Shown: positions 1 through 64,000 of the stretch, one piece after another
Layout: every line of letters begins with the position of its first letter
Numbering within the stretch: position 1 is the first letter of the stretch
Assembly (NCBI RefSeq): GCF_015999335.1
Contig: NZ_JAEACP010000013.1
Coordinates: forward strand, 62,001-126,000
DNA: 64,000 nucleotides
Direction of reading: 5' to 3'
DNA from: Tabrizicola soli
GTDB taxonomy: Bacteria; Pseudomonadota; Alphaproteobacteria; Rhodobacterales; Rhodobacteraceae
Translations under genes and position numbers: made by a program
Notes under the pieces: model-generated
The model's database searches: none
What the model was told of the DNA's origin: nothing
What the model saw: the letters and a program-made list of their open reading frames with translations, nothing else

Positions 1-1
1 C

Positions 2-547
2 AGCTTTGCCGATCCGAAGGACGGACATGGCATGTCGCAGGTGATGAAGCATTTCCTTGCCGGGCAGCTGCACCATGCCCGCGACCTGACCGTGTTCCTG
101 GCGCCCTATGTCAACAGCTACAAGCGCTTCACCGTGGGCATGTTCGCCCCCACCAAGGCGGTGTGGAGCGCCGACAACCGCACCGCGGGCTTCCGGGTCT
201 GCGGCGTGCATACCAAGGGCGTCCGGGTGGAATGCCGGATCCCCGGCAGCGACGTGAACCCCTATCTCGCCTGCGCCGCGCTTCTGGCGGCGGGACTGGA
301 CGGGATCGAGAAGAAGATGGAACTGGAGCCGGAGCTGAAGGGCGACATGTATGCCGCCAAGGGCATCCGCGAGATCCCGAAGAACCTGCGCGATGCGGCA
401 GAGCTGCTCCTGGGCTCGAAGATGCTGCGCGAGGCTTTTGGGGATGACGTGGTCGAGCACTACCACCACGCCGCCCAGTGGGAGCTTGCCGAGACCGACC
501 GCGTCGTGACCGATTTCGAACGCGAGCGGCTGCTGGAAAGGGCGTGA
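2..547 (+). CDS. Glutamine synthetase family protein, C-terminal part (cut by window start)
   Basis: The reading frame is open from base 2, so the N-terminus lies outside the window and about 181 residues remain. The motif FAPTKAVWSADNRTAGFRV followed by the conserved arginine region (VECRIPGSDVNPYLACAALL) is the C-terminal ATP/glutamate-binding part of the glutamine synthetase catalytic domain. An aldehyde dehydrogenase, an alcohol dehydrogenase and an FAD-dependent oxidoreductase follow on the same strand. This favours a catabolic gamma-glutamyl-amine ligase (PuuA/GlnT-like) over the nitrogen-assimilating GlnA. The family call is secure; the substrate is inferred from neighbours only. Confidence 0.85.
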   Translation, partial: SFADPKDGHGMSQVMKHFLAGQLHHARDLTVFLAPYVNSYKRFTVGMFAPTKAVWSADNRTAGFRVCGVHTKGVRVECRIPGSDVNPYLACAALLAAGLDGIEKKMELEPELKGDMYAAKGIREIPKNLRDAAELLLGSKMLREAFGDDVVEHYHHAAQWELAETDRVVTDFERERLLERA

Positions 548-562
548 TCCGGCGCGAATGTT

Positions 563-613
563 GGTCGGGGCCTGCCCCGACTCTGGCACTGACTGTCGGG
601 GCAGGCCCCGACC
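563..613. repeat. Perfect 19-bp inverted repeat between GS-like gene and aldehyde dehydrogenase
   Basis: The arm at 563-581 is the exact reverse complement of 595-613, with a 13-base loop. Each arm also carries a nested GTCGGGG/CCCCGAC self-complementarity. It fills the gap between the GS-like stop codon and the ATG at 626. There is no T-run on either side, so it is not a typical intrinsic terminator. It could instead attenuate, stabilise or process the operon transcript, or be a REP-like element. Confidence 0.7.
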
Positions 614-625
614 TACGAGGACAAC

Positions 626-2002
626 ATGAAACCGATCCAACTCATCTCCCCCGTCGATGGCCGGGTCTACGCCGAGCGGATGCCGCTCTCCCCCGAGGCC
701 GCCGATGCCGTGGTCGCCCGTGCCCGTGCGGCGCAGAAACCCTGGGCCGCACGGGCGCTGGAAGACCGCATCGCGCTGGTCCAGGCGGGCGTCGCCAGGC
801 TGAACGCCATGTCCGAGGTGGTGGTCGAGGAGATCGCCTGGCAGATGGGCCGCCCCACCCGCTATGGCGGCGAATTCGGCGGCGTCAACGCGCGCACCGA
901 CTACATGGCCTCGATCGCCGCCAGGACCCTTGCGCCGGAAATGATCGAGGACAGCGACAAGTTCCGCCGCTATCTCGCGCGGGAACCTGTGGGCGTGGTC
1001 TTCATCATCGCGCCCTGGAACTACCCCTACCTGACCACGATCAACACCCTCGTCCCCGCGCTGATCGCCGGGAACACGGTGGTGCTGAAACACGCCTCGC
1101 AGACCCTGCTGGTGGGCGAGCGGCTGGCCGAGGCCTTCCATGCCGCCGGGGTGCCGGAGGACGTGTTCCAGAACGTCGTCCTCGACCATGCCACCACCGA
1201 ACGGCTGATCGGGAGCCGCAGCTTCGGCTTCGTCAACTTCACCGGCTCGGTCGGCGGCGGGCAGGCCATCGAGCGCGCGGCGGCGGGCACCTTCACGCCG
1301 CTGGGGCTGGAACTCGGCGGCAAGGACCCGGGCTACGTGCGAGAGGATGCCAACCTGGACCTCGCGGTGGACGTGCTGATGGACGGCGCGATGTACAACG
1401 CCGGGCAATGCTGCTGCGGGATCGAGCGGATCTATGTCCATGAATCCCTCTTCGACAGCTTCGTCGAGAAATCCGTCGCCTGGGTCGGCCAGCTGAAGCT
1501 GGGCAACCCCTTCGACGCCTCGACCACCCTTGGCCCGATGGCGCACAAGCGCTTCGCCCAGACGGTGCGCGACCAGACCGCCGAGGCCATCGCCAAGGGC
1601 GCGAAGCCGCTCCTCGACCCATCGAGGTTCGCCGATGACGGCGGCGCCTATCTGGCCCCGCAGATTCTGGTCAACGTGGATCACTCCATGCGGGTGATGA
1701 AGGAGGAAAGCTTCGGCCCCGTGGTCGGTATCATGCCGGTCAAGAACGACGCCGAAGCCCTGGCCCTGATGAACGACTCCCCCTACGGCCTGACCGCTTC
1801 GATCTGGACGCAGGACTACGAGACCGCCGCCGCGCTCGGTGCGCAGGTGGAGACCGGGACCGTGTTCATGAACCGGGCCGACTACCTCGACCCTGCCCTC
1901 ACCTGGACGGGCGTCAAGGACACCGGGCGCGGCACCTCGCTGTCCTATCTCGGGTTCCATTCGGTTACCCGGCCGAAATCCTATCACCTCAAGAAAGCCT
2001 GA
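626..2002 (+). CDS. Aldehyde dehydrogenase family protein
   Basis: A 458-residue NAD(P)+-dependent aldehyde dehydrogenase. Visible landmarks are APWNYP near residue 130 (cofactor domain), FTGSVGGG near 205, the general-base glutamate in LELGGKDP near 229 and the catalytic cysteine in GQCCCGIERIYV near 263. The length fits the family. It lies 78 bases after the GS-like gene and 4 bases before an iron alcohol dehydrogenase. A likely role is oxidising an aldehyde released from a gamma-glutamylated amine or an alcohol. The true substrate cannot be read from sequence. Confidence 0.9.
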   Translation: MKPIQLISPVDGRVYAERMPLSPEAADAVVARARAAQKPWAARALEDRIALVQAGVARLNAMSEVVVEEIAWQMGRPTRYGGEFGGVNARTDYMASIAARTLAPEMIEDSDKFRRYLAREPVGVVFIIAPWNYPYLTTINTLVPALIAGNTVVLKHASQTLLVGERLAEAFHAAGVPEDVFQNVVLDHATTERLIGSRSFGFVNFTGSVGGGQAIERAAAGTFTPLGLELGGKDPGYVREDANLDLAVDVLMDGAMYNAGQCCCGIERIYVHESLFDSFVEKSVAWVGQLKLGNPFDASTTLGPMAHKRFAQTVRDQTAEAIAKGAKPLLDPSRFADDGGAYLAPQILVNVDHSMRVMKEESFGPVVGIMPVKNDAEALALMNDSPYGLTASIWTQDYETAAALGAQVETGTVFMNRADYLDPALTWTGVKDTGRGTSLSYLGFHSVTRPKSYHLKKA

Positions 2003-2006
2003 CATC

Positions 2007-3167
2007 ATGACCCACAACGTTCCCAACCGGAACTGGTCCTATCCGACCGCGATCAAGTTCGGCGTCGGCCGGATCGCGGAACTCGCCGACCATGCGAAAA
2101 GCGTCGGGCTGACGAAGCCCCTCCTCGTCACCGACAAGGCGCTGGCCAGCCTGCCGATCACCAAGGCCGCGCTCGACGTGCTGGAGACCGCCGGGCTGGG
2201 CAGCGCGATCTTCTCCGAGGTGGACCCGAACCCGAACGAGATCAACATGGCCGCCGGGATCGAGGTCTACAAGGCGGGCGGCCATGACGGGGTGATCTGC
2301 TTCGGCGGCGGCTCGGCGCTCGACCTCGGCAAGATGATCGCGCTGATGGCCGATCAGCCGAAGAAGCTGAAGGTCTGGCAGCTGGAAGACGTGGACGACT
2401 GGTGGACCCGCGCCGATGCCGCGAAGATCGCACCGATCATCGCGGTGCCGACCACCGCCGGGACGGGCTCGGAAGTGGGCCGGGCGGGGGTGCTGACCAA
2501 CTCCGAGACGCACAAGAAGAAGATCATCTTCCACCCGAAGCTGATGCCCGCCGTCACCATCTGCGACCCGGCCCTGACCGTGGGGATGCCGAAGTTCATC
2601 ACCGCCGGCACCGGCATGGACGCACTGGCGCATTGCCTGGAGGCCTTCTGCAGCCCCTTCTACCACCCGATGAGCCAGGGCATCGCGGTCGAGGGGATGC
2701 GGCTGGTGTTCGAGAACCTGCCCAAGGTCTATGCCGATCCGAACGACCTCGACGCCCGCGCGCATATGATGTCGGCGGCGGCGATGGGCGCGGTCGCGTT
2801 CCAGAAGGGCCTGGGGGCGATCCATTCGCTCAGCCATCCGATCGGGGCGGTCTACAACACCCACCACGGCACCACGAATGCCGTGGTGATGCCGATGGTG
2901 CTGGACTTCAACCGCAAGGCGGTGAAGGACAAGCTCGCCTCGGCGGCGGCCTATTGCGGGATCAAGGGCGGCTACAAGGGCTTCTACCAGCGCATCCTGG
3001 ACCTGCGGGCCACGCTGGACATCCCGGAGAACCTGACGAAGCTGGGGGTGAAGGATCCCGACCTCGACATGCTGACCGGGATGGCGCTGGAGGATCCGTC
3101 CTGCGGCGGCAATCCGGTGAAGATGACGAAGCGGAACACGCGGGCGCTCTACGAGGCCTGCCTGTAG
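2007..3167 (+). CDS. Iron-containing alcohol dehydrogenase
   Basis: A 386-residue group III (Fe-type) alcohol dehydrogenase. GGGSALDLGK near residue 100 is the NAD(P)-binding glycine motif. The metal ligands are visible as DALAHCLEAF near 205, HSLSHPIGA near 272 and the THHGTTNA stretch that follows. It starts 4 bases after the aldehyde dehydrogenase, so the two are probably co-translated and interconvert an alcohol/aldehyde pair. The TAG stop codon at 3165-3167 lies inside a dispersed palindromic repeat, so that insertion may have set the C-terminus. Confidence 0.9.
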   Translation: MTHNVPNRNWSYPTAIKFGVGRIAELADHAKSVGLTKPLLVTDKALASLPITKAALDVLETAGLGSAIFSEVDPNPNEINMAAGIEVYKAGGHDGVICFGGGSALDLGKMIALMADQPKKLKVWQLEDVDDWWTRADAAKIAPIIAVPTTAGTGSEVGRAGVLTNSETHKKKIIFHPKLMPAVTICDPALTVGMPKFITAGTGMDALAHCLEAFCSPFYHPMSQGIAVEGMRLVFENLPKVYADPNDLDARAHMMSAAAMGAVAFQKGLGAIHSLSHPIGAVYNTHHGTTNAVVMPMVLDFNRKAVKDKLASAAAYCGIKGGYKGFYQRILDLRATLDIPENLTKLGVKDPDLDMLTGMALEDPSCGGNPVKMTKRNTRALYEACL

Positions 3168-3191
3168 CGTGGGCAACATTGCCCACCCTAC
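3164..3191. repeat. Dispersed palindrome family 1, copy 1
   Basis: This is a GTAG-CGTGGGCAA-CA-TTGCCCACCCTAC element. An 8-bp perfect stem (3169-3176 with 3179-3186) is flanked by the partially matching GTAG/CTAC ends. It contains the stop codon of the upstream alcohol dehydrogenase and ends 12 bases before the next ATG. Confidence 0.8.
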
Positions 3192-3203
3192 GGGGAGCTG
3201 ACG

Positions 3204-4436
3204 ATGCGCGAGCAAACCGAGATCGCCGTGATCGGCGCGGGCGTGGTGGGGCTTGCCATCGCGCTGGAACTGGTCGACCAGGGCCGCGAGGTGGTGCTGG
3301 TCGACCCCGGCCAGCCCGGCATGGGCGCAAGCCATGGCAATGCCGGGACGGTGGCGGGCTATGCCACCAGCCCGGTCGGCACGCCGGATGTGCTGCGGTC
3401 ACTGCCCTCGCTCATGTTCAGCCGGACCTCGCCCTTGGCGATCCGGCACCGGGCGCTGCCCAGCCTGATGCCCTGGCTTCTGCGCTTTCTGTGGCAATCG
3501 CTGCCGGCGGCGGCGGCGCGGAACTCCCGCGCGATCGCGGCGCTGCTGACCGGGGCGGCCGAGGGCTGGGACGATCTGGCGCTGCGGGTGCAGGGGGCGG
3601 GGATCCTGCAGCGGCGGGGCTGCCTGTACCTGTACGACACGCCCCAGGCGCGGATCGCGGCCGAGGCCGAGCTTTCCCGCCGCCGCGCACTGGGGGTGGA
3701 GGTCGAGCTCATCGGTCCCGAGCGGCTGGCCGAGCTGGAGCCCGGCCTGCCGCCTCTGGGCGGTGCGGCGCTGTTCCCCGGCGCGACCTTCCTGGACGAT
3801 CCGGGCCGGATGATGGGGCTCATCGCGCGCGAGGTGCTGGCGCGGGCGCGGCATCTGCAGCGGCGGGCCGAGCGGCTGACCCGTGGCCCGGACGGGGTGG
3901 TGATCGAGGGGCCGGGCCTGCATCTGCACGCCCGCCGCGTGGTCATCGCGGCCGGGGCCCATTCCCGCGCGCTGGCGGCGCAGGCCGGCGACCGGGTGCC
4001 GCTGGACACCGAGCGGGGCTATCATGTCGAATGGGACATGGCCGAGCCGCTTCTGTCGCGCCCCAGCTGCCCGACCTCGCGCGGCTTCTACTTCTGCCCG
4101 ATGGAGGGCCGGCTGCGGGTGGCCGGGACGGTCGAGCTTGGCGGGCTGACCCTGCCGCCCTCGCCGCACCGGGTGCGGAAGCTGGTCGAAGGGGCGCGGG
4201 CCTATTTCCCGCAACTTGGCGAGCCGGACCGCGACTGGATGGGCTTCCGCCCCTCGCTGCCCGACAGCCTGCCGGTGATCGGCCCGTCACAGGGCGGGGC
4301 CGAGGTGATCCTGGCCTTCGGCCACGGCCATCTCGGTGTGACCATGGCCCCGATGACCGCGCGGATCGTTGCGGCGCTGGTGGCGGACGCGCCGCCGCCG
4401 CTGGACATCGCGTCCTATCGGCCCGGACGGTTCTGA
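3204..4436 (+). CDS. FAD-dependent oxidoreductase, DadA/PuuB-like
   Basis: A 410-residue DAO-fold flavoprotein. It begins with the Rossmann dinucleotide motif (VIGAGVVGLAIALEL, residues 9-23), followed by the acidic ribose-binding end of strand 2 (VVLVDPG) and GASHGNAG, as in the D-amino-acid dehydrogenase (DadA) branch. The C-terminus carries a conserved FAD-contacting stretch (LAFGHGHLGVTMAP). GGGGAGC just before the ATG is a plausible ribosome binding site. As last gene of the amine-related operon it may oxidise a gamma-glutamyl-amine (PuuB role) or a D-amino acid. Family is firm, substrate open. Confidence 0.85.
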   Translation: MREQTEIAVIGAGVVGLAIALELVDQGREVVLVDPGQPGMGASHGNAGTVAGYATSPVGTPDVLRSLPSLMFSRTSPLAIRHRALPSLMPWLLRFLWQSLPAAAARNSRAIAALLTGAAEGWDDLALRVQGAGILQRRGCLYLYDTPQARIAAEAELSRRRALGVEVELIGPERLAELEPGLPPLGGAALFPGATFLDDPGRMMGLIAREVLARARHLQRRAERLTRGPDGVVIEGPGLHLHARRVVIAAGAHSRALAAQAGDRVPLDTERGYHVEWDMAEPLLSRPSCPTSRGFYFCPMEGRLRVAGTVELGGLTLPPSPHRVRKLVEGARAYFPQLGEPDRDWMGFRPSLPDSLPVIGPSQGGAEVILAFGHGHLGVTMAPMTARIVAALVADAPPPLDIASYRPGRF

Positions 4437-4460
4437 CGGGAGTATGGCCGATGGCCATGC

Positions 4461-4490
4461 AAAAGGGGTGGTCCTTGCGGGCCACCCCAG
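4461..4490 (-). terminator. Intrinsic terminator of the miniprotein gene at 4512-4736
   Basis: Read on the minus strand, a 10-bp GC-rich stem (4479-4488 with 4465-4474, one wobble pair) with a four-base loop is followed by TTTT. It lies directly downstream of the 74-aa miniprotein gene. It also faces the end of the plus-strand FAD oxidoreductase gene. Confidence 0.8.
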
Positions 4491-4511
4491 AGCCGACAGA
4501 TTTTCAGGCGA

Positions 4512-4736
4512 TCATTTGGGAGGGGTGCTGCTACCGCCTTCGTCATCGTCGCCGCCGCAAAGCGCGACGCAAAGGATGATCGGGATCAGCAGCAGCGGCA
4601 GGACGCCGACCGAGGAGGCGGGCTTTTCGGCCACGACTTCGGCCTCTTCCTCGATCAGGACGGGGCCGCCGGCGAAGGCGGTGGTGGTGGAAAGCGCCAC
4701 GGCAGCGGCAAGGGTCGTCGCAAGCAGTTTATTCAT
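4512..4736 (-). CDS. Exported acidic miniprotein, tandem paralogue 1
   Basis: A 74-residue protein of unknown function. Residues 1-22 look like a Sec signal peptide ending TTTAFA. The mature part starts GGPVLIEEEAEVVAEKPASS, then a hydrophobic stretch (VGVLPLLLIPIILCVALC) that could span the membrane. It ends in an acidic tail (GGDDDEGGSSTPPK). It is the most divergent of four neighbouring paralogues: L in place of the first V of PVVI, VGV in place of AGI, and a longer tail. Its own terminator lies downstream. I could not find the promoter layout shared by the other three copies. Confidence 0.8.
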   Translation of the reverse strand: MNKLLATTLAAAVALSTTTAFAGGPVLIEEEAEVVAEKPASSVGVLPLLLIPIILCVALCGGDDDEGGSSTPPK

Positions 4737-4828
4737 TGCACATGTCCTGGTTATTGAACTCCCGCGCTTCGCGGCGGGCGGTTCACTGTGCCACAGGAAA
4801 GCAACGGATGCGACCGGAATGACGCATG

Positions 4829-4858
4829 GAAAAGGGCAGCCGTTTCCGGCTACCCCGG
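4829..4858 (-). terminator. Intrinsic terminator of miniprotein gene 2
   Basis: On the minus strand a 9-bp stem (4847-4855 with 4834-4842, one mismatch) around a TTTC-type loop is followed by CTTTT. It separates paralogue 2 from paralogue 1, so the two are probably not transcribed as one operon. Confidence 0.7.
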
Positions 4859-4877
4859 ATGGCGGATGTGCCGTGGG

Positions 4878-5087
4878 TCAGTCCTGGGGCTCATCATCGT
4901 CGCCGCCGCAAAGCGCGACGCAGAGGATAATCGGAATCAGCAGAAGCGGCAGGATGCCGGCCGAGGAGGCGGGCTTTTCGGCGACGACTTCGGCTTCTTC
5001 CTCGATCACCACCGGGCCGCCGGCGAAGGCGGTGGTGGCCGACAGGGCCATCGTGGAGACCAGGGCCGATGCGATCAGCTTGTTCAT
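4878..5087 (-). CDS. Exported acidic miniprotein, tandem paralogue 2
   Basis: A 69-residue protein with the same architecture as its three neighbours. It has a signal peptide ending TTAFA, an acidic spacer (GGPVVIEEEAEVVAEKPASS), a hydrophobic helix (AGILPLLLIPIILCVALC) and a GGDDDEPQD tail. The two cysteines of the CVALC pair are conserved in all four copies. AGGGAC lies about 5 bases upstream of the ATG. A promoter-like pair (TTGAGC, 17 bp, TATCTT) lies at 5127-5155. Function is not recognised. A cell-envelope location is inferred from the signal peptide and membrane helix. Confidence 0.85.
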   Translation of the reverse strand: MNKLIASALVSTMALSATTAFAGGPVVIEEEAEVVAEKPASSAGILPLLLIPIILCVALCGGDDDEPQD

Positions 5088-5126
5088 GTCTTGTCCCTAA
5101 GGTTATTGGCTTGGCAACGTAGGGAA

Positions 5127-5155
5127 AAGATAGATCTGCCGCGTCGAAGGCTCAA
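5127..5155 (-). promoter_or_regulatory. Promoter candidate for miniprotein gene 2
   Basis: Minus strand: a -35-like TTGAGC (5150-5155), a 17-bp spacer and a -10-like TATCTT (5127-5132), about 40 bases before the start codon. The same TTGAG-N18-TA layout recurs upstream of paralogues 3 and 4. Confidence 0.55.
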
Positions 5156-5215
5156 CAGATCGGCGCGGGGTGCAGGAATTTGCCACGCACCTGCGGCAGG
5201 AATGCTGCGGAAATG

Positions 5216-5244
5216 AAAAGGGGCAGCCCTTTCGGGCCGCCCCT
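5216..5244 (-). terminator. Intrinsic terminator of miniprotein gene 3
   Basis: Minus strand: a 10-bp stem (5234-5243 with 5220-5229, one A/C mismatch) with a four-base GAAA loop, followed by TTTTC. It is located 22 bases after the stop codon of paralogue 3. Confidence 0.75.
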
Positions 5245-5265
5245 GGATCGCCGATTGGCGGAAAT

Positions 5266-5478
5266 TCAGGTGGGGCGTTGTTCATCATCATCGCCGCCGC
5301 AAAGCGCGACGCAGAGGATGATCGGGATCAGCAGAAGCGGCAGGATGCCGGCCGAGGAGGCGGGCTTTTCGGCCACGACTTCGGCTTCTTCTTCGATGAC
5401 GACCGGGCCGCCGGCATAGGCGGTCGAGGCGCTGATCGCGACGGACGCGGCCAGCGAGGCAGCGAGGATCTTCTTCAT
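5266..5478 (-). CDS. Exported acidic miniprotein, tandem paralogue 3
   Basis: A 70-residue protein. The signal peptide MKKILAASLAASVAISAST ends at AYA; then come GGPVVIEEEAEVVAEKPASS, the hydrophobic AGILPLLLIPIILCVALC segment and the tail GGDDDEQRPT. The start at 5478 is preferred over upstream in-frame codons because GGAG sits 7-8 bases before it and a signal peptide begins there. The central nucleotide sequence is almost identical to copies 2 and 4, which suggests recent duplication or gene conversion. Function unknown. Confidence 0.85.
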   Translation of the reverse strand: MKKILAASLAASVAISASTAYAGGPVVIEEEAEVVAEKPASSAGILPLLLIPIILCVALCGGDDDEQRPT

Positions 5479-5532
5479 GGTCAACTCCATTCGAGGGACG
5501 GGTGCGGACCTTCGCCCGCTCCAACTGGGCAA

Positions 5533-5561
5533 ACCATAGATAGCTTGCCCCGCACACTCAA
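5533..5561 (-). promoter_or_regulatory. Promoter candidate for miniprotein gene 3
   Basis: Minus strand: -35-like TTGAGT (5556-5561), a 17-bp spacer and -10-like TATGGT (5533-5538), about 55 bases upstream of the start codon. It matches the layout found for paralogues 2 and 4. Confidence 0.55.
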
Positions 5562-5619
5562 ACCTTCGATGGCAAGAGAATCGCACCTGTTGCAATTGCG
5601 CAATAGGACATCCCGGAAA

Positions 5620-5649
5620 CGGAAACGGGCCAGTCTTGCGACTGGCCCG
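5620..5649 (-). terminator. Intrinsic terminator of miniprotein gene 4
   Basis: Minus strand: a perfect 9-bp stem GGGCCAGTC/GACTGGCCC (5640-5648 with 5627-5635) with a four-base loop, then GTTTCCGTTTCC. The T-run is interrupted, so the terminator may be leaky. Confidence 0.65.
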
Positions 5650-5691
5650 GAAACCTGGCGTCGGGGCCTGCGGGGCCCGCGCCGTGGTCGA

Positions 5692-5892
5692 TCACTCGTC
5701 GTTGTCGTCGTCGCCGCCGCAGAGCGCGACGCAGAGGATGACCGGGATCAGCAGGAGCGGCAGGATGCCGGCCGAGGAGGCGGGCTTTTCGGCCACGACT
5801 TCGGCTTCTTCTTCGATGACGACCGGGCCGCCAGCCATGGCGGCCGAGGTGCCGAGGGTCAGGGCCATGACCGACGCGACGAGTTTCTTCAT
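5692..5892 (-). CDS. Exported acidic miniprotein, tandem paralogue 4
   Basis: A 66-residue protein, the shortest of the four. The signal peptide ends AAMA, followed by GGPVVIEEEAEVVAEKPASS, then AGILPLLLIPVILCVALC, then GGDDDNDE. As in the other copies the tail has at least three consecutive aspartates just after the hydrophobic helix. Such a tail would not translocate easily, which fits either an N-out/C-in anchor after signal cleavage or a free hydrophobic peptide. Promoter-like TTGAGG-17-TAGCTT lies at 5947-5975. Function not recognised. Confidence 0.85.
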   Translation of the reverse strand: MKKLVASVMALTLGTSAAMAGGPVVIEEEAEVVAEKPASSAGILPLLLIPVILCVALCGGDDDNDE

Positions 5893-5946
5893 GATGGACT
5901 CCGAGAATGTTAGACGATCCCGTCAGAACGACAGGGCGCAAGGCGG

Positions 5947-5975
5947 AAGCTACTGACGGCTTCACGCTTCCTCAA
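5947..5975 (-). promoter_or_regulatory. Promoter candidate for miniprotein gene 4
   Basis: Minus strand: -35-like TTGAGG (5970-5975), a 17-bp spacer and -10-like TAGCTT (5947-5952), about 55 bases before the start codon. The -10 is weak, but position and spacing match the sites before paralogues 2 and 3. Confidence 0.45.
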
Positions 5976-6049
5976 CGAATAAGCACGATTGCTTGATGCG
6001 GCGCCTTCAAGCGTTGCGCGAATAGCACAAATCCAGGGCCGGCTGGCGA

Positions 6050-7036
6050 TCAGAACATGCCCGGCACGACCTGATCGGGCGGGCGGTGGCCGTCGGCGAA
6101 GGTCTTGATGTTGATGATCACCTTCTCGCCCATCTCGATTCGCCCCTCGATCGTGGCCGACCCCATATGCGGCAGCAGAACCACATTGGCCAGTTCGTGC
6201 AATCTGGGGTTGAGCTCGCTGCCCTGCTCATAGACGTCGAGGCCGGCGCCGGCCAACTCTCCGGCCCGCAGCGCGCGGGTCAGGGCGTTCTGGTCGATCA
6301 CCTCGCCGCGCGAGGTGTTCACCACCACGGCCGAGGGCTTCATCAGCTTGAGCCGCCGCGCGTTCAGGAGGTGGAAGGTAGAGGGCGTGTGCGGGCAGTT
6401 GACCGAGACGATGTCCATCCGCGCCAGCATCTGGTCCAGGCTTTCCCACCAGGTCGCCTCAAGCTCGGCCTCGGTCTCGGGGCGGACGCGCTTGCGGTTG
6501 TGGTAATGCACCTGAAGCCCGAAGGCCCGCGCCCGCCGCGCCACCGCCTGGCCGATCCGGCCCATACCAAGGATGCCAAGCCTGCGTCCGCCCAGCCGCC
6601 CGCCGAGATTCGCCATCGGCGACCAGCCTGGCCAGTTGCCGGACTGCATCACCTTCAGACCCTCGGGGATGCGGCGGGTCACGGCGAGAATCAGCGCCAT
6701 GACCATGTCTGCCGTATCCTCGGTCGTGACGCCGGGCGTGTTCGAGACCAGGATGCCGCGCTGGCGGGCGGTGGCCACGTCGACATGGTCGAAGCCTGCG
6801 CCGTAATTGGCGATCAGCTTCAGCTTCTCGCCCGCCTGGCCCAGCAGGCCCGCGTCGATCGTGTCGGTGATCGTGGGCACCAGCACATCGGCCTGGCGCA
6901 TGGCGGCGGCAAGCTCCTCGCGCGACATCGGCGTGTCGGGGTCGCGCAGGGTGACGTCGAACAACTCCTTCATCCGGGTCTCGACGACCTCGGGCAGGCG
7001 CCGCGTGACCACGACCGACAGACGCTTTACTGGCAT
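6050..7036 (-). CDS. D-2-hydroxyacid dehydrogenase (glyoxylate/hydroxypyruvate reductase-like)
   Basis: A 328-residue NAD(P)-dependent D-isomer 2-hydroxyacid dehydrogenase. The nucleotide-binding motif is LGILGMGRIGQAVARR near residue 152. Catalytic residues are visible as Arg in NTSRGEVID near 240, the Glu region GLDVYEQGSELNP near 265 and His in LLPHMGSATIEGR near 290. The start at 7036 is chosen because a GGGGGAAGG ribosome binding site precedes it; the frame is open further upstream but lacks family sequence. The GyaR/GhrA group usually reduces glyoxylate or hydroxypyruvate; the actual substrate is not determinable here. Confidence 0.88.
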   Translation of the reverse strand: MPVKRLSVVVTRRLPEVVETRMKELFDVTLRDPDTPMSREELAAAMRQADVLVPTITDTIDAGLLGQAGEKLKLIANYGAGFDHVDVATARQRGILVSNTPGVTTEDTADMVMALILAVTRRIPEGLKVMQSGNWPGWSPMANLGGRLGGRRLGILGMGRIGQAVARRARAFGLQVHYHNRKRVRPETEAELEATWWESLDQMLARMDIVSVNCPHTPSTFHLLNARRLKLMKPSAVVVNTSRGEVIDQNALTRALRAGELAGAGLDVYEQGSELNPRLHELANVVLLPHMGSATIEGRIEMGEKVIINIKTFADGHRPPDQVVPGMF

Positions 7037-7164
7037 GAAACCTTCCCCCTGCCCTTCCAAATTCCTGGCACTTGCGGCAAGGTTACGGCAAGGGGCGCAA
7101 TGCACAAGCCCCACGGAAGGGCGCACCCCGTCGCTGGCGGGATCGGGCAGCAAGGCGGACGGGC

Positions 7165-7710
7165 ATGAAACGGTTCCTGGGAAGCATCGCGATCCTTGTC
7201 GCTGCCGCGACTCTGCCGCTTGCCGCGCAGGAGACCGACCTGCCGCAGCCTGAGAAACCGCCGGAAGAACAATGCAGGCCCGATATCGGCTGCGTGACCA
7301 ACCTGCCCCTGCCGCGCTACGTCTCGCTGAAAGGGTCCGAGGGCAACGCCCGGCGCGGGCCGGGGCTGACGCATCGGGTGGACTGGGTGTTCACCCGGGC
7401 CGGGATGCCGCTGAAGATCACCGCCGAGTATGAGAACTGGCGCCGGGTCGAGGATTTCGAGGGCGCGGGCGGCTGGGTGCATTACTCGCTTCTGTCGGGG
7501 GTGCGCACGGTCATGGTGACGCTGGACATGGCCGAATTCCACGACGATCCCGACGATGGCTCGCCAGTGATCGCGCAGGCCGAGGTCGGGGTGATCGGCC
7601 GGGTGCAGGAATGCCTGCCCGAGTGGTGCCGCATCACGCTGGACGGCGCGCGGGGCTGGGTCCGCAAAGCCGCGATCTGGGGGGTGAAGCCCGATGAAAC
7701 CATCGACTGA
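7165..7710 (+). CDS. Exported SH3-domain protein
   Basis: A 181-residue protein with a signal peptide (MKRFLGSIAILVAAATLPLAAQ). A bacterial SH3 module covers about residues 55-120, with the landmark GNARRGPGLTHRVDWVF and GGWVHYSLLSG. A second half-module ending GARGWVRKAAIWGV follows. Bacterial SH3 domains usually bind peptidoglycan or peptides in the periplasm. The start is set by the signal peptide; an earlier in-frame start would bury it. The stop codon overlaps the start of the CDF transporter gene by 17 bases, implying translational coupling. Confidence 0.85.
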   Translation: MKRFLGSIAILVAAATLPLAAQETDLPQPEKPPEEQCRPDIGCVTNLPLPRYVSLKGSEGNARRGPGLTHRVDWVFTRAGMPLKITAEYENWRRVEDFEGAGGWVHYSLLSGVRTVMVTLDMAEFHDDPDDGSPVIAQAEVGVIGRVQECLPEWCRITLDGARGWVRKAAIWGVKPDETID

Positions 7711-8596
7711 GCCGTCCGGGCTGGGACTTGCGCTGTCGGCGGGCCTCGCCTCGGTCCTGGTGGCGGGACTTCTGGTCGCGCTGAAGCTTTGGGCCATGGC
7801 CGAGACCGGGGCGCTTTCGATTGCGGCCTCGCTGGCCGATTCCGCGCTGGACCTGATGATGTCGCTCGGGGCGGCGGCGGCCATCGTCTATGCCGCCCGG
7901 CCCGCGGACGAGGATCACGCCTTCGGCCATTCCAGCGCCGAGGACCTGACCGCGCTGGCGCAGGCGGTGTTCATCCTGATCTCGGCCGGGGTGATCGGCT
8001 GGGCGGCGGCGGGGCGGCTCCTGTCGCCGACGCCGCCCGAGTTGACCAGCCACGGGCGCGGCGTGGTGGTCATGGGCCTGTCGATCCTGCTGACCCTGGG
8101 CCTGGTCTGGTGGCAGGGCCGGGTGGCGAAGGCCACGGGCAGCAAGGTGGTGGCGGCGGACCGGCTGCATTATCTGGGCGACCTTCTGCCCAGCCTGGGC
8201 GCGATCGGGGCGCTCTGGGTCTCGTCGCGCTGGGGGATCGGCTATATCGATTCGGTGGTGGCGCTGGGGGCGGCGGGGGTGCTGGTCTTCGGCGCGCTGA
8301 AGATCGGCAAGGACGCCTGGGACGCGCTGATGGACCGCGCCGCCGACCCCGAGGTCCTGGAGGGGATCGGCCGGATCGCGCAGGCCTGGCCCGGGGTGCG
8401 GGGCTATCACGACCTCAAGACGCGTCGGGCCGGCAGTCGCGTCTTCGTCAACCTGCATATCGAGCTGGATGGCGAACAGTCCCTGCGCGAAGCGCATGAC
8501 ATCGGCGCCGGCCTGCGCCGGGCGATTCTGACGGCCTATCCGCAGGCGGATGTGATGATCCACAAGGACGTCCACGATCCGGCCGGTAGAAGCTGA
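7694..8596 (+). CDS. Cation diffusion facilitator (CDF) family metal exporter
   Basis: A 300-residue CDF protein with about six membrane helices in the first 200 residues and a cytoplasmic C-terminal domain. Metal-site motifs typical of the FieF/ZitB group are visible: DSALDLMMS in TM2, HAFGHSSAEDL after TM3, and ADRLHYLGDLLPS in TM5. The C-terminal region (RIAQAWPGVRGYHDLKTRR, then FVNLHIELDGEQSLREAH) is the ferredoxin-like dimerisation domain. It probably exports Fe2+, Zn2+ or a similar divalent ion by proton antiport. It overlaps the SH3 protein gene by 17 bases. Confidence 0.92.
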   Translation: MKPSTEPSGLGLALSAGLASVLVAGLLVALKLWAMAETGALSIAASLADSALDLMMSLGAAAAIVYAARPADEDHAFGHSSAEDLTALAQAVFILISAGVIGWAAAGRLLSPTPPELTSHGRGVVVMGLSILLTLGLVWWQGRVAKATGSKVVAADRLHYLGDLLPSLGAIGALWVSSRWGIGYIDSVVALGAAGVLVFGALKIGKDAWDALMDRAADPEVLEGIGRIAQAWPGVRGYHDLKTRRAGSRVFVNLHIELDGEQSLREAHDIGAGLRRAILTAYPQADVMIHKDVHDPAGRS

Positions 8597-8662
8597 ATTG
8601 TTGCGGACTTGACTTCGCTGCGCCGCAAGCCGATTGTCCATGTGTATAACAACCCGGTCGCC

Positions 8663-9319
8663 ATGCAACCCGTCCGCCGCCTCTATCGCCGCGAAAGCGA
8701 GGAAAACCGTCGGTCTGCGCTGATCTCGGCCACGCAGGAGCTGGTGGCCGAAGGCGGGCCGGGGGCCGCGACCGTGCGCGCCATCGCGGCACGCGCCGGG
8801 GTCACGCCGGGGCTGATCCGGCATTACTTCCAGTCCAAGGACGAACTGACCCGCGCCGCCTACCGCTCGCTGATGGACGGGATGACGGCCAAGGGTTCGG
8901 ACGCGTTGGAGGGGGTGGGCGCCCTGCCCGAGGAGCGTCTTGCCGCCTTCGTCTCGGCCTCGCTGCGCCCGCCGGTGCTGGATTCGGGCTCGGTCGTGCT
9001 TTGGGCAGGCTACATGCACAAGGTCCGCAGCGACCCCGAGCTTCTGGCAGCGCACGAGGCGGGTTATCTCGCCTATCGCGACATGCTGCAGGCGCTGATC
9101 GAGGCCCTTCCGCGTGAGACCCGGCCCGGCCAGAGCCGTTCCGAGGCCATCGCCTGCAACGCGCTGATCGACGGGCTCTGGATCGAGGGCTCGCTCCTGC
9201 GCGACAGCTTTTCACCGGGCGAGGTCGTGACCATCGGCCTTCGGTCGGTCGGCGCCATCCTTGGCACCGACCTGATCGCCCATTCCTCCATGCTGCCTGA
9301 TCCGGGAAAGACCATCTGA
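8663..9319 (+). CDS. TetR/AcrR family transcriptional regulator
   Basis: A 218-residue TetR-type repressor. The N-terminal helix-turn-helix reads ATVRAIAARAGVTPGLIRHYF followed by QSKDELTRAAY. The overall form, including the C-terminal DGLWIEG motif, resembles BetI-like regulators. The ATG at 8663 gives a normal-length N-terminus; an in-frame TTG at 8609 would add 18 residues without family character. The stop codon overlaps the aminotransferase ATG (TGATG), so the regulator heads the aruHI operon and is likely its local controller, probably autoregulated. The ligand is not known. Confidence 0.88.
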   Translation: MQPVRRLYRRESEENRRSALISATQELVAEGGPGAATVRAIAARAGVTPGLIRHYFQSKDELTRAAYRSLMDGMTAKGSDALEGVGALPEERLAAFVSASLRPPVLDSGSVVLWAGYMHKVRSDPELLAAHEAGYLAYRDMLQALIEALPRETRPGQSRSEAIACNALIDGLWIEGSLLRDSFSPGEVVTIGLRSVGAILGTDLIAHSSMLPDPGKTI

Positions 9320-10506
9320 TGCGCTACGCTTCCGTCACCGACCGACTCGCCGGACTTGGCGGCGCGAAATGGGCGATCCATGCCCGCGCCCGCGACCTGA
9401 AATCGGCCGGGGAGCAGATCATCGAACTGACCATCGGCGAGCCTGACGTCGAGACGCCCGAGCCGATGCTGGAGGCCGCCGCGCGCTCGATGCGAGCGGG
9501 ACGCACCGGCTATTCCAACGGCCGGGGCGAGCCTGGGCTGGTCGCGGCGCTGGCCGCCCGCTACACCGCGCGGCGCGGGCGCGGGATCGGACGCGATCAG
9601 GTGATGTGCCTGCCGGGCACGCAGACCACGCTTTACGCCATCCTGCGCACCCTGGTCGAAGCCGGGGACGAGGTGCTGCTGGGCGATCCGATGTATGCCA
9701 CCTATGAGGGGCTGATCGCCCAGACCGGGGCGACCGTGGTGCCGGTGCCGCTGCGGCCCGAACACGGCTTCCGGATGCAGGCCGCCGACGTGGCCGCGCG
9801 GATCACGCCGCGCACGCGCGTCCTGTTCCTGAACACCCCGCACAACCCGACCGGCGCCGTGCTCCGGCCCGCGGACATCCGCGCCCTGGGCGAGGTGGCA
9901 AAGGCGCATGACCTCTGGATCGTCTCGGACGAGGTCTATGAGGATCTGGTCTTCCCCGGCGTCCCCTTCACCTCGCCGCTGGACTTCGCCGACCTGGCCG
10001 ACCGGGTGGTCGTCGCCTCGTCGCTCTCGAAATCACACGCCGCTCCGGGCTTCCGGTCCGGCTGGTGCGTCGGCCCGGCCGAGTTCTGCGAGCGTCTCTT
10101 GCCGCTTTCAGAAACCATGCTTTTCGGCAGCCAGCCCTTCATCGCCGACATGACCCAGCTTGCAGTTTCCGAACCTTCCCCCGTGGCGGCCGGGATGGCG
10201 GAACGCTTCGCCCGCCGCGCCGCGCTGATCGAGCGTCAGCTCACCGGGGTGAACGGGCTTTACGTCCACCGGCCCGAGGCGGGGATGTTCGCGCTGGTCG
10301 ATGTCCGCGCCACCGGCCTTTCGGGCGAGGAGTTCGCGCTGGGGCTTCTGGACCGGCGCAAGGTCGCGGTGATGCCGGGCGAAAGCTTCGGCGCGGGGCT
10401 TTCGGGCTGGCTGCGGCTCAGCCTGACCCAGCCGGACGAAAGGGTGGTCGAGGCCACCGACCGCATCGCCGCCCATGCGGCCAGCCTGCTGGAGGGCGTG
10501 GCATGA
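9319..10506 (+). CDS. aruH: Class I/II aminotransferase, arginine:pyruvate transaminase-like (AruH)
   Basis: A 395-residue PLP-dependent fold type I aminotransferase. The Schiff-base lysine is in SSLSKSHAAPGFRSGW near residue 238, and NTPHNPTGAVL near 175 and SDEVYEDLVF near 210 contact PLP. The whole length resembles Pseudomonas AruH, which transfers the alpha-amino group of arginine to pyruvate to give 2-ketoarginine. The next gene looks like AruI, the 2-ketoarginine decarboxylase, which supports this reading. It overlaps the TetR gene by 1 base and aruI by 4 bases (ATGA). A broader substrate range is possible. Confidence 0.78.
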   Translation: MRYASVTDRLAGLGGAKWAIHARARDLKSAGEQIIELTIGEPDVETPEPMLEAAARSMRAGRTGYSNGRGEPGLVAALAARYTARRGRGIGRDQVMCLPGTQTTLYAILRTLVEAGDEVLLGDPMYATYEGLIAQTGATVVPVPLRPEHGFRMQAADVAARITPRTRVLFLNTPHNPTGAVLRPADIRALGEVAKAHDLWIVSDEVYEDLVFPGVPFTSPLDFADLADRVVVASSLSKSHAAPGFRSGWCVGPAEFCERLLPLSETMLFGSQPFIADMTQLAVSEPSPVAAGMAERFARRAALIERQLTGVNGLYVHRPEAGMFALVDVRATGLSGEEFALGLLDRRKVAVMPGESFGAGLSGWLRLSLTQPDERVVEATDRIAAHAASLLEGVA

Positions 10507-12083
10507 CCACCGTCGGCATCCGTCTGGTCGAGGGGCTGGTCGCCCGGGGCATCGACACCGTCTTCGGCATCCCCGGCGTCCATACGATCGAGCTTTACCG
10601 CGGCCTCGCCGCCGCCGAGGGCAAGATCCGCCATGTCACCGCCCGCCACGAACAGGGCGCGGGCTTCATGGCCGACGGCTTTGCCCGGGTCGCGGGCCGC
10701 CCGGCCGCCGCCTTCGTGATCACCGGGCCGGGGCTGACCAACACGCTGACCGCCATGGCGCAGGCCAAGTCGGATTCGGTGCCGATGCTGGTCGTCTCAG
10801 GCCTTGGGCGCAGCGACACGCTGGGCAAGGGGCTGGGGCGGCTGCACGAACTGCCGGACCAGGGCGCGATGATCGCCACGCTCTGCCATACCGAGACGGT
10901 GACCGACCCCCGGAAGCTGGGCGAGGTGCTGGACCGCGCCTTTGCCGCGATGACGGCGGGGCGGCCGGGGCCCGCGCATATCCAGATCTCGACCAACATG
11001 ATGGGCCAGCCCTGCCCCGCGCTGCCGCCGCCGGTGGTGGCCAGCGCGGCCGTGCCGCTGCCGATGGGCCGGATGCGCAGCATCGCCACCGCATTGAACA
11101 ATGCCGAGCGGGTGGTGATCCTGGCCGGAGGCGGCACCCGCGGCGCGCATGAGGAGTTGCGCAAGCTGGCCGAGATGCTGGACGCCCCCGTGATCCTGAC
11201 CGCGAATGCGCGCGGCGCGATGCATGGCCACCGGCTCTGCGTCCCGGCCTCGCCCAGCCTGGCGGCCGTGCGCAAGCTGATCGCGGAGGCCGACCAGGTG
11301 CTGGCGGTCGGGACCGAGTTGGGGCCGACCGATTACGACGTCTATGCCAAGGGCGGCGTGCCGGACCTGTCGGGGATGATCCGCATCGACATCTGCGCCG
11401 ACCAGCTGGGCCGCCATCCGGCGAAGATGCCGATCAAGGCCGATGCCGGGCCGATGATGGCCGGGCTGATGTCGATGCTCCTGCCCGCCAACCGCGAGGG
11501 CGCGCGCCGCGCCGCCGCCACGCGCGAGGCTGCGCTGGCCGAGATGCCGGCGATCTACGCGCCGCTGCCGGACCATCTGGAAATGGTCGAGGCGATCCGC
11601 GAGGCGATGCCCGGCACGATCATCGTCGGCGACAGCACCCAGCCGGTCTATGCCGCGAACCTCTACTACGACCACGACCGCCCGCGCGGCTGGTTCAACG
11701 CCGCGACCGGCTATGGTGCGCTGGGCTTCGCCCCCGGCGCGGCGGTGGGGGCGGCGCTGGCCTCTCCCGGCACTCCGGTCGTCTGCCTGATCGGCGACGG
11801 CGGCCTCCAGTTCAGCCCCGGAGAGCTGCGCACCGCCGTCGACGAGAAGCTGCCGATCACCTATATCGTCTGGAACAACGCCGGCTTCCGCGAGATCGCC
11901 GAGACGATGCGACAGTACAAGACGCCGGTCCTGGGCTGCGACCCCTCGCCCCTGGACATGGAGCATTTCGCCATGGCCTGCGACATGCTGTTCGCCGCGG
12001 TGCCGCAGGACCCGGAGGTCCTGGCCGAAATGCTGGCCACGCCGCATGACGGGCCGCGCCTTCTGGAAATTCAGGTCCGCTGA
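10503..12083 (+). CDS. aruI: Thiamine-diphosphate enzyme, 5-guanidino-2-oxopentanoate decarboxylase-like (AruI)
   Basis: A 526-residue ThDP enzyme of the acetolactate synthase superfamily. The catalytic glutamate is in RHEQGAGFMADGFAR near residue 50. The ThDP/Mg motif starts at GDGGLQFSPGELRTAV near 433 and ends in IVWNN about 25 residues later. Together with aruH this would convert 2-ketoarginine to 4-guanidinobutyraldehyde, the arginine transaminase route of Pseudomonas. The following dehydrogenase and guanidinobutyrase are not in this window. The ATG at 10503 overlaps the aruH stop. The 3' end overlaps the convergent MFS gene by 13 bases. Confidence 0.78.
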   Translation: MTTVGIRLVEGLVARGIDTVFGIPGVHTIELYRGLAAAEGKIRHVTARHEQGAGFMADGFARVAGRPAAAFVITGPGLTNTLTAMAQAKSDSVPMLVVSGLGRSDTLGKGLGRLHELPDQGAMIATLCHTETVTDPRKLGEVLDRAFAAMTAGRPGPAHIQISTNMMGQPCPALPPPVVASAAVPLPMGRMRSIATALNNAERVVILAGGGTRGAHEELRKLAEMLDAPVILTANARGAMHGHRLCVPASPSLAAVRKLIAEADQVLAVGTELGPTDYDVYAKGGVPDLSGMIRIDICADQLGRHPAKMPIKADAGPMMAGLMSMLLPANREGARRAAATREAALAEMPAIYAPLPDHLEMVEAIREAMPGTIIVGDSTQPVYAANLYYDHDRPRGWFNAATGYGALGFAPGAAVGAALASPGTPVVCLIGDGGLQFSPGELRTAVDEKLPITYIVWNNAGFREIAETMRQYKTPVLGCDPSPLDMEHFAMACDMLFAAVPQDPEVLAEMLATPHDGPRLLEIQVR

Positions 12084-13216
12084 CGCGCCAGGATCGGGGC
12101 GAGGAGGAAGACCGCCCCGACCAGGAAGGCGGCCCAGAGGAAGGCCATGCGCAGGCCGAAGGTTCCGGCGATCAGGCCCAGCAGCGGCGGGCCGACGAAA
12201 TAGCCGAAATAGCCCAGAAGCGTCGCCCGGGCCACGGCGCGGGCGCGGGTGCCGGGCGGGCTGTGCTGGCCGACGAGCGAAAAGGCGGTGGGCGCCAGCA
12301 CCGATGCGCCGATCCCCATGACGAAGAACCCGAGATAGGCCCCGATCGGCCCTGCGGCCTGCGCGGCGATCCCCGCCCCCAGCGCCGCAACCACCGCGCC
12401 GCCTTTCAAGAGCCGGAAGGGATTCACCCGCCCCGCCAGCCATTGCCCGCCCAGCCGGGCAAAGCCCATGGTCAGCGCCAGCATCGCCGGGCCGAAGGCG
12501 CCTTCCTCGGGGCTGCCGCCCAGCGTCTTCTCGATATGCAGCGCCGACCAGTTCTCGGCCGCGTTCTCGGTCATGAAGGCGATCAGCACGATGCCGCCGC
12601 CGATCACCGGCACCAGGCCCAAAGGCAGCGCGTTGCCGTCCTTCGGGCGCTGCAACCCCTCGATCCTCCCGTCGCGCTCCAGCGTCAGCAGGGCGCAGAG
12701 CAGGCCGAGAAGGCCCATCAGCCCCAGCACCCAGGCCGGCGCCCAGCCCGCGCCGCGCATCACCCCGGTCAGGATCGCGCCCCCGGCATAGCCGAAGGAA
12801 TAGGCCGCATGGGCAAGGTTCATCAGATGCATGCCCCGCGCCGTCTCCATCGCGGCGACGCGGGCGTTCATCAAGACATCGGTCAGACCCGTCCCCGCCC
12901 CGGCGCAGGCCATGGCGAGGGGGAACAGCCAGACCGCGCCCACCTGCCCCGGCAGCATGAAGCCCAGCGCCATCAGCGCGGTGGCCAGGGGCAGCGCCGC
13001 CCGGCCCAGCGCCGCGCCGAAGGCCGGGGCCAGCAGCATCGCGCTGATCGCAGCAAGGGGCGTGAAGAACAGCAAGAGACCCAGCCCGGCCTCGTCCACC
13101 CCGAGCATCGCCTTCAGGTCCGGCAGGTCGGCCGCGAACGAGCCCCAGAGCAGGCCCATCGCCCCGAAGGCCGCGATCGCGGGCCTGGAATAGGCAAGGG
13201 TGGCAAGGGCAGGCAT
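12071..13216 (-). CDS. MFS transporter
   Basis: A 381-residue major facilitator superfamily protein with about 12 hydrophobic helices, close in style to the compact YbjJ/fucose-permease-like exporters. Visible are [19 protein letters not shown] in helix 1/loop, and GGPLLGL-like glycine-rich repeats in the C-half ([18 protein letters not shown]). The start at 13216 has GGAG about 8 bases upstream; an ATG at 13228 is an alternative. It is convergent with aruI and overlaps its last 13 bases. The substrate is unknown. A link to arginine metabolism is possible but unsupported. Confidence 0.82.
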
Positions 13217-13406
13217 GCGCGGCTCCATCGGCGGAAACCGAGAGGTATCCCGCCGCCCCCGCAACCTCCACCCCTTCCGCGACGCGCCCCGGCGCCGAAA
13301 GCGACACGGAACAAGCCCCTTTCCTTCCCGCCGATTCCCCGTTATGGACCCCCGGTCGCGCCATGCACCCTTGGAGGATGGCGGACCTTACATATGGAGA
13401 GACCCA

Positions 13407-14012
13407 ATGGCACGCGAGATCGTCGATCTTAACGCCGAGGTACGGACGGGGACAGGCAAGGGGGCCGCCCGTCAAGCCCGTCGCGAGGGCAAGGTACCCG
13501 GCATCGTCTACGGCGACGGGCAAGAGCCCACGCCGATCAAGATGAACTACAACTACCTCCTGACCAGGCTGCGGCAGGGCCGGTTCCTGCAGACGCTGTT
13601 CAACCTGAAGGTCGAAGGCCAGCCCGACGTCCATGTCATCTGCCGGGCCGTGCAGCGCGACGTGGTCAAGGACCTGCCGACGCATGTCGACTTCATGCGC
13701 ATCCATGATGAAAGCCGGATCAAGCTGTTCATCCATGTGACCTTCGTGAACCACGAAGCCAGCCCCGGCCTCAAGCGCGGCGGCACGCTGACCGTGGTCC
13801 GCCCCGAGGTGGAACTGGAAGTCACCGCGGGCGACATCCCGGATCACATCACGGTCGACCTGACCGGCAAGAAGATCGGCGACGTCATCCACATCGACGA
13901 CGTCCAGCTGCCGGCCGGCGCCAAGCCGACCATCGCGCGGAACTTCGTGATCGCCAACGTCGCCGCGCCGTCGGGCCTGGTGGCGGAAGAGGCCGCCGAA
14001 GCCGAAGCCTGA
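13407..14012 (+). CDS. rplY: 50S ribosomal protein L25/general stress protein Ctc
   Basis: A 201-residue L25 of the long (TL5/Ctc) type. The N-terminal 5S rRNA-binding beta-barrel has the hallmark [20 protein letters not shown] at residues 15-34. The C-terminal Ctc domain runs to about 190 and ends in a short acidic tail ([11 protein letters not shown]). GGAGA 6 bases before the ATG supports the start. In many alphaproteobacteria rplY is followed by pth, but here pth is about 15 kb away. An intrinsic terminator follows at 14040. Confidence 0.95.
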
Positions 14013-14039
14013 GGCTGACGGCGCAGCAACGACCTTTGC

Positions 14040-14068
14040 GGGGGGCCTCTGGCCCCCCGTTCGCTTTT
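14040..14068 (+). terminator. Intrinsic terminator of rplY
   Basis: An 8-bp perfect stem GGGGGGCC/GGCCCCCC with a TCT loop (14040-14058) is followed by GTTCGCTTTT. It is 27 bases after the rplY stop codon. Confidence 0.85.
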
Positions 14069-14216
14069 CTGCCGTTGCCTCCGCACCCCGCCGCCGCGCG
14101 CTGCCCAGAGGCGTGGTTAAGCCTTCCTTGCTACCCAGCCTCGCCATGGGCGAAGCGGCCCGGGCCTGCCCCTCCCCGCTTTGCCATGGCGTTCAAGCTG
14201 GCAAGGGAGTTTTCAG

Positions 14217-16505
14217 ATGAACAAGGCAATCACCGACGGGCTGGTCCTGATGCCGCCGCCGTTCTCGGCCGGGCTGAACCTCTGGTCGCGCGGCGACGGG
14301 ACGCCGGGCTCGGCCGCGTGGCAGGGCCAGCCGAACGCGGCGCTGGTCTCGAACGACCAGGATTTCGCCGGCTGCCTGGAGCTGCAGAAGCTCGAGGCGA
14401 CGCAGAAGCTGCGCAGCTTCGCGCAGACGCCGATCCAGCCCGGCCTCTACCTGCGGGTGACGGCGCGGGTGAAGGCGGTCTCGGGCAACCTTCCGGCCGT
14501 CCGCATCGCCGCCTGGGCGGGGGATGTGGCGGGCCAGAACCTTGCCGCGCTGGCCCAGACCGGCCCCAGCGTGCCGCTGACCGCCTATGGCGAGGTGGTG
14601 ACGGTCAGCGCAATCATCTCTCCGGCCGCGCGGACCGGGGTCGACATGGCCTGGACCACCGAGGCGGTCTATGCCCACATCGGCCTCGACCTGACCGGCG
14701 CGAACGGCGGGGTGGTCCGCATCGACGATCTGGTGGTCGAGGATGTGACCGGCCTCTTCATCCGCAAGCTGATGGACTGGGTCGACGTGCGCGACTACGG
14801 CGCGCTGGGCAACGGCGCGACCAATGACGCGGCCGCCTTCCTCGCCGCCGACGCCGATGCGCAGGGCCGCGCGATCCTGGTGCCCTCGGGCCTGTTCCGG
14901 CTGAACTCCGACGTCACGATCAACAGCCGCATCCGCTTCGAGGGCACGGTCTCGATGCCCGCGAACCGCCGGCTGATCCTGACGCGCAACTTCGACCTCG
15001 ACACCTACGGCCAGGCCTTCGGCACCGAGATCGAGGGCTTCCGCCGTGCGCTGCAGGCGCTGTTCTACTTCACCGACCATGTGACGCTGGACCTCTCCGG
15101 CCGCCGGGTGGAACTGACCGAGCCGATCGACGTGGCCGCCGTCGCGGGGCTGACGACCTTCAACAACCGCCGCGTGCTGCGCAACGGGCAGTTGGTGGCG
15201 GTGGCGGGGCCGGCCTGGACGACCGAGGATTTCACCTCGACCGCCACCTATGCGCCCGCCAACAACCTGACCCTGACCGGCGTCGCCAATGTGGCGAACA
15301 TCCCGGTCGGTTCGCTGGTGATCGGCACCGGCGTCGGACGCGAGGTCTATGTCCGCGCCAGGAACGTGGCGGCGGGGACGATCACCCTCAGCCAGCCGCT
15401 CTGGGGCGCGACGGGGACGCGGCCCTATACCTTCCGCCGCTTCAAGTACATGCTGGACTTCTCGGGCTTCGACCTCCTGTCCCGCTTCGAGCTGGAGGAC
15501 ATCGAGTTCAACTGCCAGGGCCTTTGCTCCGGCGTGCTGCTGGCCAACTCCGGCTCGACCGCACGCTTCCTGTCCTGCACGCTGAACCGGCCGCTCGACC
15601 GGGGGATCAGTTCTCCGGGCCTGGGCTGCCAGGGCATGTTCGTGGACATGTGCCAGTTCCTGTCGAACGAAAGCGCGCTGCCGGCGCAGAGCCGCACCTC
15701 GATCGCGCTGAACGTGAACGCCAATGACGTGAAGCTGCGCAACAACCGCGTCGTCCGCTTCGCCCATTTCGCCATCGTCAACGGCACCGGCCACCTGGTC
15801 CACGCCAACCACTTCTTCCAGGGCGACGACGAGCCGGCGGGCATCCGCCGCGCGGGGCTGGTCTTCACCCAGACCAACGTCTCGACCGTGGTGACGGGCA
15901 ACTACATCGACAACTGCTTCATCGAATGGGGCAACGAGCATGATTCCGAGCCGCAGTGGAACGGCGAGTTCTCCTTCGGCGGGCTGAACATCGTCGGCAA
16001 CGTCTTCATCGCCTCGTCCACGACCTCGGCCTTCCGCTGGGTGGTGATCAAGCCCTATGGGACGGGGCATTACCTGAACGGCTTCTCGCTGGTCTCGAAC
16101 AGCTTCCGCGTCTTCAACGCCACCATTGACCGGGTCGAGATGCTGGACACCAGCCTCGCCACCCTGGACTTCATGCAGTCGCGCAATGTCCGGGTCGAGG
16201 GGAACAGCTTCAACAACGTGGCCCAGGGTATCCAGAACCCCCTGATCGTCAGCCACAGCCAGAATACCGTGGCCGATACCTGGACCATCGATTCGGACGG
16301 CTTCGTGCCCTTCGGCGGCCGGATCCGCATGGTCGAGGCGGTGCAGCCCGAGGGGACGATCCTGAACGGCGCGAATGCGGCGCGCTATGTCTTCCCCAAT
16401 GCCCTGCCCGGCACCGGCGCGCAGGGCAACCAGGCGCAACTGCGCTGGGGCGAGGCGATGAAGGGCAAGGCGGTGGTGAAGATGCGGATGGACCTGCCGT
16501 CCTGA
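14217..16505 (+). CDS. Right-handed beta-helix protein, pectate-lyase-3/GH28-related
   Basis: A 762-residue protein without a signal peptide or membrane segment. Residues 1-185 look like a beta-sandwich module (PGLYLRVTARVKAVSG, RIDDLVVEDVTG). Near 187 starts the signature VDVRDYGALGNGATNDAAAF, typical of the pectate lyase 3/GH28-related beta-helix entry. Repeated short strand-turn units with N-rich ladders continue to about 730. This fold is shared by polysaccharide lyases and phage tailspikes. GGGAG lies about 9 bases before the ATG at 14217. No phage genes are near. Substrate and secretion route are unknown; a signal-independent system would be needed for export. Confidence 0.75.
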   Translation: MNKAITDGLVLMPPPFSAGLNLWSRGDGTPGSAAWQGQPNAALVSNDQDFAGCLELQKLEATQKLRSFAQTPIQPGLYLRVTARVKAVSGNLPAVRIAAWAGDVAGQNLAALAQTGPSVPLTAYGEVVTVSAIISPAARTGVDMAWTTEAVYAHIGLDLTGANGGVVRIDDLVVEDVTGLFIRKLMDWVDVRDYGALGNGATNDAAAFLAADADAQGRAILVPSGLFRLNSDVTINSRIRFEGTVSMPANRRLILTRNFDLDTYGQAFGTEIEGFRRALQALFYFTDHVTLDLSGRRVELTEPIDVAAVAGLTTFNNRRVLRNGQLVAVAGPAWTTEDFTSTATYAPANNLTLTGVANVANIPVGSLVIGTGVGREVYVRARNVAAGTITLSQPLWGATGTRPYTFRRFKYMLDFSGFDLLSRFELEDIEFNCQGLCSGVLLANSGSTARFLSCTLNRPLDRGISSPGLGCQGMFVDMCQFLSNESALPAQSRTSIALNVNANDVKLRNNRVVRFAHFAIVNGTGHLVHANHFFQGDDEPAGIRRAGLVFTQTNVSTVVTGNYIDNCFIEWGNEHDSEPQWNGEFSFGGLNIVGNVFIASSTTSAFRWVVIKPYGTGHYLNGFSLVSNSFRVFNATIDRVEMLDTSLATLDFMQSRNVRVEGNSFNNVAQGIQNPLIVSHSQNTVADTWTIDSDGFVPFGGRIRMVEAVQPEGTILNGANAARYVFPNALPGTGAQGNQAQLRWGEAMKGKAVVKMRMDLPS

Positions 16506-16561
16506 TCGAACCTTTTTCGTCCCGAATAGCGACCAGACGGGCGCAGACTTGAAGAAATCGG

Positions 16562-16591
16562 ACAGGCGGGCCTTCGGGTCCGCCTGTTTTC
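16562..16591 (+). terminator. Bidirectional intrinsic terminator
   Basis: An 11-bp stem (16562-16572 with 16577-16587, one G-T wobble) closed by a TTCG tetraloop and followed by TTTTC. It lies between the beta-helix gene and the convergent PPOX-type gene, whose TGA stop overlaps its end. Confidence 0.88.
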
Positions 16592-17066
16592 ACAGATCCT
16601 GCGGCGTCAGGTGGAAGGCCCTGCCGAAGCCTGCATTCAGCAGCGCCGTCAGCGGCGTCAGCCGCACGAAGGCGAAGTCCGGCAGGTCGATATAGACCTG
16701 CGCCTTGGGGTTCCGCTCCAGCCAGCGGGCGCGGATCCCCAGCCGGGCGGGATCCTCGGGCGCGACGAAACCGGCGCAGGCGCGGATCATCAGGCGCGGA
16801 TGGGTCATCGGATCGCCCTTCGCGCCGACCTCGCCCAGCATCAGCGCGCAATCCGGGTTCTCGCGCAGCGCCCGGAAATGCGGCGCCAGGCCCGAGACCA
16901 GCGTCAGAAGCCCCGCCTCGGGGTCGCGGGCAAAGGCGACCCGGCTGATCCCCGGCGTGCCGGTCTCCGGATCGGTCCAGGCCAGCGCGGCATGGCCCAG
17001 CGCCATGAGGCCACGGGCCAGGGTGCGGGCCTCGTCATCGGCGGGGCGGACGGGATCGGACATCAT
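16590..17066 (-). CDS. Pyridoxamine 5'-phosphate oxidase-like FMN-binding protein (HugZ/HutZ group)
   Basis: A 158-residue split-barrel flavoprotein of the PPOX superfamily. Recognisable stretches are MALGHAALAWTDPETGTPG near residue 20, SRVAFARDPEAGLLTLVSGL near 42, and RARWLERNPKAQVYIDLPDF near 115, which match short HugZ-type heme-utilisation proteins. Two ATG codons (17066 and 17063) stand in tandem behind AAGGAG, and either may be used. It is divergent from the SulP gene with a 93-base shared promoter region. An F420/FMN oxidoreductase role is also possible. Confidence 0.72.
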   Translation of the reverse strand: MMSDPVRPADDEARTLARGLMALGHAALAWTDPETGTPGISRVAFARDPEAGLLTLVSGLAPHFRALRENPDCALMLGEVGAKGDPMTHPRLMIRACAGFVAPEDPARLGIRARWLERNPKAQVYIDLPDFAFVRLTPLTALLNAGFGRAFHLTPQDL

Positions 17067-17159
17067 CGCTCCTTGACACTGGCGCGGCAGAGGCATTGTC
17101 TGGCGACATTCGTTCCGCGATGCCAGCAATTTCTGGCGCTTCCCTCCTGGAAGACGAAC

Positions 17160-18809
17160 ATGCCCCACACCGTCAAGGGCCAGGGCGGCCCGACCGAATA
17201 CCTGCCCAAGCTCCTCACCGTCTGGCGCGAAGGCTATCGCCTGTCCGACCTGCGCGCCGATGCGCTGGCGGGCCTCACCGTCGCCATCGTCGCGCTGCCG
17301 CTCTCGATGGCCATCGCCATCGCCAGCGGCGTCGGGCCCGAGCGCGGGCTTTTCACCGCCATCGTCGGCGGTTTCCTCGTCTCGGCGCTTGGCGGCTCGC
17401 GCTACCAGATCGGCGGGCCGGCGGGGGCCTTCATCGTCCTGGTCGCGGCCTGCGTGATCGAGACCGGGCTTCAGGGCCTGGTCCTGGCCACCTTCCTCTC
17501 CGGCTTCATGCTGATCGCGGGCGGGGCGCTGCGGCTGGGGACCTATATCCGCTACATCCCCTATCCCGTCACCGTGGGCTTCACCGCCGGCATCGCCGTG
17601 ATCATCTTCGCCAGCCAGCTGCGCGAGATGTTCGGCCTGACCCTGCCGGGCGCCGAGCCGGGCGAGATCCTGGCCAAGGTCGAGGCGCTCTGGGCCGCGC
17701 GGGGCACCGTCACTTGGGCCGCCGTCGCGGTGGCCGCGCTGACGGCAGCGGTGATCCTGGGGCTGCGGCGGCTGCGGCCGCACTGGCCCGGCATGCTGAT
17801 CGCGGTGGCCGTCGCCTCGACCGCCGCGGCGCTGCTCTCCCTGCCGGTCGAGACCATCGGCACCCGCTTCGGCGCGCTGCCGAGGGTGCTGCCGGTCCCC
17901 GCCCTGCCCGACCTCTCGCTGGCCGCGATCCAGGCCGCCCTGCCCTGGGCCGCCAGCTTCGCCCTGCTCGGCGCGATCGAATCGCTCCTCTCCGCCGTCG
18001 TCGCCGACGGGATGAGCGGCGCGCGCCACCGCTCCAACGCCGAGCTGGTGGCGCAGGGGATGGCCAATGTCGGCTCGGCCCTCTTCGGCGGGTTCTGCGT
18101 CACCGGGACCATCGCCCGCACCGCGACCAATGTGCGGGCAGGCAGCCGGGGGCCGGTGTCGGGGATGCTGCATTCGCTGTTCCTCCTCCTGTTCCTGCTG
18201 GTCGCCGCGCCGCTTGCCGCCTATATCCCGCTGGCGGCCCTGGCCGGGGTGCTGGCCGTCGTTGCCTGGGGCATGGCCGAGCGGCACGAATTCGTCGCCC
18301 TCGTCCGCGCCACGCGGGGGGATGCGCTGGTGGTGCTGGCGACCTTCCTCCTGGTGGTCTTCCGCGACCTGACCGAGGGGATCCTGGTCGGCTTCTCGCT
18401 GGCCGGGCTGGTCTTCATCAAGCGCATGTCCGAAACGGCGGGGATGCGTCCCCTGGCCGATACGACGCCGGACGCCCAGCGTGCCGACCGCATCGTCTAC
18501 CATCTGGAAGGCCCCTATTTCTTCGGCGCCGCGGCGCAGCTCGGCGGCGTGCTCGAGCGGATCGCCGAGGCCCCCCGTGCCCTGGTCCTGGACATGTCGG
18601 CCGTGCCGCTGATGGACAGTTCCGGCGCGCGCGGCGTCTTGCAACTGGCGGCGCGGGCACGGCGGCGGGGCGGGCAGATCTACCTGATCGGCCTGCGCCC
18701 CGCCCTGCGCCGGGTGCTGGAATCGCAGGGCGCGCACGAGCCCGAGGTGCATTTCCTGCCCGACCTCGCCGCCGTGGACGCGCGCCTCGCGCAGGGCGAA
18801 TCGGTCTGA
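17160..18809 (+). CDS. SulP family inorganic anion transporter with STAS domain
   Basis: A 549-residue SLC26/SulP protein. The N-terminal half carries the membrane core (DALAGLTVAIVALPLSMAIA at 38-57, then SRYQIGGPAGAFIVLVAAC near 80). About 14 half-helices follow up to residue 420. A cytoplasmic STAS domain begins near 440 (RIVYHLEGPYFFGAAAQL) and has the typical serine turn LMDSSGARGVLQL near 484. Family members carry sulfate, bicarbonate or C4-dicarboxylates, and the substrate is not evident here. The ATG at 17160 follows TGGAAG. Confidence 0.92.
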   Translation: MPHTVKGQGGPTEYLPKLLTVWREGYRLSDLRADALAGLTVAIVALPLSMAIAIASGVGPERGLFTAIVGGFLVSALGGSRYQIGGPAGAFIVLVAACVIETGLQGLVLATFLSGFMLIAGGALRLGTYIRYIPYPVTVGFTAGIAVIIFASQLREMFGLTLPGAEPGEILAKVEALWAARGTVTWAAVAVAALTAAVILGLRRLRPHWPGMLIAVAVASTAAALLSLPVETIGTRFGALPRVLPVPALPDLSLAAIQAALPWAASFALLGAIESLLSAVVADGMSGARHRSNAELVAQGMANVGSALFGGFCVTGTIARTATNVRAGSRGPVSGMLHSLFLLLFLLVAAPLAAYIPLAALAGVLAVVAWGMAERHEFVALVRATRGDALVVLATFLLVVFRDLTEGILVGFSLAGLVFIKRMSETAGMRPLADTTPDAQRADRIVYHLEGPYFFGAAAQLGGVLERIAEAPRALVLDMSAVPLMDSSGARGVLQLAARARRRGGQIYLIGLRPALRRVLESQGAHEPEVHFLPDLAAVDARLAQGESV

Positions 18810-18926
18810 GCCACCCTTTTCCCCATGCGGAGCAGCCCCCCGGTCGCGCCCGCGACAGGTCACGCCTGCGTGAGTCCAGTGTCTTGAAAATGCTGCATTT
18901 CCGGCCCGGACTTTTCACCGCTTTTC

Positions 18927-18953
18927 TTGCTTGACGACATTTTCGTCAAGCAA
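18927..18953. promoter_or_regulatory. 11-bp perfect inverted repeat upstream of acsA
   Basis: TTGCTTGACGA (18927-18937) and its exact reverse complement (18943-18953) flank CATTT in an AT-rich stretch of the 286-base gap between the SulP gene and acsA. A -35-like TTGACG lies within the left arm, and 17 bases later stands the weak -10 candidate TTTACA. The layout fits an operator overlapping the acsA promoter. It could also act as a SulP terminator, although the following tract is only partly T-rich. Confidence 0.5.
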
Positions 18954-19029
18954 TTTACAGTTTTATTCATGAAAATTAGGGGTTTACGCGACATTTAACA
19001 CAGTGGTAACTTTATTGCGGAGAGAGGTT

Positions 19030-19046
19030 GTCCCGCAGCGCGGGAC
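19030..19046 (+). other. Hairpin in the acsA leader
   Basis: GTCCCGC AGC GCGGGAC forms a perfect 7-bp stem with a 3-base loop, about 50 bases before the acsA start codon. It would lie in the 5' untranslated region if transcription starts near 18970. Its role is unknown. Confidence 0.5.
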
Positions 19047-19095
19047 GACAGGTTCGCGGGGTCCATCGCCGGGCCCTGTCGGTAGGAGGACCGCG

Positions 19096-21060
19096 ATGAC
19101 CGATCAATCAGCCCTGAAATCCGTTTACCCCGCCTCGGCCGAGTTTGTCGCAAAGGCGCATGTGGACGCCGCCGGCTACGAGGCGCGCTATGCCGCCTCG
19201 GTCAAGGACCCGGTGGCGTTCTGGGGCGAGGAGGCGCAGCGGATCGACTGGATCAAGCCCTTCACCAGGGTGAAGGACACCTCCTTCGCGCCGGGCAACA
19301 TCTCGATCAAATGGTTCGAGGACGGGCTCCTGAACGTCAGCGCGAACTGCATCGACCGGCACATGCTGACCCGCGCCAACCAGACCGCGATCATCTGGGA
19401 ACCCGATGACCCGAAGGAACCGGCGCAGCACATCACCTATGCGCAACTGCTGGAGAACACCTGCCGCGTCGCCAACGTGCTCAAGGCGCATGGCGTGACC
19501 AAGGGCGACCGCGTCGTCCTCTACATGCCGATGATCCCCGAGGCGGCCTATGCGATGCTGGCCTGCACCCGGATCGGCGCGATCCATTCCGTCGTCTTCG
19601 GCGGCTTTTCGCCCGACGCGTTGGCCAACCGCGTGAACGACTGCGAGGCGAAGCTGGTCATCACCGCCGACTGGGCCCCGCGCGGCGGCAAGAAGACCGG
19701 CCTCAAGGACAACACCGACAAGGCAATGCTGCATTGCTCGGACAAGGTGAAGGTGCTGGTCACCAAGCGGACCGGCGACCAGACCTCCTGGGTGGAAGGC
19801 CGCGACTTCGACCTGAACGCCGAGATGGCGGCGGCCAGGCCCTATTGCCCCTATGTCGAGGTCGGCGCCGAGGACCCGATGTTCATCCTCTACACCAGCG
19901 GTTCGACCGGCAAGCCGAAGGGCGTGGTGCACACGACCGGCGGCTATCTGGTCTTCGCCAGCCTGACGCATCAGGTGACCTTCGACTACCATGACGGCGA
20001 TGTCTTCTGGTGCACCGCGGACGTGGGCTGGGTCACCGGCCACAGCTACATCGTCTACGGCCCGCTGGCGAACGGCGCGACCACGGTGATGTTCGAGGGC
20101 GTGCCCACCTGGCCCGACGCCGGCCGCTTCTGGGAAGTCTGCGCCAAGCACAAGGTCAACCAGTTCTACACCGCCCCGACCGCGATCCGCAGCCTCATGG
20201 GCCTCGGCGCGGAATGGGTGGAAAAGCACGACCTTTCCAGCCTCAAGCTCCTGGGTTCCGTCGGCGAGCCGATCAACCCCGAGGCCTGGTCCTGGTACAA
20301 CACCCATGTCGGCAAGGGGAAATGCCCGATCGTCGACACCTTCTGGCAGACCGAGACCGGCGGCCACATCATCACCCCGATCCCCGGCGCGATCCCGCAG
20401 AAGCCCGGCTCGGCCACCAAGCCCTTCTTCGGCATCAGGCCCGAGGTGCTGGACGCCGCCACCGGCCAGGTCCAGACCGGGACCGAGGCCGAGGGCGTCC
20501 TCTGCCTGTCCGACAGCTGGCCGGGCCAGATGCGCACGCTCTGGGGCGACCACCAGCGTTTCGAAGAGGCCTATTTCAGCCAGTACAAGGGCTATTACTT
20601 CACCGGCGACGGCTGCCGCCGCGATGCCGACGGCTATTACTGGATCACCGGCCGCGTCGATGACGTGATCAACGTCTCGGGCCACCGGATGGGCACGGCC
20701 GAGGTCGAATCCGCCCTCGTCGCACATGACGCGGTGGCCGAGGCCGCCGTGGTGGGCTACCCGCATGACATCAAGGGCCAGGGCATCTATGCCTATGTCA
20801 CCCTGATGAAGGGGGTGGAGCCTTCGGACGACCTGCGCAAGAAGCTGGAGGCCTGGGTCCGCCACGAGATCGGCCCGATCGCCAAGCCCGACCTGATCCA
20901 GTGGGCCCCCGGCCTGCCCAAGACCCGCTCGGGCAAGATCATGCGCCGCATCCTGCGCAAGATCGCCGAGAACGACTTCGGCTCGCTGGGCGACACCTCG
21001 ACCCTGGCCGATCCGGCGGTGGTCGACGACCTGATCGCCAACCGCATGAACCGGGGCTGA
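19096..21060 (+). CDS. acsA: Acetyl-coenzyme A synthetase (AMP-forming)
   Basis: A 654-residue acetate:CoA ligase of normal length. The AMP-binding P-loop is [19 protein letters not shown] near residue 265. [19 protein letters not shown] near 415 is the adenylate motif, and the acetylatable catalytic lysine is in [15 protein letters not shown] near 613. The reaction is acetate + ATP + CoA to acetyl-CoA. The start at 19096 is set by an AGGAGGA ribosome binding site. adk follows after 3 bases, so both enzymes probably share a transcript; adenylate kinase recycles the AMP that Acs makes. Confidence 0.95.
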
Positions 21061-21063
21061 CGC

Positions 21064-21726
21064 ATGGCCCCCGTTCTCATTCTTCTCGGCCCGCCCGGCG
21101 CGGGCAAGGGCACCCAGGCGCGGATGCTGGAAGAGGATTTCGGCCTCGTCCAGCTCTCCACCGGCGACCTCCTGCGCGCCGCCGTCGCCGCGGGGACCGA
21201 GGCCGGAAAGCGCGCCAAGGCGGTGATGGAGGCCGGGCAGCTGGTCTCGGACGACATCGTGCTGGCGATCCTCAGGGACCGGATGGCCCAGCCCGACGTG
21301 GCCAAGGGCATCATCCTGGACGGCTTTCCGCGCACCGCCGGCCAGGCCGCCGCGTTGGACGCGCTTCTGGCCGAGGCGGGGCAGAAGGTGACCGCCGCCA
21401 TCAGCCTCGAGGTCGACGACGAGGCGATGGTCGCCCGCGTCGCCGGCCGCTACACCTGCGGCGATTGCGGCGAAGGCTATCACGACCAGTTCAAGCAGCC
21501 CGCGACCGCGGGGGTCTGCGACAAATGCGGCGGCACCGGCTTCAAGCGCCGGGCCGACGACAATGCGGTGACCGTGCGCGAGAGGCTCTCGGCCTATCAC
21601 GCCCAGACCGCGCCGCTGATCGCGCATTACGACCGGCTCTCGGTGCTCGAGAAGGTGCCGGCCATGGGCTCGATCGACGGAATCCGCGCCACGCTGGCCG
21701 ACATCGTCGGGCGCGTCGCGGCATGA
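21064..21726 (+). CDS. adk: Adenylate kinase, zinc-LID type
   Basis: A 220-residue long-form adenylate kinase catalysing AMP + ATP to 2 ADP. The P-loop is GPPGAGKGTQARML from residue 8. The NMP-binding region contains LSTGDLLRAAV and DGFPRT near 86-91. The LID carries four cysteines (YTCGDCGEGYHD and CDKCGGTGF), as in zinc-binding adenylate kinases. It starts 3 bases after acsA rather than in the ribosomal protein (secY) cluster where many bacterial adk genes lie, so a second adk may exist elsewhere. A hairpin without a T-run follows at 21817-21834. Confidence 0.93.
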   Translation: MAPVLILLGPPGAGKGTQARMLEEDFGLVQLSTGDLLRAAVAAGTEAGKRAKAVMEAGQLVSDDIVLAILRDRMAQPDVAKGIILDGFPRTAGQAAALDALLAEAGQKVTAAISLEVDDEAMVARVAGRYTCGDCGEGYHDQFKQPATAGVCDKCGGTGFKRRADDNAVTVRERLSAYHAQTAPLIAHYDRLSVLEKVPAMGSIDGIRATLADIVGRVAA

Positions 21727-21928
21727 GACCCGGGTTCCCGCCCTGACCCGGAGGAGGGGCGGACGGGGACCGGAAGGGAGGGGGAAGGCAGGCTGCGCCA
21801 GGCCCCTTCGGGACGACCATCCCCGGCGGGATGGATGACAGCACGGGGCCTGCCAAAACGGGCGGGCACATGGCCAAGGACAACAGGGATCGCCTGGACC
21901 ATCGGTTCAGGCCACAAGGAGGTAATGC

Positions 21929-23713
21929 ATGACGACGACCACCACAAATGTGCGCGACCGCTCGCGCCCGATGACCGGGGAGGAGAAGAAGGTCATTCTC
22001 GCCTCCTCGGCCGGGACCATCTTCGAATGGTATGACTTCTATCTCTACGGCTCGCTGGCCGCCGTGATCGGCGCCCAGTTCTTCACGCCCTTCCCGGAAG
22101 CCACGCGCAACGTCTTTGCGCTCCTGGCCTTCGCCGCCGGATTCATCGTGCGGCCCTTCGGCGCGCTGGTGTTCGGCTCGCTCGGCGACCTGATCGGCCG
22201 GAAGTACACCTTCCTGATGACGATCATGATCATGGGCCTGTCGACCTTCTTCGTCGGCATGCTGCCCAGCTACTACTCCTGGGGCGTCGCCGCGCCGATC
22301 ATCCTGATCACGCTGCGGATGCTGCAGGGCCTCGCCCTCGGCGGGGAATACGGCGGTGCGGCGGTCTATGTGGCCGAACACGCCCCCGCCAACCAGCGCG
22401 GCTATTTCACCGCCTTCATCCAGACCACCGCCACGCTGGGCCTGCTTCTGTCGCTCATCGTGATCATCTCGGTGCAGGGCTACGTCAACGGCAACTACCC
22501 CGACCAGCCGGTGCTTGACGCTGCCGGAGTCGCGGTGATGAACGCCGACGGCACGCCCGCGATGATGAAGGCCTTCAACTCCTGGGGCTGGCGGATTCCC
22601 TTCCTCGGCTCGATCCTGCTGCTGGCGATCTCGCTTTATATCCGCCTGCAGATGAACGAATCCCCCGCCTTCAAGAAAATGAAGGAAGAGGGCGCCCAGT
22701 CCAAGGCGCCGCTGCGCGAGGCCTTCGGCAACTGGAAGAACGGCAAGATCGCCCTGATCGCGCTTCTGGGCCTGACCGCCGGGCAGGCCGTGGTCTGGTA
22801 CTCGGGCCAGTTCTACGCGCTGTTCTTCATGCAGAACATCGTCAAGATCGACAGCTTCTCGGCGAACGTCTTCGTCGCCTGGTCGCTGGTGCTGGGAACG
22901 GGCGGCTTCCTGTTCTTCGGCGCGCTCTCGGACCGCATCGGCCGCAAGCCGATCATCCTCGCCGGCTGCCTGATCGCCGCCGTCACCTACTTCCCGGTGT
23001 TCAAGTTCCTGACCGAGACCGCCAACCCGGTGCTCTCGCACGCCCAGGACACCCCGATCACCGTGACCGCCGACCCGGCCGACTGCTCGTTCCAGTTCAA
23101 CCCGGTCGGCACCGCGAAGTTCACCAACTCCTGCGACATCATGAAGGCCGGCCTGACCGCGCGTTCCGCCAACTCGAACACCGAGGACGCGCCTGCCGGC
23201 ACGATCGCCTCGGTCAAGGTCGGCGAGACCGTGATCCAGGGCTATGACGGCAAGGCCGAGAATGCCGCGGACGAGAAGAAGCGTTTCGACACCGAGCTGA
23301 ACGCGGCCCTGACCGCGGCCGGCTATCCGATCAACCCGTCCGAGAACACCTCGCTGGCCAAGGCCGAGCACTTCCTGGACATCTTCACCGCACAGAAGCT
23401 CACGATCGTCGCGATCCTGACCTATCTGATCATCCTGGTGACGATGGTCTACGGCCCGATCGCGGCCATGCTGGTCGAGCTGTTCCCGACCCGGATCCGC
23501 TACTCCGGCCTGTCGCTGCCCTATCACATCGGCAACGGCTGGTTCGGCGGCCTCCTGCCCGCGACCGCCTTCGCGATCTCGGCCCAGACCGGCAACATCT
23601 ACGCGGGCCTGTGGTATGCGATCGTGATCGCCCTGATGACGGTGGTGATCGGCGCGCTCTTCGTGCCGGGCGGCACCCACAAGAAGGACATCTTCGCCGA
23701 CGACGGGCGTTGA
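21929..23713 (+). CDS. MFS transporter, metabolite:H+ symporter type, with large extracytoplasmic loop
   Basis: A 594-residue MHS-family (ProP/ShiA-like) transporter. The start region GTIFEWYDFYLYGSLA and the loop motif GSLGDLIGRKYTFL are diagnostic, as is LGGEYGGAAVYVAEHAP. It is longer than the usual 430-550 residues because about 120 hydrophilic residues (about 362-485) lie between presumed helices 9 and 10. They contain two cysteines (ADCSFQ, NSCDIM). RBS AAGGAGGT precedes the ATG. Its place downstream of acsA-adk suggests a carboxylate substrate, but this is inference. Confidence 0.85.
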   Translation: MTTTTTNVRDRSRPMTGEEKKVILASSAGTIFEWYDFYLYGSLAAVIGAQFFTPFPEATRNVFALLAFAAGFIVRPFGALVFGSLGDLIGRKYTFLMTIMIMGLSTFFVGMLPSYYSWGVAAPIILITLRMLQGLALGGEYGGAAVYVAEHAPANQRGYFTAFIQTTATLGLLLSLIVIISVQGYVNGNYPDQPVLDAAGVAVMNADGTPAMMKAFNSWGWRIPFLGSILLLAISLYIRLQMNESPAFKKMKEEGAQSKAPLREAFGNWKNGKIALIALLGLTAGQAVVWYSGQFYALFFMQNIVKIDSFSANVFVAWSLVLGTGGFLFFGALSDRIGRKPIILAGCLIAAVTYFPVFKFLTETANPVLSHAQDTPITVTADPADCSFQFNPVGTAKFTNSCDIMKAGLTARSANSNTEDAPAGTIASVKVGETVIQGYDGKAENAADEKKRFDTELNAALTAAGYPINPSENTSLAKAEHFLDIFTAQKLTIVAILTYLIILVTMVYGPIAAMLVELFPTRIRYSGLSLPYHIGNGWFGGLLPATAFAISAQTGNIYAGLWYAIVIALMTVVIGALFVPGGTHKKDIFADDGR

Positions 23714-23721
23714 TCCGGAAA

Positions 23722-23748
23722 GGGCCGGGGCGGTCTCCGCCCCGGCCC
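23722..23748 (+). terminator. Strong hairpin after the MHS transporter gene
   Basis: A perfect 12-bp stem GGGCCGGGGCGG/CCGCCCCGGCCC with a TCT loop, 8 bases after the stop codon. No T-run follows, so this is a termination or 3'-stabilising hairpin rather than a textbook intrinsic terminator. Confidence 0.65.
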
Positions 23749-23831
23749 GATCCCTGCGGCGGAAGCGCCCGCATCCGTTGCATGCCTCCCGACAAGTGCC
23801 GTGCCCCGCGGCGCTTTTCCGAAGGCAGGGA

Positions 23832-24104
23832 CTATCCCCGCAGCCGCCGCACCAAAGCCGCGAGGGCCAGAACGATGCCCAGGATGATCAGGTTGGACAG
23901 GATCCCCGCCAGCACCGCCTGCGTCAGGTCGGCCCCGCCGCCGATTCCGGTCGAGGGCAGGATCACCGCCACGAAGACCACCCCCGCCGCCAGCGGCAAG
24001 AGCGTCCCGGTCGCCGCCCGCGTGCGGTACATCGTGACCACCAGGGCCACGATCAGACCGATGCGGAACGGATCGGCAAGCTGCGACTGGATGAGTTCGA
24101 CCAT
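23832..24104 (-). CDS. Small three-helix membrane protein, unrecognised
   Basis: A 90-residue protein with three predicted membrane helices (FRIGLIVALVVTMY, TLLPLAAGVVFVAVIL, LSNLIILGIVLALAALV) and a basic C-terminus (VRRLRG). The start at 24104 is chosen because AGGGAGA lies about 8 bases upstream. It is divergent from the receiver gene at 24183 with a 78-base gap, and convergent with the transporter gene. I do not recognise the family. Possibly a small subunit or regulator of a membrane system. Confidence 0.65.
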   Translation of the reverse strand: MVELIQSQLADPFRIGLIVALVVTMYRTRAATGTLLPLAAGVVFVAVILPSTGIGGGADLTQAVLAGILSNLIILGIVLALAALVRRLRG

Positions 24105-24182
24105 TCTGGCATCTCCCTTTGCGCATCCATCCCCGATCCCCCGCCGCCGCGCAAGCCCCCCGGCACGGCAAGGCGGCGCCCC

Positions 24183-24563
24183 ATGACGATCCCGCATCCC
24201 GCCCGCATCCTCGTGGTCGAGGACGAGGACAACATCGCCACCGCGCTGGAATATCTCATCACCCGCGAGGGCTACCGCCACGACCGGGTCGCCAGCGGCG
24301 CCGAGGCCCTGCCCCGGATCCGCGACACCCGGCCGAATCTCGTCCTGCTCGACGTGATGCTGCCCGAGGTCTCGGGCTACGAGATCTGCGAAAGCATCCG
24401 CACCGATCCCGCGCTGTCGGGGATCAAGGTGCTGATGATGACCGCGCGCGGCTCGGCGGTGGAACGGCGCAAGGGCCTGGCGCTCGGGGCCGACGGCTTC
24501 ATCACCAAACCCTTCGAGCTGAAGGACCTCCGCGCCGAAGTCCGCCGCCTGCTCGCGCCCTGA
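24183..24563 (+). CDS. Single-domain response regulator (CheY-like receiver)
   Basis: A 126-residue stand-alone receiver domain without an output domain. The acidic pocket is VVEDEDN (residues 10-16), the phosphoacceptor Asp is in LVLLDVMLPEVSGYE near 57, and the conserved Thr and Lys are in VLMMTARGS near 86 and ITKPFELKDL near 109. No histidine kinase is adjacent, so it probably serves a distant phosphorelay. It lies 79 bases from the small membrane protein gene, transcribed away from it. Its stop codon is 4 bases from a family-2 repeat. Confidence 0.88.
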   Translation: MTIPHPARILVVEDEDNIATALEYLITREGYRHDRVASGAEALPRIRDTRPNLVLLDVMLPEVSGYEICESIRTDPALSGIKVLMMTARGSAVERRKGLALGADGFITKPFELKDLRAEVRRLLAP

Positions 24564-24567
24564 GCCC

Positions 24568-24632
24568 CTCCTCGTTCGACTTCGTCTCCTCGTCGGAGAG
24601 CCCGCGCGAGGAGTGACGAAGTCATCGACGAG
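24568..24632. repeat. Dispersed element family 2, copy A
   Basis: An imperfect inverted repeat starting CTCCTCGTTCGACTTCGTC and ending CGACGAG. Its arms (CTCGTTCGACTTCGTCTCCTCG against CGAGGAGTGACGAAGTC...GACGAG in the second half) can pair with small bulges. The right end contains the last two Arg codons and the stop codon of truA (minus strand). Related copies are at 27951-28020 (inverted) and 44294-44355. Confidence 0.75.
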
Positions 24633-25407
24633 CCGGTGCCGCGAAGGGATCGGCCGGATAGACGACCCCCACCAGATACAGCCCCTGCGGCGGCGCCACC
24701 GGCCCGCAGGCCGCCCGGTCCCGCGCCGCCAGCGCCGCGCGCACGTCTCCGGCCTCCCAGGACCCCGCGCCCACCCGCTCCAGCGTGCCCACGATCGAGC
24801 GGACCTGGTTGTGCAGGAAGGACCGCGCCGCCAGGTCGAAGCGGTATTCGATCCCGCCGGGATAGCCGAGTTCCGAAATCTCGATCCGGTCCAGCGTCTT
24901 CACCGGGCTTTTCGACTGGCAGAGGGTGGAGCGGAAGGTGGTGAAGTCGTGATGCCCGACCAGCTCCGCCGCGCCGGCCCGCATCGCCGCCAGATCCAGC
25001 CGGTTCAGCACCTGCCAGACCAGCCCCCGGTCATGCGTGACCGGCGCGCGCCTGGCGACCAGCCGGAAGGCATAGCACCGCCCCAGCGCGGAAAAGCGGG
25101 CGTGGAAGTCCGCCTCCACCCGGGCACAGGCGGTGATCGCCACCGGATCGGGCCGCAGATGCGCGTTCAGCGCCTCGGACAGCCGGAACGGATCCCAGCC
25201 CCGCGCCAGATCGACATGCGCCACCTGCGCCGTGGCATGGACCCCCGCATCGGTCCGCCCCGCCGCGGCGATCACATGCGGCCCCGGCTCCAGCCTGCCC
25301 AAGGCGCGCTCGACGGCCGCCTGCACCGAGGGCAGCCCGCCCGCCTGACGCTGCCAGCCCGCAAACGGGCCGCCGTGATACTCGATCTGAAGCGCATAGC
25401 GGGGCAT
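24622..25407 (-). CDS. truA: tRNA pseudouridine(38-40) synthase TruA
   Basis: A 261-residue TruA. The catalytic aspartate is in [17 protein letters not shown] near residue 52. [14 protein letters not shown] and [19 protein letters not shown] are further family stretches, and [18 protein letters not shown] near 205 is the conserved C-terminal core. It isomerises uridines 38-40 in the tRNA anticodon stem. The end of the gene (ARR-stop) lies inside a family-2 repeat. A family-1 palindrome lies beyond its start. Confidence 0.95.
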
Positions 25408-25458
25408 GGCCCCTCCCTATACCGGAGCAGCACCCGGCTCAATCCGCAAGGCACAAAC

Positions 25459-25485
25459 GTAAGGTGGGCGATCCGCCCACCCTAT
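25459..25485. repeat. Dispersed palindrome family 1, copy 2
   Basis: GTAAGGTGGGCG-ATC-CGCCCACCCTAT: an 8-bp stem GGTGGGCG/CGCCCACC (25463-25470 with 25474-25481) with a three-base loop. It lies between the divergent truA and ycjX genes, so it cannot be a terminator for either. Confidence 0.75.
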
Positions 25486-25550
25486 CCGCCCCCTACCATT
25501 CCGCCGCGCCGCCCCCTATCTTTCCCCTTGAGAACCAGCGGGAGCGGGCC

Positions 25551-26966
25551 TTGGCATTTTCGGGACTGACCGACGGCATCGCCCGCAGGATCGAGGGCGC
25601 AGGCTCCACCCTGTCCGGGACCTTCCTCGACACCACCCTCCGCCTCGGCGTTACCGGCCTCTCCCGCGCGGGCAAGACCGTCTTCATCACCGCGCTGGTC
25701 GCCAACCTGCTGAACCGGGGCCGGATGCCGCAACTCAAGGCCCAGGCCCAGGGCCGGATCCAGGCCGTCCACCTGCAGCCCCAGCCCGATCTCACCCTCC
25801 CCCGCTTCGACTACGAGACCCACCTCGCCGCCCTGACCGGCGACAACCCGCGCTGGCCCGCCTCCACCCGCGCGATCTCCGAGCTTCGTCTCTCCTTCCG
25901 CGTCCAGCCGTCCGGCCTCCTCGCCTCCTGGCGCCGCCCCCACAGGCTGCATCTCGACATCGTCGACTATCCCGGCGAATGGCTCCTCGACCTCGCCCTG
26001 CTCGAGCAGAGCTACGGCGACTGGTCCGAATCCACCCTCGCCCGGCTGGAAAGACGCCCCGAGGCCGCCGCCTTCCTCGCCCTCGCCCGGGCCGAGGACG
26101 GGGCGCTCCCCCTGGACGAGACCCGCGCCCGCGAGGCGGCCGAGGCCTTCACCGCCTGCCTTGCCGCCGCCCGCGACGCCGGCCAGAGCGACCTCACCCC
26201 CGGTCGCTTCCTGCTGCCCGGCGACCTTGCCGGCTCTCCGGTCCTGACCTTCGCCCCCTTGCCGAAACCCGCCCTCACCCCGCGCGCAAGCCTCTGGCGC
26301 GAGATGGAGCGGCGCTACGACGCCTATAAATCGAAGGTCGTCCGCCCCTTCTTCCGCGACCATTTCGCCAAGGTCGACCGCCAGATCGTCCTCGTCGATG
26401 TCCTCGGCGCGATCCACCAGGGCCCGCGCGCGGTCGAGGACCTGCGCCGCAGCATGGCCGGCGTCCTCTCCGCCTTCCGCCCCGGCCGCAACTCCTGGCT
26501 CGCCTCCCTCCTCGGCGCCCGGCGGGTGGAGCGTATCCTCTTCGCCGCCACCAAGGCCGACCACCTGCACCACGAACAGCACCCCGCCCTGACCGCGATC
26601 ACCGCCGCCCTCCTGGCCGAGGCCAAGTCGCGCGCCGATTTCTCCGGCGCCCGGACCGAGGCGATGTCGCTCGCCTCGCTCCGCGCCACGGTCGAGGAGA
26701 CGGTCACCCGCGACGGCGCCACCGTCCCCGCCGTGCGCGGCACGCTTCTGGCCACGGCCAGGCCCGCGCTGATGTACCCCGGCGCGCTGCCCTCCGACCC
26801 CGCCCGCCTCCTCTCCCCCGCGCGCGAGGGGGCCGAGGCCTGGCTGGACGCCGACTATCACCTGATGTCCTTCGCCCCCGCCCGGCTGACCCTGAAACCC
26901 GGCGAGGGCCCGCCGCATATCCGCCTGGACCGCGCGGTGGAATTCCTGATCGGAGACCAGCTGTGA
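25551..26966 (+). CDS. YcjX-like P-loop GTPase/ATPase (DUF463)
   Basis: A 471-residue protein when started at TTG 25551, which has GGAG 10 bases upstream. An in-frame upstream extension back to the family-1 palindrome has no family character. The Walker A motif GLSRAGKTVFITALV lies near residues 34-48. DIVDYPGEWLLDL near 140 is the Walker B-like motif, and ATKADHLHHEQHPALTA near 340 is a conserved NKxD-like stretch. YcjX proteins are linked to envelope stress in proteobacteria; the function is poorly defined. The stop overlaps the start of the YcjF-like gene (GTGA). Confidence 0.85.
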   Translation: MAFSGLTDGIARRIEGAGSTLSGTFLDTTLRLGVTGLSRAGKTVFITALVANLLNRGRMPQLKAQAQGRIQAVHLQPQPDLTLPRFDYETHLAALTGDNPRWPASTRAISELRLSFRVQPSGLLASWRRPHRLHLDIVDYPGEWLLDLALLEQSYGDWSESTLARLERRPEAAAFLALARAEDGALPLDETRAREAAEAFTACLAAARDAGQSDLTPGRFLLPGDLAGSPVLTFAPLPKPALTPRASLWREMERRYDAYKSKVVRPFFRDHFAKVDRQIVLVDVLGAIHQGPRAVEDLRRSMAGVLSAFRPGRNSWLASLLGARRVERILFAATKADHLHHEQHPALTAITAALLAEAKSRADFSGARTEAMSLASLRATVEETVTRDGATVPAVRGTLLATARPALMYPGALPSDPARLLSPAREGAEAWLDADYHLMSFAPARLTLKPGEGPPHIRLDRAVEFLIGDQL

Positions 26967-27961
26967 GCCGCCCGCCGAAGCCCTTCCTGCAGGAACTGGA
27001 CGAGGCCGCCGATCCTTCCTCCGCCCCCCCGGTGCCCGACGCCGCGCCCGGGGGCCAGGCCATGCAGGCCGTAGCCCGGCTCTCGCAAGGTCGCGGCTCG
27101 CCCGCCCTGCGCTTCGCGCTCTGGGCCTTCGGCGCGCTCTTCTCCTTCGCGCTCTCCATCGCCGCCTGGGACTTCGTGACCGGCCTGCTGGCGCGGAACC
27201 TGATCCTGGGCTGGACGGCCCTTGTCCTCACCGCGCTGGCCGTCGCCGCCGCCCTGATCCTCGCCGCGAAGGAATGGGCCGCCTTCCTGCGGCTGAAACG
27301 CCTCGACGGGCTCCGCACCCAGGCCGAGGCCGCAGGCGCCGCTGCCGACGTGAAGGCCGCGCGCCGCGTGCTCTCCGCCCTGGGCGCGCTTTACGCCACC
27401 CGCCCCGACACCGCCTGGGGCCGCGCCCGCCTCGCCGAGCGCGCGCCGGACCTGATGGACGCCGACGCCCTCCTCGCGCTGGCCGAACGCGAGCTTCTGG
27501 CCACCCTCGACGCCGAGGCCCGGCTGGTGATCGAGGCGGCAGCACGCCAGGTCGCCACCGTCACTGCCCTCGTCCCCCTCGCGCTCGCCGACGTGGCGAT
27601 GGCGCTTTTCGCCAACCTGCGGATGATCCGCCGCATCGCCGAGATCTACGGCGGCCGCTCCGGCAGCCTCGGCAGCCTGCGCCTCCTGCGCCGCGTCTTC
27701 GCCTCGCTCCTCGCCGCCGGGGCGCTGGCGCTGACCGACGACATGATCGGCTCGGTGGCGGGCGGCGGGGCGCTGTCGAAACTCTCGCGCCGCTTCGGCG
27801 AGGGCGTGGTGAACGGCGCCCTCACCGCCCGCGTCGGCCTCGCCGCGATGGAGCTCTGCCGCCCCCTGCCCTTCGCCGCACTCGACCGGCCGGCGGTGTC
27901 GTCGCTGGTCCGCCGCGCCCTGACGGGACTGGTGCCGGGCAGGGAGGCTGCTCCTCGTTGA
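26963..27961 (+). CDS. YcjF-like membrane protein (TIGR01620/DUF697)
   Basis: A 332-residue protein starting at GTG 26963, coupled to ycjX by a 4-base overlap. After a Pro-rich N-terminus it has two membrane helices (about 50-70 and 75-95: LWAFGALFSFALSIAAWDFV, LILGWTALVLTALAVAAAL). A soluble part and a DUF697-type C-terminal region with a further hydrophobic pair (VTALVPLALADVAMALFANL) follow. The YcjX-YcjF pairing is common in proteobacteria. The final Pro-Arg-stop codons lie inside a family-2 repeat. Confidence 0.85.
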   Translation: MSRPPKPFLQELDEAADPSSAPPVPDAAPGGQAMQAVARLSQGRGSPALRFALWAFGALFSFALSIAAWDFVTGLLARNLILGWTALVLTALAVAAALILAAKEWAAFLRLKRLDGLRTQAEAAGAAADVKAARRVLSALGALYATRPDTAWGRARLAERAPDLMDADALLALAERELLATLDAEARLVIEAAARQVATVTALVPLALADVAMALFANLRMIRRIAEIYGGRSGSLGSLRLLRRVFASLLAAGALALTDDMIGSVAGGGALSKLSRRFGEGVVNGALTARVGLAAMELCRPLPFAALDRPAVSSLVRRALTGLVPGREAAPR

Positions 27962-28020
27962 CGTCGTCACTCCTCGCAGGCGGCGCACCTTCCGACGAGA
28001 AGACGAAGTCGCACGAGGAG
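27951..28020. repeat. Dispersed element family 2, copy B (inverted)
   Basis: The reverse complement of this segment aligns with copy A: CTCCTCGT-CGACTTCGTCT, then TCTCGTCGGA, then GCGAGGAGTGACGA and AACGAGGAG. It contains the last codons and the stop of the YcjF-like gene. Relative to that gene the element has the same orientation as copy A has to truA. It fills most of the 87-base gap to the convergent pth gene. Confidence 0.7.
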
Positions 28021-28048
28021 GTGCGGCAAGCGGCCCGCCGGACCAGGC

Positions 28049-28723
28049 TCAGCGGAACTTGTCCAGAAGCCTCTGCATCGGGCTGCGCGCATCCTCCACC
28101 GGGGCAGCCGCCGGCGCGGGAGCCTCTCCCTTCTCCTTCGTGGTCGAGGACCGGGGCGGCGCCGTCCGCAGCGAGACCGCATTCATGAACCTCTGCCCGT
28201 CGCCCGCGGCCAGCGCCTCGGCCCCGTCCGAGATGCCGCGCAAAAGGTCCTCCAGCCAGCCCGCATCCGCCTTGGCGAAATCATGCAGCACATAGGCCGC
28301 CACGGCATCCTTGTGCCCCGGATGCCCGATCCCCAGCCGCACCCGCTGGTAGGCCTCGCCCAGATGACCATGGATCGAGCGCAGCCCGTTGTGCCCGGCA
28401 TGTCCCCCGCCCTGCTTCAGCCGCAGCTTGCCGGGCGCCAGGTCCAGCTCGTCATGGAACACCGTGACCTCGGACAGGGGCAGCTTCCAGAAGGCCACCG
28501 CCGCCTGCACCGACTGGCCCGACAGGTTCATGAAGGTCTCGGGCTTCAGGAGGGCGACCTTCTCGCCACCCAGCCGCCCCTCCGCGACCAGCCCCTGGAA
28601 CGCCTTGCGCCAGGGCGTGAACCCATGGTCGGCGGCGATCCGGTCCAGCGCCATGAAGCCGATGTTGTGCCGGTTCCCGGCATATTTCGCCCCCGGATTG
28701 CCGAGGCCCACGAATAGCTTCAC
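28049..28723 (-). CDS. pth: Peptidyl-tRNA hydrolase
   Basis: A 224-residue bacterial Pth that releases peptides from peptidyl-tRNA. Catalytic and binding residues are visible: [19 protein letters not shown] at 6-24 (Asn and catalytic His), FMNLSGQSV near 65, and [19 protein letters not shown] near 90-108 (catalytic Asp). A family-typical core ends near 190. It is followed by a variable Pro/Ala-rich tail ([13 protein letters not shown]) that many alphaproteobacterial homologues have. The start codon begins with the expected [11 protein letters not shown]. Confidence 0.95.
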
Positions 28724-28789
28724 CCGATCGCCTCCGCCATCGCCCGGCGCCCGGTATAGACCGGCGGCCCTGTCGCCTCAACCGCACCA

Positions 28790-28855
28790 CCCGCGCGAGC
28801 CCGAAATCCGAACGGATTTCGACCCGGTTTCCGAACGGAAACCGGGTCGCGCGGG
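28790..28855. repeat. Three-way-junction palindromic structure between lysS and pth
   Basis: Two perfect hairpins, GAAATCCG-AA-CGGATTTC (28803-28820) and ACCCGGTTTCCG-AA-CGGAAACCGGGT (28822-28847), are enclosed by an outer stem CCCGCGCGA/TCGCGCGGG (28790-28798 with 28847-28855, sharing one base). It lies between the lysS stop codon (4 bases away) and the pth start, so it would be the lysS 3' end or the pth 5' region. Confidence 0.75.
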
Positions 28856-28858
28856 ATG

Positions 28859-30436
28859 TCAGGCCAGTTCGCCCGAAAGCGCCCGCTCGATCAGCGCCAC
28901 GCTCTCCTCGACGCCATAAAGTGCTACGAACCCGCCGAAGCGCGGCCCGTCCGAGGCCCCCAGCAGCACCTCGTAAAGCGCCTTGAACCAGTCCCTAAGC
29001 GGCTCGAACCCGTGCTCCTTGCCCACGGCGAAGACCATCGACTGCAGGGCCTCGTCGTCCAGCCCCCCGTCCCAGACCTTCAGCCGCGCCACCAGATCCT
29101 CCATCGCCGCCCGCTCGCGGTCGTCCGGCAGCCGGAACACCCGCGTCGGCGCGATCCGGTCCGCGAAATAGCGCACCGCGAAGCCCGCCGCCGCGTCCAG
29201 GTCCGGGTTCTTCTCCGGGCTCGCCTCCGGGGCATAGCGACGGATGAATTTCCACAGCGCCCCCGCATCCTTGGCGCCGGCCACCGAGGCCAGGTTCAAC
29301 AGCATCCCGAAGCTGACAACCATCCGGCTCTCCGGCGGCTTGCCGTTGTGGATATGCCAGACCGGGTTGTTCACCTGCCCCGCCACATCCTGCTCCGGGA
29401 AGGCACGCAGCTGCTGGTGATACTCGTCCACCGCCCGCGGGATCACGTCGAAATGCATCCGCTTCGCCGTCTTCGGCTTCTGGTACATGAAATACGAAAG
29501 GCTCTCCGTCGCCGCATAGGTCAGCCATTCGTCGATGGTCAGCCCGTTCCCCTTCGACTTCGAGATCTTCTGCCCCTGGTCGTCCAGGAACAGCTCATAG
29601 GTGAAGTGGTTCGGCTTCCGCCCGCCCAGAACCTCGCAGATCCCGTCATAGATCGGCGTATTGGTCGAGTGATCCTTCCCGTACATCTCGAAGTCCACGT
29701 CCAGCGCCGCCCAGCGCGCCCCGAAATCCGGCTTCCACTGCAGCTTCACATGGCCGCCCGTGACCGGCAGCGTCCACTCGCGGCCCTGCTCGTCGTCGAA
29801 GGTGATCGTCGCGTCCCTGGCGTTCACCTCCTTCATCGGCACATAGAGCACCCGCCCCGTCTCCGGATGGATCGGCAGGAAGCACGAGTAAGTCTGCTGC
29901 CGCTCCTCGCGCAAGCTGGCCAGCATGATTCCCATGATCGCGTCATAGCGCTCCGCCGCCAGCCGCAGCGTGTCGTCGAACCGGCCGCTCTTGTAGAACT
30001 CGGTCGCGCTGATGAACTCGTACTCGAAGCCGAACGTGTCCAGGAACCGCCGCAGCATCGCATTGTTGTGGTGGCCGAAGCTCTCGAACTCGCCATAGGG
30101 ATCGGGGACCGAGGTCAGCGGCTTCTGCATGTGCTGGCGCAGCATCTCCTGCTGCGGCACGTTCTCCGGCACCTTCCGCATCCCGTCCACGTCGTCGGAA
30201 AAGCAGATCAGCCGCGTCGGAATGTCGCTGATGATCTCGAAGGCCCGCCGGATCATCGTCGTCCGCGCCACTTCCCCGAAGGTGCCGATATGCGGCAGGC
30301 CCGAGGGCCCGTAGCCCGTCTCGAACAGCACATAGCCCTTGGCCGGGTCCTTGCCGCCATAGCGTTTCAGCACCGCGCGGGCCTCTTCAAAGGGCCAGGC
30401 CTTCGAATTCATCGCCGCATCGCGCAGGGAGCTCAT
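28859..30436 (-). CDS. lysS: Lysine--tRNA ligase, class I
   Basis: A 525-residue class I LysRS, the archaeal type also used by many alphaproteobacteria in place of the class II enzyme. The HIGH-type motif is [15 protein letters not shown] near residue 42, and the KMSKS-type loop is [11 protein letters not shown] near 287. It charges tRNA-Lys. The start at 30436 is preferred because AGGAG lies 7 bases upstream; an ATG at 30442 is too close to it. A strong palindromic structure lies just after the stop codon. Confidence 0.95.
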
Positions 30437-30538
30437 GTCCATTCTCCTGAAACGCCGGGCCATCCCCGACCGCCCGTCCTCTATTGCCCACCCCGCCCCG
30501 CGTCAATAATCTGCCGGCAACGCAGACAGGAGCCGCCG

Positions 30539-30958
30539 ATGTCCGACACTTCCCCCATGTCCCCGCAGGATGCCCTCGTGGCCGTCATGGTGGCCTGCTC
30601 GGCCTCGGACCAGAACATGCGCACGGCCGAGCTGGTGGCGATCACCCGCATGGTCAACCACATGCCCGCCTTCGCCACCTACGACCCCGACCGCATCCGC
30701 CGCGTCAGCCGCGTCGTCTTCGACCTGTTCGAAGAGGAAGACGGCCTCGACGCCCTCTTCGGCCTGATCCGCGAGGCCCTGCCCGAGCGCCTCTACGAGA
30801 CCGCCTATGCGCTCGCCTGCGACGTGGTCACCGCCGACGGGAGGCACTCCCAGGTCGAGCTCCGCATGCTGGAGGAGGTCCGGGAGGAGCTGAAGATCGA
30901 CCGGTTGCACGCGGCGGCCATCGAGTGGGGCGCGCGGGTGCGGCATATGGTGGTGTGA
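30539..30958 (+). CDS. TerB-like tellurite-resistance domain protein
   Basis: A 139-residue all-helical protein. Its pattern of paired acidic helices (SASDQNMRTAELVAITRMV, then DVVTADGRHSQVELRMLEEV) matches the TerB/DjlA-N domain, where a DG.....E motif binds metal. AGGAG stands 7 bases before the ATG. Divergent from lysS with a 102-base gap. Alphaproteobacterial TerB-like singletons are usually conserved and of unknown role; no other ter genes are present. The gene is followed directly by a region of lower GC. Confidence 0.75.
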   Translation: MSDTSPMSPQDALVAVMVACSASDQNMRTAELVAITRMVNHMPAFATYDPDRIRRVSRVVFDLFEEEDGLDALFGLIREALPERLYETAYALACDVVTADGRHSQVELRMLEEVREELKIDRLHAAAIEWGARVRHMVV

Positions 30959-30991
30959 GGGCGATCAAAGCTACCCCATTTCCATCCGACC

Positions 30992-31645
30992 TCAGTCAGT
31001 ACGAACACACCTGACGCGCATGTCCCCGGCGGCATAGGCGCTAAGAATATCTCCCGCAGCTTCGTCGAAGTGCACTGCCCAACGGTGGGCTGGCGACATG
31101 AGCGACGATGTCCAGAAATAGGATCCAATCATGTCAGCGCGTTCAGCAAGGCCCGCTATCTTGAAGACGGCATATAGTTCGTCTCTTGCAGGAAGATACC
31201 AATCGTCATGATCATGTGCAATTAACTGCTCGCAGTGCATGGCGGCTTGATACTCATCGTAGCCTCCATTATTCTCCCGCAGCTTTGCATTCAGGTCTAG
31301 AAACAGACCAACGTTGGATTTCCCATTTGCACAGCTTTCACCTGTTGCTTTCTCATCCTCGCAAAGAGGAATGGGCGCGCTGTAGTCCCTAGGCCCCCAT
31401 GTCGATCCCATGCTTGTATCGTATCCTTCTCCATCACTTGCAGCAAGGTACATCGGACGCCCATCGCCTGGTGATGCACCGACAAAGATGGAACCATCTG
31501 GACAGACGTCGCCGACAGCGCTACAGGCTGCGTTCGCATTCTCCGCTTGTGCAATCTGAGAGAAGTGGAGGAATGCGATCGATCCAACAGCCAAACAAGC
31601 GACGCAAACCGACACCGAATTGTTGTAGCGGGCAATAGACGCCAT
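30992..31645 (-). CDS. Exported DUF1566-type protein
   Basis: A 217-residue protein with an N-terminal signal or anchor segment (about 12-33, CVACLAVGSIAFLHFSQIAQA). A DUF1566/Lcl-like C-terminal domain has the hallmarks WYLPARDELYAVFKIAG and SYFWTSSLMSPAHRWAVHF, and ends RVRCVRTD. Six Cys in the mature part may form disulfides. The start at 31645 follows AGGAGG. It lies 52 bases downstream of the 412-residue gene, on the same strand. GC content and codon choice are clearly less GC-rich than in the flanking genes, indicating horizontal acquisition. Confidence 0.75.
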   Translation of the reverse strand: MASIARYNNSVSVCVACLAVGSIAFLHFSQIAQAENANAACSAVGDVCPDGSIFVGASPGDGRPMYLAASDGEGYDTSMGSTWGPRDYSAPIPLCEDEKATGESCANGKSNVGLFLDLNAKLRENNGGYDEYQAAMHCEQLIAHDHDDWYLPARDELYAVFKIAGLAERADMIGSYFWTSSLMSPAHRWAVHFDEAAGDILSAYAAGDMRVRCVRTD

Positions 31646-31697
31646 TTCTCGCCTCCTTCTATTGTGCTCCAATTTGACCTTTCCGAAAACGCGTAGA

Positions 31698-32936
31698 TCA
31701 AGGCGGATAATCCTCAACCAGCATGCAGAAAGCTAGTGCATTGACAGGATCAAGCTCCATAGACCTCTCAGCGATGCATTTGCATGCCTTCTCTTCGCCC
31801 AATCGCGCTACAAACTCCTGCGAGGCATACATTCGTTTGCAGTTGTCAACATAGGACTCATACATTGCATCCGGATTCTCACACTCATACTCGCCAGCAA
31901 TGACAGCATCGTTTAGCAAAGTGTAGATGTGTTTCTCGCGATTATTTTCCCATGCCGCGGCGACTTTGCGAGCAACGCAGTCGCATTTGAGCCTCGTTGC
32001 TGTCCGGGTGCTTCCCATGCAAAGCTGCAGCGCCCTCGCCTCGGCTTCCGGGCCAGTAGCAAAGCGCCCTTCCGGCAGCGGCACGGCTTTGGATTCGGTA
32101 TCCGCCAATGGCTTCTTCGCATCCCCGCGCGCGGCCGGAACGGCACCGTAGTCATAAATCTTTTCAGAAAAGTCGTGGTTATATAGTGCGAACTCCACGA
32201 ATTTGAGCGAGGCTGTGCGAAACTCTGGGTCGATCTTCAGAACGTCGACCACAGCAACGGCCTGCAACGTTCTTGCCTCCGCCGGGCTTGATGAACGCGC
32301 TTTCAGTCTCGCGTAAAGTGCATCAGCCTCGGAGCGAGACATAGACCAATACCTGTCCGTTTTCCTTAAAGGTTCGTCCGATTTGGGATGCAGAAAATCA
32401 GTGTAATGGGTTGGAGCAAGATAGTTCGGGCCACGCGGAATGGTGAGAGCCCCTCGTTTCTCGTCGTAAAGACCAAGTGGAGCCTGATCTGCAATCATGA
32501 TCCGGAAAGGCGCTTTCGGGGCCAGTTCGAGCATTGCAGCCGAGCAGACGTTCAAGAACGTCTTTTCGCTTGCCTCCACTTCCTCCTGCGTGGCTCCATC
32601 AAAGCCCTTAGAGGAAAAGAAGTACTCAAAAGCGCTTGTTCTCGGTCGCAGAATATCTAACGCCAAGGCCTTCGTGTAACTCACGTGGTTACTTAGACGG
32701 GGCTCATCAACCATAGACGGGGATGCCGCGAAGGCGGCTAGACGCATGAAGACTTTTGCGTTCGGACTTGCCTCGCCGATAACCAAAATTCCATCAACAT
32801 AGGTAGTCTTCAGGCTCTGTCGAATTTCCTGCGCCGTTGGGCAGTTCTGGGCCAGAACTTCAGCGGGAAATATTAGCGCGAAGGTGCCGAGAACAATCGA
32901 AGCGAAAACACCAGACAATGAGATGTGGAGCTTCAT
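31698..32936 (-). CDS. Exported protein of unknown function, Cys-rich C-terminus
   Basis: A 412-residue protein with a clear signal peptide (about 1-29, ending EVLAQ). The middle part (MSRSEADALYARLKARSSS, VVDVLKIDPEFRTASLKFV, LYNHDFSEKIYDYG) resembles DUF4852-like exported proteins, with low certainty. The C-terminal 110 residues contain eight cysteines, including CDC and CKC pairs (LKCDCVARKVAAAWENN, EKACKCIAERSMELD), suggesting disulfides or repeated helical hairpins. Base composition is much less GC-rich than its surroundings. Probably co-transcribed with the DUF1566-type gene. Confidence 0.7.
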   Translation of the reverse strand: MKLHISLSGVFASIVLGTFALIFPAEVLAQNCPTAQEIRQSLKTTYVDGILVIGEASPNAKVFMRLAAFAASPSMVDEPRLSNHVSYTKALALDILRPRTSAFEYFFSSKGFDGATQEEVEASEKTFLNVCSAAMLELAPKAPFRIMIADQAPLGLYDEKRGALTIPRGPNYLAPTHYTDFLHPKSDEPLRKTDRYWSMSRSEADALYARLKARSSSPAEARTLQAVAVVDVLKIDPEFRTASLKFVEFALYNHDFSEKIYDYGAVPAARGDAKKPLADTESKAVPLPEGRFATGPEAEARALQLCMGSTRTATRLKCDCVARKVAAAWENNREKHIYTLLNDAVIAGEYECENPDAMYESYVDNCKRMYASQEFVARLGEEKACKCIAERSMELDPVNALAFCMLVEDYPP

Positions 32937-33113
32937 GGAATCACCCTGCTAGGAGTGTCTGAAGACACTATGATCGGTGGGAACTGTCATGTCATCCGGC
33001 TTTTTGCGTGAACTCTGGGCGCATGGGCCGCTTTACTACGGAGGAGTTCGGAAAAGCTAAACAAACCCCTAACGCCCACAAAAATCCCCCAATAAAATCA
33101 ATCCCTTGAAATC

Positions 33114-33129
33114 GCGCCACGCGTGGCGC
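33114..33129. repeat. 16-bp perfect palindrome at the edge of the low-GC islet
   Basis: GCGCCACGCGTGGCGC is self-complementary over all 16 bases. It sits where GC content returns to the genomic level, 30 bases beyond the end of dacB. The 222-base gap 32937-33158 is otherwise featureless. The palindrome could be a terminator-like hairpin for dacB or a remnant of the islet boundary. Confidence 0.5.
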
Positions 33130-33158
33130 TCCTGCGGACTCCCTTGCGGCCCCCGGCC

Positions 33159-34619
33159 TCACCCATAGGCCCCCGCCCAGCGGCTGATCAGCTGCCCCTG
33201 CAGCCGCCGCGCCCGGCGGGTCCAGGACTTGCCTCCCTCCGGCTCCTCCCGCAGCGAGACCGGCACCGCATCCCGCCGCGCCGGGTCGCCCGAGAAGATC
33301 GCGAAGACCAGTTCCCTGCCCAGGGGCGGCACCACATGCCCGGCCAGCCCCGAGACGAAGTTCAGCGTCCCCGACTTCGCCAGCACCTTCACCGGGTGCT
33401 TCTCGATCAGCTTCCCCTGGTCGTCCTTCATCCCCACGTCGCGCAGGATCGGCTTCAGCCCCCGCCCTTCCCGCTCCGCCTGGACCAGCACCCGCGCCAT
33501 CCCGCCCGCCGTCACCCGGCTGGTCCCGCCGAGGCCCGAGTGGTCGCGCAGGTCGAACTCCACCCCGAAACTCGCCCGAACCCAATCCGACATCGCCCGC
33601 GCCGACCCCTCCAGGTCCCGCACCCCCGAGGCGGTCAGCCCCACGCATTCCGCCGTCAGGTTGGTCGAATAGCGCAGCATCTCGCGGAGGACCTCGGGCA
33701 GGGGCGCGCTTTCCACCCGGCCGATCTCCTGCCCCGGCGGCAGCATCCCGACCCGCTCGCCCGGCTCCAGCCGGATCCCCTGCGCTCGGGCCAGCGTGCG
33801 GAACACCTCGGCCACGTAGCGGCCCGGCTCGCGCACCGGCAGCCAGCGGCTCCCCCCCTTGCCCAGCGCGCCGGAGGCCACGGTCCATTCCTCGACCTGC
33901 CCCCGGTCATAGGTGAACAAGGGCGCCTCGCGCGAACGGATGCCGACGCGGACCATGCCGACCTCGGGCCGGAACCGCTCGCCCCGCGCGTCGACCGCGA
34001 CCTGCCAGTCGCCGCCGGCCCGCTTCCACTCGAAATGCACCCGGTTGAAGTTCAGGCACAGCCCCGAGACCGCGGCGTTGTAGCCGACATGCTCGGGCTG
34101 GTCCGCCGCGATCCCCTCGACCCCGGGCAGCGCGCCCTCCCACCAGAGGAACCGCCCCGTCGCCCCTTTCAGCCCCGAGGCCGCCAGCCGCGCCACCAGG
34201 TCGCCCAGCTGGTCGGTCTGCAGCGTCGGATCGCCGCCCCCCGCCAGCACCAGATCGCCCTGGACCATCCCGCCCGTGACCGGCCCCGTCGCCAGCACCC
34301 GCGTGGCGAAGCGGTGGTCCTTCCCCAGCCGGTCCAGCGCGTAAAGCGCGGTCACCGCCTTGGCGACGCTGGCGGGCGGCAGCGGCAGGTCGGGCTGCCG
34401 CGACTCGAGCACCGCGCCGGTCCTGGCATCGGCCACCACCCAGGCGACCTCGCCGCCAAGCTTGGCCGCCGCGACCAGCGCCGAGGCATCCCCCAGCGGG
34501 ACCGGCGCCGGATGCCCGCCGCGCGGAACCGGACGCGGAGAGCTGGTCAGCCCCTCGCCCAGCGCAGGCAGGGCCACCCCCGCCAGGAACCCGCCCAGAA
34601 CCATCCGCCGCGTGATCAC
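33159..34619 (-). CDS. dacB: D-alanyl-D-alanine carboxypeptidase/endopeptidase (PBP4 type)
   Basis: A 486-residue class C penicillin-binding protein, family S13. The active-site SxxK is in PPASVAKAVTALYAL (Ser84, Lys87). The SxN motif is YSTNLTAECVG near 330, and the KTG-equivalent is AKSGTLNFVSG near 430. It cleaves D-Ala-D-Ala in peptidoglycan. The start is GTG 34619 behind GGAGGG. The N-terminus then reads ITRRMVLGGFLAGVALPA, a twin-arginine-like signal, unusual for this family where Sec export is common. It starts 74 bases after nadD on the same strand. Confidence 0.9.
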   Translation of the reverse strand: MITRRMVLGGFLAGVALPALGEGLTSSPRPVPRGGHPAPVPLGDASALVAAAKLGGEVAWVVADARTGAVLESRQPDLPLPPASVAKAVTALYALDRLGKDHRFATRVLATGPVTGGMVQGDLVLAGGGDPTLQTDQLGDLVARLAASGLKGATGRFLWWEGALPGVEGIAADQPEHVGYNAAVSGLCLNFNRVHFEWKRAGGDWQVAVDARGERFRPEVGMVRVGIRSREAPLFTYDRGQVEEWTVASGALGKGGSRWLPVREPGRYVAEVFRTLARAQGIRLEPGERVGMLPPGQEIGRVESAPLPEVLREMLRYSTNLTAECVGLTASGVRDLEGSARAMSDWVRASFGVEFDLRDHSGLGGTSRVTAGGMARVLVQAEREGRGLKPILRDVGMKDDQGKLIEKHPVKVLAKSGTLNFVSGLAGHVVPPLGRELVFAIFSGDPARRDAVPVSLREEPEGGKSWTRRARRLQGQLISRWAGAYG

Positions 34620-34693
34620 GCCATCGCCCTCCAGCTTTCCCCGGTGATACCCCCTCGCCGGGCGATTCCACCAGTGCCGAGCGTCGGACCGCC

Positions 34694-35296
34694 CTATCCG
34701 CCGCGTCCCCAGCCGCCCCTGGCCCGGATCTCGGTCGAGGAGGCGTCGTTCATCGGCAGGTTCACGAAGGCCCAGACCGGGGGCTTGCGGCCCCGCAGCG
34801 TCTCGCCCCGCTGCGTGCGGTGTACCCGGAAGGCGCGGGCCGCCACGCTCAGCCGCGCGGCGACGCCCGAGCCCGGCCGCGCCAGCACCCCCACCGGGAC
34901 CGAGCGCAGGATGTCGCGCCAGCGGTCCCAGCGGTGGAACTGCACCAGGTTGTCCGCCCCCATCAGCCAGACGAAGGTGACGCCGGGATAAAGCGCGCGC
35001 AGCCGGTCCAGCGTGTCGGCCGTGGTCCGGGTGCCAAGCCCTGCCTCCAGCGCGGTGATCTTCACCCTGGGATGCCGCATCAGCGCCCGCGCCCGGGCCA
35101 GCCGGTCGGCCAGCGGCGCGGGCTGGCGCGCCTTCAGCGGGTTGCCGGGCGTGACCAGCCACCAGATCTGGTCGAGGGCCATCCGCTTCAGGGCCTCGCG
35201 GGTGATATGGACATGCCCCTCATGCGCCGGATCGAATGATCCGCCCAGAAGCCCGATCACCATTCCCCGGCGCGCCACCGGAAACCCTTGCCGCAT
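34694..35296 (-). CDS. nadD: Nicotinate-nucleotide adenylyltransferase
   Basis: A 200-residue nucleotidyltransferase of NAD synthesis (NaMN + ATP to NaAD). The signature [17 protein letters not shown] is at residues 15-31. [11 protein letters not shown] near 45, [16 protein letters not shown] near 108 and the C-terminal SSTEIR near 187 complete the family. Residues 1-11 form a short N-terminal extension; a second ATG at 35263 just before the motif is a possible alternative start, but the first ATG has a better-spaced AGGGAT. Confidence 0.93.
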
Positions 35297-35368
35297 AAGA
35301 CCATCCCTGTCCCTCGGCCGCCACTTGACCGCAAAGCCCCGGGCTTGACAATGGCGCGATGCCCCCGC

Positions 35369-35396
35369 GTAGGGTGGGCAATATTGCCCACCCTAC
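35369..35396. repeat. Dispersed palindrome family 1, copy 3 (perfect)
   Basis: GTAGGGTGGGCAAT and its exact reverse complement ATTGCCCACCCTAC form a 28-base perfect palindrome. It lies between the divergent nadD and GNAT genes, 17 bases before the GNAT start codon, and is the best match to the family consensus in this window. Confidence 0.85.
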
Positions 35397-35413
35397 TCCC
35401 CCGCGGAATCCAG

Positions 35414-35881
35414 ATGTCTCGCCCGCCGCCCTCCGCCGAGGTCACGATCACCCTGGCCGATCCCGCCGGGCCCGCGGCACAGCACTGCCTCTCCGCCTAT
35501 TTCCGCGAGCTCGACCGCCGCTTCCCCGGCGGCTTCGACCCCGGCCCGCCCGCCGATCCCGCCCGTTACCGCACGCCGCTCGGCGCCTTCCTGACCGCCA
35601 GCCGCGACGGCCGCCCCATCGGCTGCGTCGCGCTTTCCATCCCCGATGCCGAAGTCAAGCGCCTCTGGATCGCGCCCGCGGCCCGGGGTCAGGGCATTGC
35701 CCGCCGCCTGATGGCCGCCGTCGAGGACCAGGCCCGCGCCATGGGCCTTGCCCGTCTTCGCCTTGACACCAATGCCAGCCTGACCGAGGCGCTGGCCCTG
35801 TACCGCAGCCTGGGCTGGAGCGAAATCCCGAGCTACAACGACAATCCCCATGCCCAGGCCTGGTTCGCCAAGGAGCTCTGA
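35414..35881 (+). CDS. GNAT family N-acetyltransferase
   Basis: A 155-residue GNAT protein. The acetyl-CoA-binding motif A is seen in VKRLWIAPAARGQGIARRL (about 79-97), and the following helix and LRLDTNASLTEALALYRSLG near 118 form the C-terminal half. The acceptor substrate is unknown. Transcribed away from nadD; a perfect family-1 palindrome lies just upstream of the start. Confidence 0.88.
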   Translation: MSRPPPSAEVTITLADPAGPAAQHCLSAYFRELDRRFPGGFDPGPPADPARYRTPLGAFLTASRDGRPIGCVALSIPDAEVKRLWIAPAARGQGIARRLMAAVEDQARAMGLARLRLDTNASLTEALALYRSLGWSEIPSYNDNPHAQAWFAKEL

Positions 35882-35965
35882 CCCCAGCCGTCCAGCCGTT
35901 GCAGCCCAGCGCCTTCGTCGCTACATAGGCGCCAACCCCCCGAATGCCCTTATGGAGCCCGACCC

Positions 35966-37621
35966 ATGGCCAGCTATCAATACGTCTATCACATGGAGAA
36001 CGTCTCCAAGACCTACCCCGGCGGCAAGACCTGCTTCGAGAACATTCACCTGAACTTCCTGCCCGGCGTGAAGATCGGCGTCGTCGGCGTCAACGGCGCG
36101 GGGAAATCCACGCTGCTGAAGATCATGGCCGGGATGGACAAGGACTTCAAAGGCGAGGCCTGGGCGGCCAAAGGGGCCAAGGTCGGCTATCTGGCGCAGG
36201 AGCCCTATCTGGACCCCAAGCTGACGGCGAAGGAAAACGTCATGCTGGGCGTCGCCGAGCAGCAGGCGATCCTCGACCGCTACAATGAACTGGCGATGAA
36301 CTACTCGGACGAGACGGCGGACGAGATGGCTGCCCTGCAGGACCAGATCGACGCGGGCAACCTGTGGGAGTTGGAAGCCACCGTCGGCGTCGCGATGGAT
36401 GCGCTGCGCTGCCCGCCCGACGATGCCGACGTGACCACGCTTTCGGGCGGGGAACGCCGCCGCGTGGCGCTCTGCAAGCTGCTGCTCGAAAAGCCCGACA
36501 TGCTGCTGCTGGACGAGCCGACCAACCACCTCGACGCCGAGTCCATCGCCTGGCTGCAAAAGCACCTGATCGACTACAAGGGCACGATCCTGATCGTCAC
36601 CCACGACCGCTATTTCCTCGACGACATCACCGGCTGGATCCTGGAGTTGGACCGCGGCCGCGGCATTCCCTACGAGGGCAACTATTCCGCCTGGCTCGAC
36701 CAGAAGGCCAAGCGCATGGCGCAGGAAGCGCGCGAGGACAAGTCCAAGCAGAAGGCGCTGGAAAAGGAGTTGGAGTGGATCCGCTCCGGCGCCAAGGCGC
36801 GCCAGGCCAAGGGCAAGGCGCGCCTCACCCGCTACAACGAGATGGCGAGCCAGACCGTCACCGAACGCGCCACCACCGCGCAGATCATCATCCCGAACGG
36901 CGAGCGTCTGGGCAACAAGGTGATCGAGGTCGAAGGCCTGAAGAAGCATATGGGCGACAAGCTTCTGATCGAGGACCTGTCCTTCACCGTCCCGCCGGGC
37001 GCCATCGTCGGCGTGATCGGCCCGAACGGGGCGGGCAAGTCCACCCTCTTCCGCATGATCACCGGGCAGGAGCCGCCGGATGAGGGCACGATCAAGCTGG
37101 GCGAGACGGTGAAGCTGGCCTATGTCGACCAGTCGCGCGACGCTTTGGACCCGAACAAGAACGTCTGGGAGGAAATCTCCGGCGGGGCCGAGGTGATCCA
37201 TCTGGGCGACATGCAGATGAACAGCCGCGTCTATACCGGGGCCTTCAACTTCAAGGGCACCGACCAGCAGAAGAAGGTCGGGCTCCTGTCGGGGGGCGAG
37301 CGCAACCGCGTCCACATGGCGAAGCTGCTGAAATCGGGCGGCAACGTGCTGCTCCTCGACGAGCCGACCAACGACCTCGACGTGGAGACGCTGCAAGCCC
37401 TGGAAGCCGCCATCGAGGATTTCGCCGGCTGCGCGATCATCATCAGCCACGACCGCTTCTTCCTCGACCGGCTCTGCACCCATATCCTCGCCTTCGAGGG
37501 CGACGCCCATGTCGAATGGTTCGAGGGCAACTTCGAGGCCTATGAACAGGACAAGGTCCGCCGCCTCGGCCCCGACGCGCTGGAGCCGAAGCGGGTGAAG
37601 TACAAGCGGTTCGCCCGGTGA
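35966..37621 (+). CDS. ettA: Energy-dependent translational throttle protein EttA (ABC-F)
   Basis: A 551-residue soluble ABC-F ATPase with two ATP-binding cassettes. Walker A motifs are GVNGAGKST near 41 and GPNGAGKST near 351. Signatures are LSGGERRRVALC near 158 and LSGGERNRVHMA near 437, and both Walker B motifs (LLLDEPTNHLD, LLLDEPTNDLD) are intact. The inter-domain linker is rich in basic residues. EttA binds the ribosomal E site and gates entry into elongation according to ATP level. The TGA overlaps the GTG of the next gene by 4 bases. Confidence 0.95.
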   Translation: MASYQYVYHMENVSKTYPGGKTCFENIHLNFLPGVKIGVVGVNGAGKSTLLKIMAGMDKDFKGEAWAAKGAKVGYLAQEPYLDPKLTAKENVMLGVAEQQAILDRYNELAMNYSDETADEMAALQDQIDAGNLWELEATVGVAMDALRCPPDDADVTTLSGGERRRVALCKLLLEKPDMLLLDEPTNHLDAESIAWLQKHLIDYKGTILIVTHDRYFLDDITGWILELDRGRGIPYEGNYSAWLDQKAKRMAQEAREDKSKQKALEKELEWIRSGAKARQAKGKARLTRYNEMASQTVTERATTAQIIIPNGERLGNKVIEVEGLKKHMGDKLLIEDLSFTVPPGAIVGVIGPNGAGKSTLFRMITGQEPPDEGTIKLGETVKLAYVDQSRDALDPNKNVWEEISGGAEVIHLGDMQMNSRVYTGAFNFKGTDQQKKVGLLSGGERNRVHMAKLLKSGGNVLLLDEPTNDLDVETLQALEAAIEDFAGCAIIISHDRFFLDRLCTHILAFEGDAHVEWFEGNFEAYEQDKVRRLGPDALEPKRVKYKRFAR

Positions 37622-37926
37622 CGGCGACCGCGATCATTCGGGTGGCCGCGCTTGTTCTGGGCGCGGCCTCGCCTGTGGCCGCGCAAGATGCCGAAACGAT
37701 CGGCCTGCTTCAGGACGTGGCCACGCTCAACGCCCGCTGCCGTGGCGGATCGGGCGACGACAGCGAAACCTGGATGGCCTGCGGCGCGCGCGATTACGTC
37801 GGCTTCCTCCTGTTCCAGCGCGGCTATTGCCTTGGAAAGGAAGGCCAGGCCGGGTTCGAGATGGAGTGGCACCCCTGCGGCCCCGGCTCGCTCGCGGCCC
37901 CGAGGCCCGAGTTCGCGCGGCCCTAG
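37618..37926 (+). CDS. Small exported protein, unrecognised
   Basis: A 102-residue protein starting at GTG 37618, coupled to ettA by a 4-base overlap. A signal peptide is likely (AIIRVAALVLGAASPVAAQ, about 5-23). The mature part has four cysteines (NARCRGG, WMACGARDY, RGYCLGKEG, WHPCGPG) that could form two disulfides. I do not recognise the family. The overlap suggests expression together with ettA, although the products act in different compartments. Confidence 0.7.
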   Translation: MTATAIIRVAALVLGAASPVAAQDAETIGLLQDVATLNARCRGGSGDDSETWMACGARDYVGFLLFQRGYCLGKEGQAGFEMEWHPCGPGSLAAPRPEFARP

Positions 37927-38025
37927 CCTTCCCGTCACCCCGGCGCCTTCCCGGAACCGCAAGCCACCGCTCGCGTTTCCTTGCCAGCGGAGCCATTCCG
38001 GCCCCTTTCACGAAAGGCGCTTCCC

Positions 38026-38184
38026 ATGACCCTTGGCACGATCCTCCTCATCATCCTGATCCTGATCCTGATCGGCGCGCTGCCGACCTGGGGCTATTCC
38101 AGCTCCTGGGGCTACGGGCCCTCGGGCGTGGTCGGGCTGATCGTCGTGGTCCTTCTGATCCTTGTCCTGATGGGGCGCATCTAG
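38026..38184 (+). CDS. DUF3309 family membrane miniprotein
   Basis: A 52-residue protein with two hydrophobic helices around a Trp/Tyr/Ser-rich turn (PTWGYSSSWGYGPSG). It ends LVLMGRI, which is the DUF3309 pattern widespread in alpha- and betaproteobacteria. AAAGGCG stands before the ATG. Function is unknown; members are often found among general stress genes. It is followed by a family-1 repeat and another miniprotein. Confidence 0.85.
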   Translation: MTLGTILLIILILILIGALPTWGYSSSWGYGPSGVVGLIVVVLLILVLMGRI

Positions 38185-38188
38185 GCCC

Positions 38189-38212
38189 GTAGGGTGGGCA
38201 ATCCGCCCACCT
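38189..38212. repeat. Dispersed palindrome family 1, copy 4
   Basis: GTAGGGTGGGC-AATCC-GCCCACCT. The stem GGTGGGC/GCCCACC can form with an AATCC loop; the right end is truncated relative to the consensus. It lies 5 bases after the stop of the DUF3309 gene. Confidence 0.7.
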
Positions 38213-38255
38213 CCCCGCGCGTCCCGCACCTCCCACCAAGCGAAGGAGTCACCCA

Positions 38256-38333
38256 ATGAAAGGCGCACTTGCCTGGCTGATCGGCATCCCGATCCCGATC
38301 ATCATCATCCTCTACCTGCTCGACGTCTTCTGA
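38256..38333 (+). CDS. 25-residue hydrophobic miniprotein
   Basis: The frame ATG...TGA encodes MKGALAWLIGIPIPIIIILY plus LLDVF. A GAAGGAG ribosome binding site is placed 7 bases before the ATG, and the protein would be one membrane helix with a Pro-containing IPIPIIII core. The IGIPIPIII pattern resembles tiny conserved proteobacterial proteins that I have seen beside DUF3309-type genes; this is memory, not a search. It falls below the size threshold of most gene callers. Confidence 0.65.
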   Translation: MKGALAWLIGIPIPIIIILYLLDVF

Positions 38334-38367
38334 CGCCCTGCCCTGGGCGGCACGCCGCTGCCCGGGG

Positions 38368-38988
38368 CTACTCCAGCAACCCCAGCACCTCGTCGGCCAG
38401 CTTGCCGACCTCGCCTGCGGCCAGGCCGCGGACCTCGCAGGCCCCCAGCCCCTGGCCCAGCGTCTCGGCATAGACGACGCGCTGGCCAAGGCTCGCCCCT
38501 GCCACGCCGCCGACCTCGGCCGCCGCGGTCGCGACCTCGTCGCCCAGCCGCGTTCCCGCCTTGACCCGGTTCAGCACGATCACCGCCCGCCGCCCCTCGC
38601 GGCCGATCAGGTCGAAGACCCCGTCCGTCGCCCAGAGATCCACCATCGAGGCCGCGACCGGCACCAGCACCAGGTCCGCCTCGCGCAGCGCCGGGCGCAG
38701 GTCGGCGTCCACCTTGGGCGGCGTGTCCACGATCACCACATCGGCCTGCTTGCGCAGCTTCTCGCATTCATAGCCCACGCCCCAGGCCGAGGCGGTCGAG
38801 AAGTCCATCCCCGCCTCGCCCAGCCTCTCGCGCCGCGCCATGAACCAGCGGCCAAGACTGCCCTGGGGATCGGTGTCCAGCAGCGCCACCCGCAGCCCCC
38901 GGCGCCGGAACTCGACCGCCAGGTTGACGGCCAGCGTCGTCTTGCCGCTGCCCCCCTTCTGCTGCGCCACGGTCACGACCTTGCCCAT
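38368..38988 (-). CDS. Orphan ParA/MinD-type partition ATPase
   Basis: A 206-residue deviant Walker A ATPase (VAQQKGGSGKTTLAVNLAV, Lys near 10 and 16). The switch regions are LLDTDPQGSLGRWF near 40 and VIVDTPPKVDADLRP near 79. No parB or parS is adjacent, so it is one of the stand-alone ParA proteins often used for positioning cell components or plasmid-like partition. The start at 38988 gives the classical N-terminus. Divergent from cspA with a 235-base gap. Confidence 0.85.
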   Translation of the reverse strand: MGKVVTVAQQKGGSGKTTLAVNLAVEFRRRGLRVALLDTDPQGSLGRWFMARRERLGEAGMDFSTASAWGVGYECEKLRKQADVVIVDTPPKVDADLRPALREADLVLVPVAASMVDLWATDGVFDLIGREGRRAVIVLNRVKAGTRLGDEVATAAAEVGGVAGASLGQRVVYAETLGQGLGACEVRGLAAGEVGKLADEVLGLLE

Positions 38989-39223
38989 CGCGAATCCCCC
39001 TCTTGCCGCAGCGCAGCATAGCGCAAATCCGGGCCCGGCACAGGCCCCTGTAACCCCCCGCGCCGGCAAGGCTTGGATTCCCGCAGCTTTTGTGCGATCC
39101 TGCAAAAAGCGACGTTATCTTCTCGACCACTGTCTCCGACTTTCGGCCACAGCAATCGACCTAAAGCTGACGGGGCCGGGCCGCCGCACTTCCGCGGGCG
39201 GCACAACGACAGGAGACTTCACG

Positions 39224-39430
39224 ATGGCCAAGGGCACCGTGAAATGGTTCAATGAGACCAAAGGCTACGGCTTCATCGCCCCGGAAGGCGGCAAGAAGGA
39301 CGTGTTCGTCCACATCACCGCGCTGGAGCGTGCGGGCCTGCGCAGCCTGAAGGACGGCCAGCCGGTCACCTTCGACATCGAAGCCGGCCGCGACGGGCGC
39401 GAATCCGCCACCAACCTCGCGCTCGCCTGA
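39224..39430 (+). CDS. Cold-shock protein, CspA family
   Basis: A 68-residue single OB-fold cold-shock domain with RNP1 (KGYGFIAP, 13-20) and RNP2 (VFVHITAL, 28-35). It binds single-stranded RNA/DNA and acts as an RNA chaperone. AGGAG stands 9 bases before the ATG. The 235-base gap upstream, shared with the parA promoter, leaves room for a long 5' leader of the kind many csp genes use for cold regulation, but no leader structure was verified. A GC-rich terminator hairpin follows. Confidence 0.95.
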   Translation: MAKGTVKWFNETKGYGFIAPEGGKKDVFVHITALERAGLRSLKDGQPVTFDIEAGRDGRESATNLALA

Positions 39431-39439
39431 GCATTTCCC

Positions 39440-39470
39440 GGCCGGGGGCGGTCCGCCGCCCCCGGCCTTC
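39440..39470 (+). terminator. Terminator hairpin of the csp gene
   Basis: A perfect 12-bp stem GGCCGGGGGCGG/CCGCCCCCGGCC (39440-39451 with 39456-39467) with a TCCG loop is followed by only TTCT. It is 9 bases after the stop codon and abuts the convergent gene end at 39470. Confidence 0.7.
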
Positions 39471-39901
39471 TACATCAGCGTCATCGCCACGCGATCGCGC
39501 AGGACGTGGTCGTAGCCACGGCGAAAGCCCGCCTCGGACACCGGATCCGGCAGACAGACCGCCGTCCGCCGCCCCATCGGATAGGCCGGCACGTCGAAAT
39601 CCCGGCTGACCAGCATCACCCTCATCCGCGCCTCGGCCGCCACCAGCGCCGAAACCGCGCGGTGGGCGCCGGCCATCCCGCCGAAGGCGTCGCAATCCAT
39701 CACGAAAAGATCAAAGCCCAGCGGGTCGTCCACGACCGCCGCAAGGGCAAGGTCCAACTCGCCCTCGATCTCGACCAGGCTGCCATAGCTTGCCAGACGC
39801 TGCGCGCTCTCTCCCTCGGGCCGGTCGGTCAGCAGCATGACCCGAGCCCCTGCGGCCTGTGGAAAGGCCCCTTGTCCTTCGATCCCCGGAAACGTCTGCA
39901 C
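39470..39901 (-). CDS. Receiver-like protein of unknown function
   Basis: A 143-residue protein that reads like a degenerate response-regulator receiver. It has a beta-strand ending ARVMLLTDRPEG where the acidic pocket would be, and LFVMDCDAFGG near 65 at the phosphoacceptor position. RMRVMLVSRDFD near 95 and a C-terminal helix follow. The usual conserved Lys loop is replaced (VCLPDPVSEAGF). It may therefore not be phosphorylated. The start is GTG 39901 behind GGAGG. No kinase is nearby. Function unknown. Confidence 0.6.
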   Translation of the reverse strand: MQTFPGIEGQGAFPQAAGARVMLLTDRPEGESAQRLASYGSLVEIEGELDLALAAVVDDPLGFDLFVMDCDAFGGMAGAHRAVSALVAAEARMRVMLVSRDFDVPAYPMGRRTAVCLPDPVSEAGFRRGYDHVLRDRVAMTLM

Positions 39902-40026
39902 CGCGCACCTCCATTACCCTGGGCCTGCGTAATCTGGCATTGCAGCCAGCATTTGCCGTAAACAAGGAAACTTACAGGTAAAAATCAGATACAGCGCCAC
40001 ATTCCAGCACAGGTTGCCGGGCCAGC

Positions 40027-40098
40027 GGGGACGTCCCCGTCACGGTTGCACGAATTCGGTTTCCGGGAGTTGTTAACGGCTCATCCTCTCCTGTTAAC
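40027..40098. promoter_or_regulatory. Possible operator region upstream of the class II aldolase-like gene
   Basis: The 264-base gap 39902-40165 holds a 12-bp perfect palindrome GGGGACGTCCCC (40027-40038). It also holds two direct copies of TGTTAAC (40071-40077 and 40092-40098) whose starts are 21 bases, two helical turns, apart. The core GTTAAC is itself palindromic. This spacing is typical of paired operator half-sites. The bound factor is unknown. Confidence 0.4.
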
Positions 40099-40165
40099 CT
40101 ATTCCATCTCGGAATGCAGCCCTCGATGGGCCAAACTGGGTGCGAATCACCAGGAGATGATCGCG

Positions 40166-40912
40166 ATGAACCAGCATGCGAACCTTGCCCATTGGGACCT
40201 GCGCCAGGACCTTGCCGCCGCCTTCCGCTGGACGGCGCGGCTGAACCTGCACGAGGCGGTGGCCAATCATTTCTCGCTGGCGGTCAACCCCGAGGGCACG
40301 CGCTTCCTGATCAACCCGAACGGACGGCACTTCAGCCGGATCACCGCCTCCTCGCTGGTCGAGATCGACGCCAACGACCCTGCCACCATGTCGCGCCCCG
40401 ATGCGCCCGATCCCACCGCCTGGGGCCTGCATGGCAGCATCCACCGCGCCTGCCCGCATGCCGCCTGCGTCATGCATATCCACTCGATCCATGCCACGGT
40501 CCTGGCCAGCCTCGCCGACTCGCGCCTGCCGGCCATCGACCAGAACACCGCCATGTTCCACAACCGCCATGTGGTCGACGACCATTACGGCGGCATGGCC
40601 TTCGAGGAAGAAGGCGCACGCTGTGCCCAGCTTCTGGCCGATCCCAAGATCACCACCATGGTGATGGGCAACCACGGCGTCCTGGTGATCGGCCGCACCG
40701 TGGCCGAGACCTTCAACCGCCTCTACTATTTCGAGCGTGCGGCCGAGACCTATATCCGCGCCCTGCAGACCGGCCGCCCGCTCCGCACCCTGCCCGAGGC
40801 GATCGCCGAAAAGACCGCGCAGGAATGGGAGGCCTACCCCGGTTTCGCCGAGTCCCACCTGCGCGAGCTGCGCGCCATCCTGGACGCCGAGGATCCCGGC
40901 TACGCCGGATGA
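40166..40912 (+). CDS. Class II aldolase/adducin-like protein
   Basis: A 248-residue member of the class II aldolase/adducin family. The zinc site is in CVMHIHSIHATVLASL near residue 103-118 (HxHxxH), a further His in MGNHGVLVIG near 172, and an acidic residue in NLHEAVANHFS near 28. Family members are sugar-phosphate aldolases, epimerases or decarboxylases; the substrate is open. The start at 40166 has AGGAG at 10 bases; an ATG at 40157 lies too near it. Followed by choline sulfatase after 87 bases, suggesting a shared transcript. Confidence 0.82.
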   Translation: MNQHANLAHWDLRQDLAAAFRWTARLNLHEAVANHFSLAVNPEGTRFLINPNGRHFSRITASSLVEIDANDPATMSRPDAPDPTAWGLHGSIHRACPHAACVMHIHSIHATVLASLADSRLPAIDQNTAMFHNRHVVDDHYGGMAFEEEGARCAQLLADPKITTMVMGNHGVLVIGRTVAETFNRLYYFERAAETYIRALQTGRPLRTLPEAIAEKTAQEWEAYPGFAESHLRELRAILDAEDPGYAG

Positions 40913-40999
40913 CGGATATGGGCATCCCGGGTCGGTGAAGGACCAGACCCGAACCCCGCCGCGGGGCAGGAAGGCCGCAAGCAAGCGAAGGGCGCGCCG

Positions 41000-42505
41000 A
41001 TGGCCGAGAAGCCGAACCTCCTGATCCTCATGGTCGACCAGCTGAACGGGACGCTGTTCCCCGACGGCCCGGCCGGTTTCCTGCACGCCCCGAACCTGCG
41101 GCGGCTGGCCTCCCGTTCGGCGCGCTTCGCCAATTGCTACACCGCCTCGCCGCTCTGCGCCCCGGCGCGGGCCAGCTTCATGTCGGGCCAGTTGCCCAGC
41201 CGCACCCGCGTCTACGACAACGCGGCCGAATTCGCCTCGGACATCCCGACCTATGCCCACCACCTGCGCCGGGCGGGCTATCAGACCGCGCTTTCCGGCA
41301 AGATGCATTTCGTCGGCCCCGACCAGTTGCACGGCTTTGAACAGCGCCTGACCACCGACATCTACCCCGCCGATTTCGGCTGGACCCCCGACTACCGCAA
41401 ACCGGGCGAGCGGATCGACTGGTGGTACCACAACCTCGGCTCGGTTACCGGGGCGGGCGTGGCCGAGATCACCAACCAGTACGAATACGACGACGACGTC
41501 GCCTTCCAGGCGGTGCAAAAGCTCTACGACCTCTCGCGCGGGCAGGATCCCCGCCCCTGGTGCCTGACCGTCAGCTTCACCCATCCGCACGACCCCTTCG
41601 TCGCGCGGCGCAGATACTGGGACCTCTACGAGGGCGCGCCGGAATGCGAGCCGCCCGAGGGGCTGGCCTACGAGGGCATGGACCCCCACTCCCGGCGCCT
41701 GATGGACGCCTGCGACTGGAAGGGGCTGGAGATCACCCCGGACCACATCCGCCGCGCCAGACGGGCCTATTTCGCCAACATCAGCTATATCGACGACAAG
41801 ATCGGCGAGATCCTGGCGGTGTTGGAAGCGACGCGGCAGGAAGCCGATGTCGTCTTCGTCTCCGACCATGGCGAGATGCTGGGAGAGAAGGGCCTGTGGT
41901 TCAAGATGAACTTCTTCGAAGGCTCGGCCCGCGTCCCGCTGATGATCGCCGCGCCGGACATGCCCGCCGGACTGGTGGAAACCCCGGTCTCCTCGATCGA
42001 CCTCGCGCCGACGCTGGCCGCGCTGGCCGGCATCTCGATGGAGGAGGTCGCCCCCTGGACCGAGGGCGTGAACCTCCTCCCCGTCGCCCATGGCGCAAGC
42101 CGCGGCCCGGTCGCGATGGAATACGCGGCCGAGGGGACCATCACCCCGATGGTCGCCCTGCGCGACGGCGCCTGGAAATACATCCGCTGCCCGGCCGATC
42201 CCGAATTGCTCTTCGACGTGGCCAACGACCCGGGCGAGACGACCAACCTCGCGGAAGACCCCCGCGCGGCCCAGATCCTCGCCCATTTCCGTGCCCTCGC
42301 CAACGCCCGCTGGGACCTCGACGCCTACGACGCCCAGGTCCGCGAAAGCCAGGCCCGCCGCTGGGTGGTCTACGAGGCGCTTAGGAACGGCGCCTATTTC
42401 CCCTGGGACCACCAGCCGCTCCGCGCCGCCTCGGAACGCTACATGCGCAACCACATGGACCTGAACGTGCTGGAGGAGAGCAAGCGGTTTCCGCGGGGGG
42501 AATGA
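41000..42505 (+). CDS. betC: Choline-sulfatase
   Basis: A 501-residue arylsulfatase-superfamily enzyme that hydrolyses choline-O-sulfate to choline and sulfate. The cysteine that becomes formylglycine is in [15 protein letters not shown] near residue 53 (CxPxR), and the metal-binding Asp in [18 protein letters not shown] at 13. [16 protein letters not shown] near 294 completes the metal site. The N-terminal MVDQLNG and the C-terminal [10 protein letters not shown] resemble BetC closely. The convergent GMC oxidoreductase may act on the product, and carnitine genes nearby also yield glycine betaine. Confidence 0.88.
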
Positions 42506-42513
42506 CGGTGTTT

Positions 42514-42579
42514 CGCGTGGGCAGATTGCCCACCCTACGAAACCGGCGCGCCTTGTAGGGTGGGCAATCTGCCCACGCG
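42514..42579. repeat. Pair of family-1 palindromes in inverted arrangement
   Basis: The element at 42514-42538 is the exact reverse complement of that at 42555-42579 (25 of 25 bases), with a 16-base spacer. Each arm is itself a family-1 palindrome. The pair lies between the convergent betC and GMC genes and could form either two short hairpins or one 25-bp hairpin, a BIME-like arrangement suited to bidirectional termination. Confidence 0.8.
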
Positions 42580-42589
42580 CGACCCTCGC

Positions 42590-44203
42590 TCACACCGCGT
42601 CGCGCAACACCGCCTCCGCGCCCTTCCAGCCCATCAGCATCGCCGGCGCGTTGGTGTTCCCCGCGATGATGTTCGGAAAGGCGCTCGCGTCGATCACCCG
42701 CAGCCCGCCCATCCCATGCACCCGAAGCCCCGCGTCTACCACGGAAGCCGAGGCATCCCGCCCCATCCGGCAGGTGCAGCTCGGATGGTAGACCGTCCCC
42801 GACCGCTTCCGGAAATCGGCGATGAGCGCCTCGTCCGTCACCACCTCCGGTCCCGGCCGCAGCTCCTCCCTGATCAGCCGCGCCATCGCCGGTTGCGCGG
42901 CGATGCGGCGCAGGAACTTCACCGCCGCCAGCATCTCCTCGACGTCATTGTCGGTCGAGAACGCATTGGCAGCGATCGCCGGATGATCCTCTGCCCGCGC
43001 CGTCCGCAGCCGGATCTGCCCCCGGCTGGTCGGGCGGCAGTTCGACAGGCCGATCGACATCCCCGACCAGGGGTCCGGCGTCAGCAGGGGCCGCTCGCCC
43101 TCGCGCGGGATCAGCGTCGAGAAGGCCTGGAAATAAAGCTGCATGTTCGGCCGGTCGAGGTCGGCCCGCGTGCGGAAGAACCCGCCGCCGTGGTTGATCG
43201 ATTTCGCCAGCGGTCCCCCGCCGCCGATGAAATACTGCAACCCCGCGCGCAGCTTGCCCCACCAGGGCCGCAGTTCGTCATTGTAGGTCGGCACCGTCAT
43301 CGACCAGGTGTAGTTGATCCCCTGATGGTCGCTCAGATGGTCGCCCACGTTCGGATTGTCCCGGACCACCGGGATCCCCAACCCCTGCAACAGGGCCCCC
43401 GGCCCGATCCCGCTGAGCTGCAGAAGCTGCGGCGAGTTGACGGCACCCGCCGCCAGGATCACCTCGCCCCTCGCCCGCAGGATGCGCGTCTCGCCGCCCC
43501 GGCGATACTCCACCCCGACCGCCCGGCCGCCCTCGACCAGGACCCGCGTCGCCAGCGCCCCCGTGATCACCGCGAGGTTCGCACGCTTCATCGCCGGCCG
43601 CAGGAAGGCCCGCGCCGCCGAGTTGCGCCGCGCGTTCCTGATCGTCATCTGGTAGACGCCCGCCCCCTCCTGCGCCGCGCCGTTGAAATCCGGGTTTTCC
43701 GCCAGGCCCGCCTGGCCGCAAGCATCGACGTAACTCCGGACCAGCGGATGCAACCCCGAGCGGTTGGCCGAGATGAAGAGCGGCCCTCCCGTCCCGCGCC
43801 AGTCATCCCCGCCCGCCTCGTTGTCCTCCATCGCCCGATAGGCCGCCAGGCAGTCCTCCCAGCCCCAGCCGGGGTTCTCGCGGCCCCAGTCCGCATAATC
43901 GGCCCGGTGCCCCCGGATCCAGACCATCGCATTGATGCTTGAGGATCCGCCCAGGATCTTCCCCCGCGGCCAATGGTCCCGCGCGCCGGCCAGCCCCGGA
44001 TCGGGCTCGGTCCTGTACAGCCAGTTCACCGCCGGATCGTAGAAGAGCTTGCCGTAGCCCAAGGGCAGCTGGACATAGAACCGCCGGTCCGTGCCCCCCG
44101 CCTCCAGCAGCGCGACCCGATGCTTGCCCGAGGCGGTCAGCCGTTCGGCCAGCACGCAGCCCGCCGACCCTGCGCCCACGATGATGTAATCGCTCTCGTC
44201 CAT
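42590..44203 (-). CDS. GMC family oxidoreductase (choline dehydrogenase-like)
   Basis: A 537-residue FAD enzyme of the glucose-methanol-choline family. [18 protein letters not shown] at 5-22 binds FAD, and [19 protein letters not shown] near 85 is GMC signature 1. [16 protein letters not shown] near 252 is signature 2. The active-site His is in [10 protein letters not shown] near 470, and Asn in [12 protein letters not shown] near 516. Choline dehydrogenase (BetA) is one option given betC next door, but no betB or betI is present, so another alcohol may be the substrate. Confidence 0.8.
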
Positions 44204-44293
44204 CCGCGCGCCCCCGTCTTCGTCCGCGACCCTAGCGGCGGGGAGACCCCGGAACCGTCCGGTTTGCGACAGCGAATGTCGCGCCCGGCATGG

Positions 44294-44355
44294 CTCCTCG
44301 TTCGACTTCGTCTCCTCCTCGCCCCGCCGCGAGGAGTGACGAAGTCATCGACGAG
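44294..44355. repeat. Dispersed element family 2, copy C
   Basis: Nearly identical to copy A at both ends: CTCCTCGTTCGACTTCGTCT at the left and CGAGGAGTGACGAAGTCATC...GACGAG at the right, with a shorter, different centre. Its right end is 3 bases from the TAA of the OsmC gene (minus strand), so its orientation to that gene is the same as copies A and B have to truA and the YcjF-like gene. Confidence 0.75.
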
Positions 44356-44358
44356 CCT

Positions 44359-44829
44359 TTACCCTTCGACCGCGAAACTCGGCGCGCAGTCCACCGGAAA
44401 GTTCACCGAGCGGGCGATGAAGCAGACCTCGTGGATCCGGTGGTGGATCGCCTCGGCCGCCGCGAGGTCCGTTCCCGGCTTCACCACCACATGCGGCCGC
44501 AGCACCGCCTTCACGAACCGCCCCGCCCCGCCGCGCCCAACCTCGCCCACCCCCAGCGGACTGTCGGAATACCCCGTCACCACGATCCCCGCATCCGAGG
44601 CATAATGCAGATACCACAGCATGTGGCAGGCCGAGAGCGCCGAGAGGAGCAGGTCCTCCGGGTTCATCTTTCCCGGATCGCCGCCAAGGAGCGGGTCGTT
44701 CGAGCAATGCACGGGGGCCTTCCCCGGCACCGCGATGTCCCAGGTCCGGTCATAGGCCCGGTAATGCGCCGTCCCCTCGCCCCGGTTGCCGGTCCAGAGG
44801 ATGCGGGTGGTGTAGTCGTGGTTGGGCAT
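44359..44829 (-). CDS. OsmC family peroxiredoxin-like protein
   Basis: A 156-residue OsmC/Ohr-fold protein. NPEDLLLSALSACHMLWYLHYA near residue 56 carries the first redox cysteine, and HEVCFIARSVNFPVDC near 133 the second. It probably reduces organic hydroperoxides. It lies 44 bases after the CaiD-like gene, at the end of the presumed carnitine operon. A family-1-type palindrome separates the two. A family-2 repeat follows its stop codon. Confidence 0.87.
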   Translation of the reverse strand: MPNHDYTTRILWTGNRGEGTAHYRAYDRTWDIAVPGKAPVHCSNDPLLGGDPGKMNPEDLLLSALSACHMLWYLHYASDAGIVVTGYSDSPLGVGEVGRGGAGRFVKAVLRPHVVVKPGTDLAAAEAIHHRIHEVCFIARSVNFPVDCAPSFAVEG

Positions 44830-44853
44830 GGGGGCCTCGTTGGCGGCTTTCGC

Positions 44854-44877
44854 AGGGTGCGCTGTAGCGCACCCTAC
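44854..44877. repeat. Dispersed palindrome family 1, copy 7 (GTGCGC variant)
   Basis: AGGGTGCGCT-GT-AGCGCACCCT is a perfect 10-bp stem followed by AC, matching the family-1 outline with GTGCGC in place of GTGGGC. It lies in the 44-base gap between the OsmC gene and the CaiD-like gene and overlaps the last bases of the latter. Confidence 0.75.
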
Positions 44878-45680
44878 CTCCCCTTCCAGACCGGGTCCCG
44901 CTTTTCCGCAAAGGCCCGCGCGCCCTCCAGCTGATCCTCGCTGGAATAAAGCCGGTCCACCGTCGGCAGCAGCCGCTTCGAGACCCGGTTCAGCGCGTCC
45001 TGGAAGCGCATGTTCTCCGCCTCGCGCACCACTTCCTTGATCGCGGCATAGACCAGCGGCGGGCCGCTTTCCAAGAGCCGGGCCAGGTCCCAGGCCTTGG
45101 CCAGCAGTTCCTCCGGCGCGCAGATCTCCTTGACCAGCCCCCAGCGGAACGCTTCCTCGGCGTCGAACCAGCGGCCCGTCAGCAGCAGGTCCATCGCCAC
45201 ATGATAGGGGATCCGCTTCGGCAGCTTGATGCTGGCGGCATCGGCGACCGTCCCCGACCGGATCTCTGGCAAGGCAAAGGTCGCATTCGTCGAACACAGG
45301 ATCAGGTCCGCCGACAACGCCAGCTCCAGCCCGCCGCCGCAGCAGATGCCCTGCACCGCCGCGATCACCGGCTTGTTGAGGTTCGGCAGTTCCTGCAAGC
45401 CGCCGAAGCCCCCCACCCCGTAGTCGCCGTCCACCGCATCGCCCTCGGCCGCCGCCTTCAAGTCCCAGCCGGGGCAGAAGAACTTCTCGCCCGCCGCGCG
45501 CAGGATGCAGACCCGCAGGCTGTCGTCGTCGCGGAAGTCGCGGAACACCAGCCCCATCACCCGGCTGGTCTTCAGGCTGATCGCATTCGCCTTGGGCGCG
45601 TCCAGCGTGACCTCCAGAATCGCCCCCTCGCGCCGGGTCTTCACCGGCCCCTCGACCCGCATCTCCATCTCGGCCATCAT
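44874..45680 (-). CDS. Enoyl-CoA hydratase/isomerase, carnitinyl-CoA dehydratase (CaiD)-like
   Basis: A 268-residue crotonase-fold enzyme. The oxyanion-hole regions are GEKFFCPGWDLKAAAEGD near 64 and GICCGGGLELALSADL near 112, and the acidic catalytic residue is in LPEIRSGTVADAASI near 137. The sequence pattern resembles CaiD, which interconverts crotonobetainyl-CoA and L-carnitinyl-CoA. Context supports this: an ADP-forming CoA ligase overlaps it by 4 bases, and an acyl-CoA dehydrogenase, carnitine dehydrogenase and BKACE lie upstream on the same strand. General enoyl-CoA hydratase activity cannot be excluded. Confidence 0.78.
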   Translation of the reverse strand: MMAEMEMRVEGPVKTRREGAILEVTLDAPKANAISLKTSRVMGLVFRDFRDDDSLRVCILRAAGEKFFCPGWDLKAAAEGDAVDGDYGVGGFGGLQELPNLNKPVIAAVQGICCGGGLELALSADLILCSTNATFALPEIRSGTVADAASIKLPKRIPYHVAMDLLLTGRWFDAEEAFRWGLVKEICAPEELLAKAWDLARLLESGPPLVYAAIKEVVREAENMRFQDALNRVSKRLLPTVDRLYSSEDQLEGARAFAEKRDPVWKGR

Positions 45681-47665
45681 GTCCTCCTGACCAGTGCATC
45701 AACCGCCACGGCGCCGCTTTCCCGCACCATGACCGGGTTGATCTCGATTTCCTCGAGGCTCTCGTCCGCCAGCATCAGCGCGCCCAGCCTGACCGCCATC
45801 GCCGCCACGGCCCCCATGTCCGCCTTCGGCCGCCCCCGATAGCCGTCGAGCAGCGGCCAGAGCCGCAGGCCCTTCGCCGCTTCCAGCACCTCCGCTTCCG
45901 TCACCGGCAGCACCAGCGTCACCGTATCGGCCAGCACCTCGGCCGTGACCCCGCCCATGCCCAGCGTCAGCGTCACGCCATAGACCGGGTCGCGGCGCAG
46001 GCCCAGGAGCACCTCGGCCACCGCGCCCGTCACCATCTCCTCGACCAGATAGCCCTGGGCCCCCGGCATCTCCGCCTGCCCCTCCAGCGAGGCCAGCCCG
46101 AGCCGCACCGCCCCGGCCTCGGTCTTGTGCGCGAATCCCAGCCCTTTCAACGCGTAGGGTGCGCCAAAGCGCACCTTCCCGGCGACCTCCGCCAGCGTCG
46201 CCCCGGACACGGACCCCGGCACCGCCACCCCCGCCCCGGCCAGAAGCGCCTTCCCCTCGGCCTCCGACAGCATCCGCGTCTCGCGCGGGGGCAGCGCCGG
46301 AACCGGCCGCCAGCCCGCCACGCCCGCCGGGGTCTGTGCCGCCTTCAGCGCCGCCAGCGCCGTCTCCAGTCCCAAGAGGGCGCAGACGCCCTCCGCCATC
46401 ATCGCCTGGACCCGCGCCTCGCCGAAGTTCTCGGCCATCGAGGCGACCGGAAAGGCCGGCCGCCCCACCGCCTTCTGCGCCTCCACGATCGCCCGGAAGG
46501 CCGGATCATAGCCCGAAGGATCGCAGCGGTCGGCGCGGGGCGAGTCGATGATGTAGATCCCCGCGTCATAGGCCTCCAGCATGGCCGAGAACACCTCGGT
46601 CGTCTTCGGCCCGTCGCCCCAGATGAAGGTGTGGTAATCCAGCGGGTTGGAGATCGTGGGAATCTCGCCCAGCACGGCGAAGAGGCGATCGTGCGTCGCC
46701 TGCGGCACCGGCGGGAACCCGATCCCGAAGGGTTCCGCCAGGTCCGCCACCAGCCCCGCCTCGCCCCCCGAACAGGAGAGCGAACAGAGCCGCCGCCCGA
46801 TCTGCGGCCCGTGGACATGGAAGATCTTCAGCGTCTCGACCAGTTCGGACGGAGTGTTCACCTCCGCCACCCCCACCTGCCGCAGGAAGGCGCTGGAGGC
46901 CGCCCCCCCGCCCGCCAGCGACGCCGTATGCGAGGCCGCCGCCGTGCGCGACAGCTCCGTCTTCCCCGACTTGATCGCGACCATCCCCTTGCCCATCGCC
47001 CGCGCCTTCCCGGCCAGGGCGGCGAAGGCCGGGGCATCGTCGATCCCCTCGATGTAAAGCCCCACCGCCGTCACCCGCGGATCGTCCAGCAGCGCCCCGG
47101 TCAGCCCGGCCAGGCCCACCACCGCGGCATTGCCCAGGCAGGCGACATAGGCCACCGGCAGCCCCCGCTGCTGCATCCCGAGGTTGATCACGATGTTCGA
47201 GGACTGGCTGACCAGCGCCACGCCCTTGTCCACCCGCACCCCGCCATGCTGGTCCGGCCAGAGGAGCGCGCCATCCAGGTAATTGATCACCCCATAGCAG
47301 TTCGGCCCGAGGATCGGCATCTCCCCCGCTGCCGTGACCAGCTGGTCCTGCAACCCGGCCTCGCCCGCCTCCTCCCAGCCGGAAGCAAAGCATATCGCGC
47401 CCCCCGCCCCCATCGCGGCAAGCTCGGCCACCACGTCGATGGTGGCAAAGCGGTTCACGCCGATGAAAGTCGCATCCGGCGGCTCGGGCAGGTCGGCGAG
47501 GCTGGCATAGGCCTTCATCCCCCCGATCTCGGCCTTGGTCGGATGCACCGGCCAGACCGAGCCGTCGAAGCCCATCTTCCGGCATTGCTCGATCACGTTC
47601 AGCGCCCAGCCGGCGCCCAGGACGGCGATGTGGCGCGGGCGGAGGAGACGGTCGAGGCGGCTCAT
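45677..47665 (-). CDS. Acetate--CoA ligase (ADP-forming) family protein
   Basis: A 662-residue fused NDP-forming acyl-CoA synthetase. The N-terminal CoA-binding domain includes HIAVLGAGWALNVIEQC at 13-29. A succinyl-CoA-ligase-like domain with SCSGGEAGLVADLAEPFG near 300 follows, and an ATP-grasp domain from about 470 (YALKGLGFAHKTEAGAVRLG, then VGALMLADESLEEIEINP). In this context it may activate gamma-butyrobetaine, crotonobetaine or carnitine with CoA. A family-1-type palindrome lies inside the coding sequence at 46154-46175 (KVRFGAPYA). Confidence 0.85.
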   Translation of the reverse strand: MSRLDRLLRPRHIAVLGAGWALNVIEQCRKMGFDGSVWPVHPTKAEIGGMKAYASLADLPEPPDATFIGVNRFATIDVVAELAAMGAGGAICFASGWEEAGEAGLQDQLVTAAGEMPILGPNCYGVINYLDGALLWPDQHGGVRVDKGVALVSQSSNIVINLGMQQRGLPVAYVACLGNAAVVGLAGLTGALLDDPRVTAVGLYIEGIDDAPAFAALAGKARAMGKGMVAIKSGKTELSRTAAASHTASLAGGGAASSAFLRQVGVAEVNTPSELVETLKIFHVHGPQIGRRLCSLSCSGGEAGLVADLAEPFGIGFPPVPQATHDRLFAVLGEIPTISNPLDYHTFIWGDGPKTTEVFSAMLEAYDAGIYIIDSPRADRCDPSGYDPAFRAIVEAQKAVGRPAFPVASMAENFGEARVQAMMAEGVCALLGLETALAALKAAQTPAGVAGWRPVPALPPRETRMLSEAEGKALLAGAGVAVPGSVSGATLAEVAGKVRFGAPYALKGLGFAHKTEAGAVRLGLASLEGQAEMPGAQGYLVEEMVTGAVAEVLLGLRRDPVYGVTLTLGMGGVTAEVLADTVTLVLPVTEAEVLEAAKGLRLWPLLDGYRGRPKADMGAVAAMAVRLGALMLADESLEEIEINPVMVRESGAVAVDALVRRT
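46154..46175. repeat. Family-1-type palindrome inside a coding sequence
   Basis: GTAGGGTGCGC-CAAA-GCGCACC matches the GTGCGC variant seen at 44854 over both arms. It lies in-frame in the ADP-forming CoA ligase gene, encoding KVRFGAPY on the minus strand at the start of the ATP-grasp domain. Confidence 0.6.
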
Positions 47666-47690
47666 GCCCGGCCTCCTGCTGCTGCATCGG

Positions 47691-47926
47691 CCGCCGGGGG
47701 CGCTTCGCCCCCCGGACCCCCCGAGGATATTTGAGAACAGAAGAAAGCCGGAAGAGAAGAAGCAACGCCTCGCCCGGACCTGCCGGACGAGGCGCCTTCT
47801 CCCGTTACGGTCATCGGCGTCCCCGCCTGTACCGTGATCCCAGCTTGACGATTCGGAGTTAACATTTCGTTGCTTCTTCTGTTCTCAAATATCCTCGGGG
47901 GGTCCGGGGGTGTGAAACCCCCGGCG
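47691..47926. repeat. Long inverted pair of family-3 elements
   Basis: In the 277-base gap 47666-47942, the left arm (about 47691-47766) and right arm (47868-47926) are reverse complements. The match is perfect over 37 bases (47709-47745) and contains AATATCCTCGGGGGGTCC in the right arm. Each arm ends in its own short GC hairpin. Compared with the right arm, the left arm has an extra 14 bases or so before the matching GAAGAAGCAACG. The central loop holds another small hairpin (GCCTCG...CGAGGC). No gene is seen in the gap. Confidence 0.8.
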
Positions 47927-47942
47927 GTCGGCCCGAGGTGGC

Positions 47943-48227
47943 TCATTCCGGTGGCTTGCGGTCCGCGTGGCCAAGGTCCCGCTCGGGCCAGGCATGGTCG
48001 CGCAGGCGTTGTTTCAGGACCTTCGCCTCGGGGAAGCCGCCGTCGGCCTTCCGCTCCCAGAGCTGCACGCCGTCCGCGGTGATCAGGAACACCCCGCCGG
48101 TTCCCGGTATCAGCGTGACCGAACCGATGTCCTCGCCAAAGCTCGACAGCAGTTCCTGCGCCAGCCAGGCGGCGCGCAGCATCCAGTTGCACTGGGTGCA
48201 ATAGGTGATCGTGACGGCGGGGCGCAT
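47943..48227 (-). CDS. Rdx/SelW-SelT-like thioredoxin-fold protein
   Basis: A 94-residue protein of the Rdx (SelW/SelT/SelH) family. The redox motif CTQC is in the N-terminal ITYCTQCNWMLRAAWLAQEL, and GTGGVFLITADGVQLWERK with GFPEAKVLKQRLRDHAWP follows the family order. It carries cysteine, not selenocysteine. The start codon shares one base with the acyl-CoA dehydrogenase stop (TGATG), so translation is coupled. Function in the carnitine operon is unknown; redox protection is possible. Confidence 0.88.
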   Translation of the reverse strand: MRPAVTITYCTQCNWMLRAAWLAQELLSSFGEDIGSVTLIPGTGGVFLITADGVQLWERKADGGFPEAKVLKQRLRDHAWPERDLGHADRKPPE

Positions 48228-49390
48228 CAGCCGCCCACGGCCCGAAGGAGTTCGCGGCTGATGATGTGGCGCTGGATTTCGCTGGTGCCCTCCCAGATCC
48301 GTTCCACGCGGCTGTCGCGCCAGATGCGTTCCAGCGGCAACTCGTCCATCAGCCCCATGCCGCCATGGATCTGGATCGCCTCGTCGGCCACCATCGCCAG
48401 GACCTCGGTCGCCTTCAGCTTGGCCATCGACATGTCGGCCTCGGTCACCGTGCCCTGGTCGTATTTCCAGGCCGCCTCGCGGGTGAGGAGTTCCGCTGCC
48501 TTCAGCTCCATCGCCATGTCGGCCAGCTTGAAGCTGATGCCCTGGAACTTGCCGATCTGTTGGCCGAACTGCTTGCGCTCCGCCGCATACTTGATCGCAT
48601 GGCCAAGCGCGCGTTCGGCCCGGCCGAGACAGGTGGAGGCGACTTGCAGCCGGGTCGCGCCGAGCCAGGAATTCGCCACCTCGAAGCCCTTGTGGACCTC
48701 GCCCAGCACGTTCGCCGCCGGAACCCGGCAGTCGTCGAATTCCAGCACCGAATTGGTGTAGCCGCGGTGGCTGACGTTGCGGTAGCCCTCGCGCACGGTG
48801 AAGCCGGGGGTGCCCTTGTCGACGAAGAAGGCGGTGATCAGCTTCTTCGGGCCGCGCGGGGTCTGTTCCTCGCCGCTCGCCATGAAGCAGATCGCGAAAC
48901 CGGCGAGGTCGGCGTGGGAGATGAAATGCTTGGTCCCGTTCAGCACCCAGTCGGTGCCGTCCTGCCGGGCGGAGGCCTTCATCCCCCGCAGGTCGGACCC
49001 CGCGCCGGGTTCGGTCATCGCAAGGCAATCCCAGGTTTCCCCGCGAATACAGGGCATCAGATAGCGCTCGCGCTGGTCCGCGTTCCCGGCCAGGAGAATG
49101 TTCGACGGCCGCGCCACGGTCGTCCAGTGCAGGGCGTAGTTCGCCCGGCCCAGTTCCTTTTCGTAGAGAAGCCAGGACAGCGTATCGAGCCCCGCGCCGC
49201 CCAGCTCCACCGGCATGTTGGCGGCGTATAGGCCTGCCGCCATCGCCTTCTGCTGGATCTCCCGGATCAGCTCCAGCGGCAGGTGGCCGGTGCGCTCGAC
49301 CATCTGCTCATGCGGGTAAAGCACGGTCTCCACGAAAGCGCGGGTCGTCTCGACGATCATCGCCTGTTCTTCGGTCAGTCCGAAATCCAT
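48227..49390 (-). CDS. Acyl-CoA dehydrogenase (CaiA/gamma-butyrobetainyl-CoA dehydrogenase-like)
   Basis: A 387-residue FAD acyl-CoA dehydrogenase. CLAMTEPGAGSDLRGMKASA near residue 128 and IQIHGGMGLMDELPLERIWR near 345 are family signatures. The catalytic glutamate is in RIWEGTSEIQRHIISRELL near 369. In this cluster it would oxidise gamma-butyrobetainyl-CoA to crotonobetainyl-CoA, the step before the CaiD-like hydratase; other short-chain acyl-CoAs are possible. The start at 49390 begins the classical MDFGLTEEQ sequence, 4 bases after the carnitine dehydrogenase gene. Confidence 0.88.
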   Translation of the reverse strand: MDFGLTEEQAMIVETTRAFVETVLYPHEQMVERTGHLPLELIREIQQKAMAAGLYAANMPVELGGAGLDTLSWLLYEKELGRANYALHWTTVARPSNILLAGNADQRERYLMPCIRGETWDCLAMTEPGAGSDLRGMKASARQDGTDWVLNGTKHFISHADLAGFAICFMASGEEQTPRGPKKLITAFFVDKGTPGFTVREGYRNVSHRGYTNSVLEFDDCRVPAANVLGEVHKGFEVANSWLGATRLQVASTCLGRAERALGHAIKYAAERKQFGQQIGKFQGISFKLADMAMELKAAELLTREAAWKYDQGTVTEADMSMAKLKATEVLAMVADEAIQIHGGMGLMDELPLERIWRDSRVERIWEGTSEIQRHIISRELLRAVGG

Positions 49391-49394
49391 CGCC

Positions 49395-50861
49395 CTACTC
49401 CTTCTTCTGCCCGACCGCCCGGCCCGCGCCCTCCGGCAGGGGCAGGCCCGCATGGGCCTCGGCGATGGCCTTCAGCTTGCCCCAGACCTCGGGCGCCGCC
49501 GGCACCGTCTTGCCCACCTTCATGTCGACATGCAGGCAGAGCTGCTCCACCGTCGCCACGCAGTCCTCGCCGCGCAGGATGCGCACGAAGGAGCGGAAGC
49601 GTTTCTCGTCGGCGGAGAGGATCTGGATCGTCCCGGTCAGCCGGTCGCCCAGCTTCGCCTCGCCCAGATGGCGGATATGCGTCTCGGCGGTATAGAAGGA
49701 ATGCCCCGCCGCCACATAGTCCATCCCCGCCCCGATCAGGCGCAGGAAGTTGTCGATGGTTTCCGAACAGGCGAAGAGATAGCGGCTTTCGGTCATATGG
49801 CCGTTGTAGTCGATCCAGCCCGGCAGCACCTGCATCTGCGCCATGACCAGCGGCACGGCCTTCGGGCCGGTGTCGAGCGTCGCATGGAAGGCCGCCGCGC
49901 GGCGTTCGTCATGCTCGCGGAGCACCTTGCCCGCGCCCCAGTTCCGCTCCTTCAGCGCCCGCAGGAAGCCGACGAGGTTCTGGTCGCGGATGCGTTCCAG
50001 CTCGCGGATGCCATACATGCCGGACTGGGCGTCGGACTGGCCTGCCACCAGGTCGACCAGTTCGTCGTTGAATTCGGGCACGTCCATCAACTTGGACCAG
50101 GGCCATTTCAGCGCCGGGCCAAACTGGGCCATGAAATGCTTCATCCCGGCCTCGCCGCCCGCGATGCGGTAGGTCTCGAACAGGCCCATCTGCCCCCAGC
50201 GCAGGCCGAAACCCATGCGGATCGCCTCGTCGATTTCCTCGGTCGTGGCGATGCCGTCCTTGAGCATCCACAGCGCCTCGCGCCAGACGGCTTCGAGGAA
50301 GCGGTTGCCGAGGAAGGCGTCGATCTCGTGCCGGATCACCAGCGGGAACATCCCGATGTCCTTCATGATCTGGACGGTCTTTTCGACGATGGCGGGTGGG
50401 TTTGCGGGGGAGCCGGAGACCTCGGACAGGGGCAGCAGGTAGACCGGGTTGAAGGGGTGCGCCACGATGATGTTTTCCGGGCTGACCGCGGATTTCTGCA
50501 AGTCCGAAGCCTTGAACCCGCTGGTGGAGGAACCGATCAGCACGCCGGGGTTCGATTGTTGCAACTGGGCATAGACCTTGTGCTTCAGCTCGATCCGTTC
50601 CGAGACGCTTTCCTGCACATATTCCGCGCCTTCCACCGCCTCGCCGATGGTGCCGTGGAAGGTGAGTTTCCCTTCCGGCGGCATCGGCACGTCGCTGAGC
50701 GCGGGAAGGGCAGCGCGGGCGTTGGCCAGCACCTCGGCGATCTTGCGTTCGGCCTGCGGGTCGGGATCGAAGACGCCCACGTCCCAGCCGTTGAGAAGGA
50801 ACCGCGCGGCCCAGCCGCCGCCGATGACCCCGCCCCCGATGATTGCCGCCTTGCGCGCCAT
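49395..50861 (-). CDS. lcdH: L-carnitine dehydrogenase fused to a hotdog thioesterase
   Basis: A 488-residue two-domain protein. Residues 1-315 are a 3-hydroxyacyl-CoA-dehydrogenase-fold carnitine dehydrogenase (AAIIGGGVIGGGWAARFLL at 5-23, then VAHPFNPVYLLPLSEV near 135 and EIDAFLGNRFLEAVWREAL near 180). From about 345 a 4HBT hotdog domain follows (LPGWIDYNGHMTESRYLFAC). Family knowledge: LCDH makes 3-dehydrocarnitine, and the fused thioesterase hydrolyses betainyl-CoA. The BKACE gene upstream provides the step between. The start at 50861 has AGGGAAAG upstream. Confidence 0.88.
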   Translation of the reverse strand: MARKAAIIGGGVIGGGWAARFLLNGWDVGVFDPDPQAERKIAEVLANARAALPALSDVPMPPEGKLTFHGTIGEAVEGAEYVQESVSERIELKHKVYAQLQQSNPGVLIGSSTSGFKASDLQKSAVSPENIIVAHPFNPVYLLPLSEVSGSPANPPAIVEKTVQIMKDIGMFPLVIRHEIDAFLGNRFLEAVWREALWMLKDGIATTEEIDEAIRMGFGLRWGQMGLFETYRIAGGEAGMKHFMAQFGPALKWPWSKLMDVPEFNDELVDLVAGQSDAQSGMYGIRELERIRDQNLVGFLRALKERNWGAGKVLREHDERRAAAFHATLDTGPKAVPLVMAQMQVLPGWIDYNGHMTESRYLFACSETIDNFLRLIGAGMDYVAAGHSFYTAETHIRHLGEAKLGDRLTGTIQILSADEKRFRSFVRILRGEDCVATVEQLCLHVDMKVGKTVPAAPEVWGKLKAIAEAHAGLPLPEGAGRAVGQKKE

Positions 50862-50871
50862 GCTCTTTCCC

Positions 50872-51201
50872 TCAGTCAATGCAGATGCCGACCGTCTTGC
50901 CGGTCTCGTCCAGGTAGTCGAAACAGCCGAACATCGGCGTCACCGGGGAACAGGTCCCCTCGTCCGCCAGACACTGGCCGATGCAATCCGTCTTCTTCGT
51001 GCAGGCCTTGCCCGCATCCGGCTGCGGCAGGAAGCAGACCTCGTCCGGCAGCAGCCCGCCGCGCCCGACCGTTCCGCCCTGCATCAGGCATTCCGCCCGC
51101 TCCGCCTTGCCCAAAGGCTTGCCCTGCGGCCCGGCGGGGGTCTCCCCGACACAGGCCGCCAGCGCAAGCACGGCCAGCAGCCAGACCGGCCGCAGCCTCA
51201 C
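50872..51201 (-). CDS. Cys-rich lipoprotein in the carnitine operon, unrecognised
   Basis: A 109-residue protein starting at GTG 51201, overlapping the BKACE stop by 4 bases and ending 10 bases before lcdH. The signal sequence ends in a lipobox, LALAAC (Cys17), so a lipid-anchored outer location is likely. The mature part carries eight further cysteines (38, 56, 67, 73, 77, 84, 93, 107), enough for four disulfides, in a pattern such as CTKKTDCIGQC. I do not recognise the family. Its tight coupling suggests a role in handling carnitine or a related compound in the periplasm. Confidence 0.75.
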   Translation of the reverse strand: MRLRPVWLLAVLALAACVGETPAGPQGKPLGKAERAECLMQGGTVGRGGLLPDEVCFLPQPDAGKACTKKTDCIGQCLADEGTCSPVTPMFGCFDYLDETGKTVGICID

Positions 51202-52112
51202 TTCGCCACCGGAGCGCGCTTCTCCAGCTTCAGCCGCGCCCGCACCTCGGCCGGGGTGATCACCCGCGCGCCCAGGTTCTCGATGATCGTGGCCGCGCGT
51301 TCCACCAGCTGCGCATTGGTCGCCAGCACGCCCTTGTCGAGCCAGAGGTTGTCTTCCAGCCCCACCCGCACGTTGCCGCCGCCCAGCACCGCCGCCGCGA
51401 CATAGGGCATCTGGTGACGCCCCAGCGAGAAGGCCGACCAGTGCCAGTCCGGCGGCACGTTGTTGACCATCGCCATGAAGGTGTTCAGGTCGTCCGGCGC
51501 GCCCCACGGCACGCCCATGCAAAGCTGCACCAGCACGGGTTCCGGGATCACGCCTTCCTTCACCAGCTCCTTCGCCAGCCACAGGTGGCCGGTGTCGAAG
51601 GCCTCGATCTCGATCCTGACGCCCGCCGCCGTCATCCGCCTGGCCATGTCGCGCAGCATGCCGGGCGTGTTGACCATCACATAATCGGCCTCGTTGAAGT
51701 TCATCGTGCCGCAGTCCAGCGTGCAGATCTCGGGGCGGCAGTCGACCACATGCGCCACCCGCTCCGCCGCGCCCGCCATGTCCGAACGCGGGCCGATCCG
51801 GCCCATGTCCTCGGTTCCCTCGAAATAGATGTCGCCGCCCATCCCCGCCGTCAGGTTCAGCACCACATCCGTGTCGCTGTCGCGGATGCGTTCGGCCACC
51901 TCGCGGTAGTATTCCAGCTTGCGGCTGGGCTTGCCGGTTTCCGGGTCGCGGACATGGCAATGCACCACCGCCGCGCCCGCCTTGGCCGCCGCGATGGCGC
52001 TCTCTGCGATCTGTTTCGGCGAACGCGGCACATGCGGGCTGCGGTCCTGCGTCCCGCCCGAGCCGGTGACGGCGCAGGTGATGAAGACTTCGCGGTTCAT
52101 GGTCAGCGGCAT
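51198..52112 (-). CDS. Beta-keto acid cleavage enzyme (BKACE), dehydrocarnitine cleavage-like
   Basis: A 304-residue TIM-barrel Zn enzyme of the BKACE (DUF849) family. The metal site is in AAVVHCHVRDPETGKPS near residue 46-62 (HxH), and PEICTLDCGTMNF near 130 and VQLCMGVPWGAPDDLNTF near 190 are family features. Neighbours include carnitine dehydrogenase with a thioesterase. It therefore probably catalyses dehydrocarnitine + acetyl-CoA to acetoacetate + betainyl-CoA (CdhC reaction). It is the first gene of the minus-strand group, divergent from the GlxA-type regulator across a 74-base promoter region. Confidence 0.88.
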   Translation of the reverse strand: MPLTMNREVFITCAVTGSGGTQDRSPHVPRSPKQIAESAIAAAKAGAAVVHCHVRDPETGKPSRKLEYYREVAERIRDSDTDVVLNLTAGMGGDIYFEGTEDMGRIGPRSDMAGAAERVAHVVDCRPEICTLDCGTMNFNEADYVMVNTPGMLRDMARRMTAAGVRIEIEAFDTGHLWLAKELVKEGVIPEPVLVQLCMGVPWGAPDDLNTFMAMVNNVPPDWHWSAFSLGRHQMPYVAAAVLGGGNVRVGLEDNLWLDKGVLATNAQLVERAATIIENLGARVITPAEVRARLKLEKRAPVAK

Positions 52113-52186
52113 GGCATCCTCCCCTTGGGCTTGCCCCCCACTTTAGCCACCTTGCGCGCCGCCGCTTTGCACTTTACGAAATCCCG

Positions 52187-53152
52187 ATGACGGAAAACGC
52201 GATCTTCTCGCCTTCGGACCAGCCGCTGAGCATCGCCCTCTTCGTGCTGCCCCAGGCCTCGATCCTCGAGGTCGCCTCGGCGCTCGACCCCCTGCGCAAC
52301 GCCAACCGGCAACTGGGGTCCGAGGCCTACCGCTGGCGCGTCGTCACCCCCGACGGCAGGCCCGCGCCGCTGACCTGCGGGATCGAACTCCCCTCCTCCG
52401 GCCCCCTCGCCCATGCCGCCGGGGCCGAGGCGCTGATCGTCGTCGCGGGCTACCGGCTGCACCAGGTGGCCACGCGTCCCCTGATCCGCGACCTGCGCCG
52501 CATCGCCCCGCGCTTCCAGCTGGTCGGCGGCATCGACGCCGGTCCCTGGGTCCTGGCCCGCGCCGGGCTTCTCGACGGCTACCGCGCCACCGTGCATTGG
52601 GAGGACCTCGAGGACCTCGCCGCCGCCCATCCGCATATCGACGTGGTGCCCGACCGCTTCGTGATCGACCGCAACCGCGTGACGATCTCGGGCGCGGCCC
52701 CGGCAGCGGATTTCATGCTGCACCTGATCCGCGCCCGCCACGGCGCGGCCCTGGCCCGGCAGGTCGCGAACAGCTTCCTGACCCGCGCCCGTCCCGGGCA
52801 CGAGCCGCAGATCGCCCCGCCCCGACCCGAGCCCGCGCTCGATCCCCGCGTCGCCGCCGCGCTGGCCCGGATGGAGGCCCGGATCGACGCGCCCGAATCC
52901 ATGGCCGAGACCGCCCGCGCCGTCGGCCTCTCGCCCCGGCGGCTGGAGACCCTGTTCCACCAGGCGCTCGGCACCACCCCGGCCGCCCATGCCCTCGGCC
53001 TGCGCCTCGCCGCCGCGCGCCGGATGCTGACCGACACCCGCCATCCCCTGGCCGAGGTCGCGCTGCGCACCGGATTCTCCAGCCCCGCCACCCTGTCGCG
53101 CGCCTTCAGGGCCCGCTTCGGCCAGCCGCCCGGCGTGTTGCGCAGACCCTGA
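52187..53152 (+). CDS. GlxA family (DJ-1/PfpI + AraC) transcriptional regulator, CdhR-like
   Basis: A 321-residue regulator with an N-terminal class I glutamine-amidotransferase-like sensor domain (about 15-190; FVLPQASILEVASALDPLR, VAGYRLHQVAT). A C-terminal AraC helix-turn-helix pair starts near 225 (SMAETARAVGLSPRRLETLF; LAEVALRTGFSSPATLSRAF). Pseudomonas CdhR and GbdR have this architecture and control carnitine and betaine catabolism. Divergent from the BKACE gene, it probably activates the carnitine operon in response to carnitine or a derivative. Confidence 0.88.
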   Translation: MTENAIFSPSDQPLSIALFVLPQASILEVASALDPLRNANRQLGSEAYRWRVVTPDGRPAPLTCGIELPSSGPLAHAAGAEALIVVAGYRLHQVATRPLIRDLRRIAPRFQLVGGIDAGPWVLARAGLLDGYRATVHWEDLEDLAAAHPHIDVVPDRFVIDRNRVTISGAAPAADFMLHLIRARHGAALARQVANSFLTRARPGHEPQIAPPRPEPALDPRVAAALARMEARIDAPESMAETARAVGLSPRRLETLFHQALGTTPAAHALGLRLAAARRMLTDTRHPLAEVALRTGFSSPATLSRAFRARFGQPPGVLRRP

Positions 53153-55162
53153 TCAGGCCGCGTCCAGCAGCCCCCGGCCTTTCAAAAGCGCCTCGACCCC
53201 CGGCATCCGGCCGCGGAACTGCAGGTACAGCGCCTCCGCCTCCTCCGACCCGCCGGCCGAGAGGATGAACCGTTCCAGCCTCGCCGCCGTCTCGGGATCG
53301 AACGGATCGCCCGTCTCCTCGAAGGCCGCGAAGGCATCGGCGTCCATCACCTCGGACCACATGTAGCTGTAATAGCCGCTGGAATAGCCGTCGCCACTGA
53401 ACACATGCGAGAAATGCGGCGTCGCATGCCGCATCCGGATCGCCCGCGGCATCCCCAGGCCTTCCAGCACCTCGGCCTGTTTCTGCATCGGATCGGCCGG
53501 GGGGCTGCCGGTATGGAACTCCAGATCCACCATGGCGCTGGCGACGAATTCCACCGTGGCAAAGCCCTGGTCATAGGTGCTGGCGTCCAGAAGCCGCCGC
53601 AGCATGTCCGCTGGCATCGGTTCCCCGGTCCCATGATGCCTCGCATGCGCCTCCAGCACCGCGGGCACCTCCAGCCAGTGCTCGTACAGCTGGCTCGGCA
53701 GTTCCACGAAGTCCCGCGCCACCGAAGTGCCGGAGATGAACCCATAGGTCACATCCGACAGCATCTGGTGCAGCGCATGGCCGAATTCATGGAACAGCGT
53801 CCGCGCATCGTCATAGGACAGAAGGCAGGGCTCCCCCTTGGCGAAGTTGCAGACGTTCACCACGATCGGCCGCACCTCGCCGCCCAGCTTGCGCTGCGAC
53901 CGCATCGCCGAGCACCAGGCGCCCGACCGCTTCGACCCGCGTGCGAAATAGTCGCCCAGGAAGACCGCCACATGCCGACCGTCGCGCGTCACTTCCCAGC
54001 CCCGCACGTCCGGGTGATAGAACGGCCCCTCGATCTCGCGGAACTCCAGCCCGAACAGCCGGCTCGCGCAGTCGAACATCGCCCCCAGCATCGCCTCCAG
54101 GCCCAGGTAGGGCTTCAACGCCGCCTCATCCAGGTCATGCTCGGCGCGGCGCCGCTTCTCGCTGTAGTAACGCCAGTCCCAGGGCTCCAGCGGCCCCGCG
54201 AACCCGTCCGCGCGCAACATCCCTTCCAGCACCGCGGCATCCGCCAGCGCCTTGGCCCGCGCCGGCGCCCAGACCCGCATGAGCAGGTCCCGCACCGCGC
54301 CCGGAGTCTTCGCCATCTCCGGCTCCAGCTTGAACGAGGCGAAATCCGCATAGCCCAGCAGCGCCGCCCGCTCGGCCCGCAGCGCCAGGGTCTCCGCCGC
54401 AATCGCCCGGTTGTCGGTATCGCCCCCATTCGCGCCCCGCGCGACCCAGGCCTCATAGGCCTTCTCCCGCAAGCCGCGGTTCGGCGAGAACTGCAGGAAC
54501 GGCACGATCAGGCTGCGGTTCAGCGTCACCACCGGCCCCAGCCCCTTCTCCGCCCCCGCCGCCCGCGCCGCCTCCTGCACGAAACCCGGCAGCGCGGCCA
54601 GGTCTGCCGGCGCAAGCTCCATATGCCAGGCCCGCTCATCCGCCAGCAGATTCTGGCCGAACCGCGTCCCCAGCACCGCCAGCCGCGCCTTCACCGCCGT
54701 CAGCCGCTCCGCCGCCGCCCCCTCCAGCGCCGCGCCCGAGCGGACGAACATCCGCCGGTACAGCTCCAGCACCCGCAACTGCTCGGCGCCGAGGCCCAGC
54801 GCCTCGCGCCCCTGCCACAAGGCGTCGATCTTCGCGAACAGCGCCTTGTTGTTGATGATCTCGCTCGAGAACGCCGACAGCTTCGGCGCCAGTTCCCGCA
54901 TCAGCGCCTCGCGCGCCTCGGTGCTGTCCGCGCCCGCCAGGTTGTAGAATACCCCCGACACCCGGTCGAGGTCCTCCTCCGCCAGTTCCAGCGCCTCGAT
55001 CACCTCGGCAAAGGACGTCCCCGGCCCCTCGGCAACCGCCAGGGTCGCCGCCCGAGCCCGCGCCAGCGCCTCGTCGAAGGCCGGCCCGAAATCCTCGTCC
55101 CGGATGCGCGCGAAGGGCGGCAGGCCGAACGGAGTATCCCACTTTTCCAGAAGCACGTTCAT
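53153..55162 (-). CDS. M3 family metallopeptidase (oligopeptidase A/Dcp type)
   Basis: A 669-residue soluble zinc peptidase. The metal-binding HExxH is in TLFHEFGHALHQMLSDV near residue 457, with the third ligand Glu in the following helix. GKPVLLSYDDA-like context (CNFAKGEPCLLSYDDA) precedes it, and YSSGYYSYMWSEVMDADAF near 600 is the C-terminal substrate-binding region. It degrades oligopeptides of up to about 20 residues in the cytoplasm, for instance cleaved signal peptides. Tail-to-tail with the GlxA-type regulator (adjacent stop codons). Confidence 0.92.
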   Translation of the reverse strand: MNVLLEKWDTPFGLPPFARIRDEDFGPAFDEALARARAATLAVAEGPGTSFAEVIEALELAEEDLDRVSGVFYNLAGADSTEAREALMRELAPKLSAFSSEIINNKALFAKIDALWQGREALGLGAEQLRVLELYRRMFVRSGAALEGAAAERLTAVKARLAVLGTRFGQNLLADERAWHMELAPADLAALPGFVQEAARAAGAEKGLGPVVTLNRSLIVPFLQFSPNRGLREKAYEAWVARGANGGDTDNRAIAAETLALRAERAALLGYADFASFKLEPEMAKTPGAVRDLLMRVWAPARAKALADAAVLEGMLRADGFAGPLEPWDWRYYSEKRRRAEHDLDEAALKPYLGLEAMLGAMFDCASRLFGLEFREIEGPFYHPDVRGWEVTRDGRHVAVFLGDYFARGSKRSGAWCSAMRSQRKLGGEVRPIVVNVCNFAKGEPCLLSYDDARTLFHEFGHALHQMLSDVTYGFISGTSVARDFVELPSQLYEHWLEVPAVLEAHARHHGTGEPMPADMLRRLLDASTYDQGFATVEFVASAMVDLEFHTGSPPADPMQKQAEVLEGLGMPRAIRMRHATPHFSHVFSGDGYSSGYYSYMWSEVMDADAFAAFEETGDPFDPETAARLERFILSAGGSEEAEALYLQFRGRMPGVEALLKGRGLLDAA

Positions 55163-55220
55163 CGCAACTCTCCTTTGCCGCGAAAGCTAGGCCCCCGACC
55201 CCGCAAGGTCCACCCTTCCT

Positions 55221-55266
55221 CTTGGCCGAAATACTCCCAGGGGGTTTGGGGGCAGGATGCCCCCAT
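55221..55266. repeat. Family-3 element, solitary copy
   Basis: A TTGGCCGAAATACTCCCAGGGGG start followed by TTTGGGGGCAGGATGCCCCC, in which GGGGCA/TGCCCC can form a hairpin. It resembles the family-3 pair at 47691-47926 in order of parts, with ATACTCCC in place of ATATCCTC. It fills part of the 168-base gap between the M3 peptidase and ABC permease genes, upstream of the former. Confidence 0.6.
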
Positions 55267-55330
55267 CACCGAGGAGGAGGGCGCAAGCCCCGACGACGAG
55301 ACAAGGGACCTGCGCCGTCAGGCGCTCGAG

Positions 55331-56125
55331 TCACGAAGCGTCCCGCCCGCGCGAGCGCATCCGCGCCTCGAACCGGCGCAAGAGCAGTGACAGCCCGATG
55401 GTCATCACCAGATAGAGGAAGGCCGCCACGTTGTAGGTCTCGAAATAACGGAAGTTCCCCGCCGCCGTGACCTTCGCCAGCTGCGCCACGTCGGAGATCC
55501 CCAGCACCGCCACGAGGCTGCTGTCTTTCACCATTGCGACGAAATCATTGCCGAGCGGCGGCAGGATCAGCCGGAACGCCTGTGGAAATCGAACCAGCCG
55601 GAACCGCTGCCAGCCATTCAGCCCCAGGGCCATCGCGGCCTCGACCTGGCCCTTGTCCACCGCCTGCAGGCCGGCCCGGAAGATCTCGGCCAGGAAGGCG
55701 GAATAGGCCAGCATCAGCGCCAGCACCGCGCGGTGGAGAAGCGGCACGTCCCGCGTGCGCAGCACATCCTCTCCCGCCAGAAGGTTCACGCCCGAGACCA
55801 GCCCCGGCACCAGCACGAAGGCGACGTAGAGGAGAAGCACGATGATCGGCACGCCCCGCATCACCTCGATGTAAAGCCGCGCCGCCTGCCGCAGGACGAG
55901 ATGCCTCGACAGCCCCATCACCGCCAGTCCCAGCCCGATGACGCAGGCCCCGAGATAGGCCACCACCGCCACCGCCAGCGTCACCCCCAGCCCCTTGGTC
56001 AGGATGCGCAGCGCCCCGGCATAGACCTCGTCCGACAGCATCTCGTACAAAAGCCAAAGGCCGGTGACCGCAAGGATCACCAGCCACCAGGGAAAGTCGC
56101 GTTCAGGCTCTGCGTTCGGCGTCAT
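55331..56125 (-). CDS. Polar amino-acid ABC transporter permease
   Basis: A 264-residue HisM/GlnP-type inner-membrane permease with five to six helices. LYIEVMRGVPIIVLLLYVAF near residue 85 is the family start of the transport core. EIFRAGLQAVDKGQVEAAMALGL near 145 carries the EAA loop that docks on the ATPase (EAA...G). It is 34 bases after the binding-protein gene. No ATPase gene is adjacent, so a distant or shared ATPase must complete the system. Substrate probably a polar amino acid or amine. Confidence 0.88.
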   Translation of the reverse strand: MTPNAEPERDFPWWLVILAVTGLWLLYEMLSDEVYAGALRILTKGLGVTLAVAVVAYLGACVIGLGLAVMGLSRHLVLRQAARLYIEVMRGVPIIVLLLYVAFVLVPGLVSGVNLLAGEDVLRTRDVPLLHRAVLALMLAYSAFLAEIFRAGLQAVDKGQVEAAMALGLNGWQRFRLVRFPQAFRLILPPLGNDFVAMVKDSSLVAVLGISDVAQLAKVTAAGNFRYFETYNVAAFLYLVMTIGLSLLLRRFEARMRSRGRDAS

Positions 56126-56159
56126 GCGGTTGCCCCCGGAGCCGGCCGGGGGCGGCCCT

Positions 56160-56942
56160 TCACTCGCCCATCTTGTAGTCGACGAACCACTTCCGGTTCA
56201 GCCCGTCCAGCGTCCCGTCCGCCTTCATCGCCGCGATCGCCGCATTGACCGGCGCCACCAGGTCCGAGCCCTTCGGGAAGATGAAGCCGAAATCCTCGCT
56301 CGCCAGCGGTGCGCCGATGATCTTCAGCCCCCCGTTCGAAGCCGCCACATACCCGTTCGCCGCCGTCGAATCCGACAGCGTCAGGTCCACGTCGCCCGCC
56401 TTCAGCGCCTCGAGCCCCGCTCCGAAGGTCTCGAACTTGATCACGCGGGGGTTCTCCTCGTTGCCGTCCAGGATCTCGTAGACCGCCGCGTAGAAGGGCG
56501 AGGTCCCCGGCTGCGCGCTGACCAGAAGCTCCGGGTCCGCCGCGAAGGAGGCCGCGTCGGTGAACCGCGCCTCATCGCCGCGCACGATCATCAGCATCTC
56601 CGACCGCATGTAGGGCTCCGAGAAATCGACCTGCTCCTTGCGCTCGTCCTTGATGGTGATCCCGGTCATGCCGATGTCGTACTGGCCCTCGGCCACCGCC
56701 GGGATCATCGCATCCCAGCTGGTGTTCTGATATGTCACCGCCAGGTTCAGCCGCTTGGCGATCTCGGCCATCGCGTCATATTCCCAGCCGACCGCCTGGC
56801 CCTCCTTGTCGATGAACTGCAGCGGCGGATAGGCGTTCTCGGTCACCACCACGACCTCGCGGCCCGCCAGATCCGGCAGGTCCTGCGCCATGGCAGGCAG
56901 GGTGGACAGGGAAAGCCCCATCAGGACGGCGGTCAGTTTCAT
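56160..56942 (-). CDS. Amino-acid ABC transporter substrate-binding protein
   Basis: A 260-residue family 3 extracellular solute-binding protein with a signal peptide (about 1-19, ending AMAQ). Ligand-binding landmarks are [17 protein letters not shown] near 33, [14 protein letters not shown] near 52, and [20 protein letters not shown] near 86, ending in [11 protein letters not shown]. It delivers polar amino acids or similar compounds to the adjacent permease. An Arg/Asp pair that anchors alpha-amino acids is not clearly placed, so the ligand is open. Confidence 0.88.
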
Positions 56943-57011
56943 CGGTCAGCTCCCGGCTGGTATGTCCGCCGCCGACTATGCCACCTGCGCCCGCCGATGC
57001 AAGGCCGCGGC

Positions 57012-57413
57012 TCAGGCCCCCCAGACTGCCTCGCCCAGCGCCGCGTCCAGCACCACCGCCGCATCCGCCGCGCCGGTCCAGTCCTGGCCCGAGGTCACGA
57101 TACAGCTGATCCCGTCGCCGCCATGATGCACGACCGTCCAGGTTCCCATCAGCTCCGAGGCCCAGAGCTCCATCGTCATCCCCTCCGCCGTGACCTGGGT
57201 CAGGCGCGGGGTCTCGTCGAAGTCATGCCGCAGGGTGACGGCCACCACGTTGCGCGCATCGCAATAGCTCTCGGTCAGCGACAGCGCCTCCTCGGCGCGC
57301 GGAACGGGCGCGGCCGCAAGCGCCACGGTGACGCTCAGCCCCACCCCGCCCAGGTAAAGGCCGGTCCTTCCCAGGACCGGGGCAAGGCTCTGGAACATCG
57401 GTGACATGACCAT
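57012..57413 (-). CDS. Small exported protein, unrecognised
   Basis: A 133-residue protein with a signal or anchor segment (about 14-36, RTGLYLGGVGLSVTVALAAA). The mature part, SYCDARNVVAVTLRHDFDET to TWTVVHHGGDGISCIVTSGQ, has two cysteines that may pair. Similar short proteins with C-terminal GxGxSCxxxxGxxW occur in Rhodobacteraceae without known role; this is recollection only. Start at 57413 with GGAGG 6 bases upstream; a second ATG is 6 bases further in. Separated from the binding-protein gene by 69 bases. Confidence 0.65.
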   Translation of the reverse strand: MVMSPMFQSLAPVLGRTGLYLGGVGLSVTVALAAAPVPRAEEALSLTESYCDARNVVAVTLRHDFDETPRLTQVTAEGMTMELWASELMGTWTVVHHGGDGISCIVTSGQDWTGAADAAVVLDAALGEAVWGA

Positions 57414-57596
57414 CGGGTTCCTCCGATTGCTGCTGCCCAGGGACAACGTGCCCCGCCCGCCCCAGTTCCCCGGCGCCGCGCCTCCCCCAGCCACCACCGC
57501 CGGAGGCAGCCATCTTCCCGGCCCGTGCGACATCGGCCGGCGATTCACCCACCCTACCCCCTTCCCAGCCGGACGGATCCGGTCCACAAAACGCCC

Positions 57597-58964
57597 ATGG
57601 ATCCCGCCACGCTCACCGCCACCGCGCTCGCCGCCCTGATCCGCAGCCGCCGGCTCTCGGCTCTCGAGGCGGTGCAGGCCAGCCTCGCCCGTATCGACCG
57701 GCTGAATCCCGGCCTCAACGCCATCGTCCAGCGCATGGATGACGCGGCCCTGGCCCAGGCCCGCGCCATCGACCAGCGCCTCGCAAGGGGAGAGGACCCC
57801 GGCCCCCTCGCCGGCGTGCCCGTCACCGTCAAGGTCAACGTCGACCAGGCGGGCCAGGCCACCACCAACGGCTTGCGCCTCCAGGCGAACCGCCTGGCAA
57901 CCGGGGACAGCCCGCCCGTCGCCAACCTCCGCCGCGCCGGCGCGGTCATCGTCGGCCGCACCAACACGCCGGCCTTCAGCTTGCGCTGGTTCACCCGCAA
58001 CAGCCTGCACGGCGCGACGCGGAACCCCGCCTTCCCCGGCCTGACCCCCGGCGGCTCCTCCGGCGGCGCCGCCTCGGCCGCCGCCGCCGGACTCGGCCCG
58101 ATCGCGCATGGCACCGACATCGCGGGCTCGATCCGCTACCCGGCCTACGCCTGCGGCATCCACGGCCTCCGCCCCGGTCTCGGCCGCGTCGCCGCCTTCA
58201 ACGCCACCGGCGGCGACCGGCTGATCGGCGGGCAGCTCATGGCCACCTCCGGCCCCCTCGCCCGTTCCGCCGCCGACCTGCGCCTCGGCCTCGCCGCCCT
58301 GTCGCAGCCCGACCCGCGCGATCCCTGGTGGACCCCGGCCACCGCCGCCCCCTACGCCAGGCGCGCCGCCCTGGCCCTTGCCCCCGACGGTCTCGCCACC
58401 GATCCCGCGCTTCGCGACGCCCTCACCGCCGCCGCCCAGACCCTCGCCTCCCACGGCTGGGAGATCGGCACCCCCGCCCTTCCCCCCTTCCGCGAGGCGA
58501 TGGAGCTGCAACTCACCCTCTGGCTCTCCGAATTCGCCCTCGGCGGGGCCGAGGCCGTCGCCCGCGAGGCGGATCCCGACGCCAGCTTCGTCCATGCCGA
58601 GTTCCTGAAACTCGCCCCGCCCCCGACGCTCGAGACCTTCATGCGCGCCCTGCAATCCCGCGCCCGCCTCGCCCGCCTCTGGCGTGGCTTCTTCACCGAC
58701 TGGCCGGTCCTCCTGACCCCCGTTTCCGGCCGGCTTCCCTTCCCCGACCACTACGACACCTCCTCACCGCAAGCCTTCGCCGAGGTGATCGAGGCCCAGA
58801 TGCCCCAGATCGCGCCGCCCTTCATGGGCCTGCCGGGCCTGACCGTCACCACCGGCCGCACCGCCACGCATCCCCTGGGCATCCAGGCCCTCGCCGACCG
58901 GGGATGCGAGCACATCCTCCTCGACCTGGCCGACCTCCTCGCCCCGGAAATCCCCGCAACCTAG
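57597..58964 (+). CDS. Amidase (amidase signature family)
   Basis: A 455-residue amidase-signature enzyme. The Ser-cisSer-Lys triad is visible: Lys in VPVTVKVNVDQAG near residue 78, the cis-Ser in GLTPGGSSGGAASAAAAGLG near 149, and the nucleophile Ser in HGTDIAGSIRYPAYACG near 173. It hydrolyses an unspecified amide; GatA-type activity is unlikely because no gatC/gatB is present. The start at 57597 follows a long upstream open frame with no family sequence. A degenerate half of a family-1 palindrome (CCCACCCTAC) lies at 57548-57557. Confidence 0.88.
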   Translation: MDPATLTATALAALIRSRRLSALEAVQASLARIDRLNPGLNAIVQRMDDAALAQARAIDQRLARGEDPGPLAGVPVTVKVNVDQAGQATTNGLRLQANRLATGDSPPVANLRRAGAVIVGRTNTPAFSLRWFTRNSLHGATRNPAFPGLTPGGSSGGAASAAAAGLGPIAHGTDIAGSIRYPAYACGIHGLRPGLGRVAAFNATGGDRLIGGQLMATSGPLARSAADLRLGLAALSQPDPRDPWWTPATAAPYARRAALALAPDGLATDPALRDALTAAAQTLASHGWEIGTPALPPFREAMELQLTLWLSEFALGGAEAVAREADPDASFVHAEFLKLAPPPTLETFMRALQSRARLARLWRGFFTDWPVLLTPVSGRLPFPDHYDTSSPQAFAEVIEAQMPQIAPPFMGLPGLTVTTGRTATHPLGIQALADRGCEHILLDLADLLAPEIPAT

Positions 58965-59008
58965 GCCGGGCTTCAGCCCAGCTCCTCCCCGCCCGCCGCC
59001 AAGGCCCT

Positions 59009-59050
59009 CGACCTGCCGGCTGCGCTACAGCGCACTAAACCCGCAGGTCG
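59009..59050. repeat. Nested hairpins between convergent amidase and moeB-like genes
   Basis: The outer stem CGACCTGC/GCAGGTCG (59009-59016 with 59043-59050) encloses an inner stem TGCGCT-AC-AGCGCA (59021-59034). The inner part resembles the core of the GTGCGC variant of family 1. It lies in the 104-base gap between two convergent genes, where a terminator would be expected, but no T-run follows. Confidence 0.55.
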
Positions 59051-59068
59051 GCACCACGCAGGCGCCCC

Positions 59069-60103
59069 TCAGTGCCGCCCTCCGCAGACCTCGCACTCCG
59101 CCCGCCGCTTCACCGCGATCACCCGCGTCTCGGCAAAGAGGGCATCGTGGATCATCAGCCGCCCCGCCAGCCCCTCCCCCGCCCCGGTGACCCATTTCAC
59201 CGCCTCCATCGCCATCATCGCCCCGATCACCCCCGGCAGCGGCGCGGCCACCCCCGCCTCGGCGCAGGTCGGCACCAGGCCGGGGGCCGGCTTCACCGGA
59301 AAGACGCAGGCATAGCAGGGCGCCCCCGCCGCGGGATGGAACAGGCTCAGCTGCCCCTCCCATTGCGTGATCGCGCCACTGACCAGCGGCACCCCGGCCG
59401 CCACGCAGGCCCGGTTCACCAGGTAACGGGTGTCGATATCGTCGGTCCCGTCCAGCACCAGATCATATTCCGCCACCAGCTCGCGGGCGATCTCCCCGGT
59501 CAGACGGCGGTGATAGGGCCGGACCTCGATGAACGGGTTCAACGCCCGCATCGCCGCCTCGGCCGAGAAGACCTTGGGCATCCCGATCCGCCCGTCGGTG
59601 TGGATCACCTGCCGCTGCAGGTTCGACCCCTCCACCACGTCGTCGTCGATCACCCCGATCGTGCCCACCCCCGCCGCGGCAAGGTACAGCAGGACCGGAG
59701 ACCCCAGCCCCCCCGCCCCCACGACCAGCACCTTCGCCGCCTTCAGCCGCTTCTGCCCCGGCCCGCCGATCTCGCGCAGGATGATGTGGCGGGCATAGCG
59801 GTCCAGTTCCGCCTCGCGGAACGTCCCCGTAGCGACAACAGGGGCGGCCAGAGCCCGCCGCCGCAGCAGCGCCCGCAGGACCTCGCGGTAGCCCAGCGCC
59901 AGCGCCGCCAGCAGGCCGGCGACGGCCCAGGCCCGGAAGTCGCCGCCCGTGACGCGCGCCAGCGGGTTCTCCACCTGCATCGGCAGATGCACCAGCAGCA
60001 GCAGGACCCACCAGCCCGCCGCAGCCGCAAGCAGCCAGCGCTCGCCCCAGCCGCGCCAGCGCCCCAGCGCCCAGAGGCCCAGAAACCCCAGGACCCCGAT
60101 CAC
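59069..60103 (-). CDS. moeB: HesA/MoeB/ThiF-type adenylyltransferase with N-terminal membrane domain
   Basis: A 344-residue E1-like enzyme. The first 75 residues carry two to three membrane helices ([53 protein letters not shown]), a form typical of Rhodobacterales. The adenylation core has [19 protein letters not shown] near 126, [16 protein letters not shown] near 152 and [14 protein letters not shown] near 212. The zinc cysteines are CYACVF near 262 and CEVCGG near 337. It activates the C-terminus of MoaD or ThiS for sulfur transfer. Its start overlaps the dut stop by 4 bases. Confidence 0.88.
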
Positions 60104-60582
60104 GAGCCGATCCCGGTCGAGCCGAACCCCCCCGTCCCCCGCGCCGTCTCGTCCAGCCCGTCCACTACCGCGAAACCCGCCTGCACCACCGGGGCCACCA
60201 CCACCTGCGCCACCCGGTCGCCATGGCGGATCCGGAACGGCTCGGGCCCCAGGTTGATCAGCGACACCCCCAGCGGCCCCCGGTAATCCGAATCGATGGT
60301 GCCGGGCGTGTTCGGCAGCGTGATCCCGTGCTTCGACGCCAGGCCCGAGCGCGGCCGCACCTGCATCTCATAGCCCTCCGGCACCGCCACCCGGATCCCG
60401 GTCGGACAGATCGCCCGCCCCATCGGCGGCAGCACCAGCCCCGCCTCGCGCGCCTCCGGCGGGAAGTTCGCGCAGAGATCCGCCCCCGCTGCCCCCGCGG
60501 TCTGATAGGCCGGCAAGGGCAGGCTCCGGTCGGCCCAATCCTCCCAGACGACACTCACCACCGGCCGCATCGGTTCTGCCAT
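60100..60582 (-). CDS. dut: Deoxyuridine 5'-triphosphate nucleotidohydrolase
   Basis: A 160-residue trimeric dUTPase converting dUTP to dUMP and PPi. The five motifs are visible: [23 protein letters not shown] near 73, [16 protein letters not shown] near 88-103, [10 protein letters not shown], and the C-terminal P-loop-like [11 protein letters not shown]. The start at 60582 gives the usual length; the frame is open upstream but without family sequence. It is 43 bases after coaBC, a neighbour pair (coaBC-dut) common in bacteria. A partial family-3 repeat lies in the gap. Confidence 0.95.
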
Positions 60583-60610
60583 TTTCTGTCCCCAAATATC
60601 CCCGCCGGAG
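60583..60610. repeat. Partial family-3 element between coaBC and dut
   Basis: TTTCTGTCCCCAAATATCCCCGCCGGAGG resembles the TTCTGTTCTCAAATATCCTCGGGGGG part of family 3, cut short. It lies just upstream of the dut start codon (minus strand), so it may supply the leader or ribosome binding region of dut. Confidence 0.5.
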
Positions 60611-60625
60611 GCTCCAACGCCTCGG

Positions 60626-61819
60626 CTAGCGCAACGCCTCGGCAATCCGCGCCGCAAGCTTCCGCGCGACCTCGTCCTTGCCCATCCGCAGCCATTCCTC
60701 GGCCCCGGCCTCCGAGATCAGCGTGACCGCGTTCTCGGCCCCGCCCATGATCCCGGTGCCCGGAGACACGTCATTCGCCACGATCCAGTCGCAGCCCTTG
60801 CGCGCCCGCTTGGCCGTGGCATGGGCCACCACATCCGTGGTCTCGGCGGCAAAGCCTACCACCAGACGGGGCCGCTGCGGCCCCTTCGACACCGTCGCCA
60901 GGATGTCCGGGTTCTCGGCGAACTCCAGCGCCGGGGCCTTGCCCGAGCCATCCTTCTTCAGCTTCTGCCCGGAGGCGTTGGCCACCCGCCAGTCGGCGAC
61001 AGCGGCCGCCATCACCGCCGCGTCGGCAGGCAGCGCCGCCGCCACCGCCGCCGCCATCTCGCGCGCCGTTTCCACCCGCACCACCCCCACCCCGCCCGGC
61101 GGAGGCACCGAGGCCGGCCCCGTCACGAAGGTCACCCGCGCCCCCAGATCGCGCAGCGCGGCGGCCAGCGCCGTGCCCTGCGCACCCGACGACCGATTGG
61201 CGATATAGCGCACCGGATCAATCGGCTCATGCGTGGGGCCCGAGGTCACGATCACATGCCTGCCCGCCAAGGGCCCCCCGCCCAGCGCCGCCGCAATCGC
61301 CTCCAGGATGACGGCAGGCTCCGCCATCCGCCCCGGCCCGTATTCGCCGCAAGCCATCTCGCCCTCGTCCGGCCCGACGACCAGCACCCCGTCACCCCGC
61401 AAGGTCGCAAGGTTGCGCTGCGTCGCCGGATGCTGCCACATCCGCACGTTCATCGCCGGGGCCACCAGCACCCGCTTGTCCGTCGCCAGCAGCAGGGTCG
61501 AGGCCAGATCCTCCGCCCGCCCCCCCGCCATCTTCGCCAGAAGATCCGCCGTCGCCGGGGCCACGACCAGCAGGTCGGCCGAACGGCTGAGCTCGATATG
61601 CCCCATCTCGGCCTCTGCCGTCAGGTCGAACAGCGCAGCATGCACCTTCGACTTCGCCAGCGCCCCCACCGACAAGGGCGTCACGAACTCCGCTCCCGCC
61701 CGGGTCAGGACCGGCGTGACCATGCCCCCCGCCTTCTGGACCAGTCGGATCAGCTCCAGCGTCTTGTAGGCCGCGATGCCGCCGCCGATGATCAGAAGTA
61801 TGCGCTTGCCAGCCAGCAT
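60626..61819 (-). CDS. coaBC: Bifunctional phosphopantothenoylcysteine decarboxylase/phosphopantothenate--cysteine ligase
   Basis: A 397-residue CoA-biosynthesis enzyme. The N-terminal CoaC flavoprotein part has [19 protein letters not shown] at 7-25. The catalytic His is in [20 protein letters not shown] near 78, and [19 protein letters not shown] near 120 is the CoaC Asn motif. The CoaB part begins near 185 ([20 protein letters not shown]) and contains NRSSGAQG and the Lys-containing KLKKDG. The start at 61819 has GGGGGAG 7-8 bases upstream; longer starts lack this. Confidence 0.94.
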
Positions 61820-61871
61820 CGGCAGCTCCCCCATCGCCTGCCCCAAGGTTTAGGGGCGGGCGGCGGCAAAC

Positions 61872-62576
61872 TCAACTCCCCGGCGGCATCCGCTCGATCT
61901 CCGCCGCGACCAGCGCCTGCAACCGCCAAAGCCCCGCATCGCGGATGCCGCGTGCATCCAGTTGCGTGACGGTGTTCAGCAGGTATTCCGCCCCCGTCCC
62001 CCAATGGCCGCAGGCGCGCGCGAGCGTGCGGGCCACCTCCTCGGGCGGCAGGCGGCCCGCGTAATAGGGCGAGGCGCGGTTCATCACAAAGCCCAGCGCC
62101 TTCACCGGCCCGTCCGGCGTCCGCACCACCAGCCAGCGCGGGATGTTGTTGATCGGCTTCACCGTGAACTCGCGCCGGAACAGCCGGTCCAGCTGCACCG
62201 CCGGGTCCTCGGGCGGCAACTCCAGCACCACGCCCCGGCACTGGCCGCCCCGGTCCAGCGCCATCATCAGGCCGGGCTGGTCGGGCGTGCCGCGAAAGCG
62301 GTGCACCCGCAGGCAGAAGGCACGGTGCCAGCCCTGCGCCACCGCCGGACGCTCGGCCCGGTGGTCGATCTCGGGCTTCCAGATCAGCGAGCCGGAAGCG
62401 AAGAGCTGGATCGGGGCGCCCGGCGCATGGTCCTTCAGGATATGTGCCACCCAATGCCCGTAATCGGCATCGGTCTGCTGCTCGACCCCCGGCGCGGGCC
62501 CGGCATCGGCGATCTCGCGATGCACCCGGGCGATATGGTCCGGCGTCAGGCTTGGCGGGTCCGGGACACGGGGCAT
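61872..62576 (-). CDS. chaC: Gamma-glutamylcyclotransferase (ChaC-like)
   Basis: A 234-residue ChaC-type enzyme, expected to cleave glutathione to 5-oxoproline and Cys-Gly. The substrate-binding motif (Y)GSLxW appears as FASGSLIWKPEIDHRAER near residue 58. RRAFCLRVHRFRGTPDQPG-like context follows, and a catalytic Glu is expected in RREFTVKPINNIPRWLVV near 135. GGGGGAG precedes the ATG at 62576. It lies between coaBC and rpoH2, all on the minus strand. Confidence 0.88.
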   Translation of the reverse strand: MPRVPDPPSLTPDHIARVHREIADAGPAPGVEQQTDADYGHWVAHILKDHAPGAPIQLFASGSLIWKPEIDHRAERPAVAQGWHRAFCLRVHRFRGTPDQPGLMMALDRGGQCRGVVLELPPEDPAVQLDRLFRREFTVKPINNIPRWLVVRTPDGPVKALGFVMNRASPYYAGRLPPEEVARTLARACGHWGTGAEYLLNTVTQLDARGIRDAGLWRLQALVAAEIERMPPGS

Positions 62577-62630
62577 GATCTCCCCCCTTTCCTGCCGGAT
62601 GGTCCACGCAGGACAGCCTCGCGTCAAGGG

Positions 62631-63509
62631 TCAGCCCAGGAAGTGCCGCACCTCGCCCGACTGGGTCTCCAGGCTGCGGCGCATCTTGGCGAAGGCCGCC
62701 GCTTCCAGCTGGCGCACGCGCTCCTTCGACAGGCCCAGCTCGTCGCCCAGGCTCTCCAGCGTCCGCCCCTCGCCCTTCAGCTTGCGCTCGGCCACGATAT
62801 AGCGTTCGCGCGGGTTCAGCGCCTGCATCGCCGCGACCAGCCAGCCGCGCAGCCGCTCGCCGTCATGCGCGCCCTCGACCGCCTCGGCGGCCTGCGGGGC
62901 CTCGTCCTCCAGCACGTCGATCCATTCGCGCCCGTCCTCGTCCCAGGACTGGGTGGCGTTCAGCGAATAGTCGCTGCCCGAAAGCCGCCCCTCCATCATC
63001 TCGACATCCGCGACCGGGACGCCGACCTCGGCCGCCACCATCTGCCGCAACTGGTGCTGGTCCAGCATCTGGCCGCGCCGGCTCGCCTCGCGCTCCAGCT
63101 TGGCCTGCACCCGGCGCAGGTTGAAGAACAGCGCCTTCTGGCTCGAGGTGGAGCCGGTGCGCACCATCGACCAGTTGCGCATCACATAGTCCTGGATCGA
63201 GGCCTTGATCCACCAGACCGCATAGGTCGAAAAGCGCACCCCGCGTTCGGGATCGAACTTGTCGGCCGCCTTCATCAGCCCAAGGCTCGCCTCCTGGATC
63301 AGGTCGTTCATCGGCGCGCCATAGCGGCGGAAGCGCGCGGCCATGCTGATCGCCAGCCGCATGTAGGCGGTGATCAGCCGGTGCAGCGCGCGCTCGTCCC
63401 GCCGGTCGCGCCAGGCCCGGGCGAGACGCACCTCGGTCTCGGCATCCAGAAGCTCGGCCCGCATCGCTTGGCGCGACACGTTCAGGTCGGTATATCCGTC
63501 AAGTGCCAT
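62631..63509 (-). CDS. rpoH: RNA polymerase sigma-32 factor, RpoHII type
   Basis: A 292-residue heat-shock sigma factor. Region 2 contains LIQEASLGLMKAADKFDPER near 71 and FSTYAVWWIKASIQDYVMRN near 95. The RpoH box QKALFFNLRRVQ near 125 identifies the sigma-32 family. Region 4 ends in SLGDELGLSKERVRQLEAAA. Overall it resembles Rhodobacter RpoHII, used in singlet-oxygen and general stress, more than RpoHI. The start at 63509 follows AGGAGG; a GTG 6 bases upstream is too near it. Divergent from cobU with a 42-base gap. Confidence 0.92.
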   Translation of the reverse strand: MALDGYTDLNVSRQAMRAELLDAETEVRLARAWRDRRDERALHRLITAYMRLAISMAARFRRYGAPMNDLIQEASLGLMKAADKFDPERGVRFSTYAVWWIKASIQDYVMRNWSMVRTGSTSSQKALFFNLRRVQAKLEREASRRGQMLDQHQLRQMVAAEVGVPVADVEMMEGRLSGSDYSLNATQSWDEDGREWIDVLEDEAPQAAEAVEGAHDGERLRGWLVAAMQALNPRERYIVAERKLKGEGRTLESLGDELGLSKERVRQLEAAAFAKMRRSLETQSGEVRHFLG

Positions 63510-63551
63510 GACCACCTCCTGCCGTCCCTGTTCCTTCTACGAGGCCCGCCC

Positions 63552-64000
63552 GTGACCGGATCACTTCCGCCCCTCACCCTCGTCGTCGGCGGCGCGCGTT
63601 CGGGCAAATCCGCCTTCGCCGAGCGCCTGATCGCCGCCACCGCCCGCCCCCGCCGCTACATCGCCACCGCCGAGGCCTGGGACGACGAGATGCGCGACCG
63701 CATCGCCCGGCACCGCGCGGACCGCGCCGGCGGCTGGACCACGGTCGAGGCCCCGCTCGATCTCTGCGCCGCGCTGCGATCCGCCCAACCGGACGAAGCC
63801 GTCCTGGTGGACTGCGCGACCCTCTGGCTCACGAACCACCTCCTGGCCGGGCATGACCTCGCCGCCGAAACCCTCTCCCTCATCACCGCCCTCGCCGCCT
63901 GCCCCGCCCCCGTCGTCGTGGTTTCAAACGAAACCGGCTGGGGAATAGTTCCCGAGAACGCGCTGGCCCGGCGGTTCCGCGACGAACAGGGCCGCCTCAA
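63552..64000 (+). CDS. cobU: Adenosylcobinamide kinase/guanylyltransferase, N-terminal part (cut by window end)
   Basis: 149 codons are visible before the window ends. GTG 63552 is the best start (VTGSLPPLTLVVGGARSGKS), giving the P-loop GGARSGKS near residue 13. ATAEAWDDEMRDRIARHRADR near 40 contains the GTP/GMP-attached His region. VDCATLWLTN near 96 and VVSNETGWGIVPENALARRF near 122 are CobU/CobP signatures. It phosphorylates adenosylcobinamide and attaches GMP in B12 synthesis. No cobalamin riboswitch is seen in the short upstream gap. Confidence 0.92.
   Translation, partial: MTGSLPPLTLVVGGARSGKSAFAERLIAATARPRRYIATAEAWDDEMRDRIARHRADRAGGWTTVEAPLDLCAALRSAQPDEAVLVDCATLWLTNHLLAGHDLAAETLSLITALAACPAPVVVVSNETGWGIVPENALARRFRDEQGRL

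Follow-up and report, generated by a model that had tools for sequence, protein, structure and literature searches.

A tandem array of four miniprotein genes

Why would a bacterium keep four closely similar genes for a small exported-type protein side by side, each apparently with its own control signals, and what could their products do? This question is raised by an array in Tabrizicola soli that lies within the 64,000-nucleotide stretch of DNA analyzed here (the window). A preliminary description of the sequence had reported four tandem paralogues of 66 to 74 aa, and we found them where it had placed them, all on the minus strand:

5692..5892, minus strand, miniprotein gene 1 (66 aa), adjoining a 2-hydroxyacid dehydrogenase gene
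5266..5478, minus strand, miniprotein gene 2 (70 aa)
4878..5087, minus strand, miniprotein gene 3 (69 aa)
4512..4736, minus strand, miniprotein gene 4 (74 aa)

The common build that had been assigned to the four proteins is equally evident: a signal-peptide-like start ending before GGP gives way to an acidic spacer, then to a hydrophobic stretch containing CVALC, and last to GGDDD. Both CVALC and GGDDD are present in all four, and the acidic spacer GGPVVIEEEAEVVAEKPASS is exact in three of them; the leftmost gene (4736-4512) has GGPVLIEEE... at this point. We cast this build as one fixed rule of architecture, which asks for a basic start, then a hydrophobic signal stretch and a site resembling A-x-A, and, toward the C terminus, another hydrophobic stretch before a polar end. 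The rule was framed with Escherichia coli YjbE already inspected and was applied to the ORFs of 50 to 120 aa with ATG starts in the 64 kb window. The four array genes pass and no other such ORF does. Structure prediction gave a miniprotein model of two helices with a mean pLDDT of 65. Metabolic genes surround the array, with aldehyde, iron-alcohol, and 2-hydroxyacid dehydrogenases and an FAD oxidoreductase, and among the nine neighbors scanned we found no export genes and no genes for immunity, maturation, or transport.

Candidate signals for separate transcription

The preliminary description gave each gene its own terminator. Indeed, a hairpin with three to four U directly behind it lies 3′ of all four genes, and candidate promoters of the form TTGAG-N18-TA lie upstream of three:

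5626..5649, minus strand, terminator-like hairpin 3′ of gene 1, also accepted by a strict scan
5219..5244, minus strand, terminator-like hairpin 3′ of gene 2, also accepted by the strict scan
4833..4856, minus strand, terminator-like hairpin 3′ of gene 3, seen by folding against shuffles and rejected by the strict scan
4465..4488, minus strand, terminator-like hairpin 3′ of gene 4, seen by folding against shuffles and rejected by the strict scan
5951..5975, minus strand, TTGAG-N18-TA promoter candidate of gene 1
5537..5561, minus strand, TTGAG-N18-TA promoter candidate of gene 2
5131..5155, minus strand, TTGAG-N18-TA promoter candidate of gene 3

The z scores of the four hairpins were -2.95, -3.29, -4.53, and -5.95, with 2, 1, 0, and 0 of 200 shuffles folding equally well, and the stricter scan accepted two of the four against 1.2 expected by chance. 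The promoter candidates, which had been ascribed to copies 2 to 4, are there if the copies are numbered from left to right: they precede the starts at 5892, 5478, and 5087 and are absent upstream of the start at 4736. A scan of the array for the sigma-70 consensus returned zero promoters. In the whole window, TTGAG-N18-TA occurs six times against 0.72 expected, and the sites outside the array, also on the minus strand, lie at 25418-25442, 28757-28781, and 61851-61875.

Across the genus, we counted motifs upstream of 90 copies, five of them linked to the export gene yjbH described below. TTGAG-N17-19-TA precedes 14 of these 90 against 1.1 ± 1.0 in 20 shuffles, and TTGAG alone shows no clear enrichment (18 copies against 13.9 ± 3.1 in shuffles). 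A minority of the genus copies genuinely carry the spaced motif. TAGCGT was found upstream of 13 of the 90 (0.8 in shuffles). Two further words, TGGCACA and GGCACAG, precede 11 and 10 of the 90 (shuffles: 0.7 and 0.6), and a palindrome, CTGTGGCACAG, at 4786-4796 ahead of gene 4 is a possible operator. Taken together, the hairpins behind four of four genes and the promoter candidates before three of four support, at the level of sequence, separate transcription of the array genes, as had been proposed.

The mature core is alike within genomes, the signal peptide across species

We compared the codons of 89 of the 90 copies, 84 of them array copies, leaving out one array copy (L009, about 2146-2382, in G025) that is frameshifted in its hydrophobic stretch through either decay or assembly error. 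G019 and G023 each have a second locus, which was labeled separately from the first, and orthologues of copy 1 were identified by their signal peptide in 13 genomes, including that of T. soli. Against these orthologues, the signal peptide of copy 1 has 88% amino acid identity and the mature core 77%. Against paralogues in the same genome (29 pairs), the core reaches 90% and the signal peptide 46%. Signal peptides follow array position across species, and mature parts are more alike within a genome. Consistent with this trend, the nearest core by nucleotide identity lies in the same genome for 42 of 82 copies, against a mean of 2.6 and a largest value of 9 with shuffled labels, and the nearest signal peptide does so for only 4 of 82. 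The copy-1 signal peptide (5833-5892) is conserved between species above the level of the mature core, which is unusual for a cleaved part.

In the window, third-position identity over the six gene pairs is 79 to 95% in the core versus 41 to 60% in the signal peptide, and this difference points to gene conversion as the probable source of the core homogeneity there. The genus averages are closer together: core third positions are 67% identical among paralogues of one genome and 60% identical between orthologues of copy 1, and the corresponding synonymous codon differences are 31% and 32%. Since this DNA evidence is modest, selection at the protein level may explain part of the core likeness in other genomes. 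Concerted evolution, one of the suggestions of the preliminary description, thus finds support from third positions that is strong in T. soli and modest in the genus average.

A widespread family without a name

The family had not been recognized from the letters alone, and the four array proteins fit no Pfam or NCBIfam model significantly. With six untailed relatives, these libraries returned only two NCBIfam matches, at E values of 0.016 and 0.048, far below the cut-offs. Against PDB sequences, a profile of 27 family sequences (A1) gave one match at E 0.019, to a protein called LRC. None of 68 pattern matches in viral contigs was confirmed as a relative, and a plasmid search found zero relatives. 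In the open-access literature searched, we found no paper on the miniprotein family. An early suspicion, that these might be small proteins misannotated as ferrochelatase, was dropped when a literature search yielded nothing relevant.

A single-sequence search of 60 relatives found copies in 30 of 31 Tabrizicola genomes (G030 being without any) and in none of 29 genomes from other genera; the richest genome has up to 11 matches. Profile A1 matched 279 of 395 genomes of the bacterial family at E ≤ 0.001, mostly weakly, a count to be taken as an upper bound because signal peptides add to such profile scores. The loci of weak matches that we read share the build of the array proteins, encoding a signal peptide, AGG, an acidic and Ser-rich spacer, a hydrophobic stretch, and a short end. 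One profile had taken in a single out-of-frame dehydrogenase ORF, and the dehydrogenases it matched were disregarded. A class-level sample gave matches in 9 of 289 genomes, five with E < 1e-8 from the same bacterial family (T. soli included) and four between 1e-4 and 1e-3.

Our survey of copy number and synteny showed that tandem arrays are frequent among congeners, many with shared neighbors. The same cation-efflux and TetR genes accompany the copies, two to six per locus, in 16 of 60 loci that were chosen for holding copies; these come from 15 genus genomes, T. soli among them, and one genome of another genus, and the neighbor-gene clusters include shadow frames of real genes. Tandem copies occur in other genera too (L139, L142, L143, L152, L156, L157, and L160). 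The array is common to many congeners and not particular to T. soli. The interpretation first placed on it is supported in part, as to exported miniproteins, separate control signals, and concerted evolution; it had also suggested dosage or differential regulation. In G023 (L039/L040), G019 (L137/L138), G022 (L044/L045), and G007 (L135/L134), the sequences that border the window's array on its two sides occur apart from each other, each with miniprotein copies, as though an array had been broken in two by rearrangement. The array genes are members of a widespread family without a name, and a family so widespread merits its own Pfam and NCBIfam models.

A fifth copy lies behind yjbH and yjbF

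A fifth copy in the T. soli genome, on a different contig, provides a functional lead that is not obtainable from the window alone. Here the order is yjbH, yjbF, and the fifth copy, all on the same strand, with the copy 176 nt after yjbF. Both export genes, which belong to capsule or exopolysaccharide export, were identified by Pfam matches (yjbH, PF06082, E 1.5e-189; yjbF, PF11102, E 6.6e-27), and neither a terminator nor a sigma-70 promoter was found between yjbF and the copy. Adjacency to yjbF/gfcB and yjbH/gfcD thus holds for the fifth copy and fails for the four window genes. Given this company, the array may be an expanded set of sugar-coat helpers.

All 25 genus genomes searched have yjbH, and in 20 of them, with places matched by hand, a copy lies behind it; in one of the 20, G014, the miniprotein match contains a stop codon. 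The loci fetched from the other five have yjbH and yjbF with no copy behind. In wider genomes of the bacterial family, yjbH is found in 123 of 199. From other genera, Tabrizicola excluded, we sampled 40 yjbH loci, about every third listed row and one per genome, including as much as 4 kb of flank in either direction; L175 was dropped since its contig ends too soon, leaving 39. Under a fixed rule, a small exported-type ORF starts 700 to 950 nt past the end of the yjbH match and on its strand in 15 of the 39 loci and is missing in 24. These 15 ORFs fall in stretches of 251 nt (9.8 kb in all), versus seven in the rest of the two strands of 387 kb, and six of the seven are family-like by eye. A looser rule gives 18 loci with a yjbH-linked ORF, L206 having been added to this count only, by eye. 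By either rule, about half or more of the other-genus loci therefore have no ORF there. The sequence profile A4 alone (E < 0.01) recognizes a copy in only 10 of the 40 loci, so it is position and build that carry the link to yjbH across genera. Many genomes, such as G064 and G065, carry the wider family and have no yjbH match. In L195 (G100), three tandem copies lie directly behind yjbH-yjbF, a case of tandem growth inside the export operon as well.

Some relatives carry a Peptidase_S74 tail

In 7 of 41 genomes, a count that misses at least one case (L047), a relative carries a C-terminal Peptidase_S74 (endosialidase-chaperone) domain (PF13884) above the Pfam cut-off, and full-length miniprotein-S74 fusions occur in 11 of 296 genomes of the bacterial family. 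No tailed form was found in the T. soli genome, its own matches ending at profile position 70 of 141, and the window proteins give no PF13884 match. Untailed copies are found near tailed ones in L123, L124, L125, L129, and L157, and L217 has a tailed and an untailed copy side by side. The motif SDxRLK is invariant in all 14 aligned fusions and in all 12 full-length fusions of a second set (L213 is in both). A common neighbor, the same gene in 12 of 13 tailed loci, is one that we take to be lon. Against PDB sequences, the tailed profile matched MyRF (E 0.077) and a phage tail fiber (E 0.89). Foldseek with the tailed form returned nothing at E ≤ 0.001, and the fold comparison is weak.

S74 is described in a passage of PMC8326128 as occurring in the tail spikes and fibers of phages, and the same source states that MyRF is cleaved just before a Ser which, together with a Lys, is catalytic, the equivalent residues in a phage endosialidase being S911 and K916. 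By sequence match, some relatives carry the S74/ICA domain of those two proteins directly behind the miniprotein module and with the Ser-Lys pair intact. By analogy, self-cleavage at the Ser would yield a peptide ending shortly past the hydrophobic stretch, much like the untailed miniproteins. The fused domain, of about 70 aa, lacks by our own comparison the C-terminal coiled coil of MyRF, which part of PMC8326128 names as the driver of MyRF trimerization; the window genes end before the domain. The shortness of the domain, the missing coiled coil, and the weak fold comparison count against activity of the tail.

What the array may be for

We tentatively favor, at somewhat short of an even chance, the reading that the four genes arose by tandem expansion of an exported miniprotein of the YjbE/GfcA-like kind, an accessory of YjbH-type polysaccharide export. 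A cleavable signal peptide would leave about 45 residues, made up of an acidic spacer, one hydrophobic helix, and an acidic end. This mature peptide would sit in or pass through the envelope and serve the YjbF-YjbH machine; it could accept the polymer, anchor it, or itself be exported as a component of the surface. If the array descends from a yjbH-linked copy, its members share the partnership with YjbH, and the candidate promoters are active, the array copies would supply extra amounts of a nearly identical mature peptide from separate transcription units. Since signal peptides, tails, and upstream DNA differ and the cores are alike, the copies would differ in timing or amount more than in product. 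A role for the miniprotein beside YjbH is plausible.

A serious contender, to which we give roughly two parts of belief in five, is a general small envelope protein of Rhodobacteraceae, a single-helix peptide of the membrane or periplasm whose multiple copies would serve dosage or use under differing conditions; the yjbH site would be one of several locations and would not mark its function. The array sits among metabolic genes, the wider profile matches genomes that have no yjbH match, and the divergent upstream DNA, with one promoter motif before only 14 of 90 copies, fits condition-specific use. Against it stands the strong preference for the position after yjbH in unrelated genera, where 15 ORFs fall in 9.8 kb and seven in all the rest. 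It is quite improbable that the array encodes a tandem-amplified secreted hydrophobic peptide with antimicrobial or signaling function: short length, signal peptide, multiple copies, and a homogenized mature part would suit such a peptide, but the mature part is acidic, the nine scanned neighbors include no immunity, maturation, or transport gene, and copies are present in 30 of 31 congeners. Scarcely any weight falls on the idea that the genes are remnants of S74-tailed proteins of phage tail-spike origin that have lost their tail. S74 is a phage spike and fiber domain according to the passage of PMC8326128 cited above, and tailed and untailed copies adjoin in L123, L124, L129, L157, and L217; yet the untailed form is far commoner (full-length tailed forms in 11 of 296 genomes), zero relatives were confirmed in viral contigs, and the reading frames of the untailed copies are open, with signal peptide and core conserved.

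A bolder version of the export reading, which we consider unlikely, would make the miniprotein a protein cargo of YjbH. It would leave through the N-terminal barrel, which others have matched to the amyloid transporter FapF in a part of PMC9603273, and form a surface matrix with the polysaccharide; S74-tailed paralogues would self-cleave to the same peptide as assembly-checked forms, and the homogenized array would provide a large pool of one building block.

Comparison with YjbE and GfcA

The accessory reading of the array leans on the first genes of two E. coli operons, yjbEFGH and gfcABCD, whose products are YjbE (80 aa) and GfcA (101 aa). A passage of PMC8592465 reports that a capsule-linked trait of E. 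coli is disturbed whichever gfc gene is lost and suggests that GfcA is possibly glycosylated and exported by GfcD; GfcA and GfcD are called uncharacterized, GfcA entirely so, in a part of PMC11494523. Like the array proteins, YjbE and GfcA are small, have a signal peptide and one C-terminal hydrophobic stretch, and pass the same architecture rule. They also have in common with them a polar end rich in S, T, D, and G. Several of the ORFs linked to yjbH in other Rhodobacteraceae terminate in T-runs, and so do YjbE and GfcA. Both adjoin YjbF/GfcB and YjbH/GfcD, and so does the fifth copy. The differences are that the spacer is acidic in the window genes versus Ser/Thr-rich in YjbE and GfcA, that the hydrophobic helix of the window proteins is stronger, that the order is yjbH-yjbF-copy in T. 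soli versus yjbE-yjbF-yjbG-yjbH in E. coli, and that the array, unlike YjbE and GfcA, stands outside any export locus.

The YjbE model of Pfam (PF11106) matches neither the window proteins nor the fifth copy, and across genomes it exceeds its cut-off in 0 of 41, the best family member (G004:C68) having E 0.02. A profile of yjbH-linked ORFs scores a window protein at 34.4 bits, YjbE at 14.5, and GfcA at 3.9; among 200 controls with a shuffled mature part, 13 reach the YjbE score and 3 the GfcA score. In profile comparisons, the alignments with YjbE and GfcA cover the signal peptide or just one column. Because of these alignments and the missing PF11106 match, we regard the proposal that the miniprotein works like YjbE as a supported guess, and identity with YjbE goes beyond the data. 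We show nothing new about mechanism; an old question has been made testable. The Rhodobacteraceae offer extra copies whose cores resemble each other and whose signal peptides do not, and some carry a chaperone tail that could cleave itself. Through them the question posed by GfcA can now be approached: which part is under constraint, what the destination of the peptide is, and whether it forms an oligomer.
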